A stretch of DNA of 53,566 nt from Candidatus Woesearchaeota archaeon (lineage in GTDB: Archaea; Nanobdellota; Nanobdellia; Woesearchaeales; GW2011-AR15). This document shows, piece by piece, positions 1 to 53,566 of this stretch. The notes beneath the pieces were generated by a model that ran no database searches, was not told where the DNA came from, and saw only the letters and a program-made list of their open reading frames with translations. Every line of letters begins with the position of its first letter. Position 1 is the stretch's first letter. The stretch is taken from contig JAFGRO010000012.1 in NCBI GenBank assembly GCA_016935095.1, positions 1-53,566 on the forward strand, read 5' to 3'. Both the position numbers and the translations under genes were made by a program.

Positions 1-1223
1 GTGATAATGATGGGGAAGCAGAGGCTGGAGAGAGTTGTGATGGTACAGATTTGAATGGCAAATCCTGTAATGACTTTGATGACTTTAAAAGTGGCAGCCT
101 GGCATGTGATAATACATGTAATTTTGACACTTCAGGCTGCAAAACAGAAAGTGATGACGATGATGATGACGATGATGATAGCGGTGGGGGCGGCGGCGGA
201 GGGGGAGGCGGTAAGAAAATTTATCCAGATACAGAAGAAAGATGTGATAAAGACGGAGACACTTATCTTAGTGAAGAATGTGATGGAAATGACTGCAATG
301 ATTATTATGCTTTTATTAATCCGGGAGCACTTGAGAAATGTGATAATATGGATGATGACTGTGACGGCAGGATTGATGAAGGGTGCGATGATGACAATGA
401 TAATTACTGTGATGATAATATGGGCTATTCAACACATACTAGATCCTGTTCTGTTCCGGGTGATTGTAATGACCTTGAGCCAGAAATAAATCCTGGAGTA
501 GTTGAGAAATGTAATAATGTCGATGATAACTGCAACGGAAAAATAGATGAGGGATGTACATCTGAAGATTATCAGATCTCATTAAGTGCAGAGCCGGAAG
601 TTACTCCGAGGATTTTCAGCAAATTTAAGGTTAGTGCATATGTTGAGAATAAGATGGATACCCCTCTTGAAAAGATTAAATTGGACATTGAGGTACCTTC
701 TTCATGGGAAGTAACTTCCCCTGTAATTATACAGAAGCTAAATGCATTTGAAAAAGAGAAAATAACATTTGATATCATAATTAAAGACTATACTGAAGAA
801 AAGGCCACACTTACTTTAAAGGCAACTGTCAACAAAAATGTAATATATGAATCATTTGATCTGGATGTTGTGATTCCTGATTTCCTTGTAGCTGTAGAAC
901 CGAGCTTATATGATCATAAAGATAAATTAAAAAGAGGATTCTATTATCTTGATTTTTATTATGTAATTAATAATAAGGGCAAGCTGAAAATAAACTATCC
1001 TCAGGATATTGAGTTTGATATTAACACTGGAACAATAACATATGCACTGGAATATGTCTCCAACTTAAAAATACCTGCAGACACAATTGTCATAAACAAG
1101 ATTGGAAGCTTTGATTTGCCAAAAGGAAGACAATATTTTGTTGAAGGCACATTATGGAAAAACCCTTCCTTCCTATCAAAGGTAAAAGCAGATCAAAGCA
1201 GGGAGATATTGATACTGGATTAA
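1..1223 (+). CDS. Secreted MopE-like Asp/Cys-rich surface protein, 5'-truncated
   Basis: The frame is open from base 3, so the start lies upstream of the window; the TTG at 51 is only the first possible start inside it. Visible in order: a Cys-rich unit (GESCDGTDLNGKSC and following), an Asp9 run joined to a Ser-Gly10 linker, then two MopE-type putative metal-binding motifs (Pfam PF11617 style) with ECDGNDCNDYY, CDNMDDDCDGRIDEGC, GDCNDLEPEINPG and CNNVDDNCNGKIDEGC. The last 200 residues look like one or two beta-sandwich domains of NEW3/CARDB type. No C-terminal membrane segment is visible. The Asp/Asn motifs suggest calcium binding outside the cell (inference). A strong hairpin terminator follows. 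The family assignment of the motif part is firm; the biological role is unknown. Confidence 0.8.
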   Translation, partial: DNDGEAEAGESCDGTDLNGKSCNDFDDFKSGSLACDNTCNFDTSGCKTESDDDDDDDDDSGGGGGGGGGGKKIYPDTEERCDKDGDTYLSEECDGNDCNDYYAFINPGALEKCDNMDDDCDGRIDEGCDDDNDNYCDDNMGYSTHTRSCSVPGDCNDLEPEINPGVVEKCNNVDDNCNGKIDEGCTSEDYQISLSAEPEVTPRIFSKFKVSAYVENKMDTPLEKIKLDIEVPSSWEVTSPVIIQKLNAFEKEKITFDIIIKDYTEEKATLTLKATVNKNVIYESFDLDVVIPDFLVAVEPSLYDHKDKLKRGFYYLDFYYVINNKGKLKINYPQDIEFDINTGTITYALEYVSNLKIPADTIVINKIGSFDLPKGRQYFVEGTLWKNPSFLSKVKADQSREILILD

Positions 1224-1243
1224 TTATTTTAATTATTTTAGAT

Positions 1244-1290
1244 AAAAAAGAGGCAGCGAAAATTACTTTGTAATTTTCTGGTCTATTTTT
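1244..1290 (+). terminator. Hairpin terminator after the MopE-like gene
   Basis: A perfect 9-bp stem GAAAATTAC/GTAATTTTC (1258-1266 with 1270-1278, loop TTT) extends outward as an imperfect stem, so that the run of A at 1244-1249 faces the ATTTTTT at 1284-1290. The U-rich 3' side suits an intrinsic terminator. It sits between two co-oriented genes and leaves room for the Shine-Dalgarno AGGTGA (1305-1310) of the next gene. Confidence 0.6.
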
Positions 1291-1317
1291 TGTAAACAAA
1301 AAAGAGGTGAATAAAAA

Positions 1318-2223
1318 ATGATAATCTGGCCGGGAATAAATTTTCCGTTAGCAGAATTTCTTTTGGTTTTGGCAATAATTTTTACAGGAGCAATAATATA
1401 TTTTGCACACCATCTCAGGAAACTTGAGAAATTAACAAGTGAAGAGAAAACCGAATTAGTTGAACTTGAAAAAATGGCACAGGAAGAAAAGTCAGAAATA
1501 GATAAAATTGCAGGTGTTGAAACAATTGAACAAAAAGACCTGAAAAAATTTGAATCCGAGATTGAAGAACTTGAAGTGGATACTGAAACAATATACCTTA
1601 AGAAACTTGTGCCGGATGTTTATAGATTACAGAACTATGTTTTATGGGCATTGAAAAAGGAAATTCCAGTTAAAGAGATTAAAGAAAATCTTGCCCAAAA
1701 AGGATGGAAAGACAAAAAACTCATAGATATGATTGTCGAAGACATGGCAAAATATGTCGGTTATTACAAAAGCTCAAAAGGGAATGTAAAGCTTCCTGTG
1801 GTTAGGATTGAAGAAAAAACACAGATTATTAAGCCTACTAAGATAATAAATGTGGAAGGAACTAAAAAATCATCAAAGACAACAAAACCAAAGAAAAAAA
1901 AGAAATCTAAAAAAAAATCTTCTTTAAAAAAATCTTCTTTAAAAAAATCCTCTTTAGGCTCAGTTGAAAAAGAAATAAAACAACTTGAATCTGACCTGAA
2001 AAAGAGTGAAAAAAAAATAAAAAACAAAAGTAAAAAGAAAAAAGCAGCAAATAAATCAAAGCCCTCAGTTAAAAAATCAACTAAAAAAAAACCGGCAAAA
2101 GAACCCGCCAAGAAAAAGAAGGCAGAAAAGGCAGTAAATAAGAAACCTAATAAAAAAGGAACAGAGGGAACTGTTAAAATAGAGGCAAAAAAAGGCACGG
2201 AAGTTAAAGTTTCATATAAGTAA
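1318..2223 (+). CDS. Membrane-anchored coiled-coil protein with one GW repeat and a Lys-rich tail
   Basis: The ATG at 1318 follows AGGTGA at 1305-1310. One N-terminal membrane segment (about residues 8-30) precedes a charged Glu/Lys-rich coiled coil (35-95). Residues about 100-145 form a helical unit beginning VYRLQNYVLWALKK and containing the core KENLAQKGWKDKKLIDMIV. The same unit is repeated seven times in the tail of the giant protein at 25682-31054. The last 130 residues are Lys/Ser/Ala/Pro-rich and resemble a histone H1 tail; they include a near-exact triplication of SSLKK encoded by a 15-nt DNA repeat around 1918-1957. Topology is probably cytoplasmic behind one anchor. A DNA- or membrane-surface-binding tail is inference; I recognise no named family. 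Confidence 0.8.
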   Translation: MIIWPGINFPLAEFLLVLAIIFTGAIIYFAHHLRKLEKLTSEEKTELVELEKMAQEEKSEIDKIAGVETIEQKDLKKFESEIEELEVDTETIYLKKLVPDVYRLQNYVLWALKKEIPVKEIKENLAQKGWKDKKLIDMIVEDMAKYVGYYKSSKGNVKLPVVRIEEKTQIIKPTKIINVEGTKKSSKTTKPKKKKKSKKKSSLKKSSLKKSSLGSVEKEIKQLESDLKKSEKKIKNKSKKKKAANKSKPSVKKSTKKKPAKEPAKKKKAEKAVNKKPNKKGTEGTVKIEAKKGTEVKVSYK

Positions 2224-2224
2224 T

Positions 2225-2818
2225 TCACAGCATTAATTTCAGGACAAAAGGTGCTATATACCTAAATACCCACACATTAAACAGGATATGAGTTATAAAA
2301 TAAACAATAACTGTAGTTATTCTGCTTCCTGTGATATAATATAATGGAAGGATAATTAGGTCGTATACAATAACAAGGACTATTCCTAGGGTAGAAATCT
2401 GTACAAAATTAAAAAACGGCACAATCAGTCCGATTATAGGTACCATGATTATAGATATCAATGTTGAAAACTTGAATCTTCCGGAATAAATCTGGGAAAT
2501 AAAAATTGTAATAAATCCGACTATAAATCCTACCAGCGACCCATAGACATACCCGCATAATATTGTGGAAAACATAACCAGTTCAACTCCAAGGACATAT
2601 GCTTCTTTAAAGAACCTTACATAAATTAAAGATAATGCTCCTGCAACAGTCAAAAGTGTGATAAAAAAAATATTCTTATAATGTGTCCCGAAATACAGAA
2701 CCAGCATAATTAAAAAAAAACTCAGGTAAATTGTCTTTTTTTTTTTAGATATTGTCTCTATTTTTTCCTTTAAATAGAACAATAATTTGTTAACCTGGTT
2801 TTTAATATGTTTTTTCAT
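2225..2818 (-). CDS. Small polytopic membrane protein, ECF S-component-like (paralogue A)
   Basis: 197 residues. A Lys-rich cytoplasmic N-terminus is followed by about six hydrophobic segments. The central block reads GVELVMFSTILCGYVYGSLV, then GFIVGF. This Glu-containing helix followed by a Gly-Tyr-Gly helix recurs in the products at 43171-43713 and 52146-52742 and more weakly at 11353-11988. Small size and the 'VYG...GF.VG' pattern resemble ECF transporter substrate-binding (S) subunits, but no substrate can be assigned and MreD-like proteins are an alternative. Its start overlaps the end of the upstream radical SAM gene by 17 nt, so the two are probably translated together. Confidence 0.75.
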   Translation of the reverse strand: MKKHIKNQVNKLLFYLKEKIETISKKKKTIYLSFFLIMLVLYFGTHYKNIFFITLLTVAGALSLIYVRFFKEAYVLGVELVMFSTILCGYVYGSLVGFIVGFITIFISQIYSGRFKFSTLISIIMVPIIGLIVPFFNFVQISTLGIVLVIVYDLIILPLYYITGSRITTVIVYFITHILFNVWVFRYIAPFVLKLML

Positions 2819-3797
2819 TCTTGCTTATCTTCTTCTTATAATATTCATTGAATTTATTTATTATTTTTGTTTTTAATTCATTTTCAAAAGGCCTTAATTC
2901 ATCTTCAAGGCCAAATTTCGGGAAATCTACAAGGCGGCTTTTAAATTTCCTGTTTGCTTTTTCAACCTGGTTTTCAAAATTCTTTGCAAGCTCAGTATTA
3001 AATAATTTTATGCTTTTGAATTTAGTTATTGAATTGGCACCTGCTTTTAACAGCAGGTGGATTTCATCAAGGCGTGAATGCCATGACCCTGCAATTATTT
3101 CAATTTTAGGGAATGCAATGCGTGTATTAGCAATCCATCTTATATAATAACCTGTATCTGGCCCTTTTTTAAATATTGTTCCTTTATGCGGGTTTAGTGC
3201 ATAATATGTTATTCTGCTTATTTTATATTTTTTTATGAATCTTTTTAATAATTCAAAATCTTCAATTGTTTCGCCTAAGCCGATGATTATGGTTATGGAT
3301 TTTTTTATTTTGAGTTCATCACATATTTTAAACATCTCTTCAATCTCTTTTAGAGGCTTAGAAGGGCAAAGCTCTTTATGCAATCTTGGATTAATAGTCT
3401 CAACAGCGCCTGTTATACCTTTGATAAATGGCTTTAATTTCAATAATTCCTGTCTGTTTAAAACACCTATATTCAGCCATAATCTCTCCTTGTAGATCAG
3501 GTTGATATTCTTAATAATATTAATTAATTCTTCCAAAGAATAGGTTTCATACCCTCCTGAGAGGAATTCAATCTTCCAGTTGCATAATTTACAGATTAAT
3601 ACTTCTGCCAGAATTGATTCCAATCTTCTTATGGCAAGCTTAGGATTCCTTATCCTGTTCTTTTGGGTTGACATCCAGCAGAACTTACAGTCCCCTTTTG
3701 AGCAATACCATGACAGGAAAACAGCCCTTTCAAAATAGCATTCATTGGAAAAATTATTCTTATAGATTTGCGAGGCTTTTTTAATTAAATCATCCAT
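2802..3797 (-). CDS. Radical SAM protein, BioB/HydE-like, with a CX4CX2C cluster motif
   Basis: 331 residues. The cluster-binding motif near the N-terminus is YCSKGDCKFCW (Cys32, Cys37, Cys40), a CX4CX2C spacing rather than the usual CX3CX2C. Downstream segments follow the BioB/HydE half-barrel: FLSGGYETYSLEEL, GAVETINPRLHKELCPSKP, and IGLGETIEDFELLKRF. Radical SAM enzymes use a [4Fe-4S] cluster and S-adenosylmethionine to generate a 5'-deoxyadenosyl radical. The substrate is unknown: no other biotin or hydrogenase gene is nearby. It is the first gene of a two-gene unit with the ECF-S-like membrane protein, and the 17-nt overlap suggests the two act together (inference). Confidence 0.85.
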   Translation of the reverse strand: MDDLIKKASQIYKNNFSNECYFERAVFLSWYCSKGDCKFCWMSTQKNRIRNPKLAIRRLESILAEVLICKLCNWKIEFLSGGYETYSLEELINIIKNINLIYKERLWLNIGVLNRQELLKLKPFIKGITGAVETINPRLHKELCPSKPLKEIEEMFKICDELKIKKSITIIIGLGETIEDFELLKRFIKKYKISRITYYALNPHKGTIFKKGPDTGYYIRWIANTRIAFPKIEIIAGSWHSRLDEIHLLLKAGANSITKFKSIKLFNTELAKNFENQVEKANRKFKSRLVDFPKFGLEDELRPFENELKTKIINKFNEYYKKKISKNEKTY

Positions 3798-3852
3798 AAA
3801 TTAAAGAAAAAGAAGAATGTTTTTAATTTTATTCAATTATTATTTTTGTTTG

Positions 3853-3961
3853 TAATACCAACAAAAAGATAATTATTGTCTTTTTATGTTGTTAATACCA
3901 ACAATGTTAATAATACCAATAACAAAGTTTAAATATTAGTTTATTGTTTGTAATACCAACA
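3853..3961 (+). promoter_or_regulatory. Four TAATACCAACA repeats upstream of the HEPN/MNT pair
   Basis: Copies start at 3853, 3893, 3911 (one mismatch, TAATACCAATA) and 3951, giving start-to-start spacings of 40, 18 and 40 bp. The fourth ends on the A of the HEPN start codon. The boxA at 3928-3937 lies between copies three and four. This arrangement fits an operator for autoregulation by the toxin-antitoxin pair (inference). Confidence 0.65.
3928..3937 (+). promoter_or_regulatory. Archaeal boxA for the HEPN/MNT operon
   Basis: TTTAAATATT is centred about 28 bp upstream of the ATG at 3961. The transcript would start at or next to the start codon, giving a leaderless mRNA. Confidence 0.55.
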
Positions 3962-4299
3962 TGAATGAAATATTAAAAACACTTAAAAAGATACTTAGCT
4001 CTGCAAATATAGTCTATGATACAGGAGACTATACTTCAGCAACTATTCTTTATTTTAAATCAGCTTTTCTTGTGTTAGATTATATTATTCTTCTTTCTAA
4101 AGGAAAAACACCAAAAGACCATACCTAAAGATTTAGAATATTGGAAAAATCTTATCCAGATTTATATCTGTTCCTTGATAAATATTTCCAGGTTTATAGA
4201 AACACATATTCAATAACTATTGAAAAAGAGATATGTGATGAGATAAAGAAAAATGTTGCCAAAATTATTGAAAAATACAAAATTCCTATACAAGATTAA
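3961..4299 (+). pseudogene. HEPN-domain gene interrupted by an in-frame TAA
   Basis: The frame from the ATG at 3961 gives 55 residues (MNEILKTLKKILSSANIVYD and on, ending in KTPKDHT), then TAA at 4126-4128. The same frame continues at once with RFRILEKSYPDLYLFLDKYF, then QVYRNTYS, to a second stop at 4297-4299. The joined 111-codon product has the length and helical pattern of small HEPN proteins, and the stop replaces one residue between HT and RFRILEK. There is no frameshift, so a single base change could explain it. HEPN proteins of this kind pair with MNT nucleotidyltransferases as toxin-antitoxin modules. The downstream MNT gene overlaps this one by 47 nt. A sequencing error, a dead toxin or readthrough are all possible. 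Confidence 0.75.
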
Positions 4300-4849
4300 A
4301 AGCTTTTATAGTAAAAATAAAAACCAAGTATTGGATATTATCCTTTTTGGTTCTTCTGTAAAAGGAAAAGAGTGTCCAAAGGATATAGATATATTAATAT
4401 TATGTAAAAACAGAGAATCTTTGGATCTTAGTTATTCACTTAAAAAGTCACTTGGAAAGGAATACAATGCAGAAGTAATATCAAAGACTTATGCTTCCTT
4501 ATTATCTGCTTCTTTTAAAGCAACAGAATCAGTATTGATTGAGGGATATAGTCTTCTTAATGGGAAAAAAATTTCTGGTAAATTTGGATTTGTAAGTTTT
4601 GTTCTTTTTAAATATGATTTAAAAGGCAAAACCAAATCTGAAAGAATGAGGTTTTATTATAGTTTATATGGCAGGACAAAAAAAGATAAAGGCATTTTAG
4701 ATAAATACAACTTGATTAAGTTTTCAGAAACAATTGTCCTTTCTCCGGTAGAAGAATCAGAAAAAGTAAAAAAATACTTCAACAGCTGGGAAATCAGCTT
4801 TAAGGAGTTTCCTGTTTTAATGCCTGAAAGGCTGACAAATATTATGTGA
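4253..4849 (+). CDS. MNT-type nucleotidyltransferase (antitoxin-like partner of HEPN)
   Basis: 198 residues. The motif ILFGSSVKGKECPKDIDILI carries the GS and DxD signature of the polymerase-beta nucleotidyltransferase superfamily; the two Asp residues would bind metal. In HEPN/MNT modules the MNT protein neutralises the HEPN RNase, in studied cases by AMPylating it. The chosen ATG lies inside the 3' end of the HEPN gene in another frame, so translation is probably coupled. At 198 residues it is longer than minimal MNT proteins; the C-terminal half (KGKTKSERMRFYYSLYGR and on) is not recognised. The nucleotidyltransferase assignment is firm, the antitoxin role comes from context. Confidence 0.8.
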   Translation: MLPKLLKNTKFLYKIKSFYSKNKNQVLDIILFGSSVKGKECPKDIDILILCKNRESLDLSYSLKKSLGKEYNAEVISKTYASLLSASFKATESVLIEGYSLLNGKKISGKFGFVSFVLFKYDLKGKTKSERMRFYYSLYGRTKKDKGILDKYNLIKFSETIVLSPVEESEKVKKYFNSWEISFKEFPVLMPERLTNIM

Positions 4850-4857
4850 TATCTAAA

Positions 4858-5142
4858 TTATATTACTTCCAGGCTTCCGAACCTGCCTACAGATAACTGC
4901 TTTTCACCCTGCCATTCTTTTACATAGCCGTTCTTAATCTCTATCTTGTCTCCTTCCTTGACTTTGTCAATCTGCTCATCCCACAGGGTTAATTTGACTT
5001 CACCTGAATCATCTTTAATTGTAGCAGTGCATACTCTTCCCTGCCTGCCGAATTTTTCAAATTCCCTTACCTCGCCCAGCTCTGCAACTTCTGCAGCGAT
5101 CTCGACATTCTTTTGATTCACTTCAAGTTCTGATATGTTCAT
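4858..5142 (-). CDS. Single OB-fold nucleic-acid-binding protein (RPA/SOSS-B-like)
   Basis: 94 residues forming one OB fold: VEIAAEVAELGEVREFEKFG, then ATIKDDSGEVKLTLWDEQID, then VKEGDKIEIKNGYVKEWQGE. This is the pattern of archaeal single-OB RPA and human SOSS-B (hSSB) proteins, which bind single-stranded DNA. There is no zinc finger or acidic tail. It may act as a stand-alone single-strand binding protein or as an RPA-associated factor. It has its own 5' region and converges with the MNT gene. The fold is confident; the exact role is not. Confidence 0.85.
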   Translation of the reverse strand: MNISELEVNQKNVEIAAEVAELGEVREFEKFGRQGRVCTATIKDDSGEVKLTLWDEQIDKVKEGDKIEIKNGYVKEWQGEKQLSVGRFGSLEVI

Positions 5143-5197
5143 ATTATCACCTTAATTTGAAGAAAAAGAAAAAATTTAAAAAAGTATTGGCCTGAAA

Positions 5198-6880
5198 CTA
5201 ATAAATACTTTTTCGTCTTCTATAAACAGGGATCCATATCTTCCTGACTAATAAACTTAAAAACAGTATAAATACAAATCCCAGAAATCCGCCGTCAAAA
5301 GGTCCGGAAGCAATTACAGACGGAGTGCAGATAGTTCCACTTGGCTTATCTTCCTCTTTTTTTGTGCATTCTTCAGCAGTGCTTGTGCCTTTGCATTTTC
5401 CGCCACAACCATCGTCCCATTCTTCACTAGGACATTTAGTATGAGCTTGAGAACAATCAGGGACACATTCACAAGGAACACATTGAGGATTTGTCCTTCC
5501 TTCACAAATACACTCATAACCCGCACTTATATGAGGATTTTCTGCTGATCCATCAGTACAAATATCCCCACAACAACATTGACAAGGATCTTCATTGCCA
5601 CGTGCACAAATTTCATTTTTTGTTCCATCACAAATTAGATGATCAGATCTTCCACAATCTGTACTTTCATACTGACCTGAGGATCTAACTAAATCTCCAT
5701 TACTAGGTTTTCCTGAATATCCTGGTTGCCAATATTTTCCTAGAGGACAACTATTAGACATTGTACCACAACAATTAGCGTCATCAGGTGCACTCTCTGG
5801 GGGTTTCCATTTTTTAATACAGGTATTATAATCATTAATATTAATACATTTCTTACATTCTTTGGCTTCAGGATCCCAATATTCTCCCTGTGTAGTACAA
5901 TAAAAAAAAGGGTCACAACAGTCAGCATCATCAGGAGCATCATCAGGAGTTCTCCATGTTTCAAAACAAGATTTAACATATAATAATAATCTGCATTGCT
6001 GACATCCATTAATATCATTCCTACAATATTGACCAGTATAACATTCAATGATTTTTGTTTTTCCACAATCCTCTCCCATCATACAATCTTTAACTTCACA
6101 TTGATTCTCTTCTCCTTCTCGACAACATTCAATTTTTTTATCAATTCCTGGATAATCCTCTTCTCTTGGATATGCCCAATATTCAGAAATGCAACATTCA
6201 CCTAACTTGCACACATATTCTGGAGTATACCATGACAAATCTTGACATGATAATATCTTTTCTCCACTTTTTTCACCTATTTCTCTACATGTTTTATATT
6301 TTGCATAGTACTTCATGCATCTCCCTGTTTTTTCACCTAACAACAGTTCATCACAATCATATTGGCCAATATTTTGTATTTCACAAATATCCCCTTCATT
6401 TAATTCATCACAGGGTATTTCTATAATATCTCGCATATCCTGAGGAAGTAAACAGGCAATAACTTCATTTTTATCTTCAAGATCAAGGCATTTTTTAAGT
6501 TCATCAGGGTCTCTAAAGGTTTTTTCTAACCAGACTTTATTAAATCCTGTTAAACAACCTTGTTCACAAAATGAGTCTTCTCCACAATCTCTTAAACAAT
6601 AAATAAGATCCCAGAATTCATCTTCAACACCAAATAATCTTATTATACCAATTAGCATCATCACGCTTGTTTCAGTGCATATATATCTAAATAAATCACA
6701 TAATCCTTGAGATGCTTCACATGATCTTTCATCTAATTTTATAATAAATTCACACGGATTTATAGGAACAATATCTTCTTTTATATCACTCTCAATTTTC
6801 AAAACTCTTGCACCATTCACAACCCCACTCATTAACACAATCAATATCAAAGAAACTGCAATTAATCTTTTATTCATCAT
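5198..6880 (-). CDS. Secreted Cys-rich surface protein with C-terminal anchor
   Basis: 560 residues. Signal peptide at residues 1-23 (LIAVSLILIVLMSGVVNG), a long Cys-rich ectodomain, and a C-terminal membrane segment (about 525-545, GGFLGFVFILFLSLLV) followed by a basic tail. Residues about 285-380 hold an internal duplication: units with QCRLLLYVKSCFETW and KCININDYNTCIKKW, each followed by a 'PDDA..DDA(D/N)CC' segment. The even spread of paired Cys suggests disulfide cross-linking outside the cell. The start is MM at 6880/6877 with AGGTGGG just upstream. I recognise no named family; a role in adhesion or in the envelope is inference. Confidence 0.8.
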   Translation of the reverse strand: MMNKRLIAVSLILIVLMSGVVNGARVLKIESDIKEDIVPINPCEFIIKLDERSCEASQGLCDLFRYICTETSVMMLIGIIRLFGVEDEFWDLIYCLRDCGEDSFCEQGCLTGFNKVWLEKTFRDPDELKKCLDLEDKNEVIACLLPQDMRDIIEIPCDELNEGDICEIQNIGQYDCDELLLGEKTGRCMKYYAKYKTCREIGEKSGEKILSCQDLSWYTPEYVCKLGECCISEYWAYPREEDYPGIDKKIECCREGEENQCEVKDCMMGEDCGKTKIIECYTGQYCRNDINGCQQCRLLLYVKSCFETWRTPDDAPDDADCCDPFFYCTTQGEYWDPEAKECKKCININDYNTCIKKWKPPESAPDDANCCGTMSNSCPLGKYWQPGYSGKPSNGDLVRSSGQYESTDCGRSDHLICDGTKNEICARGNEDPCQCCCGDICTDGSAENPHISAGYECICEGRTNPQCVPCECVPDCSQAHTKCPSEEWDDGCGGKCKGTSTAEECTKKEEDKPSGTICTPSVIASGPFDGGFLGFVFILFLSLLVRKIWIPVYRRRKSIY

Positions 6881-6916
6881 CCCACCTTTTTAATGAAATA
6901 AATTAACTTGTTGAAG

Positions 6917-6952
6917 TTTATATATTTTCTTGTTTTTATCGGATATAACTCA
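6917..6952 (-). repeat. Promoter-bearing repeat, copy A (near the 5198-6880 gene)
   Basis: This is an imperfect copy of 7418-7455. On the minus strand both carry the core GATAAAAACAAG/GGTAAAAACAAG followed by an A/T-rich AAAATATATAAA element that looks like boxA. Copy A lies upstream of the Cys-rich surface gene. The two copies bracket hicBA. Confidence 0.6.
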
Positions 6953-6962
6953 ATAATTCGCT

Positions 6963-7187
6963 TTATTTTAATTTTTCAAACTCTTCAATTGTCAATCCAG
7001 CATCTTTAATTATTCTGCTTAGTGTTCCTTTTTTAAGTTCTTTATGTAAAGGTACTGTTATTTTAATGGATTTATCAATACAGGATTTTTCTAATCTTAT
7101 ATGAGAACCTCTTTGTCTTGTTGCAACAAAGCCTGCTTTTTTAAGTCTTTTAATTACATCAATTCCAGAAATAACAGGTAATTTCAT
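6963..7187 (-). CDS. hicA: HicA-family mRNA interferase toxin
   Basis: 74 residues, the normal HicA length, with a double-stranded-RNA-binding-like fold. The motif ATRQRGSHIRLEK holds the conserved GSH with the catalytic His, followed by ITVPLHKELKKGTLSRIIKD. HicA toxins cleave mRNA and are neutralised by HicB. The ATG overlaps the hicB stop by 4 nt (ATGA), so antitoxin is made first and toxin translation is coupled. The gene looks intact. Confidence 0.9.
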   Translation of the reverse strand: MKLPVISGIDVIKRLKKAGFVATRQRGSHIRLEKSCIDKSIKITVPLHKELKKGTLSRIIKDAGLTIEEFEKLK

Positions 7188-7384
7188 ACTGATACAATTG
7201 CTCTTTCCCCAGTATAAGCAATCAATTCATTTGTGTCTGCTTCAAGATATAATTCAATTGCTTCTTTGATATTTTTTAAAGCTTCCTCTTTAGTCTCTCC
7301 TTCTGAAATGCAACCAGGCAATGAAGGTACATATACAGTAAATCCTCCTTCTTCTTGGGGTTCTAAAACAACAGTCAGTTTCAT
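7184..7384 (-). CDS. hicB: HicB-family antitoxin, short form
   Basis: 66 residues comprising only the partial RNase H-like fold: LEPQEEGGFTVYVPSLPGC, then ISEGETKEEALKNIKEAIEL. There is no C-terminal DNA-binding domain, so this protein may not repress its own promoter directly. It is the first gene of the hicBA pair. Promoter-like sequence upstream (7418-7455) overlaps the stop codon of the next gene upstream. Confidence 0.9.
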   Translation of the reverse strand: MKLTVVLEPQEEGGFTVYVPSLPGCISEGETKEEALKNIKEAIELYLEADTNELIAYTGERAIVSV

Positions 7385-7417
7385 TTTTTCACCTTGATTA
7401 TCATAAATAATTTCTAA

Positions 7418-7455
7418 TTTTATATATTTTTCTTGTTTTTACCCGATATAACACA
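7418..7455 (-). repeat. Promoter-bearing repeat, copy B (upstream of hicB)
   Basis: This copy covers the stop codon of the gene at 7439-8887 and the hicBA promoter. It matches 6917-6952 with only a few differences. The pair looks like the two sides of a duplicated junction into which hicBA was inserted (inference). Confidence 0.6.
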
Positions 7456-8887
7456 GGAAAGGGTCATCTGTCCTTATAGGTGAATGAATAAAAAACCTAT
7501 CACTGCATTGGCACGGAACAGTATCAGGTCTCCATTTAGTCAAGTCCCTGCCTAATTCAACAGGATAATCACTATAAGAAGGATAATCTTTTGGGTTCCC
7601 TATTTTTATCAGTTCCTGTTTTGTAAATGTTCTTCCGTGATAAGTGCATGGCTCATATCCTGTAAAATATTCCTTATTCTTTTTAATAAAATCATCTACA
7701 GAAACAGGATTTGATATGTCAAGGCTTGGATAATATACCTGGACCTCGGCTTTTATCATCTCTTTTGTAAATGGAATTTCCACTGTCGGCAACCATGAAT
7801 TATAAAAACTGATTATCTCATCAGCAGTATCAGGAATACATAAGAAAGGGATGCTTGGGTCAACCCAGTAAATCACATTATTACCGCAGACGCATGGTGT
7901 GTTTGCAGAGCTCAACGCAGGATAAAATATCGGGCATTGGATTGGTTTTCCAGTAACCGGATCCAGAACATATGGATCCAAATCCTCTGGAAGAATCTCA
8001 GCTTCATTTGATTCAATACAGCTCACAAGCCCGAATCTCCTGAAAAAGCAGATAATCTCTTCATTTTCTGTATCTGTATAGCAGGGCACAACATACCATG
8101 TATCAGTTGCAGATTCATAAACCCCAAAAGTGACTTCATCAGTTCTTCCTGCTGTGGGGGATCTTTCACCTTCAATACTGGGATAAGTGAAGTGGACTTC
8201 CGCAGGAGGATTAAATTCGCATCCATGATCTGTTAAATCATATTTGATATTGCATATATTTGCCTCATCACGTTCACTGTCTTCAATATTATCAACATAA
8301 ATGCTTATTGGCTGCGGGCAATTGCTGATTAGAGTGCCTTCAGGAATAATTATAGTCAAATCATCATCAGGCGAGCTGATACCTATTGGATCTGTTGTTT
8401 TTCCGGAAGGGTCTAATGGAAGCTCAATTTCAAAAACTCTCGGGAAACTATATGTAAATTCATCAAGTATAATTTCAGAGCCGGCTTTTTTTAATGTTAG
8501 TTTCCAGTTTAATTTTACATAAGCAACATTTTCAGTTATATCAACTTCAGGGTTAATATCAACTCCGGGATAGACATCAAGCCCTCCGCTTTCCAATAAG
8601 TCAAAATCAACACAATCCATTATGTTTTCTTTTATGTAATTGATATAATTCCCTTTTTGGGACTCATCTATCCCAAATTTATCCTTTGCCTCTTCAAATA
8701 ACCTTCTCAGACATATGCTTACAAAGTTTTCTATTGATTCACGCTGAGCATCCAGATTGACAATTTTTTCCTGCTCATACTTTAATTCTTCCTTGCTTTT
8801 GCCTATGGAGCACATTATTAATCCAAAAACAATAAGAATCAATAACCCTATTATTATGAAAATAGTTAGCTGACCTCTTTTTTTCAT
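7439..8887 (-). CDS. Pilin-like N-terminally anchored extracellular protein
   Basis: 482 residues. The N-terminus MKKRGQLTIFIIIGLLILIV resembles archaeal class III (type IV pilin-like) signal sequences: a basic stretch, Gly-Gln, then about 20 hydrophobic residues. That would allow cleavage by a FlaK/PibD-type peptidase or serve as a plain N-terminal anchor. The rest is extracellular beta-rich sequence with scattered Cys (CPIFYPALSSANTPCVCG; VPCQCSDRFF). I recognise no catalytic motif. Similar N-termini are common in DPANN genomes. The last codons lie inside repeat copy B. Confidence 0.75.
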   Translation of the reverse strand: MKKRGQLTIFIIIGLLILIVFGLIMCSIGKSKEELKYEQEKIVNLDAQRESIENFVSICLRRLFEEAKDKFGIDESQKGNYINYIKENIMDCVDFDLLESGGLDVYPGVDINPEVDITENVAYVKLNWKLTLKKAGSEIILDEFTYSFPRVFEIELPLDPSGKTTDPIGISSPDDDLTIIIPEGTLISNCPQPISIYVDNIEDSERDEANICNIKYDLTDHGCEFNPPAEVHFTYPSIEGERSPTAGRTDEVTFGVYESATDTWYVVPCYTDTENEEIICFFRRFGLVSCIESNEAEILPEDLDPYVLDPVTGKPIQCPIFYPALSSANTPCVCGNNVIYWVDPSIPFLCIPDTADEIISFYNSWLPTVEIPFTKEMIKAEVQVYYPSLDISNPVSVDDFIKKNKEYFTGYEPCTYHGRTFTKQELIKIGNPKDYPSYSDYPVELGRDLTKWRPDTVPCQCSDRFFIHSPIRTDDPFLCYIG

Positions 8888-8989
8888 TGTTCTATAGGTT
8901 GGCAGATTTATTATATAAATCTTTCTTTTAAACAGGAAAAACAGTAAATATTTTAAACTCAGTTAATTATTGTATATATTTGAGGTAAA

Positions 8990-9856
8990 ATGTTTAAGAA
9001 AATCAGCCTGGTTTTAATTATAGTTGCTTTATTTTTAATTACTTCCTGTGAAGACTCAATGCAGACTTCTGCACCCCCTGGAACAGAAGCAGCTGACAAC
9101 AGGACTCAAAAAGCTGAGCAGGATAAATTAATTCTGAGTGTTAAAACAGATAAGGAAGAATATTTTCCAGGAGAGATTGTTAAGGTTAATATTGAGCTTG
9201 AGAATTCAGATAAGAAATCAATTGCATATGTAAGACCAACTCCCTGTGCTGTGGATATTGATGTTTTTATTGAACTAAGCAATAATGAAAGAATTTACCT
9301 TAATGAACCGGGATATGAGCCGAAGATGTGTATCCAGACAATTGATACAAGGTCAATTCCTGCAAAACAGAGACTCTCAAGAGAGGTAATCTGGGATCAG
9401 AAATTGATTACTATTCCTGAAAAGATGCAGGCGCTGCCAGGGAAATATGTGATTTCAACTTTATTTAATTATGAGTCTGGAGGTCAGGTTAAGGAAATTA
9501 TTGTATTGAATGAGATTAGAATTACAGGAGATACAAAGACAAAGGTTTCCCAGGAAGCGGCAATTAAAACTGCATACAGCAATGATGAGGTTATAGAATG
9601 GTATGATTCACATACAGGCAAAAATCTGATTGAAGAGGAATTCGGGAAATATTTTGTTATAAACAAATTCGGGAAAGACAGGATAGACAATATCACAGCA
9701 GAAAAAATGTTGTTAAGCACACCAAATCATGAGACTCTTTTCCATGACAACATGTGGAAAATAAATTTCTGGGCAGAATACGGCGAAGACCCAAAAAATA
9801 TTATAGTCAATATAGATGCAGAAACAGGAGACATTATTGAGATTAGGAAAATTTAG
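8990..9856 (+). CDS. Lipoprotein with Ig-like domain and PepSY-like C-terminus
   Basis: 288 residues. A signal peptide ends in the lipobox LITSC (Cys about residue 20), so the protein is probably lipid-anchored outside the membrane. Residues about 45-170 look like an Ig-like/BsuPI-type sandwich ([20 protein letters not shown]). The C-terminal part ends in a PepSY-like hairpin ([20 protein letters not shown], then [10 protein letters not shown]). PepSY domains are often linked to peptidase regulation, but no substrate is evident. The gene is divergent from the pilin-like gene and upstream of cysS. Confidence 0.75.
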
Positions 9857-9909
9857 GCAATTTACAATTAATTTTTTATATTTTATATGATTTCTTTTTT
9901 AAATTCACA

Positions 9910-11332
9910 ATGAAAGTATATAATACACTTACAAGGAAAAAAGAAGAATTAAAGCCAATCCAAGAAGGTGTTGTGAGCATATATACTTGCGGGCCAAACA
10001 AAGTTTTTTAATTAAAATTTTGGGCATGCCGTTTATAACTATGCTCACATAGGCAACTGGAGGAGCTTTATATTCTCAGATTTACTTAGAAGATACTTAA
10101 AATTCAAAGGCTATGAAGTTAAGCATGTGATGAATATTACAGATGTTGATGACAAGACAATCCGCGATTCAAAAAAAGAAGGAATCTCTTTAAAAGAATT
10201 TACTGAAAGATATACAAAATATTTCTTTGATGATATGGATACATTAAACATTGAAAGAGTTGAGTTCTATCCAAAAGCAACTGAAACAATAACAGAGATG
10301 ACAGGTATTGTAAAGACATTAATGGATAAAGGGTATGGCTATAAAAGCGAGGACGGCTCAATTTATTATAAAGTCTCAAAATTCAATGATTACGGAAAAC
10401 TGTCTAAAATTAAATTTGATGACCTTAAAGCAGGCGCTCGTGTCAAGCAAGATGAATATGAAAAAGAGTCTGCAAATGATTTTGCATTATGGAAAGGATA
10501 TGAAGAATCAGATGGGGATGTTTTCTGGGAAACTGAACTCGGAAAAGGACGTCCTGGATGGCATATTGAATGCTCTGCAATGTCTATGAAATTTCTGGGA
10601 GAGACTTTTGACATTCATACGGGCGGCATTGATTTAATATTTCCGCATCATGAAAATGAAATAGCCCAGAGCGAGGCCTGCACAGGAAAGAAATTTGTAA
10701 ATTACTGGATGCACTGCGAGCATTTGCTTGTTGATAATGCAAAGATGTCTAAGAGCAAAGGAAATTTCTTTATCTTAAAAGATATTCTTGAAAAAGGCTA
10801 TTATCCTAAATCTATTAGATATTTATTATTGGCAACACACTATCGCCAGAAATTAAATTTCACATTTAAAGGCTTGGAAGCAGCTGAGCAGGTGATCCAG
10901 AGGTTTAAAGAATTCTTATTAAAATTAAAATCTGTTAATTCAAAACAAGACAATCCTGAAATTAAAGAAATAATAATGCAGGCAAAACAGAAATTTGAAG
11001 GGGCAATGGATGATGACCTTAATATAAGTGAAGGGTTGGCACAGATATTTGAATTCATGAAAGAAATAAATAAATTAATTGCTGAAAACAAATTAAGCAG
11101 GGAAAATGCTCTGGAAGTTTTTAACCTGATGATGGAATTTGATAAGGTTCTCGGCATTTTAGAATTCAAAGAAGAAGAAATTCCCGAAGAAATAACTGAT
11201 TTAGCACAAAAACGCCTTGAGGCAAGAAACAACAAAGACTGGCAAACAGCAGATAAACTAAGGGATGAAATAAATAAAAGAGGATATTCTGTTGATGATT
11301 CTAAAGAGGGTTATGTGATAAAGAAGACTTAA
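9910..11332 (+). CDS. cysS: Cysteinyl-tRNA synthetase, frame interrupted by a 31-nt insertion
   Basis: Class I synthetase charging tRNA-Cys. The frame from the ATG at 9910 gives [20 protein letters not shown] and then VVSIYTCGP, the correct CysRS N-terminus, but hits TAA at 10009-10011. The rest continues from about 10029 in another frame with [13 protein letters not shown] and runs to 11332, including zinc-ligand regions ([22 protein letters not shown]) and the KMSKSKGN loop. Removing 31 nt (9998-10028) joins CGP to [10 protein letters not shown] exactly and gives 463 codons, the usual length. A product started at 10127 would lack the first zinc Cys and the HIGN motif and could not charge tRNA. 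So the gene is dead, misassembled, or repaired at RNA or translation level. Confidence 0.85.
9998..10028 (+). other. 31-nt hairpin-forming insertion in cysS
   Basis: The segment forms an 8-bp stem AAAGTTTT/AAAATTTT (10000-10007 with 10014-10021, one G-U) with a 6-nt loop TTAATT. It is flanked by further complementarity: GCC (9993-9995) with GGC (10023-10025) and GCGG (9989-9992) with CCGT (10029-10032, one G-U), leaving 3-nt bulges AAC and ATG. GGGC occurs on both sides exactly 31 nt apart (9991, 10022). Removing 9998-10028 recreates the codons for G-P-T-V-Y-N. Confidence 0.75.
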
Positions 11333-11352
11333 AATGATAATTCTAACAAAAA

Positions 11353-11988
11353 ATGGATTCCAGATTAAAAAAGCTCAACCTCAAAAAAATAAACAATAGC
11401 TTTCTGAAAGATGAAACTGATTGGCTGAATAAGGAAACAACTTTCCTGGAGAAACTATTACCTGTTCTTTCACACAACTTATTGCATAAATTTATTCTCT
11501 TTGTATTTATACTCTTAATAATAGTCAAATATTTTTCTATTTTTGTAACAATTATTTTTTCATTGATTACAAGTTACATTAAATTCAAAAGGCAAAAGAA
11601 AGGCATACTGATTGAAATTGAGCCTTCTTATTTGTTTCCAATTATTTTAACAATATCTTTTGGCATTAAATATGGGTTGTTTTATATCTTTATTCCTGTT
11701 CTAATGTCAATTATTACACTGGGCTTTTCAACTGGATTAATTGTAAATACAATAAACAAGCTGATTGTTACAATAGGAGTTTTTCTCTTCTGGGAATACA
11801 CTACACTTAATATTATCTGGGTTTCAGTTATACTGGTGATTGTTACAGATTTAATAGGAACTTTTCTCAGGTTTAAACTAAGGCAGCCGCCACATGAAAT
11901 CATTCTTACTGTAGCTACAAATGCATTATTAAGATTCACTTATTTTTTTTTATTTCTGGAAATTATAGTTAATTTATTAACACGCTAG
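11353..11988 (+). CDS. Small polytopic membrane protein, distant paralogue (B) of the ECF-S-like group
   Basis: 211 residues with about six hydrophobic segments behind a charged 40-residue N-terminus. The central block (EIEPSYLFPIILTISFGIKY, then GLFYIFIPVLMS) and the C-terminal helix (TNALLRFTYFFLFLEIIV) match the topology of the products at 2225, 43171 and 52146, but the Gly/Tyr motif is weaker. Its start lies 20 nt after cysS, so it is probably co-transcribed with it. Substrate unknown; membership in the paralogue group is tentative. Confidence 0.65.
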   Translation: MDSRLKKLNLKKINNSFLKDETDWLNKETTFLEKLLPVLSHNLLHKFILFVFILLIIVKYFSIFVTIIFSLITSYIKFKRQKKGILIEIEPSYLFPIILTISFGIKYGLFYIFIPVLMSIITLGFSTGLIVNTINKLIVTIGVFLFWEYTTLNIIWVSVILVIVTDLIGTFLRFKLRQPPHEIILTVATNALLRFTYFFLFLEIIVNLLTR

Positions 11989-12010
11989 TTCTCAATCCAA
12001 GAATAAAAAA

Positions 12011-14440
12011 TTATTTTTTTATTCCAATCTTAACTTCTTCATTTACTTTAATCTTGCCTTTGCCGAAAACAATGTCTTTAGCTTTGGTTGTTGATGTTAT
12101 GTCTGAAAGAACAAGTTCAATTAATTTTCTTGTTTTATCATCGCAGTCAATTATTAACTCGCTTAATTCTGTCTTCAATGACAGCTGGCTGTCACTCTTG
12201 AATTTTCTTACTGCTGAGATTATGTCAACGGCATGGTCTCCTGCATTCTCTGCTTTTTTATCAATATATGATTCATTACATTCAGGCCAGTCTGAATTAT
12301 GTATGCTTTTTTTATTTTCAATTTTATCAAAATAAAGATGATAAATCTCTTCTGTAATGAACGGCATTATCGGCGCCATCAGCTTTAAAATATTTAATAT
12401 GCCTTCATACAAGCCGAACTGTGCGCTTTCTCTTGCACCTTCGTGGTATTTGTCAGGATTATATAATCTGTCTTTAACAATCTCAAGATACTGGTCGCAA
12501 AAAACATTCCAGAAAAAATTCTCTGTCTCTGACTTTACTTTGGAATATTCATATTCATCAAAACTCTCAGTGCATTTCTTTATTAATTTCTGTAATTTTG
12601 AAATAAGCCATTTGTCCATAGTTTCAAGTTCATGTCTTTCATATTTGAAATCCTGCAAGTGCATTATTGCAAACTTAGAGGCATTCCAGAGCTTGGTAGT
12701 CATTTTTTTTCCTGTAACAAGGTCTTTTTCTTGGAAGGGAAGGTCTTCTCCGAGTTTTGAGCCAGCTGCCCAGAACCTGAGGCAGTCAGCAGAGTATTTC
12801 TCAATCATGTCCTGTGGGGCAATAGTATTGCCTTTGCTTTTAGACATTTTTTTGCCGTGAGGGTCTAAAGCAAACCCGCTGATCATGATGTTTTTCCATG
12901 GGTTTTTATTGTAATGCAGCTGTGATTTTACCATTGTGTTAAACAGCCAGAATGTGATTATGTCATGTGCCTGCGGCCTTAAGTCCATTGGAAACAGTTT
13001 TTTATAAAATGGTTTGCCTTTCATTAGTTCAACTGCCAGCTGCGGACTTAATGAAGAAGTTGCCCATGTGTCAAGAACATCTTTTTCAGCAATAAACTCA
13101 TTATGCCCGCATTTGGGGCATTTTTTTACAGGAGGCTTATCTTCAGTCGGGTCAACTGGAAGGTCTTTTATATCTGCAAGGACAGCTTCATCGCATTTTT
13201 TACAGTACCAAACCGGAAAAGGAATACCAAAATGCCTTTGCCTTGAAATGCACCAGTCCCATTGCAGTCCATATATCCAGTGGTCTAATCTTATGCGCAT
13301 ATGTTCAGGGAACCATTTCATTGCCGCTCCAGCTTCTAAAAATTTGTCTTTTAAGTCAAGGTAGCGGATAAACCATTGTTTAGTGTTCATTATTTCAATG
13401 GGTGTGCCGCATCTTTCATGCACATTGACTGTATGCTTTAACGGCTCCTGTTTTATGAGCAGATTATTTGCTTTCAGGTCATCAATAATAGCATGCCTTG
13501 CTTCCTCAATTTTCATCCCTTCATATTTACCGGATAATTTATTCATCTTTCCGTCTTTAGTAATAATCATTCTTAAATCAAGGTTATGGGCTTTATAATG
13601 CTCAATATCATCCTGATCCCCAAAAGTGCAGCACATTAAAATTCCGGTTCCTTTTTCAGGATCAGCTTTCTCGCTTGGAATAATCTCAACCCAGAGGTCA
13701 TACAAAGGCACTTTTGCTTTTTTTCCGAATAACTGCTTGTATCTTTTATCATCCGGATGGGCAAATATGGCAACACACGCTCCCAGAAGTTCAGGCCTTG
13801 TGGTTGCAATAATTAGATCCTGTCCATTTTCAAGCTTGAATATAATATCATTAAAATAACTCTTAAGGTCTTTATCCTCTAACTCTACTTGGGCAATGGC
13901 TGTCTGGCATTCAGGGCACCACATTGTAGGAGCCTCTTTTCTGAATTCACGGCCATCTTTATACAGGTCAATAAATGATTTCTGGGATATCTTCCTGCAA
14001 TGATCATTTATAGTAGAGTAAAAAATAGAAAAATCACAGCTTACACCTATATTTTTCCAGTCCTGCACAAAATCCGGCCTTATTTTTTTCAGTGTTTTTA
14101 AGCATAGCTTAATAAACTCTTCACGTTTCATATCTTTGCTTTTAACATTATTTATCCTTTCAACCAGCCTTTCAGTTGCAAGGCCGTTGTCATCTGTGCC
14201 ATACGGATAAAATACATTAAATCCTTTCATACGCTTATACCTGGCAAGAAAATCCTGCTGTGAATATGAAAATGAATGGCCGAGATGCATCTTTCCTGAA
14301 ACAGTCGGCGGAGGAGTATCTATTGAATATATCTCTTTATCAGATTTCTGGTCAAAAGCATAAATTAGCTCTTTTTCCCAATATGAACTCCATTTTTTTT
14401 CAGCTTCTTTTGCATTATAATTTTTTGGAAGTTGCATCAT
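12011..14440 (-). CDS. valS: Valyl-tRNA synthetase
   Basis: 809 residues. Class Ia synthetase that charges tRNA-Val and edits Thr. Visible: IDTPPPTVSGKMHLGHSFSY with the HIGH-type motif HLGH, PYGTDDNGLATERLVE, the editing (CP1) region with ATTRPELLGACVAIFAHPDD, zinc-binding Cys pairs (MWCPECQTAIAQ; CKKCDEAV; KKCPKCGHNE), and the KMSKSKGN loop. The PPPTVSG form and length fit archaeal ValRS. The start MM at 14440/14437 follows GAGGT. The gene looks intact, in contrast to cysS. It converges with the membrane protein gene at 11353. Confidence 0.95.
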   Translation of the reverse strand: MMQLPKNYNAKEAEKKWSSYWEKELIYAFDQKSDKEIYSIDTPPPTVSGKMHLGHSFSYSQQDFLARYKRMKGFNVFYPYGTDDNGLATERLVERINNVKSKDMKREEFIKLCLKTLKKIRPDFVQDWKNIGVSCDFSIFYSTINDHCRKISQKSFIDLYKDGREFRKEAPTMWCPECQTAIAQVELEDKDLKSYFNDIIFKLENGQDLIIATTRPELLGACVAIFAHPDDKRYKQLFGKKAKVPLYDLWVEIIPSEKADPEKGTGILMCCTFGDQDDIEHYKAHNLDLRMIITKDGKMNKLSGKYEGMKIEEARHAIIDDLKANNLLIKQEPLKHTVNVHERCGTPIEIMNTKQWFIRYLDLKDKFLEAGAAMKWFPEHMRIRLDHWIYGLQWDWCISRQRHFGIPFPVWYCKKCDEAVLADIKDLPVDPTEDKPPVKKCPKCGHNEFIAEKDVLDTWATSSLSPQLAVELMKGKPFYKKLFPMDLRPQAHDIITFWLFNTMVKSQLHYNKNPWKNIMISGFALDPHGKKMSKSKGNTIAPQDMIEKYSADCLRFWAAGSKLGEDLPFQEKDLVTGKKMTTKLWNASKFAIMHLQDFKYERHELETMDKWLISKLQKLIKKCTESFDEYEYSKVKSETENFFWNVFCDQYLEIVKDRLYNPDKYHEGARESAQFGLYEGILNILKLMAPIMPFITEEIYHLYFDKIENKKSIHNSDWPECNESYIDKKAENAGDHAVDIISAVRKFKSDSQLSLKTELSELIIDCDDKTRKLIELVLSDITSTTKAKDIVFGKGKIKVNEEVKIGIKK

Positions 14441-14621
14441 TATAACCTCGAAAATTGTATTAATATTTAATAATTATTATTTTAAAAAGAATCTTATAGC
14501 CAATGAACTAACTTACGCCACGACTACAGAAAATATGCCTGATACCAGATACATGGAAAAAAGTAGATTAATCTTATATATAAATTTTGTTGCGGGTTTA
14601 TTCAGTGGTATGTTTTAAATG

Positions 14622-15353
14622 TTAATAAAGAGATTCCATAGTCTTTTTGAACCAATGCAATGCAGCCGGGGTTAATCCATAAGTTCTTGTGACTGTTTCA
14701 GCCTTATGTATGAGATTATCCACCGGAATTTCAGGTTTCCATGCTCTTCCATCAATACCTTCTGCTACAATATCACATAACTGGCAGGTATTTATTATTC
14801 CCTGCCAGGGGCCGGCTGTGCTTTGTATAGAACAACCTTTAATAGGGAACAGCGGCTCATGATGGACTAATGGCAAATAAATTAAGGCCAGCCTCGGGCC
14901 AAGCTGCTTTTCCAGATTTTCCATTTGCCTTAAAATACCTGCAAAAGTCAAAGAGAAGTATCCCTTCTCAATAAAGCCTTGATTTTCCAATTCCCTTAAG
15001 ACAGCATAGGCTCCGTAAACAGGATGTTTTTTCATGGCTTTTTTCTGTGAGGGAGAATCAAATGGCTTTTCTAAGTAAGGCGGCATACCCGGAATCATTA
15101 ATTTTCCATTATCATGTAAAAAACCGCCCAAAAAAGCACCGTCTATGATTCTTTGGGGAAGACCCCAGTTTGAAAGAGTGTAATTCAACAAAGAAGCGAC
15201 AATCAATGAATGTTCCATTAAATATCCTCCTGCCTCTGCCAATTTTTCCAGGTTAACAAAACAAGTAGGCAGCCATAATCTCTCTTCGGCTTGGCCAAGC
15301 AATTCTTCAATTTTTTCTACAGTCAATTCATCCAAATGATTCATTGATTTCAT
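14622..15353 (-). CDS. HD-GYP-like HD-domain phosphohydrolase
   Basis: 243 residues. Metal ligands follow the HD-GYP layout: EHSLIVA, GGFLHDNGKLMIPG (HDxGK), KKHPVYGAYAVL (HPxxG), LPLVHHEPLFP (HHE). The GYP triplet itself is missing. HD-GYP proteins hydrolyse cyclic dinucleotides in bacteria; members without GYP have other or unknown substrates. A Cys pair (TCQLCDIVAEG) follows. It is a single gene flanked by about 180 nt of unannotated sequence on the valS side and a hairpin cluster on its 5' side. Its Pro/Gly/Leu-rich style differs from its neighbours and could reflect transfer from bacteria (inference). Confidence 0.75.
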   Translation of the reverse strand: MKSMNHLDELTVEKIEELLGQAEERLWLPTCFVNLEKLAEAGGYLMEHSLIVASLLNYTLSNWGLPQRIIDGAFLGGFLHDNGKLMIPGMPPYLEKPFDSPSQKKAMKKHPVYGAYAVLRELENQGFIEKGYFSLTFAGILRQMENLEKQLGPRLALIYLPLVHHEPLFPIKGCSIQSTAGPWQGIINTCQLCDIVAEGIDGRAWKPEIPVDNLIHKAETVTRTYGLTPAALHWFKKTMESLY

Positions 15354-15390
15354 GTAAAATAAATAATTATATAAAAACTTTAATACTCTG

Positions 15391-15490
15391 AGTATACCAC
15401 CAGTCTTGAACTGGTGGATATACTGGCGTGCTCAAGAACAAGCAGGACGTACCCGTCATGCCACCCGTCAATTGACGGGTGGTTCTTGAC
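15391..15490. repeat. Paired-hairpin element of about 100 nt
   Basis: Hairpin 1: AGTATACCACCAGT (15391-15404) pairs with ACTGGTGG plus TATACT (15410-15424), with one bulged A. Hairpin 2: the palindrome arms CCACCCGTCAA/TTGACGGGTGG (15461-15482) lie inside TCAAGAA/TTCTTGA (15432-15438 with 15483-15489). ACCCGTCA is also repeated at 15451 and 15463. The two hairpins resemble each other in sequence, as do the two ends of IS200/IS605-type or derived non-autonomous elements. No transposase is present. It could also be a small RNA or a regulatory structure for the HD-GYP-like gene. Confidence 0.6.
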
Positions 15491-15560
15491 ACTTTCAGAA
15501 GCCATAAATCTTTTTGAAATTCAACCCGATTAATTTTTCATAATCAGGGAAATTCCGACA

Positions 15561-15570
15561 TTTTAATAAA
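15561..15570 (+). promoter_or_regulatory. boxA upstream of rfcL
   Basis: TTTTAATAAA lies about 23-32 bp upstream of the rfcL ATG at 15593, with no Shine-Dalgarno between. This fits a leaderless transcript. Confidence 0.4.
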
Positions 15571-15592
15571 TCTCTTTTTATTCTTATTTCCT

Positions 15593-16801
15593 ATGCTACC
15601 TTGGACAGTAAAATACAGGCCGAAAGATTCTTCGGAAATCCAGGGACAGGAATCAAAAATTGAAAGATTAAAAAAATTTATTTCAGATTATAAAAACCAG
15701 AAAAAAAAATCATCAATTATTTACGGGCCGCCCGGATGCGGCAAGACTTCTTCTGTATGTGCATTGGCTGATGAACTTAATCTTGAAATAATTGAAATTA
15801 ATGCCAGTGATGTAAGAAATAAAGATTCCATCCATGAAAAATTAGGTCCGGCAGTCTCACAGCAATCCCTGTTTTTCAAGGGCAAACTTATATTGATTGA
15901 TGAAATTGACGGCCTCTCCGGAAAAAAAGACAGGGGAGGGGCTGCTGCATTAGCCAAATTAATTGATAAATCAAGTTTTCCGATAATCATGACTGCTAAT
16001 AATCCTTACGACCAGAAATTCAAGGCATTAAGAAAAAAATCTGAATTAACTGAATTTAATATATTGAATTATTCTTCTGTAAAAAAGGTATTGAAACAGA
16101 TATGTTACAAAGAAAAGGTTGATTATGATGATCTTGCGCTGACAGCCCTGTCAAGAAGAGCGGGAGGTGATTTAAGAGGCGCAATCAATGACCTGCAGAC
16201 TCTTGCAGAATATTCAAAAAGACTGAAGATGCAAGATATAGATGAGCTTTCAGACAGGAGACAGACCGAGAGCATGGTAAATGCCCTTGTGAAAGTATTC
16301 AAATCCACTAAGCCGGAAATAGCATTAACTGCTTTCAATGATGTTGAAGAGGATTTTGATGATGTTTTCCTATGGATTGATGCAAACCTCCCGAAAGAAT
16401 ATACAAAAGCAAAAGACCTTGCAAGAGCTTATGACAATATCAGTCTGGCAGATGTTTTTCGCGGTAGGATAAGGAGATGGCAGTACTGGAGATTTTTGGT
16501 TTATGTCAACCAGTTGCTTTCAGCGGGAATTGCTCTTTCTAAAGATGAAAAATATAAATCTTTTGTGAAATACATGCCGGCAATGCGCTTATTGAGAATA
16601 TGGCAGATTAACATGAAAAACATGAAAAAAAAAGCAATTGCAGAAAAGATTGCAGAAAAAACACATACTTCAAAAAAAAGGGTAATGCAGGATACATTGC
16701 CTTATCTTCATCATATTTTTAAATCAAATAAAGAACTTTCTGATAAACTGGCAAATGAGCTTGACCTGGAAAAAGAAGAAGTTGAATGGCTAAAAAAATA
16801 A
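15593..16801 (+). CDS. rfcL: Replication factor C large subunit (clamp loader)
   Basis: 402 residues. AAA+ ATPase that with RfcS loads PCNA at primer-template junctions. Visible: LPWTVKYRPKDSSEIQGQES (typical RfcL N-terminus), Walker A GPPGCGKTS, INASDVRN, Walker B LIDEIDGLSG, sensor region TANNPYDQKF, and RRAGGDLRGAINDLQTLAEY in the lid. The C-terminal domain is shorter than in many euryarchaeal RfcL proteins and ends in EWLKK without an obvious PIP box. It is an archaeal hallmark gene. It is monocistronic, followed by a strong hairpin. Confidence 0.95.
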   Translation: MLPWTVKYRPKDSSEIQGQESKIERLKKFISDYKNQKKKSSIIYGPPGCGKTSSVCALADELNLEIIEINASDVRNKDSIHEKLGPAVSQQSLFFKGKLILIDEIDGLSGKKDRGGAAALAKLIDKSSFPIIMTANNPYDQKFKALRKKSELTEFNILNYSSVKKVLKQICYKEKVDYDDLALTALSRRAGGDLRGAINDLQTLAEYSKRLKMQDIDELSDRRQTESMVNALVKVFKSTKPEIALTAFNDVEEDFDDVFLWIDANLPKEYTKAKDLARAYDNISLADVFRGRIRRWQYWRFLVYVNQLLSAGIALSKDEKYKSFVKYMPAMRLLRIWQINMKNMKKKAIAEKIAEKTHTSKKRVMQDTLPYLHHIFKSNKELSDKLANELDLEKEEVEWLKK

Positions 16802-16802
16802 A

Positions 16803-16851
16803 GTGGAGAGAATATAACACGGAGGGGGTTTTAGAAGTATAATCTCTCCAC
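16803..16851 (+). terminator. Hairpin after rfcL
   Basis: A 9-bp perfect stem GTGGAGAGA/TCTCTCCAC (16803-16811 with 16843-16851) starts two bases after the rfcL stop and continues inward with a short A/T helix after one mismatch. The loop includes a G-rich stretch, and GTTTATTATTATG follows. It is probably a terminator or an mRNA-stabilising structure. Confidence 0.5.
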
Positions 16852-16866
16852 GTTTATTATTATGAT

Positions 16867-17010
16867 TTAAATTTCAGCTAACATCTCATGATAATAATCT
16901 TCAATCAGTTTTTTGTCAATCTCTGTTCTTTTATTTGTAGTTCCGGTTTTTTCCTCTAAATCATCCTCTTTTTTATTATCCACTATGTTTGATAATGATT
17001 TTTTCATCAT
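16867..17010 (-). CDS. Small charged protein, 47 residues
   Basis: The ORF MMKKSLSNIVDNKKEDDLEE continues with KTGTTNKRTEIDKKLIEDYY and HEMLAEI. Upstream on the minus strand TTTATATA lies about 25-35 bp before the ATG, a plausible boxA. It sits in the rfcL-nop5 gap and is Lys/Glu/Asp-rich with no hydrophobic segment. TTTTACTACT is repeated at both ends of the upstream region. I do not recognise a family. Its reality rests on the promoter, codon content and position only. Confidence 0.45.
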   Translation of the reverse strand: MMKKSLSNIVDNKKEDDLEEKTGTTNKRTEIDKKLIEDYYHEMLAEI

Positions 17011-17119
17011 TTTACTACTATATAAGTATAACTAGTATATAAATATTTCTATTTTTACTACTTGATAATAGTATCTAATTAAATATATTTTTATATATAC
17101 CATATTTTTCCTTATAGAT

Positions 17120-18094
17120 ATGTATCTTTACTCAAATTGCCTCGGAACATTTGTATTTAACCAGAATTTCAAAATCAGGGAACAGATATTGTTCTCTAAA
17201 GAGGAATCTCTAAAAAACTCAGACTTGCTTAAACAAAGCAAAATTCTGGATTCTGAAAAAAAATTTCTTGAAAAATTCAAAAATATTGAGAATCTAAGAG
17301 AAACCAAAGATATTAAAAATCTTCAGAAAGCATTATACGAATTAAGAAATTACACCAAAGACTTCTATAACACAAACATGTACATAACAAAGCATAAGAT
17401 AAGGGAATCTGTTTCATATGACCTGTTGATAATACAGTGCATTAATTCAATAATTGAATACAACAAAGTAATCAATTTGCTTGTTAAAAGACTAAGAGAA
17501 TGGTATTCTTATTATTTTCCTGAGATAGATAAAAATATAGAAGATAACGAGGCTTTTGTAAAATTAATCCTGAAAAAGACAAAAAAACAGCTTATGCAGG
17601 AATTAAAATTAAAATTTTCCATGGGTTCTGACTTAAATAAGAAAGACACAGATGCTGTTTTTGAATTGGCTAATCAAGTGGATTTTTTAATTGAATCAAA
17701 ACACAGGCAGGAATTATATTTAGAAGATTCAATGAAAAAAACATGCCCTAATCTTACTGAAATAGCAGGAACATTGATAGGAGGAAAGCTTATTGCCTTA
17801 GCAGGCTCAATTAAAAAATTGGTTTTATTTCCGGCATCAACAATTCAGTTGCTTGGAGCAGAAAAGGCTTTATTCAGGCATATGAGAAATAAACGCTGTC
17901 TGCCTCCTAAATATGGAGTTTTGCATGAGCACAAATACATCCAGCAGGCTCCGAAAAAACTCCATGGAAAAATAGCAAGAGTATTATCGGATAAGATATC
18001 AATTGCTGTTAAAATCGATTATTTCAAAGGAGATTTTATAGGAGATAAACTGAGAAAAGAGATTGAAGAGAAAATTAAGGAGATGAATAAATGA
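17120..18094 (+). CDS. nop5: NOP5/aNop56 core protein of box C/D RNPs
   Basis: 324 residues. In archaea this protein joins L7Ae-bound box C/D guide RNA to fibrillarin for 2'-O-methylation of rRNA and tRNA. Visible: the N-terminal fibrillarin-binding domain, a long coiled coil (about 60-160), and the Nop domain with CPNLTEIAGTLIGGKLIALA, SIKKLVLFPASTIQLLGAEK and ALFRHMRNKRCLPPKYG. Its end overlaps the next start by ATGA. The operon continues to fibrillarin, the usual archaeal pairing, but with an HD-domain gene in between. Confidence 0.95.
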   Translation: MYLYSNCLGTFVFNQNFKIREQILFSKEESLKNSDLLKQSKILDSEKKFLEKFKNIENLRETKDIKNLQKALYELRNYTKDFYNTNMYITKHKIRESVSYDLLIIQCINSIIEYNKVINLLVKRLREWYSYYFPEIDKNIEDNEAFVKLILKKTKKQLMQELKLKFSMGSDLNKKDTDAVFELANQVDFLIESKHRQELYLEDSMKKTCPNLTEIAGTLIGGKLIALAGSIKKLVLFPASTIQLLGAEKALFRHMRNKRCLPPKYGVLHEHKYIQQAPKKLHGKIARVLSDKISIAVKIDYFKGDFIGDKLRKEIEEKIKEMNK

Positions 18095-18639
18095 CTATTA
18101 TAAGATTTTTTCAGGAAGTAAATAAACTAAAATCAATAAAGAGGACTGGCTGGGTTAGAAAAAATGTTAAAAATCCAGAAAGTGTTGCAGATCATATTTT
18201 TAGAAAAACATTGATGGCCATGATGCCTTGCCCAAATGATTTAGATAGTGAAAAAGTGATTAAAATGACTCTAGTAAATGAACTTCCTGAAGCAGTAACA
18301 GGAGATATTAGAACTACACATCTGGATTCAAAAGATTTTACAAGAACTAAATTTGAAAAAGATAAAGCAGCTCTATTAGAGTTACTTTTACAAATAGAAG
18401 ATGAAAATATAAAAAAAGAGATTTTAGATATATGGATTGAATCAGAAGAACTTCAAACAAGAGAAGGACTTTTTTTCAAAGAAATAGACAAGCTTGAAAT
18501 GGCTTTTCAAGCATTGGAATATGAAAAACAATCAGATAATCCCTCAGATTTTAATACGTTCTGGGAAACAACAGAACATACATTAAAAACACCAGAATTA
18601 ATTGAATTATTCAATGAATTAAAAAAACAACGAGATTGA
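18091..18639 (+). CDS. HD-domain protein (YfbR/HDDC2-like) with altered HD pair
   Basis: 182 residues. It follows the YfbR/HDDC2 5'-deoxynucleotidase layout: RTGWVRKNVKNPESVADHIF (first His, residue 35), KMTLVNELPEAVTGDI, and EIDKLEMAFQALEYEKQ (last Asp). The central doublet that gives the superfamily its name is replaced: NELPEA (Asn63-Glu64) where HDLPEA or HDxxE is expected. Two metal ligands are thus changed, so activity may be altered or lost. The gene overlaps nop5 by 4 nt and ends within 10 nt of the fibrillarin start, so it is translated with the box C/D RNP genes. Why a nucleotidase-like protein sits here is unknown. Confidence 0.8.
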   Translation: MTIIRFFQEVNKLKSIKRTGWVRKNVKNPESVADHIFRKTLMAMMPCPNDLDSEKVIKMTLVNELPEAVTGDIRTTHLDSKDFTRTKFEKDKAALLELLLQIEDENIKKEILDIWIESEELQTREGLFFKEIDKLEMAFQALEYEKQSDNPSDFNTFWETTEHTLKTPELIELFNELKKQRD

Positions 18640-18647
18640 AGATTAAA

Positions 18648-19328
18648 ATGGAATTAATAAACAATAAATTCCCAGGAGTATATTTTAAGCAGGGAAAAAA
18701 ACGAAACCAATTATTTACAAAAAACCTTGTCCCTGGTTATAGTGTATACGGAGAAAGATTAGTTAAAGAAAACAATATTGAATTAAGAGAATGGGACCCT
18801 ACAAGGTCAAAGCTGGCAGCAGCAATTCTTAAAGGGATTTCCCAAATAGGAGTAAATGAAAATGATTATGTTTTGTATCTTGGGGCTTCTACAGGCACTA
18901 CTGTTTCACATATAAGCGATATGATTGGTAATAAAGGATTTATTTTTGCTTTGGATTTTGCGCCGAGAGTTGTCCGCGATTTAGTTTTTGTATGCGAAAA
19001 AAGAAAGAACATTACTCCGATATTGGCAGATGCAAACCAGCCGATGAAATTTATCTCTCAGGTTTCAGAGGTTGATTTTCTCTACCAGGATATTGCACAG
19101 AAAAAGCAGGCAGATATTTTTTTAAAAAACTGTAATATATTCCTAAAGGAAAACGGGTTTGGCTTTTTATGCATAAAGTCAAGAAGCGAAGATGTTACAA
19201 AAAAGCCAAATGAAATATATCAGAGAGTAAGGCAGAGGCTGGAAAAAGAGATTACAATTGTGGATTTCAGAATATTAGACCCTTTTGAAAAAGATCATGC
19301 AGTATTTGTCTGTAAGAAAAAAAAATAA
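18648..19328 (+). CDS. flpA: Fibrillarin-like rRNA/tRNA 2'-O-methyltransferase
   Basis: 226 residues from the ATG at 18648. An in-frame TTG at 18636 would overlap the upstream stop and add four residues; I prefer the ATG. It is the catalytic subunit of box C/D RNPs. Visible: NLVPGYSVYGERLV, EWDPTRSKLAAAILKG, SAM-binding VLYLGASTGTTVSHISDMIG, FALDFAPRVVRDLV, and VDFLYQDIAQKKQADIFLKN. Domain order and length match archaeal fibrillarin. It is the last gene of the nop5 operon. Confidence 0.95.
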   Translation: MELINNKFPGVYFKQGKKRNQLFTKNLVPGYSVYGERLVKENNIELREWDPTRSKLAAAILKGISQIGVNENDYVLYLGASTGTTVSHISDMIGNKGFIFALDFAPRVVRDLVFVCEKRKNITPILADANQPMKFISQVSEVDFLYQDIAQKKQADIFLKNCNIFLKENGFGFLCIKSRSEDVTKKPNEIYQRVRQRLEKEITIVDFRILDPFEKDHAVFVCKKKK

Positions 19329-19334
19329 AAAAAT

Positions 19335-22300
19335 TCATTTTTCTGATTTTGAATGGTCTTCATGGTGCTTATTTTCATGCTTTACCTTTTCTTTCTTTTT
19401 TTTATGCATAAAGAGCCCATTGAATATTCCCACAATTCCTATTAATAATGCAAATACTGCTACATACAACATTGGATTTATTCCCGGCTTTTCATCAGAT
19501 GAAGGCAGATCCGCAATTGTATTTCCTGTATCCGCAGGAGGTTGCTCTTCTTCAGGCTGGACCTCTTCTTCAATAATTTCTTCAATCTCTTTTATTTTTC
19601 CTGTTATTGCAAAATAACTGAATCCGGATGAAATGGATTTATATGAAACTGAATCATCACCGCTGCTTGGCTTTGAAGTCATTAATTCAATCCAGTTTCC
19701 ATTGCCAAATTTGAATAATCTTACACTTTCTTCATCAATTGGCTTGCCTTCAATCCATGACTTATTTACACTGAATAAAAGTTCAACTCTGCTTATATCT
19801 TCATCACTGATTCTTGTAGGTGTAATCTCTAAATACTGATAAATCTCATAACCTTCAGGTTTAGTTATTGTTTCCGGTTTTTCACTTAAAGCAGTAACCT
19901 TGATTTTTGTATCGTTAAGTTCTTTTATGAGGTAAATTGATAATTTCTTAAATGCAATATCTGTTTTTGTGATTTCCATCTCATTTAATCCGAGAGACAT
20001 TGAAGACCAAAGTCTTGTAGCACTAGTGCCTGTTGTTGAGCTTCCTCCTCCAGGAGCTGAACCGCTTGTAGCGCTGCCGCTGCTTCCTCCTGGGCTTCCG
20101 TCATCATCATTGTCTTGTGAAGCTGTTGCGGGTAACCCGTCAAGATAAGCTGAAAACTCACAATTTGGAATGATCCATTCTGTAGTGTCTGTTGTTGCAT
20201 TATAACCTATCCTTGTTGCTTCAGAAGTCCTGTCTTTACATGTGCTTGCGACAGTAACATCACCGCAGTGATATAATTGTGATGTGTTTCCGGAGATATA
20301 GACTCTGCATTCTTCAGGCCTTAACTTGTCAATAAGGTCTTCAATCTTGTCTTTGTCAGCCACAACATAGTCTGCAGTTCCCCCTCCTTGCTTATTAACA
20401 CTGCCTTTCTGGAAATGATCATCTTCGATTGTTTTTGCGTTTCCTGAAAGTGTTCTTGGTGTAACATTGATAAATGCAATTCCTGCTTTTGTTGTATTAT
20501 CAAGGAATCTTAGATGCAGGGACTCATTGTACAAAACAAGAATTCCTGCAGCAGCGCCACATGGAAGATTACCCTGAGTGAACCACTGGTCATCATGATA
20601 CATTTCAGCATTCCAACCTGAGGGCAAAGAATCAAACCTTACAATAATTCTGCAATCAGGGCAGTCTTTCTTGCTGTCTGTGCTGGCTGTAGTAAAATTA
20701 AAGCAACTGCTTATTGCTGTGTTATTGCTCCTGTCTTTTAGCTGTAGTTTGTAATAATATGTTGTCCCATTTTCAAAGTTGTAATTGATTCCTTTGGTAA
20801 CGTTTCTTGCAATTAATCCGTGTCTTTTTGTGATATGTGTGTCTGATTTATTATTAGTCTGATTACTGCATCCTGGATCAGTTCCATAAAAGAATAATGT
20901 TCCGTTTGCAGGTTCATTTGAATCATATGCTATGAATACACCATCAGGATACCTGACAACCTTTTTGCCTAATAAAGTCGGAGCTGTTGTATCTACATAA
21001 ATTGAGGATTCAACACCTAGGTTATTTTCATTACAATACCAGTCTCCGAAACAATCCGTGTCATCACATCCATAAGCCCCGTCTCCGTCATTGTCAATTT
21101 CCTGATTAAAGCAGTCCTGAACAGGAACAAATCCGAATTTCTGGAACTGCTCACAATCTGGGTCATCACTTGCTTTCATGCCGTCCTTGTCCATATCACA
21201 TTCAGGACAGAAGCAGTCCTCAAACTTAAAGTCAAACTGATCAGGTGAATAATAAGTCGGACCTAGGCTGTCTAAGATATTATCAGCATCACCGCTTGAA
21301 TTAGTTGATGTGACCATAATCCTTAAATCAGCTGATGTGTCAATCAAGGAACTGAATGAGTTCAGGTCTTCTTTATCTACTGCTACCATGCTTCCGCTGA
21401 TATCTTCACACATCATCTTCCTGAAAGTGGAAAGCTTGATCTCAGCTGCCATCCATTGACCTCCGTCACACCTGTATGCAGTTCTTGTCTCTTCAATCCC
21501 CCCATCCCATGAGCCTACATAACTAAACTTGAATTCAAATCCTGAAATATTCTGTCCAGAGTCGCTTAATCCTTTACAATTGTTTGAGTTATCTCCATCA
21601 GAATCAATATACCAATAAAACTTTGTTGACGCAGTTCCTTTTGCAAGTTTCAGCATTCCTCCATTAGACTGATCAGCGACCATCTCACCGTTGCAAATTG
21701 ATGCATTCTCAATGTTCATTACACCTACTCCGAGGGCATATACATCCTTGTCATCCTTGATATAGAATGCATTGATATCTAAATAATTTGGAACTCCTGA
21801 ATCAGAATCTGGTTCAATATCAAGAACTATAGGCGGATTGTCAATAAAGCCGCCATACATCTGGGCTGTCATTTTACCTTCACACCTGCCTGAGCGCCAT
21901 TCACATCCTGGATTTGCATTACAGACTCCTGATGATGAAATGCTGCTGTTAAAGCAGCTTGGGAAACAACGGCTATTTACAGGATCCCATGCACAATAAT
22001 TGTTATTGTCAGTACAAGCAGCAGCGCCTGAATGTCTGGTCCAGTTCATCTCGCATTCAAATGCTTTGAAATCACACCAGCTTTCCCCTGAAAAAGAATC
22101 ATTCCAGTAGGTGCATTCAGAACTGGCTATACAGTCTGTTGAATTCAATTCAAAGCACATTGTTGACATGTTTACATCACAGAATGGCTGGTATTCAATT
22201 ATCCATTGACATGTTGTCTGGTTATTGCATTGTTCCATATTATTATCATATTCCCAGCAGTCTGTCATCTTTGCAAATTTCGGGTCGCAAAAACCTTCGC

Positions 22301-25127
22301 GCCATTCGCATATAGGAGCCATTGTATCACATGTGCCTTTATCAACATCTCCAAAGCAGATTGGCTGGCATTCTTCTCTTTGCATCCATGGATCAAACCT
22401 CCACTGGCAGGAGCTGTATTCACTGCAGGACTCATTATCCATATTATCAAAACAGGAAAATACTTCTGCTTCGCACTCGCCACCAGACCACCAGATACAG
22501 TTTGAGTCACCTAGGCATCCAGATTCATCACCATCATAACTCATTTCACAGTGCATCTGGTATTCCATTGTTGCACCATCACACATCCCTTCCAGCCAGG
22601 TACATCCAGCAGTATTATTACATTCAGTGCTGTTAAATATGGAAAAACAGAGTTCAGCATGTGTCTGGTTTGTATCACAGGCCCCTCCGCTTGGAGGAAT
22701 ATTCCATTGACAATTATCAGCGAGTTCAGGTGCTTCGCATTCTGCCTGGGTTTGGCCTTCCATCCAGCATTCTGCTCCTTTTACATCACACCAGGCATCT
22801 TTGTACCATGTACAATTCACATTCAGCTCGCAAGCTGTTTCACTGTTGTCGTAAACAGCGCAGTAGCTGATATTATGTGTTGAATAGTTAGTAGGATCGC
22901 AATATCCCCATTCACTGCTTTCAATCCAGGCACAGTCATTAGCAATGCATGATTCATTTTCATAATACATCATGCAGTTTCCCATCATATCTCCGCCGCA
23001 AAATGAATCAGTCATGCACTCAGAGTCCCCGCAGTCAAAGAATCCGTCCTGGTCATTATCTATCCCGTCAAAGCATATCTCTGAATCACCTTCATTCTCA
23101 TTCTGTCTTTTACAATAACCATCTGACCATCCGCATAGATATTTTGGTTCACCACTTGAATCAAGATTTCCAGTTCCGCCTACATCACTACAGGCAGTCT
23201 CTGAATAACATTTATTGCATTCTTCAGCGCAGCTGGAAACAGTTGCAGAATCACACCATCCTTTGGTGGAATCCTCTGGATCTTTGAACCATTTACAATT
23301 AGCATTGCTTTGCAGACATGCGGTCTGCGGTTCTCCTGCCAGAGGATCTCCAATGAATGTGCATGCACCGCAATCAGAATTACAGTCACCACCTGTTTTT
23401 TTGAATTCATCTTTGGGTTTGCAGATACCTAAACCATTAGGAGCATGCGTATCGGGAACAAATTCACAGAAACCAAGAGGAGAGTCATCACAGGCAGATC
23501 TTGCATTTGTTGAAGTAACAGTCTTACCTGAGCTGTCCTGGAATTCACATGCCCAGCATACCTGGCTGCATGATTTAGCTCCTGAACCTGTTTTCATTTC
23601 ACACCACCCAAATGGCAGAGTCTTGTTTCCGGAGCTGTCACAATAATATTCCTGTATCCATTCTCCTCCTGCCTGTTCGCATTCTTTTTTATTAGTTATC
23701 TGTTTAATGTCTTCTATATCTTTATCATTCATCCTGAACCTGCACTTTGAAGAGGAATTCTCCCATTCACACGGCATAAACCAGGGAGAGCCCGCAATTT
23801 TATTGCAATTAGATTGGCTTGAGATAACATTATAATCTTCGCAAAAATACATACCTTCTCCAGGATCTTCCATATTGTCCCAGCACATTGTAGACATAGG
23901 TGCTTTTGTACAATCTGTACCGTTCCAGGCACAGCATCCTCCTAAAAACGGCACTTTATTGCAGAAATCAGAATCATTAATAAAACTGCATTTGATTCCA
24001 TCTACAATATTAGGATTTGCAGTAGAGTTCTCCATACATCCTGCTAATGTTGAATTATAAGTGCAGCCAAAAGTCTGGTTGCATCGTGTTTCATTTCTGT
24101 CAAGAATCCAGCAGTCTGGATTCATAAAGTCCTGATCAGGATCAAATCCGGCAATATTATGGTCCATAGGGTCTTTACAGAGGTTATCTCCAATATCATA
24201 AAAACAATATCCTGTATCCATACAATCTTTTTCTTTGCCGTCATGCATTGAACAGCCTGCTGTGAAATTTTCATAACACCAAGGATCATTCCAAATACAA
24301 TTTAAGCTTACATTTGCACTGGCATTCATACATAGATTTGCACCTTGATAATCCCAGTTCCAGCAGCCAGCCTGTTCGCACCAGCCAGCATTAGGGTCAT
24401 CACTTATCTTCCAATTACACTCTGTTTTATTATTGCATTGATCCTGGCTTTGGTAATCCCAGCATCCCTTCATGTCACACCATGGATCATGATACTCACA
24501 GCTTAAATTAAATTCATTATCTAAACATCCTGTTGAGTTGTAATCCCAGTTCCAGCAATTAACTTCTTCACAGAACTGCCCTGATGTGTCCCACATGCAA
24601 TCTAATGTGGAATCTTCACAATCTGTTTTAGTATTATAATTCCAGCATCCTTCTTCATAACAGTAATTTCCATTGGAATTCCATTGACAATCATCTCCTT
24701 TAAAGTCATCTGCGTTAATGCAGTTTGAATAAGAATTATATTCCCAACAACCTTTTTTATAACAGTTGTTATTAGAAGAATCCCATTGACACCCCATTGA
24801 AGTGTTATATTGTTCACACAGGGTCTGGTTCCAGAAATTCCAGCATTCCTTTTCTTCGCACCAGCCAGAAGAGGGCATGGCCTTCCACTGGCAGCTCATT
24901 CCTGAAGCAGATGCATTATTGCAGCCTGTCTGGTTCCAGAAATTCCAGCATCCTTTCTGGTTGCACCAGCTTCCCCACTGGTCTGACATCCATGTACATA
25001 AATCACTGTTCTCTTCACACCCGGTCTGGTTATCATCATATGTCCAGCATTGAACACTTGTTGCGCTTGCTATATTAATTAATGCTAAAATAAATACAGC
25101 TAAGAAAATTAATTTACTTAACTTCAT
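19335..25127 (-). CDS. Giant Cys/Trp-rich repeat surface protein with PGF-pre-PGF-like domain
   Basis: 1930 residues. Signal peptide at 1-22 (LSKLIFLAVFILALINIASA). Residues about 25-300 and again about 700-1090 are tandem units of 30-45 residues of the form GCW-x(6-12)-C-x(5-8)-C-x-W-x(5-10)-WC, for example GCWNFWNQTGCNN and GCWDYQSQDQCNNKTECNWK. MopE-like segments (CFDGIDNDQDGFFDCGDSEC; NQEIDNDGDGAYGCDD) follow. Residues about 1760-1840 match the archaeal PGF-pre-PGF domain, ending SISSGFSYFAITGK. A membrane segment (about 1883-1905) and a Lys/His-rich tail close the protein; no PGF-CTERM motif is visible. GGGAGG precedes the start. Probably a disulfide-hardened cell-surface protein (inference). 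Confidence 0.85.
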   Translation of the reverse strand: MKLSKLIFLAVFILALINIASATSVQCWTYDDNQTGCEENSDLCTWMSDQWGSWCNQKGCWNFWNQTGCNNASASGMSCQWKAMPSSGWCEEKECWNFWNQTLCEQYNTSMGCQWDSSNNNCYKKGCWEYNSYSNCINADDFKGDDCQWNSNGNYCYEEGCWNYNTKTDCEDSTLDCMWDTSGQFCEEVNCWNWDYNSTGCLDNEFNLSCEYHDPWCDMKGCWDYQSQDQCNNKTECNWKISDDPNAGWCEQAGCWNWDYQGANLCMNASANVSLNCIWNDPWCYENFTAGCSMHDGKEKDCMDTGYCFYDIGDNLCKDPMDHNIAGFDPDQDFMNPDCWILDRNETRCNQTFGCTYNSTLAGCMENSTANPNIVDGIKCSFINDSDFCNKVPFLGGCCAWNGTDCTKAPMSTMCWDNMEDPGEGMYFCEDYNVISSQSNCNKIAGSPWFMPCEWENSSSKCRFRMNDKDIEDIKQITNKKECEQAGGEWIQEYYCDSSGNKTLPFGWCEMKTGSGAKSCSQVCWACEFQDSSGKTVTSTNARSACDDSPLGFCEFVPDTHAPNGLGICKPKDEFKKTGGDCNSDCGACTFIGDPLAGEPQTACLQSNANCKWFKDPEDSTKGWCDSATVSSCAEECNKCYSETACSDVGGTGNLDSSGEPKYLCGWSDGYCKRQNENEGDSEICFDGIDNDQDGFFDCGDSECMTDSFCGGDMMGNCMMYYENESCIANDCAWIESSEWGYCDPTNYSTHNISYCAVYDNSETACELNVNCTWYKDAWCDVKGAECWMEGQTQAECEAPELADNCQWNIPPSGGACDTNQTHAELCFSIFNSTECNNTAGCTWLEGMCDGATMEYQMHCEMSYDGDESGCLGDSNCIWWSGGECEAEVFSCFDNMDNESCSEYSSCQWRFDPWMQREECQPICFGDVDKGTCDTMAPICEWREGFCDPKFAKMTDCWEYDNNMEQCNNQTTCQWIIEYQPFCDVNMSTMCFELNSTDCIASSECTYWNDSFSGESWCDFKAFECEMNWTRHSGAAACTDNNNYCAWDPVNSRCFPSCFNSSISSSGVCNANPGCEWRSGRCEGKMTAQMYGGFIDNPPIVLDIEPDSDSGVPNYLDINAFYIKDDKDVYALGVGVMNIENASICNGEMVADQSNGGMLKLAKGTASTKFYWYIDSDGDNSNNCKGLSDSGQNISGFEFKFSYVGSWDGGIEETRTAYRCDGGQWMAAEIKLSTFRKMMCEDISGSMVAVDKEDLNSFSSLIDTSADLRIMVTSTNSSGDADNILDSLGPTYYSPDQFDFKFEDCFCPECDMDKDGMKASDDPDCEQFQKFGFVPVQDCFNQEIDNDGDGAYGCDDTDCFGDWYCNENNLGVESSIYVDTTAPTLLGKKVVRYPDGVFIAYDSNEPANGTLFFYGTDPGCSNQTNNKSDTHITKRHGLIARNVTKGINYNFENGTTYYYKLQLKDRSNNTAISSCFNFTTASTDSKKDCPDCRIIVRFDSLPSGWNAEMYHDDQWFTQGNLPCGAAAGILVLYNESLHLRFLDNTTKAGIAFINVTPRTLSGNAKTIEDDHFQKGSVNKQGGGTADYVVADKDKIEDLIDKLRPEECRVYISGNTSQLYHCGDVTVASTCKDRTSEATRIGYNATTDTTEWIIPNCEFSAYLDGLPATASQDNDDDGSPGGSSGSATSGSAPGGGSSTTGTSATRLWSSMSLGLNEMEITKTDIAFKKLSIYLIKELNDTKIKVTALSEKPETITKPEGYEIYQYLEITPTRISDEDISRVELLFSVNKSWIEGKPIDEESVRLFKFGNGNWIELMTSKPSSGDDSVSYKSISSGFSYFAITGKIKEIEEIIEEEVQPEEEQPPADTGNTIADLPSSDEKPGINPMLYVAVFALLIGIVGIFNGLFMHKKKKEKVKHENKHHEDHSKSEK

Positions 25128-25254
25128 CTTAAATTCCTCCCTTTTTCAATTTTTTGGATAAGTTTAAACTTATTCTGGATATAATCTTATATAAATTTTA
25201 TTAACTATATTTTAGTAGATATATAATATAAACCACAAAATTTATATACTAGTT

Positions 25255-25329
25255 TTCTGATATTCAGAATTATATACTGATATTAATAAATAATATACTA
25301 ATCTCAGAATAATATTCTGATATTCAGAA
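25255..25329 (+). promoter_or_regulatory. Repeated TTCTGATATTCAGAA operators upstream of the AbrB-type gene
   Basis: The palindrome TTCTGA-TAT-TCAGAA occurs at 25255-25269 and 25315-25329, exactly 60 bp apart. A further inverted pair TCAGAA-TAATA-TTCTGA at 25304-25320 overlaps the second copy. They lie 65-140 bp before the AbrB-type regulator gene, so autoregulation is likely (inference). Confidence 0.6.
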
Positions 25330-25394
25330 TTAACAATGAAAAAACAACAAAAAAAGTAAACTCTTTTTTTGAGCTTTTCCATTTTGTTAAGAAA

Positions 25395-25685
25395 ATGAAA
25401 AAATACCCTAAGCTAGTACAGGCAGACAAGCGCGGCCAGATAGTTATCCCCAAAGAGATAAGAGAAGAGCTTGATATTGATGAAACTACTGGATTTATTG
25501 TTTATTCTATTTCTGATGAGGGCATTTTATTAAAAAAAATCCAGCCAGAAGAACTTGCAGATAATGATCCTGTTATTAATAAGATCAAAGAAAAATCCGC
25601 AAAACTAAAAATAAATCCGAAAAACATTGACAAAACAATTCAGGATTATAAAAAAATAAAAAAAGGAAAGCTTGATATAATATGA
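25395..25685 (+). CDS. AbrB/MazE-type (SpoVT-AbrB) DNA-binding regulator
   Basis: 96 residues. The N-terminal swapped-hairpin DNA-binding domain is clear: KLVQADKRGQIVIPKEIREE, then LDIDETTGFIVYSISDEGIL. A charged helical tail follows. Such proteins act as transition-state regulators or antitoxins; no toxin is adjacent. Its TGA overlaps the ATG of the 1790-residue surface protein by 4 nt, so regulator and surface protein are co-translated. Palindromes upstream are the likely binding sites. The family is firm, the regulatory target is inferred from position. Confidence 0.85.
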   Translation: MKKYPKLVQADKRGQIVIPKEIREELDIDETTGFIVYSISDEGILLKKIQPEELADNDPVINKIKEKSAKLKINPKNIDKTIQDYKKIKKGKLDII

Positions 25686-28600
25686 ACAATATAGCAAAAC
25701 TACAGACAAGGAGAATAACTTTCTTCTTAATATTGTTAGCTTTAATCCTTTTTATCAATAGCATGTATGTTCTCAGCGGACTAGGGGATGACAATGACTC
25801 AAATAAAACAGAATGCGATAATTATTTAGGCATGGTATGCGATGGAGTTTCATGTTATAATTCAACATGGACCTGGGAATATCTAAATGATGGAGAATAC
25901 TATTCAAGTTGCTGCGGTGATGATTCCAGTGAATTCTATACAAACAGGTCAGCGGATTCTTCCATGGACAATAGTTATTCATCTTTAGCAGCAGACAGGG
26001 CCTGTTGTGATAATGCCAATGACTGCATAGATGAAGGTATATGTTACAACAGTACGGATAGTGTTGATGCAGATAGTGATAGTGATTATGATTATTGTTA
26101 CCAGGGAATATGGTTTGACTGCAGTTCAGATTTACAATGCTCTGAAGGATATAATTGTCTAAGCAATGACTGCGTCGATATTACTTCTCCTGTAAATCCA
26201 AGATTATGGGCAATTTCAGATATTACAACCTCTTCAACTGAAGATATTATTGGCTATTTAAATGAATCAGGCATGAATGTAAGTGTTGATGTAGTCAGTG
26301 AATCATTTGAAGTTGCTCATTATTATGACTACACTATAATCTCTTCAGGATATATCTGGCAAACAACCACAACTACTTCTAAATTAAATGGTTCAAACAA
26401 GATAACTATTCCTGACACTTTCACTAATAAAAACAATTTTACATCCGGAAGATATATAGAATTGTCAAACCATAATAAAACCTATTTTTCCAGGTATCAC
26501 ATAAACAGGCAGGATGATATTGGAAATGAACTGCAGCTTAATCTTAGTGAGAATCTTGAAAGTGATGTTCCAATCGGCACTGTTGTAAGAGTATATAACA
26601 GCAGCTATCCAAGCGGCTGGTTTAATGTAACAATAAGTCTATTTTCCGGAAACAATACAATTTCAGTACAGGGCAAAGATAATCAAGATAATGAAGGCTC
26701 TGCATCATATCTATATATAACATATGATATATCTGACCCTGAATTTAATCTGTCAATGATTGAATCTCCTACAGGTACAAGATTAATAAGTTTTAATGTA
26801 ATGGATAATTACCAGGTAAATATTTCAAGCCTGTCTGTTAATGTAACACTGGGTATATCTTCTTATTTGTATACATATAACAATAATATAAGCTGCAGCG
26901 GCCAAAGTAAATTATATACCTGTAATTTGAGTTTTGCACAGGATGAGGGAAGCTATAATTTAACATTTAATGTTGATGATTTTATTGGCAGGACCAATAC
27001 AAGTTATTTTAATAATTTTACTCTTGATGAAAATATTGAATTTAATCTGGAGGTAAATGATAGCGGGGAAATAACAGCAAACAAGAATTTAAGCGCTATC
27101 TGGACAGAATATACAGATTCAATAACGAGCCTTGATCATTATGAGTATGCAGTTGGCATTGCAGTTTATCCAAATTCAGGATGGAATAATCTGATTGAAT
27201 GGACAAATACAACTTCAAATAGTGTAACTACACAGGAGCTTGATCTTGTTCACGGGCAGGTATATTATTTTAATGTAAGAGTATTAAATGATGCGGGAAT
27301 CTACAGCAATGTTTCTTCAAGTGACGGTATTGTATATATAGATAATACTCCTCCCCTAATGTCCTCACTCCTCGATTCTGGGGCGTATACAAGCACAAAC
27401 ACTGAATTATATGCAAGATGGAATGCAACAGATGAAGAATCAGGCATATCTGAATATGAGATTGCAATAGGCACTGCTCCTTATCCTCAGACAGGCTGGT
27501 ATACTACTCTTCAGGAAACAGTCTCAGGCAGCATAACTGAAAAGACATATACAGAACTTGACCTTGAGCAAAACCGGACTTATTATTTCACTGTAAGGGC
27601 AAAAAACGGGTATGGAGCATGGTCTCAAAGGAATTCCTCAAACGGAATTACAGTAGATATAACAAGCCCCGGCGGCGGAGATATTAATTATACTGCAGGA
27701 ACATATACAACAAATATAGTTACTTTAAACTTTTCCCAGGGCCAGGATAATGAATCAGGTATAAAAAATGCAGAATTATGGTATGCAAGATCAGAGTACA
27801 GCAGTAATTCATGCACAGGAAATTATCTATTTGAAAACTTTATAGCAGACGTTACCGGCACATCTGGTTATGAATATACTATGGGAAACGGTTATTGCTA
27901 TAAATTCATGTTAAGGGTTTATAATAATGCAAACCTCTCTAATGAATATTATTATTACAGTGATTTATTGAACCAGACAGTAATCGTGGATACAACACCG
28001 CCTGCGGATTTCAATATTACTGATGATGGTGCTGTCACATATGACGGGACAAGATTACATGCTGAATGGACACAGTCTTCTGACCATGAATCAGGTTTAA
28101 ACCGTTATGAATATAGGATCCAATATACATTCAACAATGGCCCCAGAATAAATTTAATCAACTGGACAAATATCGGATTAACAACATCAATTACAGAATA
28201 CTTTGACCTGAACCACTCTAATTTATCACATCAGTATAAATATTATTTTGATGTCAGGGCAATTAGTAATATCGGGTTAAATACAACAAAGTCAAGCGAT
28301 GGCATAATATACATGGACATTTATCCGCCTCAAACAGCCTTGTTAAGTGTTGGAGAAGATACAACTTATTCTTACACCAGTGAAAATTTTGGGAATATTA
28401 CAATTAATGTATCAGGAGAGCAATATATGAAATGTGTTTATTCAGAAGATGATATTGATTATTCTGATTCAGAAGAGGAATGCACAACATATGGAAGCAT
28501 AGCATCATGCCTGATTAATCTTTCAGGGACAGGAAATTATACTTATCATATTATATGCAGTGATATCCACGGAAACGGCCAGGATTTTGATGAGAATATT

Positions 28601-31054
28601 GATGTGAGTTTTTATGCCTATGTCTTTGATTCAATTGTGCAGTCTGTAAGCCTGAGCTCAGAAGAGGTTATAAGCGTGAAATATACAAATGCGTCTGGTT
28701 ATCTTTATTCACAGGGCTCTTCAAGCACAGAGATAAATTCCACTATATTCAGCAATTATCTCTACTATGTTAAATTTGCAAATAATGCATCAAAGTTTAG
28801 TGCAACTTTACAAAATGTAAATATAAGCGATAATCCGTTAATTAATATTACAGCAAAGTATGTTAATGTATCGCAGCTGAATAACTCTAATATTAGTCTT
28901 GGCCCGGCTGAAAGATATATCCCTAGAGATGCTTATGCAATTGAAATACAGGATAATTTCAACGGGACTTATCTTGCTGAGTTTAATTATACAAATATAA
29001 ATCTAAGCAATGAAAATGCACTGATGATTTACAAGCTTGGGTTTGATTTTTCAAATAACCAGACAAATTATACTGATTATACTTTGTATTCTGGTGTAAC
29101 AAGAGATGCAGCCAATAACATTGTTTCAGCTTCAATTAATGGTTTCTCGCTGTTTGTTCTTGTGGAAGACTCTCAAATGCAGGAAACATGCGGAGACGGC
29201 ATTGATAATGATGGTGATGGTTCTGTAGATGAAGGGTGTTCATCTCCCGGAGGAAATCCTGGAGGAAGTTCAAGCAGTTCCAGCAGTGATGATGAATCTA
29301 CTTCAAGAAGGTCATCCGGAGGTCCTCCTGTATTTGAGACATGTTATGACAATGAGCTTAACCAGGATGAGACAGATGTAGACTGCGGCGGAATCTGTGC
29401 CGGCTCAAGAATCCTGAAAAAGTGTGCTCTTGGAAAAAACTGTGAAATTGATACTGATTGTGGAAGCAGCCACTGTAATCCTGGAAGCAAAGTATGTTAT
29501 GTTCCTTCATGCAGCGATGGTTTAAAAAATCAGGATGAAGCCGGAATAGACTGTGGTGGCCAGTGTGATGCGTGCCCAACATGTAATGATGGAATACAGA
29601 ACCAGGGAGAAGAGGGAATAGATTGTGGCGGCCCGTGTGATGCATGTTTAACATGTAATGATGGAATACAGAACCAGGGAGAGACAGGAATAGACTGCGG
29701 CGGTTCTTGCAGGGCATGTGCAACATGTGATGACAACCTTAGAAACCAGGGAGAAGAGGACATAGACTGCGGCGGTCCGTGCGGACCATGCCCTGAGATA
29801 GAAGAGCCTGCACAATTACCTGTTTTCATCCCGATTTTATTTGGAATAATAATGCTCGGGATAACAATTACAGGATTATATCTGATGCAGGTTTCAAAGA
29901 CAAAAGCAAAACAGGCACAACCTGAAGAAGCAGTTCCAACAGGTTTAGAAGAAGAAGAGATTAAACCGGAAAAACCACTAAAAAAAGAAATAAATCTGAA
30001 AAGAGAAATAACTCATCCGGTTCATCCAGTTGAGATTACAGATGCAATGTTACTGAAATTGCAGAACTATGCAAACACACTCGCGATGCATGAAAATTCA
30101 AAAGACAAAATCAGATTAGAGCTCGATTCACTCGGATGGCCTGAATATATTGTAGATATAGTAATTACAAATATAGGAGATGTTGAATATATGAAAAAAC
30201 TATTTGAGCTCCAGGATTACATTGATCAGCACCTAAAAGGATTTACCCATGATGAAATAAGGAAAAGACTTAGACCTTTAAAATGGCAGGATAAAGATGT
30301 TGATTTGGTTTTAAATAAAGCAAATATTGTTTCAAGTAAGGATTCTCTTAATAAGTATATCCTGTATCAACTAGTAAAGGATATTGAAACTGACAAAATT
30401 GAAGATACTCTTTTTAATGCAGGCTGGCCGAAATCTATAGTTAATACAGCTATATTTAAACTCAAAACAAGGATTAAATCCGACCAGAAAGAGATTGAAG
30501 GGTTATTAATGGAACTATTTAACAGGGGCATGTCTGAAAAACAGGCAAAGCAGAAATTACTGGAAAAAGGATATAGTGAAGATGTTGTTGATTTGTTGAT
30601 TTTCACTAAATTCAGTGAAAAAAAGCATTTAGAGGAATTAAGAGATTATATAAATATGAGATTAATAAAAGGCGATAAAAGCACGAATATTAAAAAGACA
30701 CTGGTAAATGCGAGATGGGGAATTGACATTATTGATGAAATTATTAATGAAAACTTCAAATCCAATGACATAAAATACCTTGTTGCACTGGATTCTTACA
30801 TAAGAGAGGCATTTGCAAAAGGTTATACTAAAAAAATAATTACAAATGACTTATTAAAGAAAAAATGGGCAGATGAGTATATTGACATGGTGATGCTTAA
30901 GGTTCATGTGATTGATGATAAGCTTGATAAAATCAAGAAATACATTAATTTAAGACTGGGCAAAGGCGATTCCAGGGAAAAGATTACTGAATTATTAGTT
31001 AGAGTTGGTTGGGGAAGAAAGATTGTTGAGGATGTTTTTGGAAATAAAAAATAA
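25682..31054 (+). CDS. Giant membrane-spanning surface protein with seven cytoplasmic GW repeats
   Basis: 1790 residues. N-terminal signal or anchor at 12-32. Cys-rich head (about 40-165). Beta-sandwich region with at least four Ig/fibronectin III-like domains (about 455-885), each opening or closing near 'DNTPP' or 'DTTPP'. A PGF-pre-PGF-like segment ends in SINGFSLFVLVEDS (about 1165). Five units of the form C-x-D-x3-NQ-x-E-x3-DCGG-x-C-x2-C (1218-1373) follow a Ser/Gly linker; two are nearly identical in DNA. A membrane segment at 1378-1400 is followed by a 390-residue cytoplasmic tail. Its last 340 residues are seven helical repeats (LxxYI...KG....I...L...GW....VD..I). It may link an outside event to the cytoplasm (inference). 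Confidence 0.85.
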   Translation: MNNIAKLQTRRITFFLILLALILFINSMYVLSGLGDDNDSNKTECDNYLGMVCDGVSCYNSTWTWEYLNDGEYYSSCCGDDSSEFYTNRSADSSMDNSYSSLAADRACCDNANDCIDEGICYNSTDSVDADSDSDYDYCYQGIWFDCSSDLQCSEGYNCLSNDCVDITSPVNPRLWAISDITTSSTEDIIGYLNESGMNVSVDVVSESFEVAHYYDYTIISSGYIWQTTTTTSKLNGSNKITIPDTFTNKNNFTSGRYIELSNHNKTYFSRYHINRQDDIGNELQLNLSENLESDVPIGTVVRVYNSSYPSGWFNVTISLFSGNNTISVQGKDNQDNEGSASYLYITYDISDPEFNLSMIESPTGTRLISFNVMDNYQVNISSLSVNVTLGISSYLYTYNNNISCSGQSKLYTCNLSFAQDEGSYNLTFNVDDFIGRTNTSYFNNFTLDENIEFNLEVNDSGEITANKNLSAIWTEYTDSITSLDHYEYAVGIAVYPNSGWNNLIEWTNTTSNSVTTQELDLVHGQVYYFNVRVLNDAGIYSNVSSSDGIVYIDNTPPLMSSLLDSGAYTSTNTELYARWNATDEESGISEYEIAIGTAPYPQTGWYTTLQETVSGSITEKTYTELDLEQNRTYYFTVRAKNGYGAWSQRNSSNGITVDITSPGGGDINYTAGTYTTNIVTLNFSQGQDNESGIKNAELWYARSEYSSNSCTGNYLFENFIADVTGTSGYEYTMGNGYCYKFMLRVYNNANLSNEYYYYSDLLNQTVIVDTTPPADFNITDDGAVTYDGTRLHAEWTQSSDHESGLNRYEYRIQYTFNNGPRINLINWTNIGLTTSITEYFDLNHSNLSHQYKYYFDVRAISNIGLNTTKSSDGIIYMDIYPPQTALLSVGEDTTYSYTSENFGNITINVSGEQYMKCVYSEDDIDYSDSEEECTTYGSIASCLINLSGTGNYTYHIICSDIHGNGQDFDENIDVSFYAYVFDSIVQSVSLSSEEVISVKYTNASGYLYSQGSSSTEINSTIFSNYLYYVKFANNASKFSATLQNVNISDNPLINITAKYVNVSQLNNSNISLGPAERYIPRDAYAIEIQDNFNGTYLAEFNYTNINLSNENALMIYKLGFDFSNNQTNYTDYTLYSGVTRDAANNIVSASINGFSLFVLVEDSQMQETCGDGIDNDGDGSVDEGCSSPGGNPGGSSSSSSSDDESTSRRSSGGPPVFETCYDNELNQDETDVDCGGICAGSRILKKCALGKNCEIDTDCGSSHCNPGSKVCYVPSCSDGLKNQDEAGIDCGGQCDACPTCNDGIQNQGEEGIDCGGPCDACLTCNDGIQNQGETGIDCGGSCRACATCDDNLRNQGEEDIDCGGPCGPCPEIEEPAQLPVFIPILFGIIMLGITITGLYLMQVSKTKAKQAQPEEAVPTGLEEEEIKPEKPLKKEINLKREITHPVHPVEITDAMLLKLQNYANTLAMHENSKDKIRLELDSLGWPEYIVDIVITNIGDVEYMKKLFELQDYIDQHLKGFTHDEIRKRLRPLKWQDKDVDLVLNKANIVSSKDSLNKYILYQLVKDIETDKIEDTLFNAGWPKSIVNTAIFKLKTRIKSDQKEIEGLLMELFNRGMSEKQAKQKLLEKGYSEDVVDLLIFTKFSEKKHLEELRDYINMRLIKGDKSTNIKKTLVNARWGIDIIDEIINENFKSNDIKYLVALDSYIREAFAKGYTKKIITNDLLKKKWADEYIDMVMLKVHVIDDKLDKIKKYINLRLGKGDSREKITELLVRVGWGRKIVEDVFGNKK

Positions 31055-31071
31055 TAAAAAAATTTACTTAA

Positions 31072-31968
31072 TTATTTCTTTTTCTTTTCTTTCACCGGAA
31101 CGATGTTTGCTCCTGTGACATCAGTTACTATTGTGTTAACGTTGCTTTTGCTGTCAATTATCAGCTTTGTGTTTTTGTTGAAAGTCTCTTTTACTGTTTC
31201 CAGTGACTTAAAGATTTTTGCATTTCCCTTGAAATATCTGTCTGCTGCTTCATTTTCTACTTTTATTGCAACTGCTTTTGCCTCTGCCTTGACTCTTATT
31301 GCTTCTGCATCACCCTGTGCTTCAAGTATTTTTGCTTGTCGTACACCTTCTGCTTTTTTAATCTCAGCTCTACGCTTACCATCTGCTTCTGTTTCAATTG
31401 CTGTTGCAAAATCTTTTGCTGCAATCTTTTTCTGCTCTGCTTTTACTACTTCATTCATAGCTGCTTGGACATCTCTTGGTGTCTCTATTTTCTGGATTTC
31501 AACTCTTAAGACATCAACACCATAGTCATTTGTCTCTTTGTCCAGTATCTTCTCAATCTTTGTATTGATCTGGTCACGGTTTTCATTGGCCTCTGAAAAA
31601 GTCATCTGGCCGATGACTGCCCTTAATGTTGTGCTGGCAAGAGAGGCAAGCTGTAGCCTGTGATCTTCTACATTGTATATTGCCTTTCTTACATCTAATA
31701 TTTTATAATATACAATGCCGTCTACTATGCAATTCAATTTGTCTTTTGTTATAGCTATCTGCTCTGTTATGTCAACCATTCTTTCTGTAATGTTGACTTT
31801 TGTTATTCTCTGGATAACCGGAATAATCCAGTTAAATCCGGGCTGTGCCACTTTTGAAAATTTTCCAAGTGTTTCTACTATTCCTCTTTCAGTTGGCCTT
31901 ATTATTTTAATACCTGCAAAAAAGGTAATTAAAATAATTGTTGCGATTGTTATCATTGTTAATGACAT
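31072..31968 (-). CDS. SPFH-family protein (stomatin/slipin-like)
   Basis: 298 residues. N-terminal membrane segment (3-18, LTMITIATIILITFFAG), then the SPFH/band 7 domain: IIRPTERGIVETLGKFSKVA, NWIIPVIQRITKVNITERMV, YNVEDHRLQLASLASTTLRA, and VLRVEIQKIETPRDVQAAMN. A coiled coil rich in Ala, Lys and Glu follows (KAEQKKIAAKDFATAIETEA). Stomatins form membrane microdomain rings. Archaeal homologues are often paired with NfeD or an ST-type protease; neither is visible here. It is followed at its 5' side by a small protein gene in the same orientation. Confidence 0.9.
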   Translation of the reverse strand: MSLTMITIATIILITFFAGIKIIRPTERGIVETLGKFSKVAQPGFNWIIPVIQRITKVNITERMVDITEQIAITKDKLNCIVDGIVYYKILDVRKAIYNVEDHRLQLASLASTTLRAVIGQMTFSEANENRDQINTKIEKILDKETNDYGVDVLRVEIQKIETPRDVQAAMNEVVKAEQKKIAAKDFATAIETEADGKRRAEIKKAEGVRQAKILEAQGDAEAIRVKAEAKAVAIKVENEAADRYFKGNAKIFKSLETVKETFNKNTKLIIDSKSNVNTIVTDVTGANIVPVKEKKKK

Positions 31969-32085
31969 TTTTATTTGACCTCCATTTATTTTTTATTGTC
32001 TGAATTTGAAACAACCAAAAAATTGTCTTATTTTTTTTCAGATAATTTTTATTTTACAATCTCATCACCTTTAACATTAAAAAAA

Positions 32086-32619
32086 TTAAGTGATATATGC
32101 AGGCTGTTCAGCAAACTTATACTGCGGCCTTGTTACAATCTCATATAATCCTTTTAATGTACCTTTCATCAATCCAATCTGTTTTTTTGCTGTTTTTTTT
32201 ACGTGGACATATGTATTTGCTATTGTCATTGTGGGTATCCAGTCTGTGGCAAAAGGTATTGTTTCTTCTGTAAAACCAATAACCTGAAGGAGAAATCTCT
32301 CAAGCCAGTTAAGATCCTTTTTATAAAAATCTGCTATAGCCTTTACCTGGAGGCCTCCTACTATCGGATCAAGCCCTATTTCTGCTGCTGCTGCAAACCC
32401 GGGCCCTATTGCGTCTGCAAAATAGTTAATGTCTCCGAGTGCATCAAGAAAAAGGCCTTTGTAGAGCCTTGTATCTTTAAGCTGGCCAATTACATGTTTA
32501 TAAGCGTTTTTTACAGTATCTGCCAGATATCTGCCATACAATTTTGCAGTTTCAGCTAATCTTGGATGTTTTTCAGTAAATGTTCTATGTTCTTTTTCAA
32601 CAGTCTCTTCAAGGTTCAT
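32086..32619 (-). CDS. Conserved hypothetical protein, weakly membrane-associated
   Basis: 177 residues with a very strong Shine-Dalgarno (GGAGGTCC) just upstream of the ATG. The N-terminal 50 residues are charged helix. The middle (FADAIGPGFAAAAEIGLDPI, then VGGLQVKAIADF) is Gly/Ala-rich and could be a membrane or amphipathic hairpin. The C-terminus has VHVKKTAKKQIGLMKGTLKG. I do not recognise a family. It lies 117 nt upstream of the stomatin-like gene in the same direction and may be transcribed with it. Confidence 0.7.
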   Translation of the reverse strand: MNLEETVEKEHRTFTEKHPRLAETAKLYGRYLADTVKNAYKHVIGQLKDTRLYKGLFLDALGDINYFADAIGPGFAAAAEIGLDPIVGGLQVKAIADFYKKDLNWLERFLLQVIGFTEETIPFATDWIPTMTIANTYVHVKKTAKKQIGLMKGTLKGLYEIVTRPQYKFAEQPAYIT

Positions 32620-32722
32620 TTTTTAGGACCTCCTTCTTGTTTTATTTTTATACCTCTCAATATATATTAAGCAATAGAAATATTAGAAATTACTTATGAA
32701 ATTTTTATTAAAAACAAAAAAA

Positions 32723-32734
32723 TTTAAATATAAA
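32723..32734 (+). promoter_or_regulatory. boxA upstream of the tandem Lrp-type gene
   Basis: TTTAAATATAAA is centred about 26 bp upstream of the ATG at 32755 with no Shine-Dalgarno between. This predicts a leaderless mRNA. Confidence 0.5.
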
Positions 32735-32754
32735 TTTTTGATTATAATATAAAA

Positions 32755-33795
32755 ATGGAAAAAGAATTATTATTCTCGAGGATAAATGAGGAGAGCAAAC
32801 AGGAGTCTTTTAAGTTTGATGTCAAGGACAAAAGGATATTATCGCTTATCTCAGAAAACTGCAGGATTCCCCTTTCGCAGCTAAGGAAAACAGTCAGCCT
32901 GTCAAGAGATGCAGTCAAATACAGGATACAGAGAATGCAGAAAAAAAAGCTCATTCTGGGTTTTGTCCCCCAGATAAACATAAGGAATTTTGGATTCTAT
33001 GATTTTCATGTTTTTATCGGGATTGATGAACGCAGGTTAGACAAAAAATATTCATTTGTAGAATATTTAAAACAAAAGCCATATGTAAGGAAAGTTATTG
33101 AATACTCAGACAGGTATGATTTCGAGATTGTGATACTTGCTCATTCTCTTGAAGAATTCGATGACAGGTTAACCGAGATAATAACCTCTTTTCCTGAGCT
33201 GATTATGGAAAAAGAGACAATGCATGTGATAAAAGGGTATCTTTCCGCACATATCCCTAAAAGGATATATAATGATGCAAATATCAGATGCAGCAAAAGA
33301 TTTAGATTATTAAAGGAATTCAAGCTTGATGAGATTGATATGAAATTAATGGACATTCTGTTTGAAGATGCCAGGACTCCTTTTTATAATATTGCAAAGA
33401 AGCTTAATATGACCGGAGAGGCAATCAGCTACAGGATGAAGAACCTCTATAAAAATGGAGTCATAAGGAAATATACCTGCATTGTGAATTTCAACAGGCT
33501 GAAATATCACTGGTATACTTTTCTTTTGAGGTCAAAGAATTTTACAAAAGAGCATGACAGGAAGCTTCACAAATTTGCGGAATCCAATCCCTTCATTCTA
33601 AAGGCAGTGAAATGTCTGGGAACATGGGATTTTATATTTTATATTGCAGCGGATGATCACAGGCATTTCCATTATACTGTAAATAAGATTAAAATTGAAT
33701 TTTCAGATATAATAAAAGATTACGAGACTTTGCTGGCATATAAAGAGCATTTTTACAAGCCTTTTCCAGAGGTCATTGGAAAAATTAATAAATAA
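32755..33795 (+). CDS. Tandem Lrp/AsnC-type regulator (two HTH-RAM units)
   Basis: 346 residues, twice the usual Lrp length. Unit 1: DVKDKRILSLISENCRIPLS, then a winged HTH with VSLSRDAVKYRIQRMQKKKL and an alpha-beta ligand-binding-like domain (to about 165). Unit 2: DEIDMKLMDILFEDARTPFY, HTH NIAKKLNMTGEAISYRMKNL, and a second alpha-beta domain (YHWYTFLLRSKNFTKEHDRK and on). Lrp family proteins regulate amino acid metabolism and transport genes in many archaea. The fused dimer-like form may bind as a compact unit. Targets are not known; the ilv palindrome 14 kb away is only a possibility. Confidence 0.85.
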   Translation: MEKELLFSRINEESKQESFKFDVKDKRILSLISENCRIPLSQLRKTVSLSRDAVKYRIQRMQKKKLILGFVPQINIRNFGFYDFHVFIGIDERRLDKKYSFVEYLKQKPYVRKVIEYSDRYDFEIVILAHSLEEFDDRLTEIITSFPELIMEKETMHVIKGYLSAHIPKRIYNDANIRCSKRFRLLKEFKLDEIDMKLMDILFEDARTPFYNIAKKLNMTGEAISYRMKNLYKNGVIRKYTCIVNFNRLKYHWYTFLLRSKNFTKEHDRKLHKFAESNPFILKAVKCLGTWDFIFYIAADDHRHFHYTVNKIKIEFSDIIKDYETLLAYKEHFYKPFPEVIGKINK

Positions 33796-33820
33796 ACCTT
33801 ACTATTGGAATATTATTAAG

Positions 33821-34723
33821 ATGAATAAAAAAAATATAATCCCCTTTATTCTTTTTATTTTATTTTTGTTTGTTATGAGTTCATGTATTCCCTCTTCTGA
33901 TGACACTAATCAAGAAGAGGTTCAGATCAGACCTAGAATTGAACACACCAATCAAGACATAAATATGTTTATTGAAATATTCAAGGATTCACATATTAGA
34001 ATTTCAGATGTCCTAATGAGATGTTGCGGAACAAAATTCTCTTTAGAAGATAATAAATGTTCTGACAAAGATTTTAATGTTTGGCTGACCGGAAATGAAA
34101 ATGAGGTAAAACCATTATCTAATTATAATGAAAATTTAGATATAGCATTTGCATACCATGAATGTATCCATTTATTATCTGTTCCAGTAGGCATCGGTGA
34201 AGTATATGCAAAAGAAGAACTAAATACCTATATTTATAGAAGAGTAGGAGACCCATATATATTTTATTTTGGTTCAGAATCTGAGACACCAAAATATTAT
34301 GAGGATTATACCTATATCAAAGGAGAATATTATGGATTGGAAAATTACCATATTAATATTGCTGATTATATTGATGAAGAATTTAAAAGTGTTGGAACAT
34401 ATGCATATGTAGACAAGGAGAATACACAACCACTTACGCATTTTTTAGACGAATTAAATGCTTATACTCACACACTTAGAATAATAAATTCATTATATGA
34501 AATGGCTGGTATAGAAAAAAATGATGTTTATTCAGTTGTTTCTTCCAGCATGAGAATTCATATTGCCAGTTTTATGTATTATTCAACTATATGGCTATAT
34601 AAGGCGAAAAATGCCAATATTCAATATGAAAATCCATATAGTATTACTCATGAAAAAAAATCACTTTATGACACATTTATTAATAATAAAGAAATAACTG
34701 ACACAGTTACTCACAGTTACTAA
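33821..34723 (+). CDS. Lipoprotein with HExxH motif, C-terminus cut by a frameshift
   Basis: I use the ATG at 33821 (MNKKNIIPFILFILFLFVMS), which begins a signal peptide ending in the lipobox MSSC; an upstream in-frame start at 33776 would spoil it. The motif AFAYHECIHLL is HExxH, followed by GEVYAKEELNTYIYRR, so a zinc peptidase of gluzincin type is possible; no other support for catalysis is seen. The frame ends in THSY at 34723 because of a 10-bp tandem duplication (34702-34721). Without one copy, translation would run ...DTVTKLLLRANNELKHSFDL to 34967, adding about 80 residues. The protein is probably anchored outside the membrane. Confidence 0.7.
   Translation: MNKKNIIPFILFILFLFVMSSCIPSSDDTNQEEVQIRPRIEHTNQDINMFIEIFKDSHIRISDVLMRCCGTKFSLEDNKCSDKDFNVWLTGNENEVKPLSNYNENLDIAFAYHECIHLLSVPVGIGEVYAKEELNTYIYRRVGDPYIFYFGSESETPKYYEDYTYIKGEYYGLENYHINIADYIDEEFKSVGTYAYVDKENTQPLTHFLDELNAYTHTLRIINSLYEMAGIEKNDVYSVVSSSMRIHIASFMYYSTIWLYKAKNANIQYENPYSITHEKKSLYDTFINNKEITDTVTHSY
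34702..34721 (+). repeat. 10-bp tandem duplication causing a frameshift
   Basis: CACAGTTACT occurs twice back to back (34702-34711 and 34712-34721). Removing one copy merges the lipoprotein frame with the open frame downstream as DTVTKLLLRANNE. Confidence 0.85.
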
Positions 34724-34967
34724 ATTATTATTAAGGGCAAATAATGAATTAAAACATTCTTTTGATCTTATGGGAGTTGAGGCTTCAGATGAAATTGTTA
34801 TAAACTTGCTAGAATCTACATATAATTTAGCAGATGAATTGGCATTAGGGGATATTTCCAGATTAGACCTTGCAAAATACAACGGAATCTTGGAAAATGA
34901 ACAAAAAACTGAAAAATTTGAAGTTAAGGATGTAAATTCATTATTTGATTCAGAATATTTAGGTTAA
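34722..34967 (+). pseudogene. Detached C-terminal part of the HExxH lipoprotein
   Basis: The open frame downstream of the duplication reads KLLLRANNELKHSFDLMGVE, then ASDEIVINLLESTYNLADEL, ending EYLG. It could be read separately only from the ATG at 34770 as a 65-residue fragment. It has no Shine-Dalgarno or signal of its own. It is best explained as the original C-terminus of the upstream lipoprotein. Confidence 0.7.
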
Positions 34968-35048
34968 TGTTAATAAGATCAAGAAAAATGGAATATATCT
35001 GATTTATTTTCTATAAGTTTAAAAATTAAATGAAATTCTTTATATTCT

Positions 35049-35783
35049 ATGAATCCCATAACTAAAATCCTGCTATGTAAAGGAAAAAAATATTATATTA
35101 GAGATTTAGATAAAGATTTTCACACAGAATTCGGGTTTATCAAAAAATCTGATTTACAAAACTCAAAGCCGGGAGATATCATGAAAAGCAACACCGGCAA
35201 TGAGTTCTGTGTATTTGACCCTTTTTTTATTGACTCTTATATGAAAATAAAAAGAGGCGCTCAGATTATTGCAAGAAAAGACATCGGCATAATCATTGCG
35301 GAAACTGCTGTTAGCAGGGAATCTGTTGTTTTGGATGCAGGCTCTGGAAGCGGTGCATTGGCATGTTTTTTAGCCCATATCTGCAAAAAAGTCTACAGCT
35401 ATGAACTAAGAGAAGATTTTTTTAAATTTGTAAAAAAAAATATTGAATTTTTAGGCCTGAAAAATTTAATCCTGAAAAACAAAGATATTTATGAGGGAAT
35501 TGATGAAACAGACCTTGATATGGTTGTATTGGATTTGCCGGAGCCATGGAAAGTAATTGGGCATGCATCTAGATCACTGAAAACAGGAGGCTTCTTGATT
35601 TCATATTCACCTTGCATTCCGCAGGCAATAGACTTTGTAAATGCTCTTACAAGTGATTTTATACATCTGAAAACAGTTGAAATCTCAGAAAAGGAATGGG
35701 AAATCAAGCAAAGAAAAGTCAGACCAAAGACAAGACAATTAGGTCATACAGGATTTATAAGCTTTACAAGAAAAATCAAATAA
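35049..35783 (+). CDS. trmI: tRNA (adenine-N1)-methyltransferase TrmI
   Basis: 244 residues. Archaeal TrmI makes m1A57/m1A58 in the T-loop of tRNAs. Visible: the N-terminal small domain, RGAQIIARKDIGIIIAETAV, the SAM-binding motif VVLDAGSGSGALACFLAHIC, and the catalytic-region motif VVLDLPEPWKVIGHASRSLK. The end TRQLGHTGFISFTRK is typical. Length matches the family. TTTAAAAATT lies about 25-32 bp upstream of the ATG, suggesting a leaderless message. Confidence 0.92.
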   Translation: MNPITKILLCKGKKYYIRDLDKDFHTEFGFIKKSDLQNSKPGDIMKSNTGNEFCVFDPFFIDSYMKIKRGAQIIARKDIGIIIAETAVSRESVVLDAGSGSGALACFLAHICKKVYSYELREDFFKFVKKNIEFLGLKNLILKNKDIYEGIDETDLDMVVLDLPEPWKVIGHASRSLKTGGFLISYSPCIPQAIDFVNALTSDFIHLKTVEISEKEWEIKQRKVRPKTRQLGHTGFISFTRKIK

Positions 35784-35795
35784 AATAAAAAAAAT

Positions 35796-36290
35796 TTATT
35801 TTTTAGGTTGTTCTGTTACCTGCTTAACAGCTTTTTTGGAAGCGGGTCTTTTCTTAGCTTTCTTTTTAGCTGCTTTTTTTTTCGTAGCGGGCTTTTTTGC
35901 TTTTTTCTTAACTGCCTTTTTTTTAACAGCTTTTTTCTTAGCTGCTTTTTTTTTCTTAGGAGCACTAACACTTGTTACACTTGCTGTAAGTTTTCTTGGA
36001 GATTGGCTTACACTTAATTTTCTCAATCTGCTTGCTAATACACCCATGTTTTTAATTTGTTGCCTGATTTTTGCATCAAGCTTTGCTATTTCCTTATTAG
36101 TCTTTGTTGCAGATGCGGCCAATGACTTTTTCGAAATTTTTCCGCTTTTGAATCTACTTATCTCTTTGCTGAATTCATCCATTACAGATTGCTTTTCCTT
36201 TTGCGTTGCACTGATTAATTCACCTGCAACAGTAATCTTCTGGATAATATCTGCAAAAGATTTCATGTCCAGTTTTTTTGCATTTGCCAT
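35796..36290 (-). CDS. Coiled-coil protein with histone H1-like Lys/Ala tail
   Basis: 164 residues. The first 100 residues are a helical hairpin or coiled coil (FADIIQKITVAGELISATQK; KTNKEIAKLDAKIRQQIKNM). The last 60 are repeats of AAKKKAVKKKAVKKKAKKPA type, like histone H1 and bacterial Hc1 tails. A DNA- or RNA-compacting role is plausible but inferred. The tail composition is shared with the microprotein at 40394-40471 and the tail of the protein at 1318-2223. It converges with trmI. Confidence 0.75.
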   Translation of the reverse strand: MANAKKLDMKSFADIIQKITVAGELISATQKEKQSVMDEFSKEISRFKSGKISKKSLAASATKTNKEIAKLDAKIRQQIKNMGVLASRLRKLSVSQSPRKLTASVTSVSAPKKKKAAKKKAVKKKAVKKKAKKPATKKKAAKKKAKKRPASKKAVKQVTEQPKK

Positions 36291-36399
36291 TATATTTTAC
36301 CTCTTTTATATTTTGAATATATTTATTTCTTATATTCTGATATAAATAATTTTCGAAAATAAATAATTTTTTTAAGGTTAGTAATTATATTAATTATTA

Positions 36400-36960
36400 A
36401 TGAAAAAACAAATCCGAGTTTTAGGAATAGATGATTCCCCTTTTGATAAATTCAGAGATAAATCTGTTTTGGTGGTCGGCACTTTGTTCAGGGGAGGGGA
36501 ATTTTTAGATGGAATCTTATCAACAAAAGTCAATGTAGATGGCAATGACGCAACTTTTAAACTAATTGAAATGATTAATAACTGTAAATTTAAACAATCA
36601 ATTCACTCTGTTTTATTGGATGGGATTGCGCTCGGAGGTTTTAATATAGTTGATATTGAGCGTTTATTTAAAAAAACCAAAATTCCTGTGATTGTTGTCA
36701 TGAGAGATTATCCTGACTTAAATAAAATCAAAAAAGCATTAAATAAAATCGGGATGGGAAAAAAAATTAAATTACTGGAAAAAGCAGGAGAAATAAATTC
36801 TTATGAAAAAATATTCTTCCAGGTTAAAGGCATTTCTGAAGAAAAAGCAAAACAGATTTTGAAGGTCACATGTACGCATTCACACCTTCCTGAGCCAGTC
36901 AGGGTTGCGCATTTAATTGGGCAGGGATTAGTTTATGGAGAGAGCAGGGGAAGAGCATGA
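36400..36960 (+). CDS. DUF99 family protein (endonuclease V-like fold)
   Basis: 186 residues. It matches the archaeal DUF99 family: VLGIDDSPFDKFRDKSVLVV, GTLFRGGEFLDGILSTKVNV, HSVLLDGIALGGFNIVDIER, IPVIVVMRDYPDLNKIKKAL, and the C-terminal THSHLPEPVRVAHLIGQGLV. The family adopts an RNase H/endonuclease V-like fold, and its biochemical role has not been established to my knowledge. It is typical of archaea. Length is standard and it looks intact. Confidence 0.9.
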   Translation: MKKQIRVLGIDDSPFDKFRDKSVLVVGTLFRGGEFLDGILSTKVNVDGNDATFKLIEMINNCKFKQSIHSVLLDGIALGGFNIVDIERLFKKTKIPVIVVMRDYPDLNKIKKALNKIGMGKKIKLLEKAGEINSYEKIFFQVKGISEEKAKQILKVTCTHSHLPEPVRVAHLIGQGLVYGESRGRA

Positions 36961-37010
36961 AAATGCAATACAGCAAAATATATTAATTCTGATTTGTTGC
37001 AATTACTCTA

Positions 37011-37679
37011 ATGAAAAAAACACATTGCTTTAAAATTCATTATCTTCTGTTTCTGATAATCTTATTTGCTGTTTTTTGTTCTTCATGTATGCCTCAGCCT
37101 GCTGGAAAAGATCTTGGTGAAAGATTAGGACCGATTCTTGATGTATTGGATTATATGGAAAATTCAGGTAAATATGAATTTATTGATGCAGCAGCTTATT
37201 TAAAGAATTCAGATATCAGGGTTGAGATGAAATCTTCACAATATTCACGTCCTTTTGGAAGTACAATTGGAATAACTAATTGTGTTTCAGGAAAATTAAA
37301 AAAATTGAGAATTTCATTGGTAATAAATGATTTTTATTTTTATGATTTTGAATATTTTGAAAAAGCAATACTAATCTATAATGAAGTTGAGAATATAAAA
37401 TGCTTTAAAACAAAATTTAATGAAGTAAACAAAGATAACAGCCTTGATACCTGTGAAGAAAGAAATACTCAGCTTAATAAATTGTGTAAAAGAGAAGATG
37501 CAAAAAGGCATATTAAGTGCAGGGATTTATATCTTGAATTCTATGATCCTGATAAGCCTCATTCCAAATTCGGAGAGAATATAATGCAGCTTTTTGAGAC
37601 CTGCGAGACAGGAACCGATACAGCAACTGAAATAACAGAATCTGATTTAGTGGATTGCCTGTATGAAGAAATATATTGA
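37011..37679 (+). CDS. Putative lipoprotein, unknown function
   Basis: 222 residues. The signal peptide (HYLLFLIILFAVFCSSC) ends in a lipobox CSSC, so the protein is likely anchored outside the membrane. The mature part is charged with several Cys (CEERNTQLNKLCKREDAKRH). I recognise no domain. It lies 50 nt after the DUF99 gene and is followed by a two-tier hairpin terminator. Confidence 0.7.
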   Translation: MKKTHCFKIHYLLFLIILFAVFCSSCMPQPAGKDLGERLGPILDVLDYMENSGKYEFIDAAAYLKNSDIRVEMKSSQYSRPFGSTIGITNCVSGKLKKLRISLVINDFYFYDFEYFEKAILIYNEVENIKCFKTKFNEVNKDNSLDTCEERNTQLNKLCKREDAKRHIKCRDLYLEFYDPDKPHSKFGENIMQLFETCETGTDTATEITESDLVDCLYEEIY

Positions 37680-37689
37680 TCATTAATTC

Positions 37690-37738
37690 AATTCAGCAGA
37701 AAACCCCTATTTTTTGGTAGGGGATGAATGCCTGAATT
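37690..37738. terminator. Two-tier hairpin between convergent genes
   Basis: Inner stem CCCCTA/TAGGGG (37704-37709 with 37718-37723) with a T-rich loop; outer stem AATTCAG/CTGAATT (37690-37696 with 37732-37738). It lies between convergent genes ending at 37679 and 37761, so it is probably a bidirectional terminator. Confidence 0.55.
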
Positions 37739-37760
37739 TAATCTTAATAATTGGTAATTT

Positions 37761-38402
37761 TTATCCTGTTTTTCTTTTTAATATAATTCCTGTTAATAAT
37801 ACAATCATTGACTCTAAAACAAAAATGAATCCAATCCTAAAGCTCATATCCATAAAAAATCCATCAGGGAACATTGCTTTCATGTTTGAAACTCCTGGAT
37901 CAAAAGAATAGTTTCCTGTAAATAGTATTTCATGGAATTTTTCAAATAAAAAATAAAAGCCGGTAACTTTATAAAAAATAAAAACAGAAATGATTAATAA
38001 AACTGAAAATAATCCTGTATACACAAGGATTTTTGCAATGTTTTTCACAAACCTTTTTTTCTTTAGTCTGTAAACTATGAATAATGAACTTATAAATAAG
38101 ATTAAATTAAAAAGATAGAACACATAAAATTTATTTATCAGCACTTTAACGTCATATAAATGAGAGATTTCTTCTTCATTAAAAAACACATTATCTAAAT
38201 ATTCTTTATTTTTAAAGTAATTAAATAAATTCCTTGTTACAGAAATGGTTTTTTCTTTTCCGAATAATGAATATATATCATATTTCTCATATTCGTATTC
38301 ATAAAAGGGCAGATTGTAGATTGTGTAGAAGACTGAAAAAAAGAACAATACAAAAAATAAGCTAATGACTGAGACAATAAAAATGAATTTATTGATTTTC
38401 AT
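37761..38402 (-). CDS. DUF1461-like integral membrane protein
   Basis: 213 residues with about five membrane segments. The loop FHEILFTGNYSFDPGVSNMK, then AMFPDGFFMDMSFRIG, matches the conserved 'FH..FF....W.F......L...FP..F' signature of DUF1461 (TIGR01906-like) proteins. Function unknown. The start lies 2 nt from the end of the ABCE1 gene, which is in the same orientation, so it is probably co-transcribed with it. Confidence 0.75.
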   Translation of the reverse strand: MKINKFIFIVSVISLFFVLFFFSVFYTIYNLPFYEYEYEKYDIYSLFGKEKTISVTRNLFNYFKNKEYLDNVFFNEEEISHLYDVKVLINKFYVFYLFNLILFISSLFIVYRLKKKRFVKNIAKILVYTGLFSVLLIISVFIFYKVTGFYFLFEKFHEILFTGNYSFDPGVSNMKAMFPDGFFMDMSFRIGFIFVLESMIVLLTGIILKRKTG

Positions 38403-38404
38403 AT

Positions 38405-40162
38405 TCAGGAATAATAATATTTTCCAGAAGATTTCTGCTCACGGTCTTTGACAGAATCAAGCTTATTTATGCGCGGCCTTTTGGATTCTTCATCTCTCCT
38501 GAGAGTAATGCTCAGTTCCCTTAGCAGGTTGTTCATGCCTTTTTCCATTGAAAAAGGGCCTTCACTGATTCCATATGCAGCAGGTTCACCTTTAAACACA
38601 AGCAACCTGTCTGAGAGATAATCAAGGAAGAGTAAGTCATGATCAACAACCAAGCATGAAATATTTCTCTTCTCAACAATATTTGCAATGACTTTAGAGA
38701 TGATTAACCTCTGCTCAACATCAAGGTAAGCTGAAGGCTCGTCTAATAAAATTAAATCAGATTCTTTAGCAAGCGCTTCACAAATTGCAACTTTCTGCAA
38801 TTCACCGCCTGACAGTTCATTAATCCTTTTTGTAAACAGAGGTTTAAGGTTCAGGGCTCTTATCAATTCAATCTCATATTTAGTGATTGCATTTCTTAGA
38901 ATGTTAACAACAAGTTCATCTGACTCATTTTCAATATACTGCGGCTTATACGAGACTTTTACTTTAAGCTTGATTTCTTTGTCATCAGGATTAATAACAC
39001 CTGCTAATAATTTTACAAAAGTTGTTTTTCCGATCCCGTTTTCACCGAGCACACCAACCTTTTCATTAATGTAAACTTCACCTTCATTGGCAGTAAGCCT
39101 GAAATTACCGAGCTTTTTATTGAATTCCGGCCAGCTGATTAAAGATGTTTGTTCCTTGGTTTTAACAGGCGGCTTGACCTCAAACTTGATTTTATGATCT
39201 CTAAATCTTATATTTTCTTCCTTAAGGTATCCATTCAGAAAAGTATTTATCCCGTTTTTAGCTGCTTTTAAAGAAGAGACAACACCATAACAGCCGGCTT
39301 TACCATACATTATGTTAATAAGATCTGCCATATAATCTAATGCAATCAGATCATGTTCAATCACAATAACAGCAGTATTTTCATCCGCTAACTCTCTTAT
39401 AAATTTTGAAATCTTCAATCTTTGCTTAATATCAAGGTAAGATGTTAATTCATCAAAAATATAAAGATTAGCTTTTTTTAATACAGCTGCGGCAATCGCT
39501 ACTCTCTGCAATTCACCGCCGGATATATTGTCAATGGATGTTTCAAGAATCTTTGTAATTTCTAATCTTTCCGCTGTCTGATTTAACTGGTTTTTTTCAT
39601 CAACCTTTTTTAATAAATCAATGACTTTCCCTTTATATTGTTTGGGAATCATGTCAACATGCTGCGGCTTATATGAAATTTTAATTTCATTGTTTTTGAT
39701 TTTCTGGAAAAACAGCTGCGCTTCTGTCCCTTTAAAATATTCAATTATTTCATCAATCTTTGCTTCTTCATTCATCTTGCCTAAGTTAGGTTTTAAGACT
39801 CCTGCCAGAATTTTTATAGCAGTTGTTTTTCCGATCCCGTTTATACCTATTATACCTACAACCTTACCAAATACAGGAATTGGCAGATTATATAATGCAA
39901 AACCGTTTTTTGAATACCTGTGAATAGGCTCCTTTTCAAGTTCTTCAGGAAGATTAATTATTTTAATTGCTTCAAAAGGGCATTTTTTAGGGCAGATACC
40001 GCAGCCAATGCACAGCTCTTCATTTATTTCAACCTTTTTATCACTGCTTTCAATTATACATTCATTCCCTGATCTGTTAACAGGACAAACTCCTCCGCAG
40101 ATAAAAGGGCAGTCTACTTTATTCTTGCACTTGGTCTTGTCAACTATAGCTAAACGTTTCAT
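38405..40162 (-). CDS. ABCE1/RLI ribosome-recycling ATPase
   Basis: 585 residues. It splits post-termination ribosomes together with aRF1/aPelota. Visible: two N-terminal [4Fe-4S] clusters (KCKNKVDCPFICGGVCPVNR; CIGCGICPKKCPFEAIKI), two ATPase domains with Walker A GINGIGKTTA and GENGIGKTTF, ABC signatures ISGGELQRVA and LSGGELQKVA, and Walker B regions NLYIFDELTSYLDIKQR and DLILLDEPSAYLDVEQR. It is universal in archaea and eukaryotes. Length is usual and it looks intact. Confidence 0.95.
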   Translation of the reverse strand: MKRLAIVDKTKCKNKVDCPFICGGVCPVNRSGNECIIESSDKKVEINEELCIGCGICPKKCPFEAIKIINLPEELEKEPIHRYSKNGFALYNLPIPVFGKVVGIIGINGIGKTTAIKILAGVLKPNLGKMNEEAKIDEIIEYFKGTEAQLFFQKIKNNEIKISYKPQHVDMIPKQYKGKVIDLLKKVDEKNQLNQTAERLEITKILETSIDNISGGELQRVAIAAAVLKKANLYIFDELTSYLDIKQRLKISKFIRELADENTAVIVIEHDLIALDYMADLINIMYGKAGCYGVVSSLKAAKNGINTFLNGYLKEENIRFRDHKIKFEVKPPVKTKEQTSLISWPEFNKKLGNFRLTANEGEVYINEKVGVLGENGIGKTTFVKLLAGVINPDDKEIKLKVKVSYKPQYIENESDELVVNILRNAITKYEIELIRALNLKPLFTKRINELSGGELQKVAICEALAKESDLILLDEPSAYLDVEQRLIISKVIANIVEKRNISCLVVDHDLLFLDYLSDRLLVFKGEPAAYGISEGPFSMEKGMNNLLRELSITLRRDEESKRPRINKLDSVKDREQKSSGKYYYS

Positions 40163-40393
40163 TATCTTATAATGAAAAACATATCTGTTTTTTAAATTAT
40201 TTGTTTATGCTGAAAAAATCTGAACAAATTTTAAAACAAGTCATCCGGGTTTTTAAAAAGAGAAATCAATTGATAACAAAAAATTTGTAATATAATCTGA
40301 AATTTTTTTTATTAGATTTTAGAAAACTTTAAATACAAATTAGTATATTAATTCTATTGAAATAATTTGTTTTAAAAAAAGGAGGTAAAGTAA

Positions 40394-40471
40394 ATGCCAG
40401 CAAAAAAGAAAAAACCTGCTAAAAAAAAAGCTACTAAAAAAAAAGCTACTAAAAAAAAAAAGAAAAAATAA
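40394..40471 (+). CDS. 25-residue Lys-rich microprotein
   Basis: An ORF of 25 codons, 16 of them Lys: MPAKKKKPAKKKATKKKATK and then five more Lys. It is preceded by an excellent Shine-Dalgarno GGAGGT (40381-40386), by a boxA-like TTTAAATAC near 40330, and followed by a strong terminator (40483-40512). That full set of signals argues for expression. The peptide resembles the H1-like tails of two larger proteins in the window. It may bind nucleic acid or ribosomes (inference). Confidence 0.7.
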   Translation: MPAKKKKPAKKKATKKKATKKKKKK

Positions 40472-40482
40472 ATATTCTTCTG

Positions 40483-40512
40483 AAGTCTACTCTTAGCAAA
40501 GAGTAGGCTTTT
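40483..40512 (+). terminator. Intrinsic terminator of the microprotein gene
   Basis: A 12-bp stem (40483-40494 with 40499-40510, one G-U) with core CTACTCTT/AAGAGTAG and loop AGCA, followed by TTTTCAATTTTTT. This is of classical bacterial-like form and lies just before the polB promoter. Confidence 0.75.
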
Positions 40513-40528
40513 CAATTTTTTCATTACA

Positions 40529-40538
40529 TTTTTAAATT
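40529..40538 (+). promoter_or_regulatory. boxA upstream of polB
   Basis: TTTTTAAATT is centred about 26 bp before the polB ATG at 40560, with no Shine-Dalgarno. A leaderless transcript is predicted. Confidence 0.45.
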
Positions 40539-40559
40539 GACATTCCTTCTGTAATTTTA

Positions 40560-42893
40560 ATGAAAGGATTTGTTGTTTATCCAACTTACAGAATAAAGGA
40601 AAATAAGGCTTATGTCTATCTCTATGGCAGGTTAGAAAACGGAGAATCATTTCTTACAATCAATGAAAACAGGCCTTATTTTTTTATAAGGGAGAAAGAT
40701 CTAAAAAAAACAAAAGAAATTAACAAAGAGCGGCATTATGAAATTAAAAAAACGGAGTTCAAGGATTTCAATGAAGATAAGGTCGTGAAGATAATCCTGG
40801 ACATACCAAGAGAGGTTCCTGTTCTGAGAAAAGAGTTTCAGGATAAGGGGATAGGATGCTATGAGGCGGATATAAGGTTTGCACAAAGATTTCTTATTGA
40901 TAATAATATTAAATGTTCTTTAAGAATAGAGGGTGATTTTGAAAAAGGAGAAAAAGTGGACAGGATTTATACAAATCCTGGATTAATGCCGGCTGTATTC
41001 AAACCGGAGCTAAGGGTCCTCTCAATAGATATAGAGACAAACAGGACTGCCTCAGAGGTATTTTCAATAGCGCTTTATTCTGAAAACTACAGGGAAGTCC
41101 TTATACATTCAGATAAAAAAATAAAAAATGCAAAAAGCTTTGAAAATGAAAGGGCAATGCTTGGTTTTTTTAAAGAAAAAATAATTGAGCTTGACCCGGA
41201 TATAATCACGGGTTGGAATGTTGTTGATTTTGATATCAATGTTTTGAAAAAGAGATTTGAGCATTATAAAATCCCTTTCACAATAGGAAGGTCTGGTGAT
41301 AAATGCTCTATTAGAACATATGATTCTTTTTTTAAGGATTCAAGGGCAAACATTCCAGGCAGGATTGTTTTGGATGGTATTATGCTTTCAAAAATCTCTT
41401 TTTTAAGATTAGAAGATTATAAATTGGATACAGCGGCAAAAACCTTTCTTGGGGAATCTAAATTAAAAACTTTTTATAAATTTACAAAAGCTGAAGAAAT
41501 TGAGCGCTTATTTAAAGACAATCCGCAGGAATTAGCTGACTATAATTTAAAAGATGCAGAGCTTGTTTACAGGATTCTTAAAAAAAAGAAATTAATTGAT
41601 TTAACTGTCCAGAGATCTTTGCTTACCGGAATGCAATTAGATATGGTAAAAGCATCAATTGCTTCTTTAGATAGCTTGTATATTAGAGAGACAATGAAGC
41701 TGGGTTATGTATGCAATACAAGCAATTATAATGAAAGGGAAGCAAGAATCAAAGGCGGCTATGTAAGAGATTCAATCCCTGGAATTTATGAATTTGTTTC
41801 GGTTCTGGATTTCAAGAGCCTGTATCCAAGCATTATCCGGACTTTCAATATAGATCCTTTAAGATATGTTGGCAAAGACAGGATTGACAATTATAAGAAA
41901 TCAGAACTGATTGAAGCGCCAAACAAAGCACATTTTCTGAAAAAGGAAGGAATTCTGCCCTTGCTTATCCATAGGTTATGGCAGATGAGGGATAATGCAA
42001 AAAAAAGGAATAACAAGGAAGAGAGCTATGCAATTAAAATCACTATGAATAGTTTTTTCGGAGTGCTTGCAAATCCGATGTGCAGGTTCTATAATCTTGA
42101 GATTGCAAACGCAATTACTTCATTTGGAAGATTTTTTGTAAAAAAAACAGAAAAGATCATTGAAGAAAAATATGATGTAAAAAATATCTATTCAGATACA
42201 GACTCTGTTTTCATCAAGACAAATGCAAAGACTATTGAAGAATCTGAAAAACTTGGGGAAAAAATTGCTGATTATGTAAATAAGTATTACAATGACTTTG
42301 TAGAAAAAGAATATGGAAAAAAATCTTTTTTGGAATTGCAGTTTGAAAAAACATATATACGGTTTTTAATGCCCCAGTTAAGAAAAAGCGAGACAGGGGC
42401 AAAAAAAAGGTATGCAGGCTTATTGTTGGAAGATGGAAAAGAAAAGATTGATTTTACCGGACTGGAATTTGTAAGGCGTGACTGGACCGAGCTTTCCAAA
42501 AAATTCCAGCTGGAGATACTTGACAGGATATTTCATAAAAAAGAGATTACTGATTACATGAAGGATTTTGTTAATAATTTAAAAAAAGGGAACTATGATG
42601 AGCTGCTTGTTTATAAAAAAGCAATAAGAAAAAAACTTAGCGCTTATGTAAAAACAACACCCCCCCATGTAAAAGCCGCAAGAAAACTGGCAAAAGTAAC
42701 ATCAAATATCATTTCTTATGTTATGACAACAGACGGTCCTGAACCTTTAGAGAAATTAAAACACAAGATTGATTATGAGCATTATATTGAGAAGCAAATA
42801 AAGCCAATAGCGGATTCTGTGCTTGTTTTTTATGATAAAAAATTTGACGAGTTAATAAAGGGAAGTTCCCAGAAGACTTTGTTTGGTTATTGA
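40560..42893 (+). CDS. polB: Family B DNA polymerase
   Basis: 777 residues, normal for archaeal PolB. Exonuclease motifs: LSIDIETNRTASEVFSIALY (Exo I), TGWNVVDFDINVLKKR (Exo II), YNLKDAELVYRILK (Exo III). Polymerase motifs: VLDFKSLYPSIIRTFNIDP (A), NSFFGVLANPMCRFYN (B), IYSDTDSVFIKT (C). The last residues QKTLFGY fit a PIP box for PCNA binding. It is the replicative or repair polymerase acting with RfcL/RfcS and PCNA. No intein is seen at the usual insertion sites. Confidence 0.95.
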   Translation: MKGFVVYPTYRIKENKAYVYLYGRLENGESFLTINENRPYFFIREKDLKKTKEINKERHYEIKKTEFKDFNEDKVVKIILDIPREVPVLRKEFQDKGIGCYEADIRFAQRFLIDNNIKCSLRIEGDFEKGEKVDRIYTNPGLMPAVFKPELRVLSIDIETNRTASEVFSIALYSENYREVLIHSDKKIKNAKSFENERAMLGFFKEKIIELDPDIITGWNVVDFDINVLKKRFEHYKIPFTIGRSGDKCSIRTYDSFFKDSRANIPGRIVLDGIMLSKISFLRLEDYKLDTAAKTFLGESKLKTFYKFTKAEEIERLFKDNPQELADYNLKDAELVYRILKKKKLIDLTVQRSLLTGMQLDMVKASIASLDSLYIRETMKLGYVCNTSNYNEREARIKGGYVRDSIPGIYEFVSVLDFKSLYPSIIRTFNIDPLRYVGKDRIDNYKKSELIEAPNKAHFLKKEGILPLLIHRLWQMRDNAKKRNNKEESYAIKITMNSFFGVLANPMCRFYNLEIANAITSFGRFFVKKTEKIIEEKYDVKNIYSDTDSVFIKTNAKTIEESEKLGEKIADYVNKYYNDFVEKEYGKKSFLELQFEKTYIRFLMPQLRKSETGAKKRYAGLLLEDGKEKIDFTGLEFVRRDWTELSKKFQLEILDRIFHKKEITDYMKDFVNNLKKGNYDELLVYKKAIRKKLSAYVKTTPPHVKAARKLAKVTSNIISYVMTTDGPEPLEKLKHKIDYEHYIEKQIKPIADSVLVFYDKKFDELIKGSSQKTLFGY

Positions 42894-42949
42894 AAATAAA
42901 CTGGTTTTTTAATTAATTTTATACTTTTTTATTTATTATATTTTTAGTT

Positions 42950-43086
42950 ATTGAGAGAGAACTCACGTTGCCCTTTATGTGATTGTAAAAGTCCCTCAAT
43001 GGCTCCCTCTGAATATTTAATCACAAGGGGCGCTTGGGGAACTTCTCGTTAAACATTAGGGAGCAACTGTCCAATCTCCCCAAGCC
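42950..43086 (+). ncRNA. Candidate structured RNA with two abutting hairpins and a loop-loop match
   Basis: GC-richer than its surroundings, between the end of polB and a convergent gene. Stem A: CCCTT (42971-42975) and GTGATT (42979-42984) pair with AATCAC (43019-43024) and AAGGG (43025-43029). Stem B: GCTTGGGGA/TCCCCAAGC (43032-43040 with 43077-43085, 9 bp perfect), starting within two bases of stem A so the two can stack. Loop A contains GCTCCCT (43002-43008), complementary to AGGGAGC in loop B (43058-43064). A/T-rich boxA-like sequence (ATTTATTATATTTT) precedes it at about 42930-42945. Strand is not certain. I match it to no known RNA family. Confidence 0.5.
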
Positions 43087-43170
43087 TAAAAAATAATTTC
43101 AATTAAATTATATTTTATTTTCTCAAGTCAAAATTTAAATTAATTTTTAAAAGAAATTTTAATTTTTCAG

Positions 43171-43713
43171 TTATCCAATAAAACTCATCAATGGCTGTGC
43201 AATTGTTGAGAAGAGAAGTATATTTATGATAACATTGCTTATTGAATAAGGCAATAATTTTACAAGTCTTCCAGGTGAAAATATGAAAGTAAAAGAGAGA
43301 TAAATTATATTTAAAACAACAGTAAGAACAGATCCGAGAAATGAAATATTATATGTGTTAAAAATTCCTGACATTATTCCTACAAGGCAATAGCTTGGAA
43401 TCACCCATATAATATACATGCCGATATATCCTGACATGACTAAATGGAATGTAATCAGGATAAGTGCGACCAGAAAGCCCATGAAAGGGCCATAGACTTT
43501 TCCTGTAATGACTGCTGATAAAGTAACCAGTTCTAGGCCGATGGTTTTTATTTGTAGATTGTTTATAATATAGCTGATTATAAAGCTGGAAACCGCAAGC
43601 AATGCAATGACAGTTATTTTTTTAAACAAAAGCAACAGGAGCAGCACAATCCCAACTGAGATAATTATTCTTTTGTTTATTTTCAGGGAAAGTTTTTTAG
43701 GAGATTTTTTCAT
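43171..43713 (-). CDS. Small polytopic membrane protein, ECF S-component-like (paralogue C)
   Basis: 180 residues, about six membrane segments. The conserved block is IGLELVTLSAVITGKVYGPF, then MGFLVALILI, close to GVELVMFSTILCGYVYGSLV in the protein at 2225-2818. The C-terminal helix SNVIINILLFSTIAQPLM also matches that protein's THILFNVWVFRYIAPFVL. 'GKVYGP..GF' is what is expected of ECF S subunits. No ECF ATPase or T subunit is in the window. It is divergent from the FAD-dependent reductase gene. Confidence 0.75.
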   Translation of the reverse strand: MKKSPKKLSLKINKRIIISVGIVLLLLLLFKKITVIALLAVSSFIISYIINNLQIKTIGLELVTLSAVITGKVYGPFMGFLVALILITFHLVMSGYIGMYIIWVIPSYCLVGIMSGIFNTYNISFLGSVLTVVLNIIYLSFTFIFSPGRLVKLLPYSISNVIINILLFSTIAQPLMSFIG

Positions 43714-43809
43714 TGAATATATAGAAGAGGAGTTTGTATATAAAGTTTGTTTAACTTAAGCAAGTCTAAAAAAGTAAAATTTATTAATAATGCAAAATAA
43801 GGAAGTACT

Positions 43810-45075
43810 ATGAAATTATTTGATATTATAATTGCGGGGGCCGGTCCTGCCGGATTGTTATTGGGAAAAGAGCTTTCAGAAAAATTTTCAGTGCTTATCT
43901 TAGAAAAAAACAAGATAGGGACAACAAATAAAAACTGGTTAACATATAAAGACAGGTGGACAAAAGAGAAATTTTCAAACTCGTTTATTGAAAACGAATT
44001 CAGTAAATGGCATGTTCAATTGAGTTATAATAAAAAAATAAATGAGATGATCATTGAGGACAATTTTATCTGTTTTAATGAACATAAATTCTTAAAATAT
44101 TTATCAGAGCGGGTTTTGAAAAATAAAGCGGTAATATTAGAGAATACCCCTTTTCGAAAATTTAGAAGAAAAAATAACCAGCTAATAATCAATGATAAAT
44201 TCCGGGCCCCTCTTTTAATAGACTGTTCCGGTATCAACTCAATTATTTTAAAGAAATACAATCTTATTGAATTACCAATATACATAAATTGCTATGCTTA
44301 TATCGGAGAGTTTGACAAGGTAGATAATTTTAATTATCAGCACTTTTTTAAACATGATAAAAAAAATTATTCTGTATTTGGCTTTACAAAAATTGCGCCA
44401 AAATTAGCTCAATTAATGCTGTTTCAATATTCAAATAAGAAGATTAATTTGAAAACCTACAGGAAATTAATGTCTTTTGCTCAGAAGACATTCAGGATTC
44501 CAAAACACAAGATAATAGAGATGAAAGTTGCAACATATCCGACAGGTGTATTGAAAGAAACATGTCTGGATAATATTTTCCTTTTTGGGGATGCAGGTTT
44601 TTATTCTCCAAGCCTTAACGGAATGGGTTTTAATGAGATTTTAAGGCAATATCACAAAATCTCAAAACATATATCCGATTGTGTAAAAACAAATAAAGTT
44701 TCAGGAGAAAACCTGACTCTTCCAAAGGATATCGCAGATGATGTTAATAACCTGATATTGAGATTTTTCGGGATGATAATTAATGACGTCCCCATAGAGT
44801 TGTCTGACCAGATTTTTAATGTTCTTAAAAAATTATCAAAAAAAGATATCCAGAGAATAATGAGGAATGATATCAATGACAGGGAAGTGCTGAAGATTAT
44901 AAAGCAGATAATTGAAGAGACAGATATCAGCAGGCTTATTAAATATATTAAAAAACACCATCTCAAATACATTATCAGGACTTTATTGGAATTAAGTGAA
45001 GATATCTTTACAGAAGAGATTCATAATCTTGTGTTTAAACATCATAAAATCAGGATTCACGATATGTACACTTAA
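43810..45075 (+). CDS. FAD-dependent oxidoreductase, geranylgeranyl reductase/lycopene cyclase-like
   Basis: 421 residues. Dinucleotide-binding DIIIAGAGPAGLLLGKELSE, a second FAD contact LFGDAGFYSPSLNGMGFNEI, and a helical C-terminus. Such flavoproteins saturate isoprenoid chains of archaeal lipids or cyclise carotenoids. Sequence around PIYINCYAYIGEFDKVDNFN does not decide between them. The gene ends tail-to-tail with a B12-type radical SAM gene, overlapping by 4 nt. Lipid modification is a reasonable but unproven role. Confidence 0.75.
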   Translation: MKLFDIIIAGAGPAGLLLGKELSEKFSVLILEKNKIGTTNKNWLTYKDRWTKEKFSNSFIENEFSKWHVQLSYNKKINEMIIEDNFICFNEHKFLKYLSERVLKNKAVILENTPFRKFRRKNNQLIINDKFRAPLLIDCSGINSIILKKYNLIELPIYINCYAYIGEFDKVDNFNYQHFFKHDKKNYSVFGFTKIAPKLAQLMLFQYSNKKINLKTYRKLMSFAQKTFRIPKHKIIEMKVATYPTGVLKETCLDNIFLFGDAGFYSPSLNGMGFNEILRQYHKISKHISDCVKTNKVSGENLTLPKDIADDVNNLILRFFGMIINDVPIELSDQIFNVLKKLSKKDIQRIMRNDINDREVLKIIKQIIEETDISRLIKYIKKHHLKYIIRTLLELSEDIFTEEIHNLVFKHHKIRIHDMYT

Positions 45076-46742
45076 TGAAGACTGGTATTATTATATACTT
45101 TCCTCTTCATTTTTTGCGGAATCACAAAGTCTTCCTTGTAGAACCTTTTTTTATACCTCAAAATAATTGCATGCAATATGCCTGCACAGACAATATCCAT
45201 TATACTTATTTTTCTGATATGATTTTCTATTTCTTTAATAAATGATTTGATTTTTTCCTGCACATCTTTGGTAATTTCAATATCATCATACTTTCCGGTT
45301 GCATAGATTAAAGGCAATGCGAAACTTAAATGCTTTTTCCATATTTCTGCCTTTTTTTTCAGTATAGGATTTGCGGAATCTTTATATTTCAGATATCCTT
45401 TAAGCTCAATCTGAAGCTTTCTTATTATAGAAGGGCCTTTTATAAGGAATTCCTGTCTTGCACAATCTTCTAAAAACTTTTTTGCTTCTTCTTTTGTATA
45501 TTCTTTTTTTTTATATACCAGTTCCATGCCATCATAATATTTCCAGTCATTTTCATCAAAACCCGTCTCTTTATAATTATAGATCAACTTACCTGCTTTA
45601 TCGAGTTTATCAAAAAAAGGAGTGCCAGGATAGGGAGTAATAGTAGAGAACTGTGAGGACATAACATTTAATTTCAAATGCTTTTCAATATCTTCTTTTA
45701 TATTCTTTTTATTATGCTGGGGCACATTCAACATAAATGCACCCACTGTGCTGATTCCATGGTCTGCTAATTCATCAATCAATCTTTTAATGTCAACTTC
45801 TTTTTTTGTTTTTGGGTTGATTTTTTTGGCTTTATTAAACACTTTATCTTTTCCGTCCTCTGGAAAATTTGTTTCTATTCCCACGAACACAGTGTCAATA
45901 CCAAGTTCAACTAATTCATCATACGCGTATTGTGATATCGAGAATGCACTTGAGAAGCAGAACATAAAAAAGACATCTTTGTTTTTTCGTATTTGCTCTA
46001 AAGTTTCTTTATTGCGGGAGGTGATCCTTAAAAAGTCATCCTGGTTAACTATGAACAGTGGAGGAAATTTCTGCGAGGCTGATATCTTTTTAATATCTTC
46101 ATAAACCTGTTTGCCATCTTCCAACAGGGGATTATATCGTTTTTTCCAGAAATGGGATGTTGCACAGAATTCGCATCCAAAAGGGCATCCTAGGCCTGTT
46201 GTAAAATAAAAGGCATTAAGAAAAAAAGTGACTGGCAACAATCCAAACATCTTTACAGAATCAAGACAATTAATAATCGGATTGGCATATCTCTTTTTCA
46301 CACTCAAGTTGAATGTTTTTTTAAAAAAATCAACACCCTCTCCTCTACAGATATAATCAACATCCAGCTTTTCAACTCCGGGTGTATTTACACCGTAGCC
46401 CCCAATTAAAATTTTTTGTGAAGGGAATTCTTTTTTAATTTCCTGGACCATGATTTTTACTCTTGGATAATACGGCGTGATAAAAGATATTGCCACAATA
46501 TCAAATCCATTTTTTATTTCTTTTAATAACTCTTCAATAGTCGGATGATCCAGTACAACTGAATATGCATTTATATTATTTGCAATGAAATGAGTTGCGG
46601 GCTCATTCATCAATCCTCTGGGAACCCATATGCTTTGGCCTCTTCCTAAATTGGAGTACATTGCTTCATAATTTGTTTCTTTTGTCGAAAATTCATTCTC
46701 AACTCCAAAAGGCCTGATAGCAGAGGTAAATAATATCTTCAC
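45072..46742 (-). CDS. B12-binding-type radical SAM protein
   Basis: 556 residues from a GTG start (46740-46742). The N-terminal Rossmann-like cobalamin-binding-type domain (about 1-150: FDIVAISFITPYYPRVKIMV; ILIGGYGVNTPGVEKLDVDY) lacks an obvious DxHxxG. The radical SAM domain has TGLGCPFGCEFCATSHFWKK (CX3CX2C), FIVNQDDFLRI, VFVGIETNF and GAFMLNVPQHN. A helical C-terminal region follows. Related enzymes methylate or join unactivated carbons, including hopanoid and archaeal tetraether lipid modification. The substrate is not known. It faces the flavoprotein gene and is divergent from the ilv operon. Confidence 0.85.
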   Translation of the reverse strand: MKILFTSAIRPFGVENEFSTKETNYEAMYSNLGRGQSIWVPRGLMNEPATHFIANNINAYSVVLDHPTIEELLKEIKNGFDIVAISFITPYYPRVKIMVQEIKKEFPSQKILIGGYGVNTPGVEKLDVDYICRGEGVDFFKKTFNLSVKKRYANPIINCLDSVKMFGLLPVTFFLNAFYFTTGLGCPFGCEFCATSHFWKKRYNPLLEDGKQVYEDIKKISASQKFPPLFIVNQDDFLRITSRNKETLEQIRKNKDVFFMFCFSSAFSISQYAYDELVELGIDTVFVGIETNFPEDGKDKVFNKAKKINPKTKKEVDIKRLIDELADHGISTVGAFMLNVPQHNKKNIKEDIEKHLKLNVMSSQFSTITPYPGTPFFDKLDKAGKLIYNYKETGFDENDWKYYDGMELVYKKKEYTKEEAKKFLEDCARQEFLIKGPSIIRKLQIELKGYLKYKDSANPILKKKAEIWKKHLSFALPLIYATGKYDDIEITKDVQEKIKSFIKEIENHIRKISIMDIVCAGILHAIILRYKKRFYKEDFVIPQKMKRKVYNNTSLH

Positions 46743-46942
46743 TTTTCAATCACATTAATCCATTCAGCAATTAAATCATGTTTAGTATTCATACATCAGA
46801 TAAGCTTTTATAATTTTCTAAAATAGAAATATGCAATGGAAGCGATTGAAGATGTGAAGAAGGTGATAGACAGATAAATTATTTTTCGTCTTTCTAATAA
46901 ATTTCTTCACAAACAAAATAGGAACAGAATGTTTTTTCCGGC

Positions 46943-46965
46943 TTTTGAATTCAATGAATTCAAAA
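46943..46965 (+). promoter_or_regulatory. Perfect palindrome abutting the ilv promoter
   Basis: Arms TTTTGAATTC and GAATTCAAAA (46943-46952 and 46956-46965) are separated by AAT. The palindrome ends one base before the boxA and so covers the BRE region, where a bound protein would block or help TFB. It is a likely operator for the ilv operon; the regulator is unknown. Confidence 0.65.
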
Positions 46966-46966
46966 A

Positions 46967-46975
46967 CTTTAAATA
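46967..46975 (+). promoter_or_regulatory. ilv operon boxA
   Basis: CTTTAAATA at 46967-46975 predicts transcription start near 46998-47002, about 15 nt before the leader ORF and 145 nt before ilvB. Confidence 0.6.
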
Positions 46976-47014
46976 AAACATCTGCTTTTCTTTAAAAAAT
47001 CAGCTTTAATTAAA

Positions 47015-47071
47015 ATGAAAAACACAACATACAATGTAAATTCTGTATCTGTGGTTGTGGTAGTGGTATAA
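47015..47071 (+). CDS. ilv leader peptide ending in six Val codons
   Basis: The ORF encodes MKNTTYNVNSVSVVVVVV then TAA. Eight of 18 residues are Val and the last six codons before the stop are all Val (GTG, GTT, GTG, GTA, GTG, GTA). It lies between the ilv promoter and ilvB, and valine is a product of this operon. Leader peptides rich in regulatory amino acids control ilvBN and ilvGMEDA in enteric bacteria through ribosome stalling. Too short for a standard gene call. Codon content and position make chance unlikely; expression is unproven. There is no Shine-Dalgarno, so initiation would be near-leaderless. Confidence 0.75.
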   Translation: MKNTTYNVNSVSVVVVVV

Positions 47072-47084
47072 TTTTCATCAAAAA

Positions 47085-47121
47085 TTAAGGTCTTTTTCTT
47101 TGAATTGAATAATGACCTTAA
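47085..47121 (+). promoter_or_regulatory. Stem-loop with U-tract after the ilv leader (attenuator candidate)
   Basis: TTAAGGTC (47085-47092) pairs perfectly with GACCTTAA (47114-47121). The loop starts with TTTTTCTTT, the kind of U-tract at which archaeal RNA polymerase terminates. An alternative pair, TCTTTG (47097-47102) with CAAAGA (47123-47128), would compete with the stem. A ribosome at the leader stop codon would reach the 5' side of the stem, while one stalled early in the Val run would leave more of it free. Confidence 0.6.
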
Positions 47122-47145
47122 ACAAAGAGCTATAAACTTTTAAAA

Positions 47146-48873
47146 ATGGCAAATAACAATAACGGAAAAAAAACATCTGAAATAATAATAGATACATTAA
47201 TCAAGCAGCGAGTAAAGCATATTTTCGGTTATCCAGGTGCTGCAGTCATTCCCTTGTTTGATGAATTATTAAAAAGAAAAAACGAAATATATCATGTTCT
47301 TGTAAGGCATGAGCAATGCGCTGTGCATGCTGCAGACGGATATGCAAGGTCTTCTGGAAAAACAGGTGTATGCATCGCGACTTCAGGTCCAGGCGCAACT
47401 AACCTTATAACAGGCATTACAAATGCATACATGGATTCTATTCCCTTGATAGTTATTACAGGGCAGGTCTCAACAAAAAAGATTGCAAGCGACGCTTTTC
47501 AGGAAGCAGATATGATGGGAATAACTTTGCCGATAACAAAACACAATTTCCAGATAAGGTCTGCTGATAAGGCAGAAGAGATATTATTAAAGGCATTCAG
47601 GATTGCAACAGAGGGCAGGCCCGGGCCTGTCTACATAGAGCTTCCGATAGATGTTCAATATGAAACTAAACTTAACAATGAAAAATCCCTTTCAAATATT
47701 CAGGGATTTAACCCTGTTATGAAAGGAAATTCAAAGCAGATAAAAACAGCTGCTGAGCTTATATCAAAATCAAAAAAACCTTTGTTTTTTATAGGAGGCG
47801 GCGTGATTCTCTCAGATGCATGCAATGAGCTTCATAAACTAATAAGCTTATCAAAAATTCCTGTTGTTACAACACTCATGGGGAAAGCATCATTTCCTGA
47901 AACCAATGAATTATGCTTGGGTTTAATAGGAATGCAGGGCCGGAAATGTGCAAACTATGCTGTTCAGAATTCTGATCTGTTGATTATAGCAGGCAGCAGA
48001 TTAAGTGATAGAGCTACTGGAAAATTTAATGAATTTGCAAAAAAAGCAAAAATTATTCACATAGATATTGACCCTGCTGAAATCGGGAAAAATATTCCTG
48101 CAGAGGTTCCAATTGTTGGTGATGTTAAATCTGTTTTATCTGATCTTTTTTATGCATTATCCCGTATTTCCAATAAAATGCCTTATAAAAACTGGACAGG
48201 TAAATTAATCCGGATGAATAAAAAATGCAGTTGCAGCCTTGATATTAATTCAAAACTTATTTCCCATAAAAAAGTCTTATATGAACTGCAGAATATATTG
48301 AATGATAAAGATATTATTGTTACGGGTGTAGGCCAGCACCAGATGTTTGCAGCCCATTTTTTAAAAAGAAACCTTCCAAGAACATTTATCACTTCAGGGG
48401 GCTTGGGAACAATGGGGTTTGGGTTGCCTGCGGCCATAGGAGCAAAAATTGCCAATCCTGAAAAAAGAGTCTTTTTATTAGATGGGGACGGGAGCTTCCA
48501 GATGACTTTGCAGGAATTAGCAACAATCATGCAGGAAAACATAAAGATAATCCCTATAATATTTAACAACAGTTATCTGGGAATGGTAGCCCAATGGCTC
48601 CGCCTTTTTAATGACAATAAATTATCAAATGTATCTCTGCAGAATCCTGATTTTGTTAAATTGGCAGAGGCATACTCTTTAAATGGGATAAAAGTAACAA
48701 GATCCGATGAAATAAAAAATGCAATTGATCAATCAATAAATGAAAAGAACACAACTGTTGTTGAAATAAAAGTTAATCCTGATGAAGACATACTTCCAAT
48801 GCTGAAAAGCAACACTTCACTGGATAAATTATTCGGGCCTTGTGTTCCTGATAATTATTTTAAAGAGGAATAA
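47146..48873 (+). CDS. ilvB: Acetolactate synthase, catalytic subunit
   Basis: 575 residues. Thiamine diphosphate enzyme making acetolactate from pyruvate (or acetohydroxybutyrate), the first common step to valine and isoleucine. Visible: IFGYPGAAVIPLFDELLKRK, VRHEQCAVHAADGYARSSGK with the catalytic Glu, TSGPGATNLITGITNAYMDS, FQEADMMGITLPITKHNF, and the ThDP motif LLDGDGSFQMTLQELATIMQ to FNNSYLGMVAQW. Length matches bacterial-type IlvB. It is first in the operon ilvBNCD behind the Val-rich leader. It starts without a clear Shine-Dalgarno. Confidence 0.95.
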   Translation: MANNNNGKKTSEIIIDTLIKQRVKHIFGYPGAAVIPLFDELLKRKNEIYHVLVRHEQCAVHAADGYARSSGKTGVCIATSGPGATNLITGITNAYMDSIPLIVITGQVSTKKIASDAFQEADMMGITLPITKHNFQIRSADKAEEILLKAFRIATEGRPGPVYIELPIDVQYETKLNNEKSLSNIQGFNPVMKGNSKQIKTAAELISKSKKPLFFIGGGVILSDACNELHKLISLSKIPVVTTLMGKASFPETNELCLGLIGMQGRKCANYAVQNSDLLIIAGSRLSDRATGKFNEFAKKAKIIHIDIDPAEIGKNIPAEVPIVGDVKSVLSDLFYALSRISNKMPYKNWTGKLIRMNKKCSCSLDINSKLISHKKVLYELQNILNDKDIIVTGVGQHQMFAAHFLKRNLPRTFITSGGLGTMGFGLPAAIGAKIANPEKRVFLLDGDGSFQMTLQELATIMQENIKIIPIIFNNSYLGMVAQWLRLFNDNKLSNVSLQNPDFVKLAEAYSLNGIKVTRSDEIKNAIDQSINEKNTTVVEIKVNPDEDILPMLKSNTSLDKLFGPCVPDNYFKEE

Positions 48874-48876
48874 AAA

Positions 48877-49353
48877 ATGCAAAACCATGTAATAAGCATA
48901 CTTGTAAATAATGAGCCCGGCGTTTTAGCTAAAATCTCAGGCATGTTTTACAGGAGAAATTTTAATATTGATTCAATCTCTGTAGGCAGTTCTGAAAAAT
49001 ACGGCATGTCCCGTATCGTAATATCATTTACAGGAGACTCAAATGAATTTGAGCAATTAGTAAAACAATTGCATAAATTAATTGAAGTTGTTAAAATAAA
49101 AAAGCTTGAAAATGATTCTTTAGTCAGGGAGCTTTGCCTCATTAAGGTTTATTACAATGATTCAAAGGCAAGAGAGGATCTGATCTCATATTCAGAAGTT
49201 TATAAAAACAAGATTATTGATATAAGCCAGGATACAATTACATTGCAAATAATTGGAGACCCTGATAAAGTAAATAATTTCATAAAATTAATAAGCAAAT
49301 ACAAGATTAAGGAAATTTGCAGGACAGGAACTACCGGGATGAACCGCGGATAA
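48877..49353 (+). CDS. ilvN: Acetolactate synthase, regulatory subunit
   Basis: 158 residues, the usual length of the small subunit. N-terminal ACT domain: ISILVNNEPGVLAKISGMFY, RRNFNIDSISVGSSEKYGMS. A second ACT-like half follows (LCLIKVYYNDSKAREDLISY). It activates IlvB and confers valine feedback inhibition. The ATG is 3 nt after the ilvB stop, with GAGGAA overlapping the ilvB end, so the two are coupled. Confidence 0.92.
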   Translation: MQNHVISILVNNEPGVLAKISGMFYRRNFNIDSISVGSSEKYGMSRIVISFTGDSNEFEQLVKQLHKLIEVVKIKKLENDSLVRELCLIKVYYNDSKAREDLISYSEVYKNKIIDISQDTITLQIIGDPDKVNNFIKLISKYKIKEICRTGTTGMNRG

Positions 49354-49355
49354 AA

Positions 49356-49406
49356 GGAGTACAGAGAATTTTTCAAATTCTGGTACCTCCTCATAAAATT
49401 CGGAGG
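49356..49406 (+). promoter_or_regulatory. Two mutually exclusive hairpins controlling the ilvC ribosome-binding site
   Basis: Hairpin 1 (49356-49390) pairs GGAG, TAC and AGAATTT with AAATTCT, GTA and CTCC, about 14 bp around a 3-nt loop. Hairpin 2 pairs CCTCC (49386-49390) with GGAGG (49402-49406), the ilvC Shine-Dalgarno. Both need the same CCTCC, so only one can form: hairpin 1 frees the ilvC start and hairpin 2 hides it. Ribosomes finishing ilvN would disturb hairpin 1. Confidence 0.6.
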
Positions 49407-49412
49407 AAAAAA

Positions 49413-50465
49413 ATGCCAAAACAAATCAAAGACAAAAACGGGAAAATAATTGCAGAATTAATCCAGGAAGATGATATCAAATCTGATTTAAAAGGAAAGA
49501 CTATTGCAGTGATTGGATATGCTTCTCAGGGAAGAGGCCAAAGTCTATGCTATAAAGATTCAGGTCTCAATGTAATTCTCGGAATAAGAAAAACAGGAAG
49601 CTCCTGGCATAAAGCAATAGGAGATGGCTGGAAAGAGAATGAAACTTTATTTGAGATTCCCGAATCAGTAAAAAAAGCAGATATAATTTTCATGCTGATA
49701 GCTGATACTGCACAAGCACAGGTATATAAAGAAAAAATTGAGCCTTATTTAACAGAAGGAAAGACACTTGTTTTTTCTCATGGCTTTAATATTCATTATA
49801 AAACAATTATCCCACCAAAAAATATTGATGTTTCAATGATCGCTCCCAAGGGGCCAGGTTTTACAGTAAGGGCACAGTATGAGCTTGGCTTTGGTGTTCC
49901 GGCTCTTGTTGCGGTTCACCAGGATTATACCGGAAATGCCTGGGATAATATTCTTGCGATTGCAAAGGCACTGGGCGCTGCAAGACCAGGTGTATTTAAA
50001 ACCACTTTTAAAGATGAAGTTGAATCAGATTTATTCGGTGAGCAGGTTGATTTATGCGGCGGCGTAACAGAAATGGTAAAAAAAGCATTTGAAACTCTTG
50101 TTGAGGCAGGATATAATCCATTGTTAGCGTACTGGGAAGTCCATCATGAGCTTTATGGTTTAATAGCTCCGCTTGCATATAAGTATGGTAATGTGGGAAT
50201 GCTCAACAGAGTTTCGCTTACTGCAAGAAAAGGAGCAGTTGCTTCCGGCAAAAAAGTAATGGATGACTCTGTAAAGAGCAATATGAAATCAGTACTTGAG
50301 GAGATTCAGTCAGGAAAATTTGCTAAAGAATGGGTAAATGAATATAAGGATCACGGATTTGAAAAATTGAATTCAGAATTGAATGATTTTGAGAATCATC
50401 TAATAGAGCAGGTCGGCTTGCAGACAAGAAAATTCATGTGGCCGGATAATGAAGAGCATATTTGA
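49413..50465 (+). CDS. ilvC: Ketol-acid reductoisomerase
   Basis: 350 residues from the ATG at 49413, which follows GGAGG (49402-49406). An open frame extends 32 codons upstream, but that part covers the ilvN end and the RNA hairpins and is not KARI-like. The enzyme isomerises and reduces acetolactate to dihydroxyisovalerate with NADPH. Visible: TIAVIGYASQGRGQSLCYKD, SGLNVILGIRKTGSSWHKA, FMLIADTAQAQVYKEKIEPY, MIAPKGPGFTVRAQYELGFG, and metal-ligand region DLFGEQVDLCGGVTEMVKKA. Class I (short form) length. Confidence 0.93.
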   Translation: MPKQIKDKNGKIIAELIQEDDIKSDLKGKTIAVIGYASQGRGQSLCYKDSGLNVILGIRKTGSSWHKAIGDGWKENETLFEIPESVKKADIIFMLIADTAQAQVYKEKIEPYLTEGKTLVFSHGFNIHYKTIIPPKNIDVSMIAPKGPGFTVRAQYELGFGVPALVAVHQDYTGNAWDNILAIAKALGAARPGVFKTTFKDEVESDLFGEQVDLCGGVTEMVKKAFETLVEAGYNPLLAYWEVHHELYGLIAPLAYKYGNVGMLNRVSLTARKGAVASGKKVMDDSVKSNMKSVLEEIQSGKFAKEWVNEYKDHGFEKLNSELNDFENHLIEQVGLQTRKFMWPDNEEHI

Positions 50466-50480
50466 AAATATAAATAAAAA

Positions 50481-52112
50481 ATGCAAAGCACAAGATTAAA
50501 GACAAGTATTGAAGCTCTTCCACACAGGGCCTTGCTAATGTCTGCTGGACTAAAAAAAGATGATTTTTCTAAGGACAAGCCATGGATAGGAGTGGCTAAT
50601 TCTTATAATAATATAATTCCTGGGCATGTGCATCTGAATGAATTAGTTAAAGAAGTCAAGAAAGGAATAAGAGATGCAGGAGGTGTTCCTTTTGAATGGG
50701 GCATACCAGGAATATGCGATGGAATTGCAATGTTTTTTAACATGAGATATAGCCTTCCTTCCCGTGACCACATTGCAGATAATATTGAGCTGATGATGCT
50801 CTCGCATTCTTTAGATGGATGGGTTGGAGTAACAAATTGTGATAAGATTACTCCGGGAATGTTAATGGCAGCGGGAAGAATTGATTTACCCTGTGTTATT
50901 CTAACAGGCGGTCCTATGAAAGCAAATATTATAGATGAAAAAAGATATGATCCTATCTCAAATTTTTCTATAATCGGAGAAGTTAAATCAGGAAAAAAAA
51001 CAAAAGAACAAGCTGAAAGATTTATGCATGAGTGTACAGTCTGCGGTCCGGGATCATGTGCAGGCCTTTTTACAGCTAACTCAATGTCTTGCTTAACAGA
51101 AACATTGGGAATGAGTTTGACAAGATGCGCAACAACACTTGCTATTGATGAAAAAAAGAAAAAACAGGCTTATGAAACAGGAAAAAGAATAGTTGAATTA
51201 GTTAAAAAAGATATTAAGCCTTCTCAGATAATGACAAGGAATGCATTCCTTAATGCAATAATGGTTGATATGGCAATCGGAGGCTCAACAAATACTGTAT
51301 TGCATTTACCTGCAATTGCAAAAGAGCTTGGGATTGATTTAGAGATTGATTTATTTGATGAGATTGCAAGAACCACCCCTAATATCTGCAGTATAAGACC
51401 CTCTGGTCCTTATGCAATGGAAGATTTAGACAAAGCAGGAGGAATTCCTGCAGTTTTGAATAGATTAAATAATAAATTAAATGATTCAATTACTGTTAAT
51501 GGAAAAACAATAAAACAGATTGCAGGAGAAACTAAAATGTTTGATGATGAGATTATAAGACCATTAAATAATCCATATCATAAGGAAGGTGGAATTGCCG
51601 TATTAAAAGGCAATATTGCAGATTCTTCTGTTGTTAAGCAGACTGCTGTAAGTGATGATATGCTTGTCCATACAGGCCCTGCTAAGGTTTTTGTTTCAGA
51701 ATCAGATTTATTAAAAGCAATTGAAAAGAAAAATATTAAAGAAGGAGATGTAATTGTTCTTACTTATATGGGTCCTTGCGGTGCTCCCGGAATGCCGGAA
51801 ATGCTCACTCCGACTGATGCAATCAAGGGAGCAGGCTATAAAAAAATAGCTTTGCTTACTGACGGGAGGTTTTCAGGGGCAACAAGCGGCGCATGCATAG
51901 GTCATATCGAGCCGGAAGCTTATTCTAAGGGAGGAATTGCTGCAATCCAGAATGGAGATAGTATAGAGATTGACATCTCAAACAGAAAACTAAATGTTAA
52001 ACTTTCTGATGAGGAAATCAAAGAAAGACTGAAAAAATTAAAACCTCCTGAGAGAAAACTAATCCCTTTTTTGAAAAGATTCAGAGAGATGAACTTAAAT
52101 AAAATCAGATAA
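50481..52112 (+). CDS. ilvD: Dihydroxyacid dehydratase
   Basis: 543 residues. Iron-sulfur dehydratase making the 2-oxoacid precursors of valine and isoleucine. Visible: WIGVANSYNNIIPGHVHLNE, IPGICDGIAMFFNMRYSLPS, VGVTNCDKITPGMLMAAGRI, ECTVCGPGSCAGLFTANSMS with cluster-ligand Cys, and C-terminal TYMGPCGAPGMPEML and DGRFSGATSGACIGHIEPEA. Length matches the family. It is fourth in the operon, 15 nt after ilvC. The operon has no leuABCD or transaminase, so the window covers only the shared Val/Ile steps. Confidence 0.95.
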   Translation: MQSTRLKTSIEALPHRALLMSAGLKKDDFSKDKPWIGVANSYNNIIPGHVHLNELVKEVKKGIRDAGGVPFEWGIPGICDGIAMFFNMRYSLPSRDHIADNIELMMLSHSLDGWVGVTNCDKITPGMLMAAGRIDLPCVILTGGPMKANIIDEKRYDPISNFSIIGEVKSGKKTKEQAERFMHECTVCGPGSCAGLFTANSMSCLTETLGMSLTRCATTLAIDEKKKKQAYETGKRIVELVKKDIKPSQIMTRNAFLNAIMVDMAIGGSTNTVLHLPAIAKELGIDLEIDLFDEIARTTPNICSIRPSGPYAMEDLDKAGGIPAVLNRLNNKLNDSITVNGKTIKQIAGETKMFDDEIIRPLNNPYHKEGGIAVLKGNIADSSVVKQTAVSDDMLVHTGPAKVFVSESDLLKAIEKKNIKEGDVIVLTYMGPCGAPGMPEMLTPTDAIKGAGYKKIALLTDGRFSGATSGACIGHIEPEAYSKGGIAAIQNGDSIEIDISNRKLNVKLSDEEIKERLKKLKPPERKLIPFLKRFREMNLNKIR

Positions 52113-52145
52113 TTTTTAATATCCATCATATTCTCAAAAGCTTTA

Positions 52146-52742
52146 ATGAAAAAAAAATCCAAATATAAATATAAAGAAGTTTTTTCAGTAAGAAATTTTT
52201 TAATTACCAGTTTAGCAATATTACTCTTTTTTGTTTTTGATAAATTAAAAAAACCTTTATTTATCTTTATTCTGGTAGGGATAAACTGTTTCTTTGCCTA
52301 TTTAAAACATCTTTTTTTTAGATATATAAGAATAGGAAGGGTTGCAATGTTAAGGCACATGGTAAATGCAATAGAGTTCATTACATTCAGCACTGTTTTG
52401 GGGAGTTTTGTTTTCGGTCCGGTTACAGGCATGATTATTGGTGGGTTATCTATTCTCGGTACTTATATTTTTGAAAAAAGAATATCCCAATTTAGTTTAG
52501 CCACTGTTCCTTTATATATTCTTTTAGGTTATTTAACTTTCATTTTGAAATCATATATTATAGATGTAAGGTATATGGGTATTGTGATTTCAATAGCATA
52601 TAATCTTTTAATAAATCTCATCTTAATTATATTTTATAAAGCCAAATTCATTAAGATGTTATGCTTTAGTTTATTCAATTTATTATTTAATATTTACTTG
52701 TTTTATAATTTTACATTTTTATTGGTTAACATAATAAATTAA
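52146..52742 (+). CDS. Small polytopic membrane protein, ECF S-component-like (paralogue D)
   Basis: 198 residues, about six membrane segments after a Lys-rich N-terminus. The conserved block is NAIEFITFSTVLGSFVFGPV, then TGMIIGGLSI, clearly related to the proteins at 2225 and 43171; the C-terminal FNLLFNIYLFYNFTFLL also matches. It starts 33 nt after ilvD in the same direction, so it may be transcribed with the ilv genes, which would make an amino-acid-related substrate one guess. No ECF energising module is nearby. Confidence 0.75.
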   Translation: MKKKSKYKYKEVFSVRNFLITSLAILLFFVFDKLKKPLFIFILVGINCFFAYLKHLFFRYIRIGRVAMLRHMVNAIEFITFSTVLGSFVFGPVTGMIIGGLSILGTYIFEKRISQFSLATVPLYILLGYLTFILKSYIIDVRYMGIVISIAYNLLINLILIIFYKAKFIKMLCFSLFNLLFNIYLFYNFTFLLVNIIN

Positions 52743-52795
52743 TAATTATAAAAAAACAGTGGACTAAATCTTTAGAATAACAAAAGGATTAAAAA

Positions 52796-53524
52796 TTAAG
52801 TTCCGTTTTTTATTTCTTCTTTTGCCTTTTCAATTTCAGTTAATGCCTTATCAAGCTCTTTTTCTATTCTTTCATCAAGCTCTTTTGTTTTTTTCTCATC
52901 ATCTATATCTATCTCATCAGCTAGTATAGCCAGGTTTATTATTGTCTCAATTAACATTGTTATCCTGTCTGTTCTTTTTACAATATAATCTTTAATAAAC
53001 TCCACGGAATCATTTAAGGGAGTGTCTTTTAATGACTCTGAAATGTCTTTTGCCTGCTCGGAACTTTTCAGGATTTTTTTTACAATTGAATCAATCTTTT
53101 CTGTGGTATTCTCCTCGAATCTTAAATGCCCCTTTAAGATATTGTTTATTTCAAGTATGCCTTTTATCAAATCCTTATTATAAATTATGCCGAGAACCTC
53201 GCTGCCATCAATTACAGGCAGTTTATTCAGATTGTTCTCTCTCATTATTTTAAACAGCTCAAATAATGAGCTTCCGCTGTCTGCTGAGATTATAGGGGTA
53301 GTCATTGCACTTTCGACAGGAGCATTTAAATCCTTTTTAGCAGTTATAATCCTGATAATATCTTTTTCAGTAAAAATCCCTTTAGGAACACCCCCTGCTT
53401 TGACAATTATAAAGTCAGTGTTATTTTTATTCATTGTTTTTATTGCATTAAATATAGTGTCCTTTGAATCAACAATGGAAAATGTTCCGGACATTAAATC
53501 TTCTGCTCTTATGAAATCATGCAT
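52796..53524 (-). CDS. Two-CBS-domain protein with coiled-coil tail
   Basis: 242 residues. Tandem CBS domains (AEDLMSGTFSIVDSKDTIFN; GGVPKGIFTEKDIIRIITAK; VESAMTTPIISADSGSSLFE; LPVIDGSEVLGIIYNKDLIK) form a Bateman module that usually senses adenine nucleotides. The remaining 110 residues are helical (residues about 130-242) and end in an acidic coiled coil (DERIEKELDKALTEIEKAKE). No enzyme domain is attached, so it may regulate a partner protein. GGGAGGTTAATAA precedes the ATG. Confidence 0.85.
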   Translation of the reverse strand: MHDFIRAEDLMSGTFSIVDSKDTIFNAIKTMNKNNTDFIIVKAGGVPKGIFTEKDIIRIITAKKDLNAPVESAMTTPIISADSGSSLFELFKIMRENNLNKLPVIDGSEVLGIIYNKDLIKGILEINNILKGHLRFEENTTEKIDSIVKKILKSSEQAKDISESLKDTPLNDSVEFIKDYIVKRTDRITMLIETIINLAILADEIDIDDEKKTKELDERIEKELDKALTEIEKAKEEIKNGT

Positions 53525-53566
53525 TTTATTAACCTCCCGTTATTTATTATAATTCTTTGTTTTATA

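Follow-up and report, generated by a model that had tools for sequence, protein, structure and literature searches.

Three kinds of described archaeal intron bear on the gene reported here. Archaeal pre-tRNAs carry introns at position 37/38, where the exon-intron borders form a bulge-helix-bulge (BHB) motif. The coding-sequence introns known so far from archaea, in the open literature searched, are those of cbf5 in Crenarchaeota, a BHB intron family to which one haloarchaeal 5' UTR intron can be added (PMC2738675; PMC4810243; PMC7714728). The cbf5 introns of Desulfurococcales and Sulfolobales, whose splicing was shown by cDNA (Watanabe 2002; Yokobori 2009, PMC2738675), have mostly unconventional BHBs in which cleavage falls between bulge bases two and three (PMC2738675), and they combine conserved ends with a variable interior, a patchy distribution with losses and a link to hetero-oligomeric EndA. 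Efficient cleavage of relaxed BHBs has been described only for the (alpha-beta)2 and epsilon2 forms of EndA (PMC6379350). The 5' UTR intron, that of HVO_1309 in Haloferax volcanii, has been confirmed by experiment and is a case of EndA acting on an mRNA at BHB sites (PMC7714728).

The interrupted cysS gene described here lies in a 53,566-nt stretch of DNA (the window) from a Candidatus Woesearchaeota archaeon. A first-pass annotation of the window had proposed RNA splicing of cysS with the cbf5 mRNA introns as precedent, and the literature cited above agrees with that choice. Like those introns, the cysS insert appears to be a coding-sequence intron in an unconventional BHB, with conserved ends, a variable interior, a patchy distribution with losses and, putatively, splicing of the EndA type; it differs in its gene and phylum, in an in-frame stop rule and an invariant G.A pair found in cysS, and in a host with a single alpha-type EndA. 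Like the HVO_1309 intron it would present EndA with BHB sites in an mRNA, and it differs from that intron in lying within coding sequence. Motif geometry and presumed enzymes are shared with pre-tRNA introns, whereas the host molecule is here an mRNA with protein-coding exons, the codon choice of which is constrained by the motif. It is very probable that the insert is a BHB pre-mRNA intron, excised by EndA and joined by RtcB; by the open literature searched it would represent a second intron family in archaeal protein-coding genes, almost certainly spliced by the tRNA machinery. The features of the locus are as follows.

9910 to 9997, forward strand: cysS exon 1, from the ATG to the first base of the Thr codon in CGPTVYN (29 codons plus 1 nt).
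9972 to 9981, forward strand: 5' strand of the exon-exon stem, 10 bp with 10040-10049.
9989 to 9991, forward strand: 5' strand of the outer helix, paired with 10030-10032; it requires the TGC and ACC codons, which are fixed in intron-bearing genes.
9992 to 9995, forward strand: 5' strand of the central helix, in which 9993-9995 form three Watson-Crick pairs with 10023-10025 and G9992 stands opposite A10026 as a conserved mismatch.
9996 to 9998, forward strand: 5' bulge AAA, from the fold, invariant in 28 loci; predicted cleavage 9997/9998.
9998 to 10028, forward strand: predicted BHB intron of 31 nt, ACAAAGTTTTTTAATTAAAATTTTGGGCATG, from the sequence and the same-site inserts of relatives.
9999 to 10022, forward strand: inner intron hairpin of 9 bp (9999-10007 with 10014-10022), 8 of which show compensatory change across 28 loci.
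10009 to 10011, forward strand: TAA stop in the exon 1 frame, within the intron, from the sequence and the stop rule across loci.
10023 to 10026, forward strand: 3' strand of the central helix, GGCA, from the fold and the comparison of loci.
10027 to 10029, forward strand: 3' bulge UGC, from the fold; predicted cleavage 10028/10029.
10029 to 11332, forward strand: cysS exon 2, running to the stop codon.
10030 to 10032, forward strand: 3' strand of the outer helix, paired with 9989-9991.
10040 to 10049, forward strand: 3' strand of the exon-exon stem, 10 bp with 9972-9981.

Read directly from the sequence, cysS (9910-11332, forward strand) has a sole break, the 31 nt at 9998-10028. Beyond the Pro codon of CGPTVYN, the exon 1 frame that opens with the ATG at 9910 reads N-K-V-F-stop, and the exon 2 frame is open over 10031-11332 and starts VYNYAHIGN. 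Excision of 9998-10028 yields a CysRS of 463 aa in which CGPTVY lies at residue 27, HIGN at 36 and KMSKS at 268, which bears out the earlier statement that both frames are intact and that removing 31 nt restores CGPTVYN; no alternative boundary among those tried by hand recovers Pro-Thr. Further copies of the intron are absent from the source genome at up to 3 mismatches, and an Rfam search with it returned no family, group I or other Rfam-listed intron, near its gathering score. Separate translation of the two exons, followed by assembly as a split protein, is barely credible: the long open frame of exon 2 and the in-frame stop that closes exon 1 would suit such an arrangement, but the last stop of the exon 2 frame lies within the intron and no ATG, GTG or TTG occurs before codon 32, so that HIGN would be lost, and the exact junction and the structure would be left unexplained.

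The case for a BHB intron is carried by relatives. The first step was a protein search, the recovery of which is independent of the codons flanking the site; among the first 30 related cysS genes the insert was present in two other genomes, a congener with 33 nt of diverged sequence and a member of a different genus of the same family with all 31 nt unchanged, and another congener of the source genome carries cysS without it. A pattern search in which the interior was left free matched 12 of the 353 genomes of the source's order, at one site each and always in cysS, while the reversed control of that pattern matched none of the 353. A covariance model trained on the 12 pattern loci found an insert in 21 of the 353 genomes, 318 of which gave a cysS match, and in a further 7 genomes of the class outside the order. 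An insert at the same nucleotide of cysS, 28-51 nt in length, is therefore present in 28 genomes of 21 genera and 13 families of the class; the lengths may be 0, 1 or 2 modulo 3, and CG(P/L)TVY is restored at all 28 loci. No additional insert-bearing cysS was found in a sample of the phylum, and none of 44 loci from named genomes, mostly bacterial CysRS genes, has an intron at the site.

Some candidates and loci from these searches require separate comment. Covariance matches L154, L155 and L158 were dropped, as they look like chance or in-frame coding matches; L153, L156 and L157 are intronless cysS genes; and two IMG/VR pattern matches, both within other open frames, were attributed to chance. 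The intron of L149 (G195) is 51 nt long, with its apical part enlarged and the in-frame stop relocated. L137 and L138 (G277 and G241) belong to a second, deeply divergent cysS lineage in the order, with an intron at the same nucleotide.

In favour of a sequencing or assembly error, or a pseudogene, is the state of the source genome, a draft assembly of 82 contigs. The identical nucleotide and covarying structure in 28 genomes, the exons intact and under selection, and the lack of any second CysRS or alternative route found in the source genome leave this explanation a negligible probability, and the comparative data practically refute it. Selection on the exons can be seen in exon 1, where changes fall mostly at the third codon position (1653, against 717 and 498), both exons being intact.

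For the BHB intron, the predicted RNA fold of 9970-10056 has an energy of -28 kcal/mol (z = -4.58; matched by 0 of 200 shuffles) and comprises, in order, the inner 9-bp hairpin, the AAA bulge, three GC pairs, a second 3-nt bulge, an outer helix of 3-4 bp and the 10-bp exon-exon stem. The hairpin had been put at 8 bp in the first-pass annotation, one pair too few, and the exon-exon stem was absent from its description. The exon-intron borders carry two 3-nt bulges, AAA on one strand and UGC on the other; the 3' bulge is UGC, UUC or AGC across the 28 loci, and cuts placed past the second bulge base restore CG(P/L)TVY in every one. In 28/28 loci the central helix has G.A as its fourth pair, so the element is not a strict 3-4-3 BHB. 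In the minimum-energy fold G9992 pairs instead with C10029, which gives a 3-bp centre and an AUG bulge, and cutting between the second and third bulge bases of that fold would break the cysS frame. If G9992.A10026 is taken as the fourth pair, the bulges become AAA and UGC, which places the cuts at 9997/9998 and 10028/10029, exactly the positions that restore Pro-Thr. Because position 10026 is A in all 28 loci, though an intron base is free to vary, the G.A pair, or a bulge beginning with A, is probably recognised. Two intron-bearing genes, L180 and L183, encode CGLT rather than CGPT, with a corresponding change of a C-G pair to U-G in the central helix.

Resemblance to a BHB often arises by chance and by itself proves little: a loose scan of 362 kb of the source genome found 104 BHB-like sites joining open reading frames, against 121 with a mirrored control geometry. 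Of the near-BHB shape claimed earlier, the two 3-nt bulges, three pairs and A-G mismatch hold good, whereas the shape by itself is within chance; it is the comparative evidence that lifts the cysS intron beyond it. In the 28 model-aligned loci, 95.5% of pair cells are standard (83% in shuffles) and 45 compensatory cells are observed where 11.6 are expected, with 0 of 500 shuffles reaching as many, in an alignment that was fitted to the model and so leans towards the modelled structure; pairing drops to about 50% when the partner register is slid by one base. Changes on both sides occur in 8 of the 9 inner-helix pairs. The outer and central helices show no compensatory variation and are nearly invariant because the same bases encode protein, so that the evidence there is codon choice.

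The exon codons flanking the insert are fixed as TGC-GGG-C(C/T)A-ACC. The ACC codon is found in 28/28 genes with the insert and 6/44 without (p = 1.8e-14), and GGG in 28/28 and 16/44 (p = 7e-9), both values ignoring kinship and coming from a search model that favours the codon in question. The longest exon-exon helix averages 7.9 bp in genes with the intron and 5.8 bp in those without (p = 1.3e-5, kinship ignored). Three species pairs have introns at 100% identity, against 78, 78 and 89% over the opening 150 nt of exon 2; between the source genome and G003 the identical block is the BHB element, running from the TGC codon to CCGT and ending just outside it. This looks like selection on the element and not a conversion tract.

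These exon codons also weigh on translational bypassing, in which ribosomes would take off at GGG 9991-9993, skip 31 nt and land at GGG 10022-10024. A GGGC repeat 31 nt apart had been noted earlier as suiting such a bypass, and it is indeed present at 9991 and 10022, one insert length apart in the loci, with a hairpin within the gap and a stop codon downstream of take-off. Take-off and landing codons match, but the functional protein would not be produced: the product would read CG-HA (18 loci), HS (7) or QA (3)-VY in place of the nearly universal Pro-Thr, whereas splicing always gives CG(P/L)TVY. The stop, adjacent to take-off in the T4 gene 60 bypass, sits several codons past it here, and the BHB-tuned exon codons and the exon-exon pairing would be left unexplained. 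Bypassing is accordingly a highly unlikely account of the locus.

A further regularity of the predicted introns is a stop codon in the frame of exon 1, present in 28/28, compared with 8 and 9 of 28 in the other two frames. For 21 genus representatives the count is 21/21, against 11.6 (sd 2.2, maximum 18 in 1000) under a null in which pairs were shuffled among pairs and loops among loops; the covariance model covers the loop, which introduces a mild ascertainment into this count. In the first locus set 0 of 2000 shuffles matched the stop count. The earliest 12 loci had been found without interior constraint, and the 7 class-level loci, examined after the rule had been noticed, all obey it. TAA, TAG and TGA are all used, at codon indices 1 to 9, so that it is the presence of a stop, not one sequence, that is conserved. 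Thirteen of the 28 introns have lengths of 0 modulo 3 and could be read through but for the stop; with it, unspliced messages yield only a short peptide. Comparison across the family indicates that the intron stop is under selection, and it probably serves to clear ribosomes from, or to silence, unspliced messages. The rule is also evidence that translating unspliced messages matters where transcription and translation are presumably coupled. A more elaborate proposal, tentative and rather doubtful, is that the intron is a regulated, translation-coupled switch, in which splicing competes with translation, sets CysRS output and is the reason for the intron's retention; if so, a selected stop would halt ribosomes on unspliced cysS mRNA inside the intron, and conservation of the switch would explain introns that are 100% identical where exons are only 78% identical. 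We know of no surveillance path of the ciliate kind in archaea with cysS introns. The ultra-short introns of ciliates are likewise very short with in-frame stops, which are discussed as ending translation of unspliced messages, and differ in being spliceosomal and eukaryotic (PMC5014332).

The source genome, the one checked for these genes, encodes both EndA and RtcB. A single PF01974 match corresponds to a one-subunit, alpha-type EndA of 209 aa, the closest solved relative of which is 3iey_A (E 7.6e-37), followed by 5x89 and M. jannaschii 1a79; a distant beta subunit may exist in addition. Given that relaxed-BHB cutting has been tied to the (alpha-beta)2 and epsilon2 forms, a G.A pair beside an alpha-type EndA is an oddity and counts against the proposal. 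There is one RtcB and one CysRS gene, and neither SepRS nor SepCysS scored over curated cut-offs in this genome; of the two exemptions from essentiality named in the first-pass annotation, another copy or another route, neither was found there. The same genome has a tRNA gene with a 22-nt intron (L208:17920-18014; G000:C5), called tRNA-Ser aga by ARAGORN, though the anticodon may differ, which would be a natural substrate for the same enzymes. In the proposed pathway, the transcript would fold so that the AAA and UGC bulges flank a short helix, EndA would cleave each 3-nt bulge after its second base, and RtcB would join the exons as one uninterrupted CysRS message; ribosomes on unspliced message would halt at the intron stop, leaving a peptide of about 33 aa. 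We infer cleavage, ligation and the enzymes responsible from genomes, unlike the cDNA demonstration for cbf5, and the earlier proposal of RNA splicing gains strong support from the 27 other genomes, the covariation, the restricted choice of exon codons and the fact that the genome encodes EndA and RtcB.

No cysS intron was found in the open-access literature searched. That small DPANN-type archaea have a second such family, dispersed among 13 taxonomic families and housed in the gene of an essential aminoacyl-tRNA synthetase, would mean that pre-mRNA splicing by the tRNA machinery arose or persisted outside the cbf5 lineages. Annotation pipelines will label intron-split genes like cysS broken. 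The G.A pair together with a single alpha-type EndA makes the substrate range of EndA directly testable in vitro, and intron presence or absence between sister species offers tests of intron gain and loss.

A quick maximum-likelihood tree built from 65 exon-2 proteins requires at least 16 changes to account for the pattern of presence and absence, so that the intron has often been gained or lost at one site. Intronless G303 and G188 (L156 and L169), from genera that also hold intron-bearing species, have TGC-GGG-CCA-ACC exactly as spliced; precise loss via spliced RNA is one reading of this, and a pre-insertion state the other. The idea that exon 1 was transferred between families with the intron found no support, since outside the stem exon 1 is no more alike among intron-bearing genes. 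The sister species G285 (L136) and G284 (L174), only one of which has the intron, are about 90% identical in exon 2 and about two thirds identical in exon 1, a contrast that suggests, as a lead only, recombination near the intron.

Elsewhere in the window, two adjacent giant open reading frames, at 19335-25127 (reverse strand) and 25682-31054 (forward strand), encode 1930 and 1790 aa and are possibly surface proteins; the former has no Pfam match and the latter a fibronectin type III domain only. One gene from cysS, at 12011-14440 on the reverse strand, lies an intact second class I aminoacyl-tRNA synthetase of the I/L/M/V type (809 aa).
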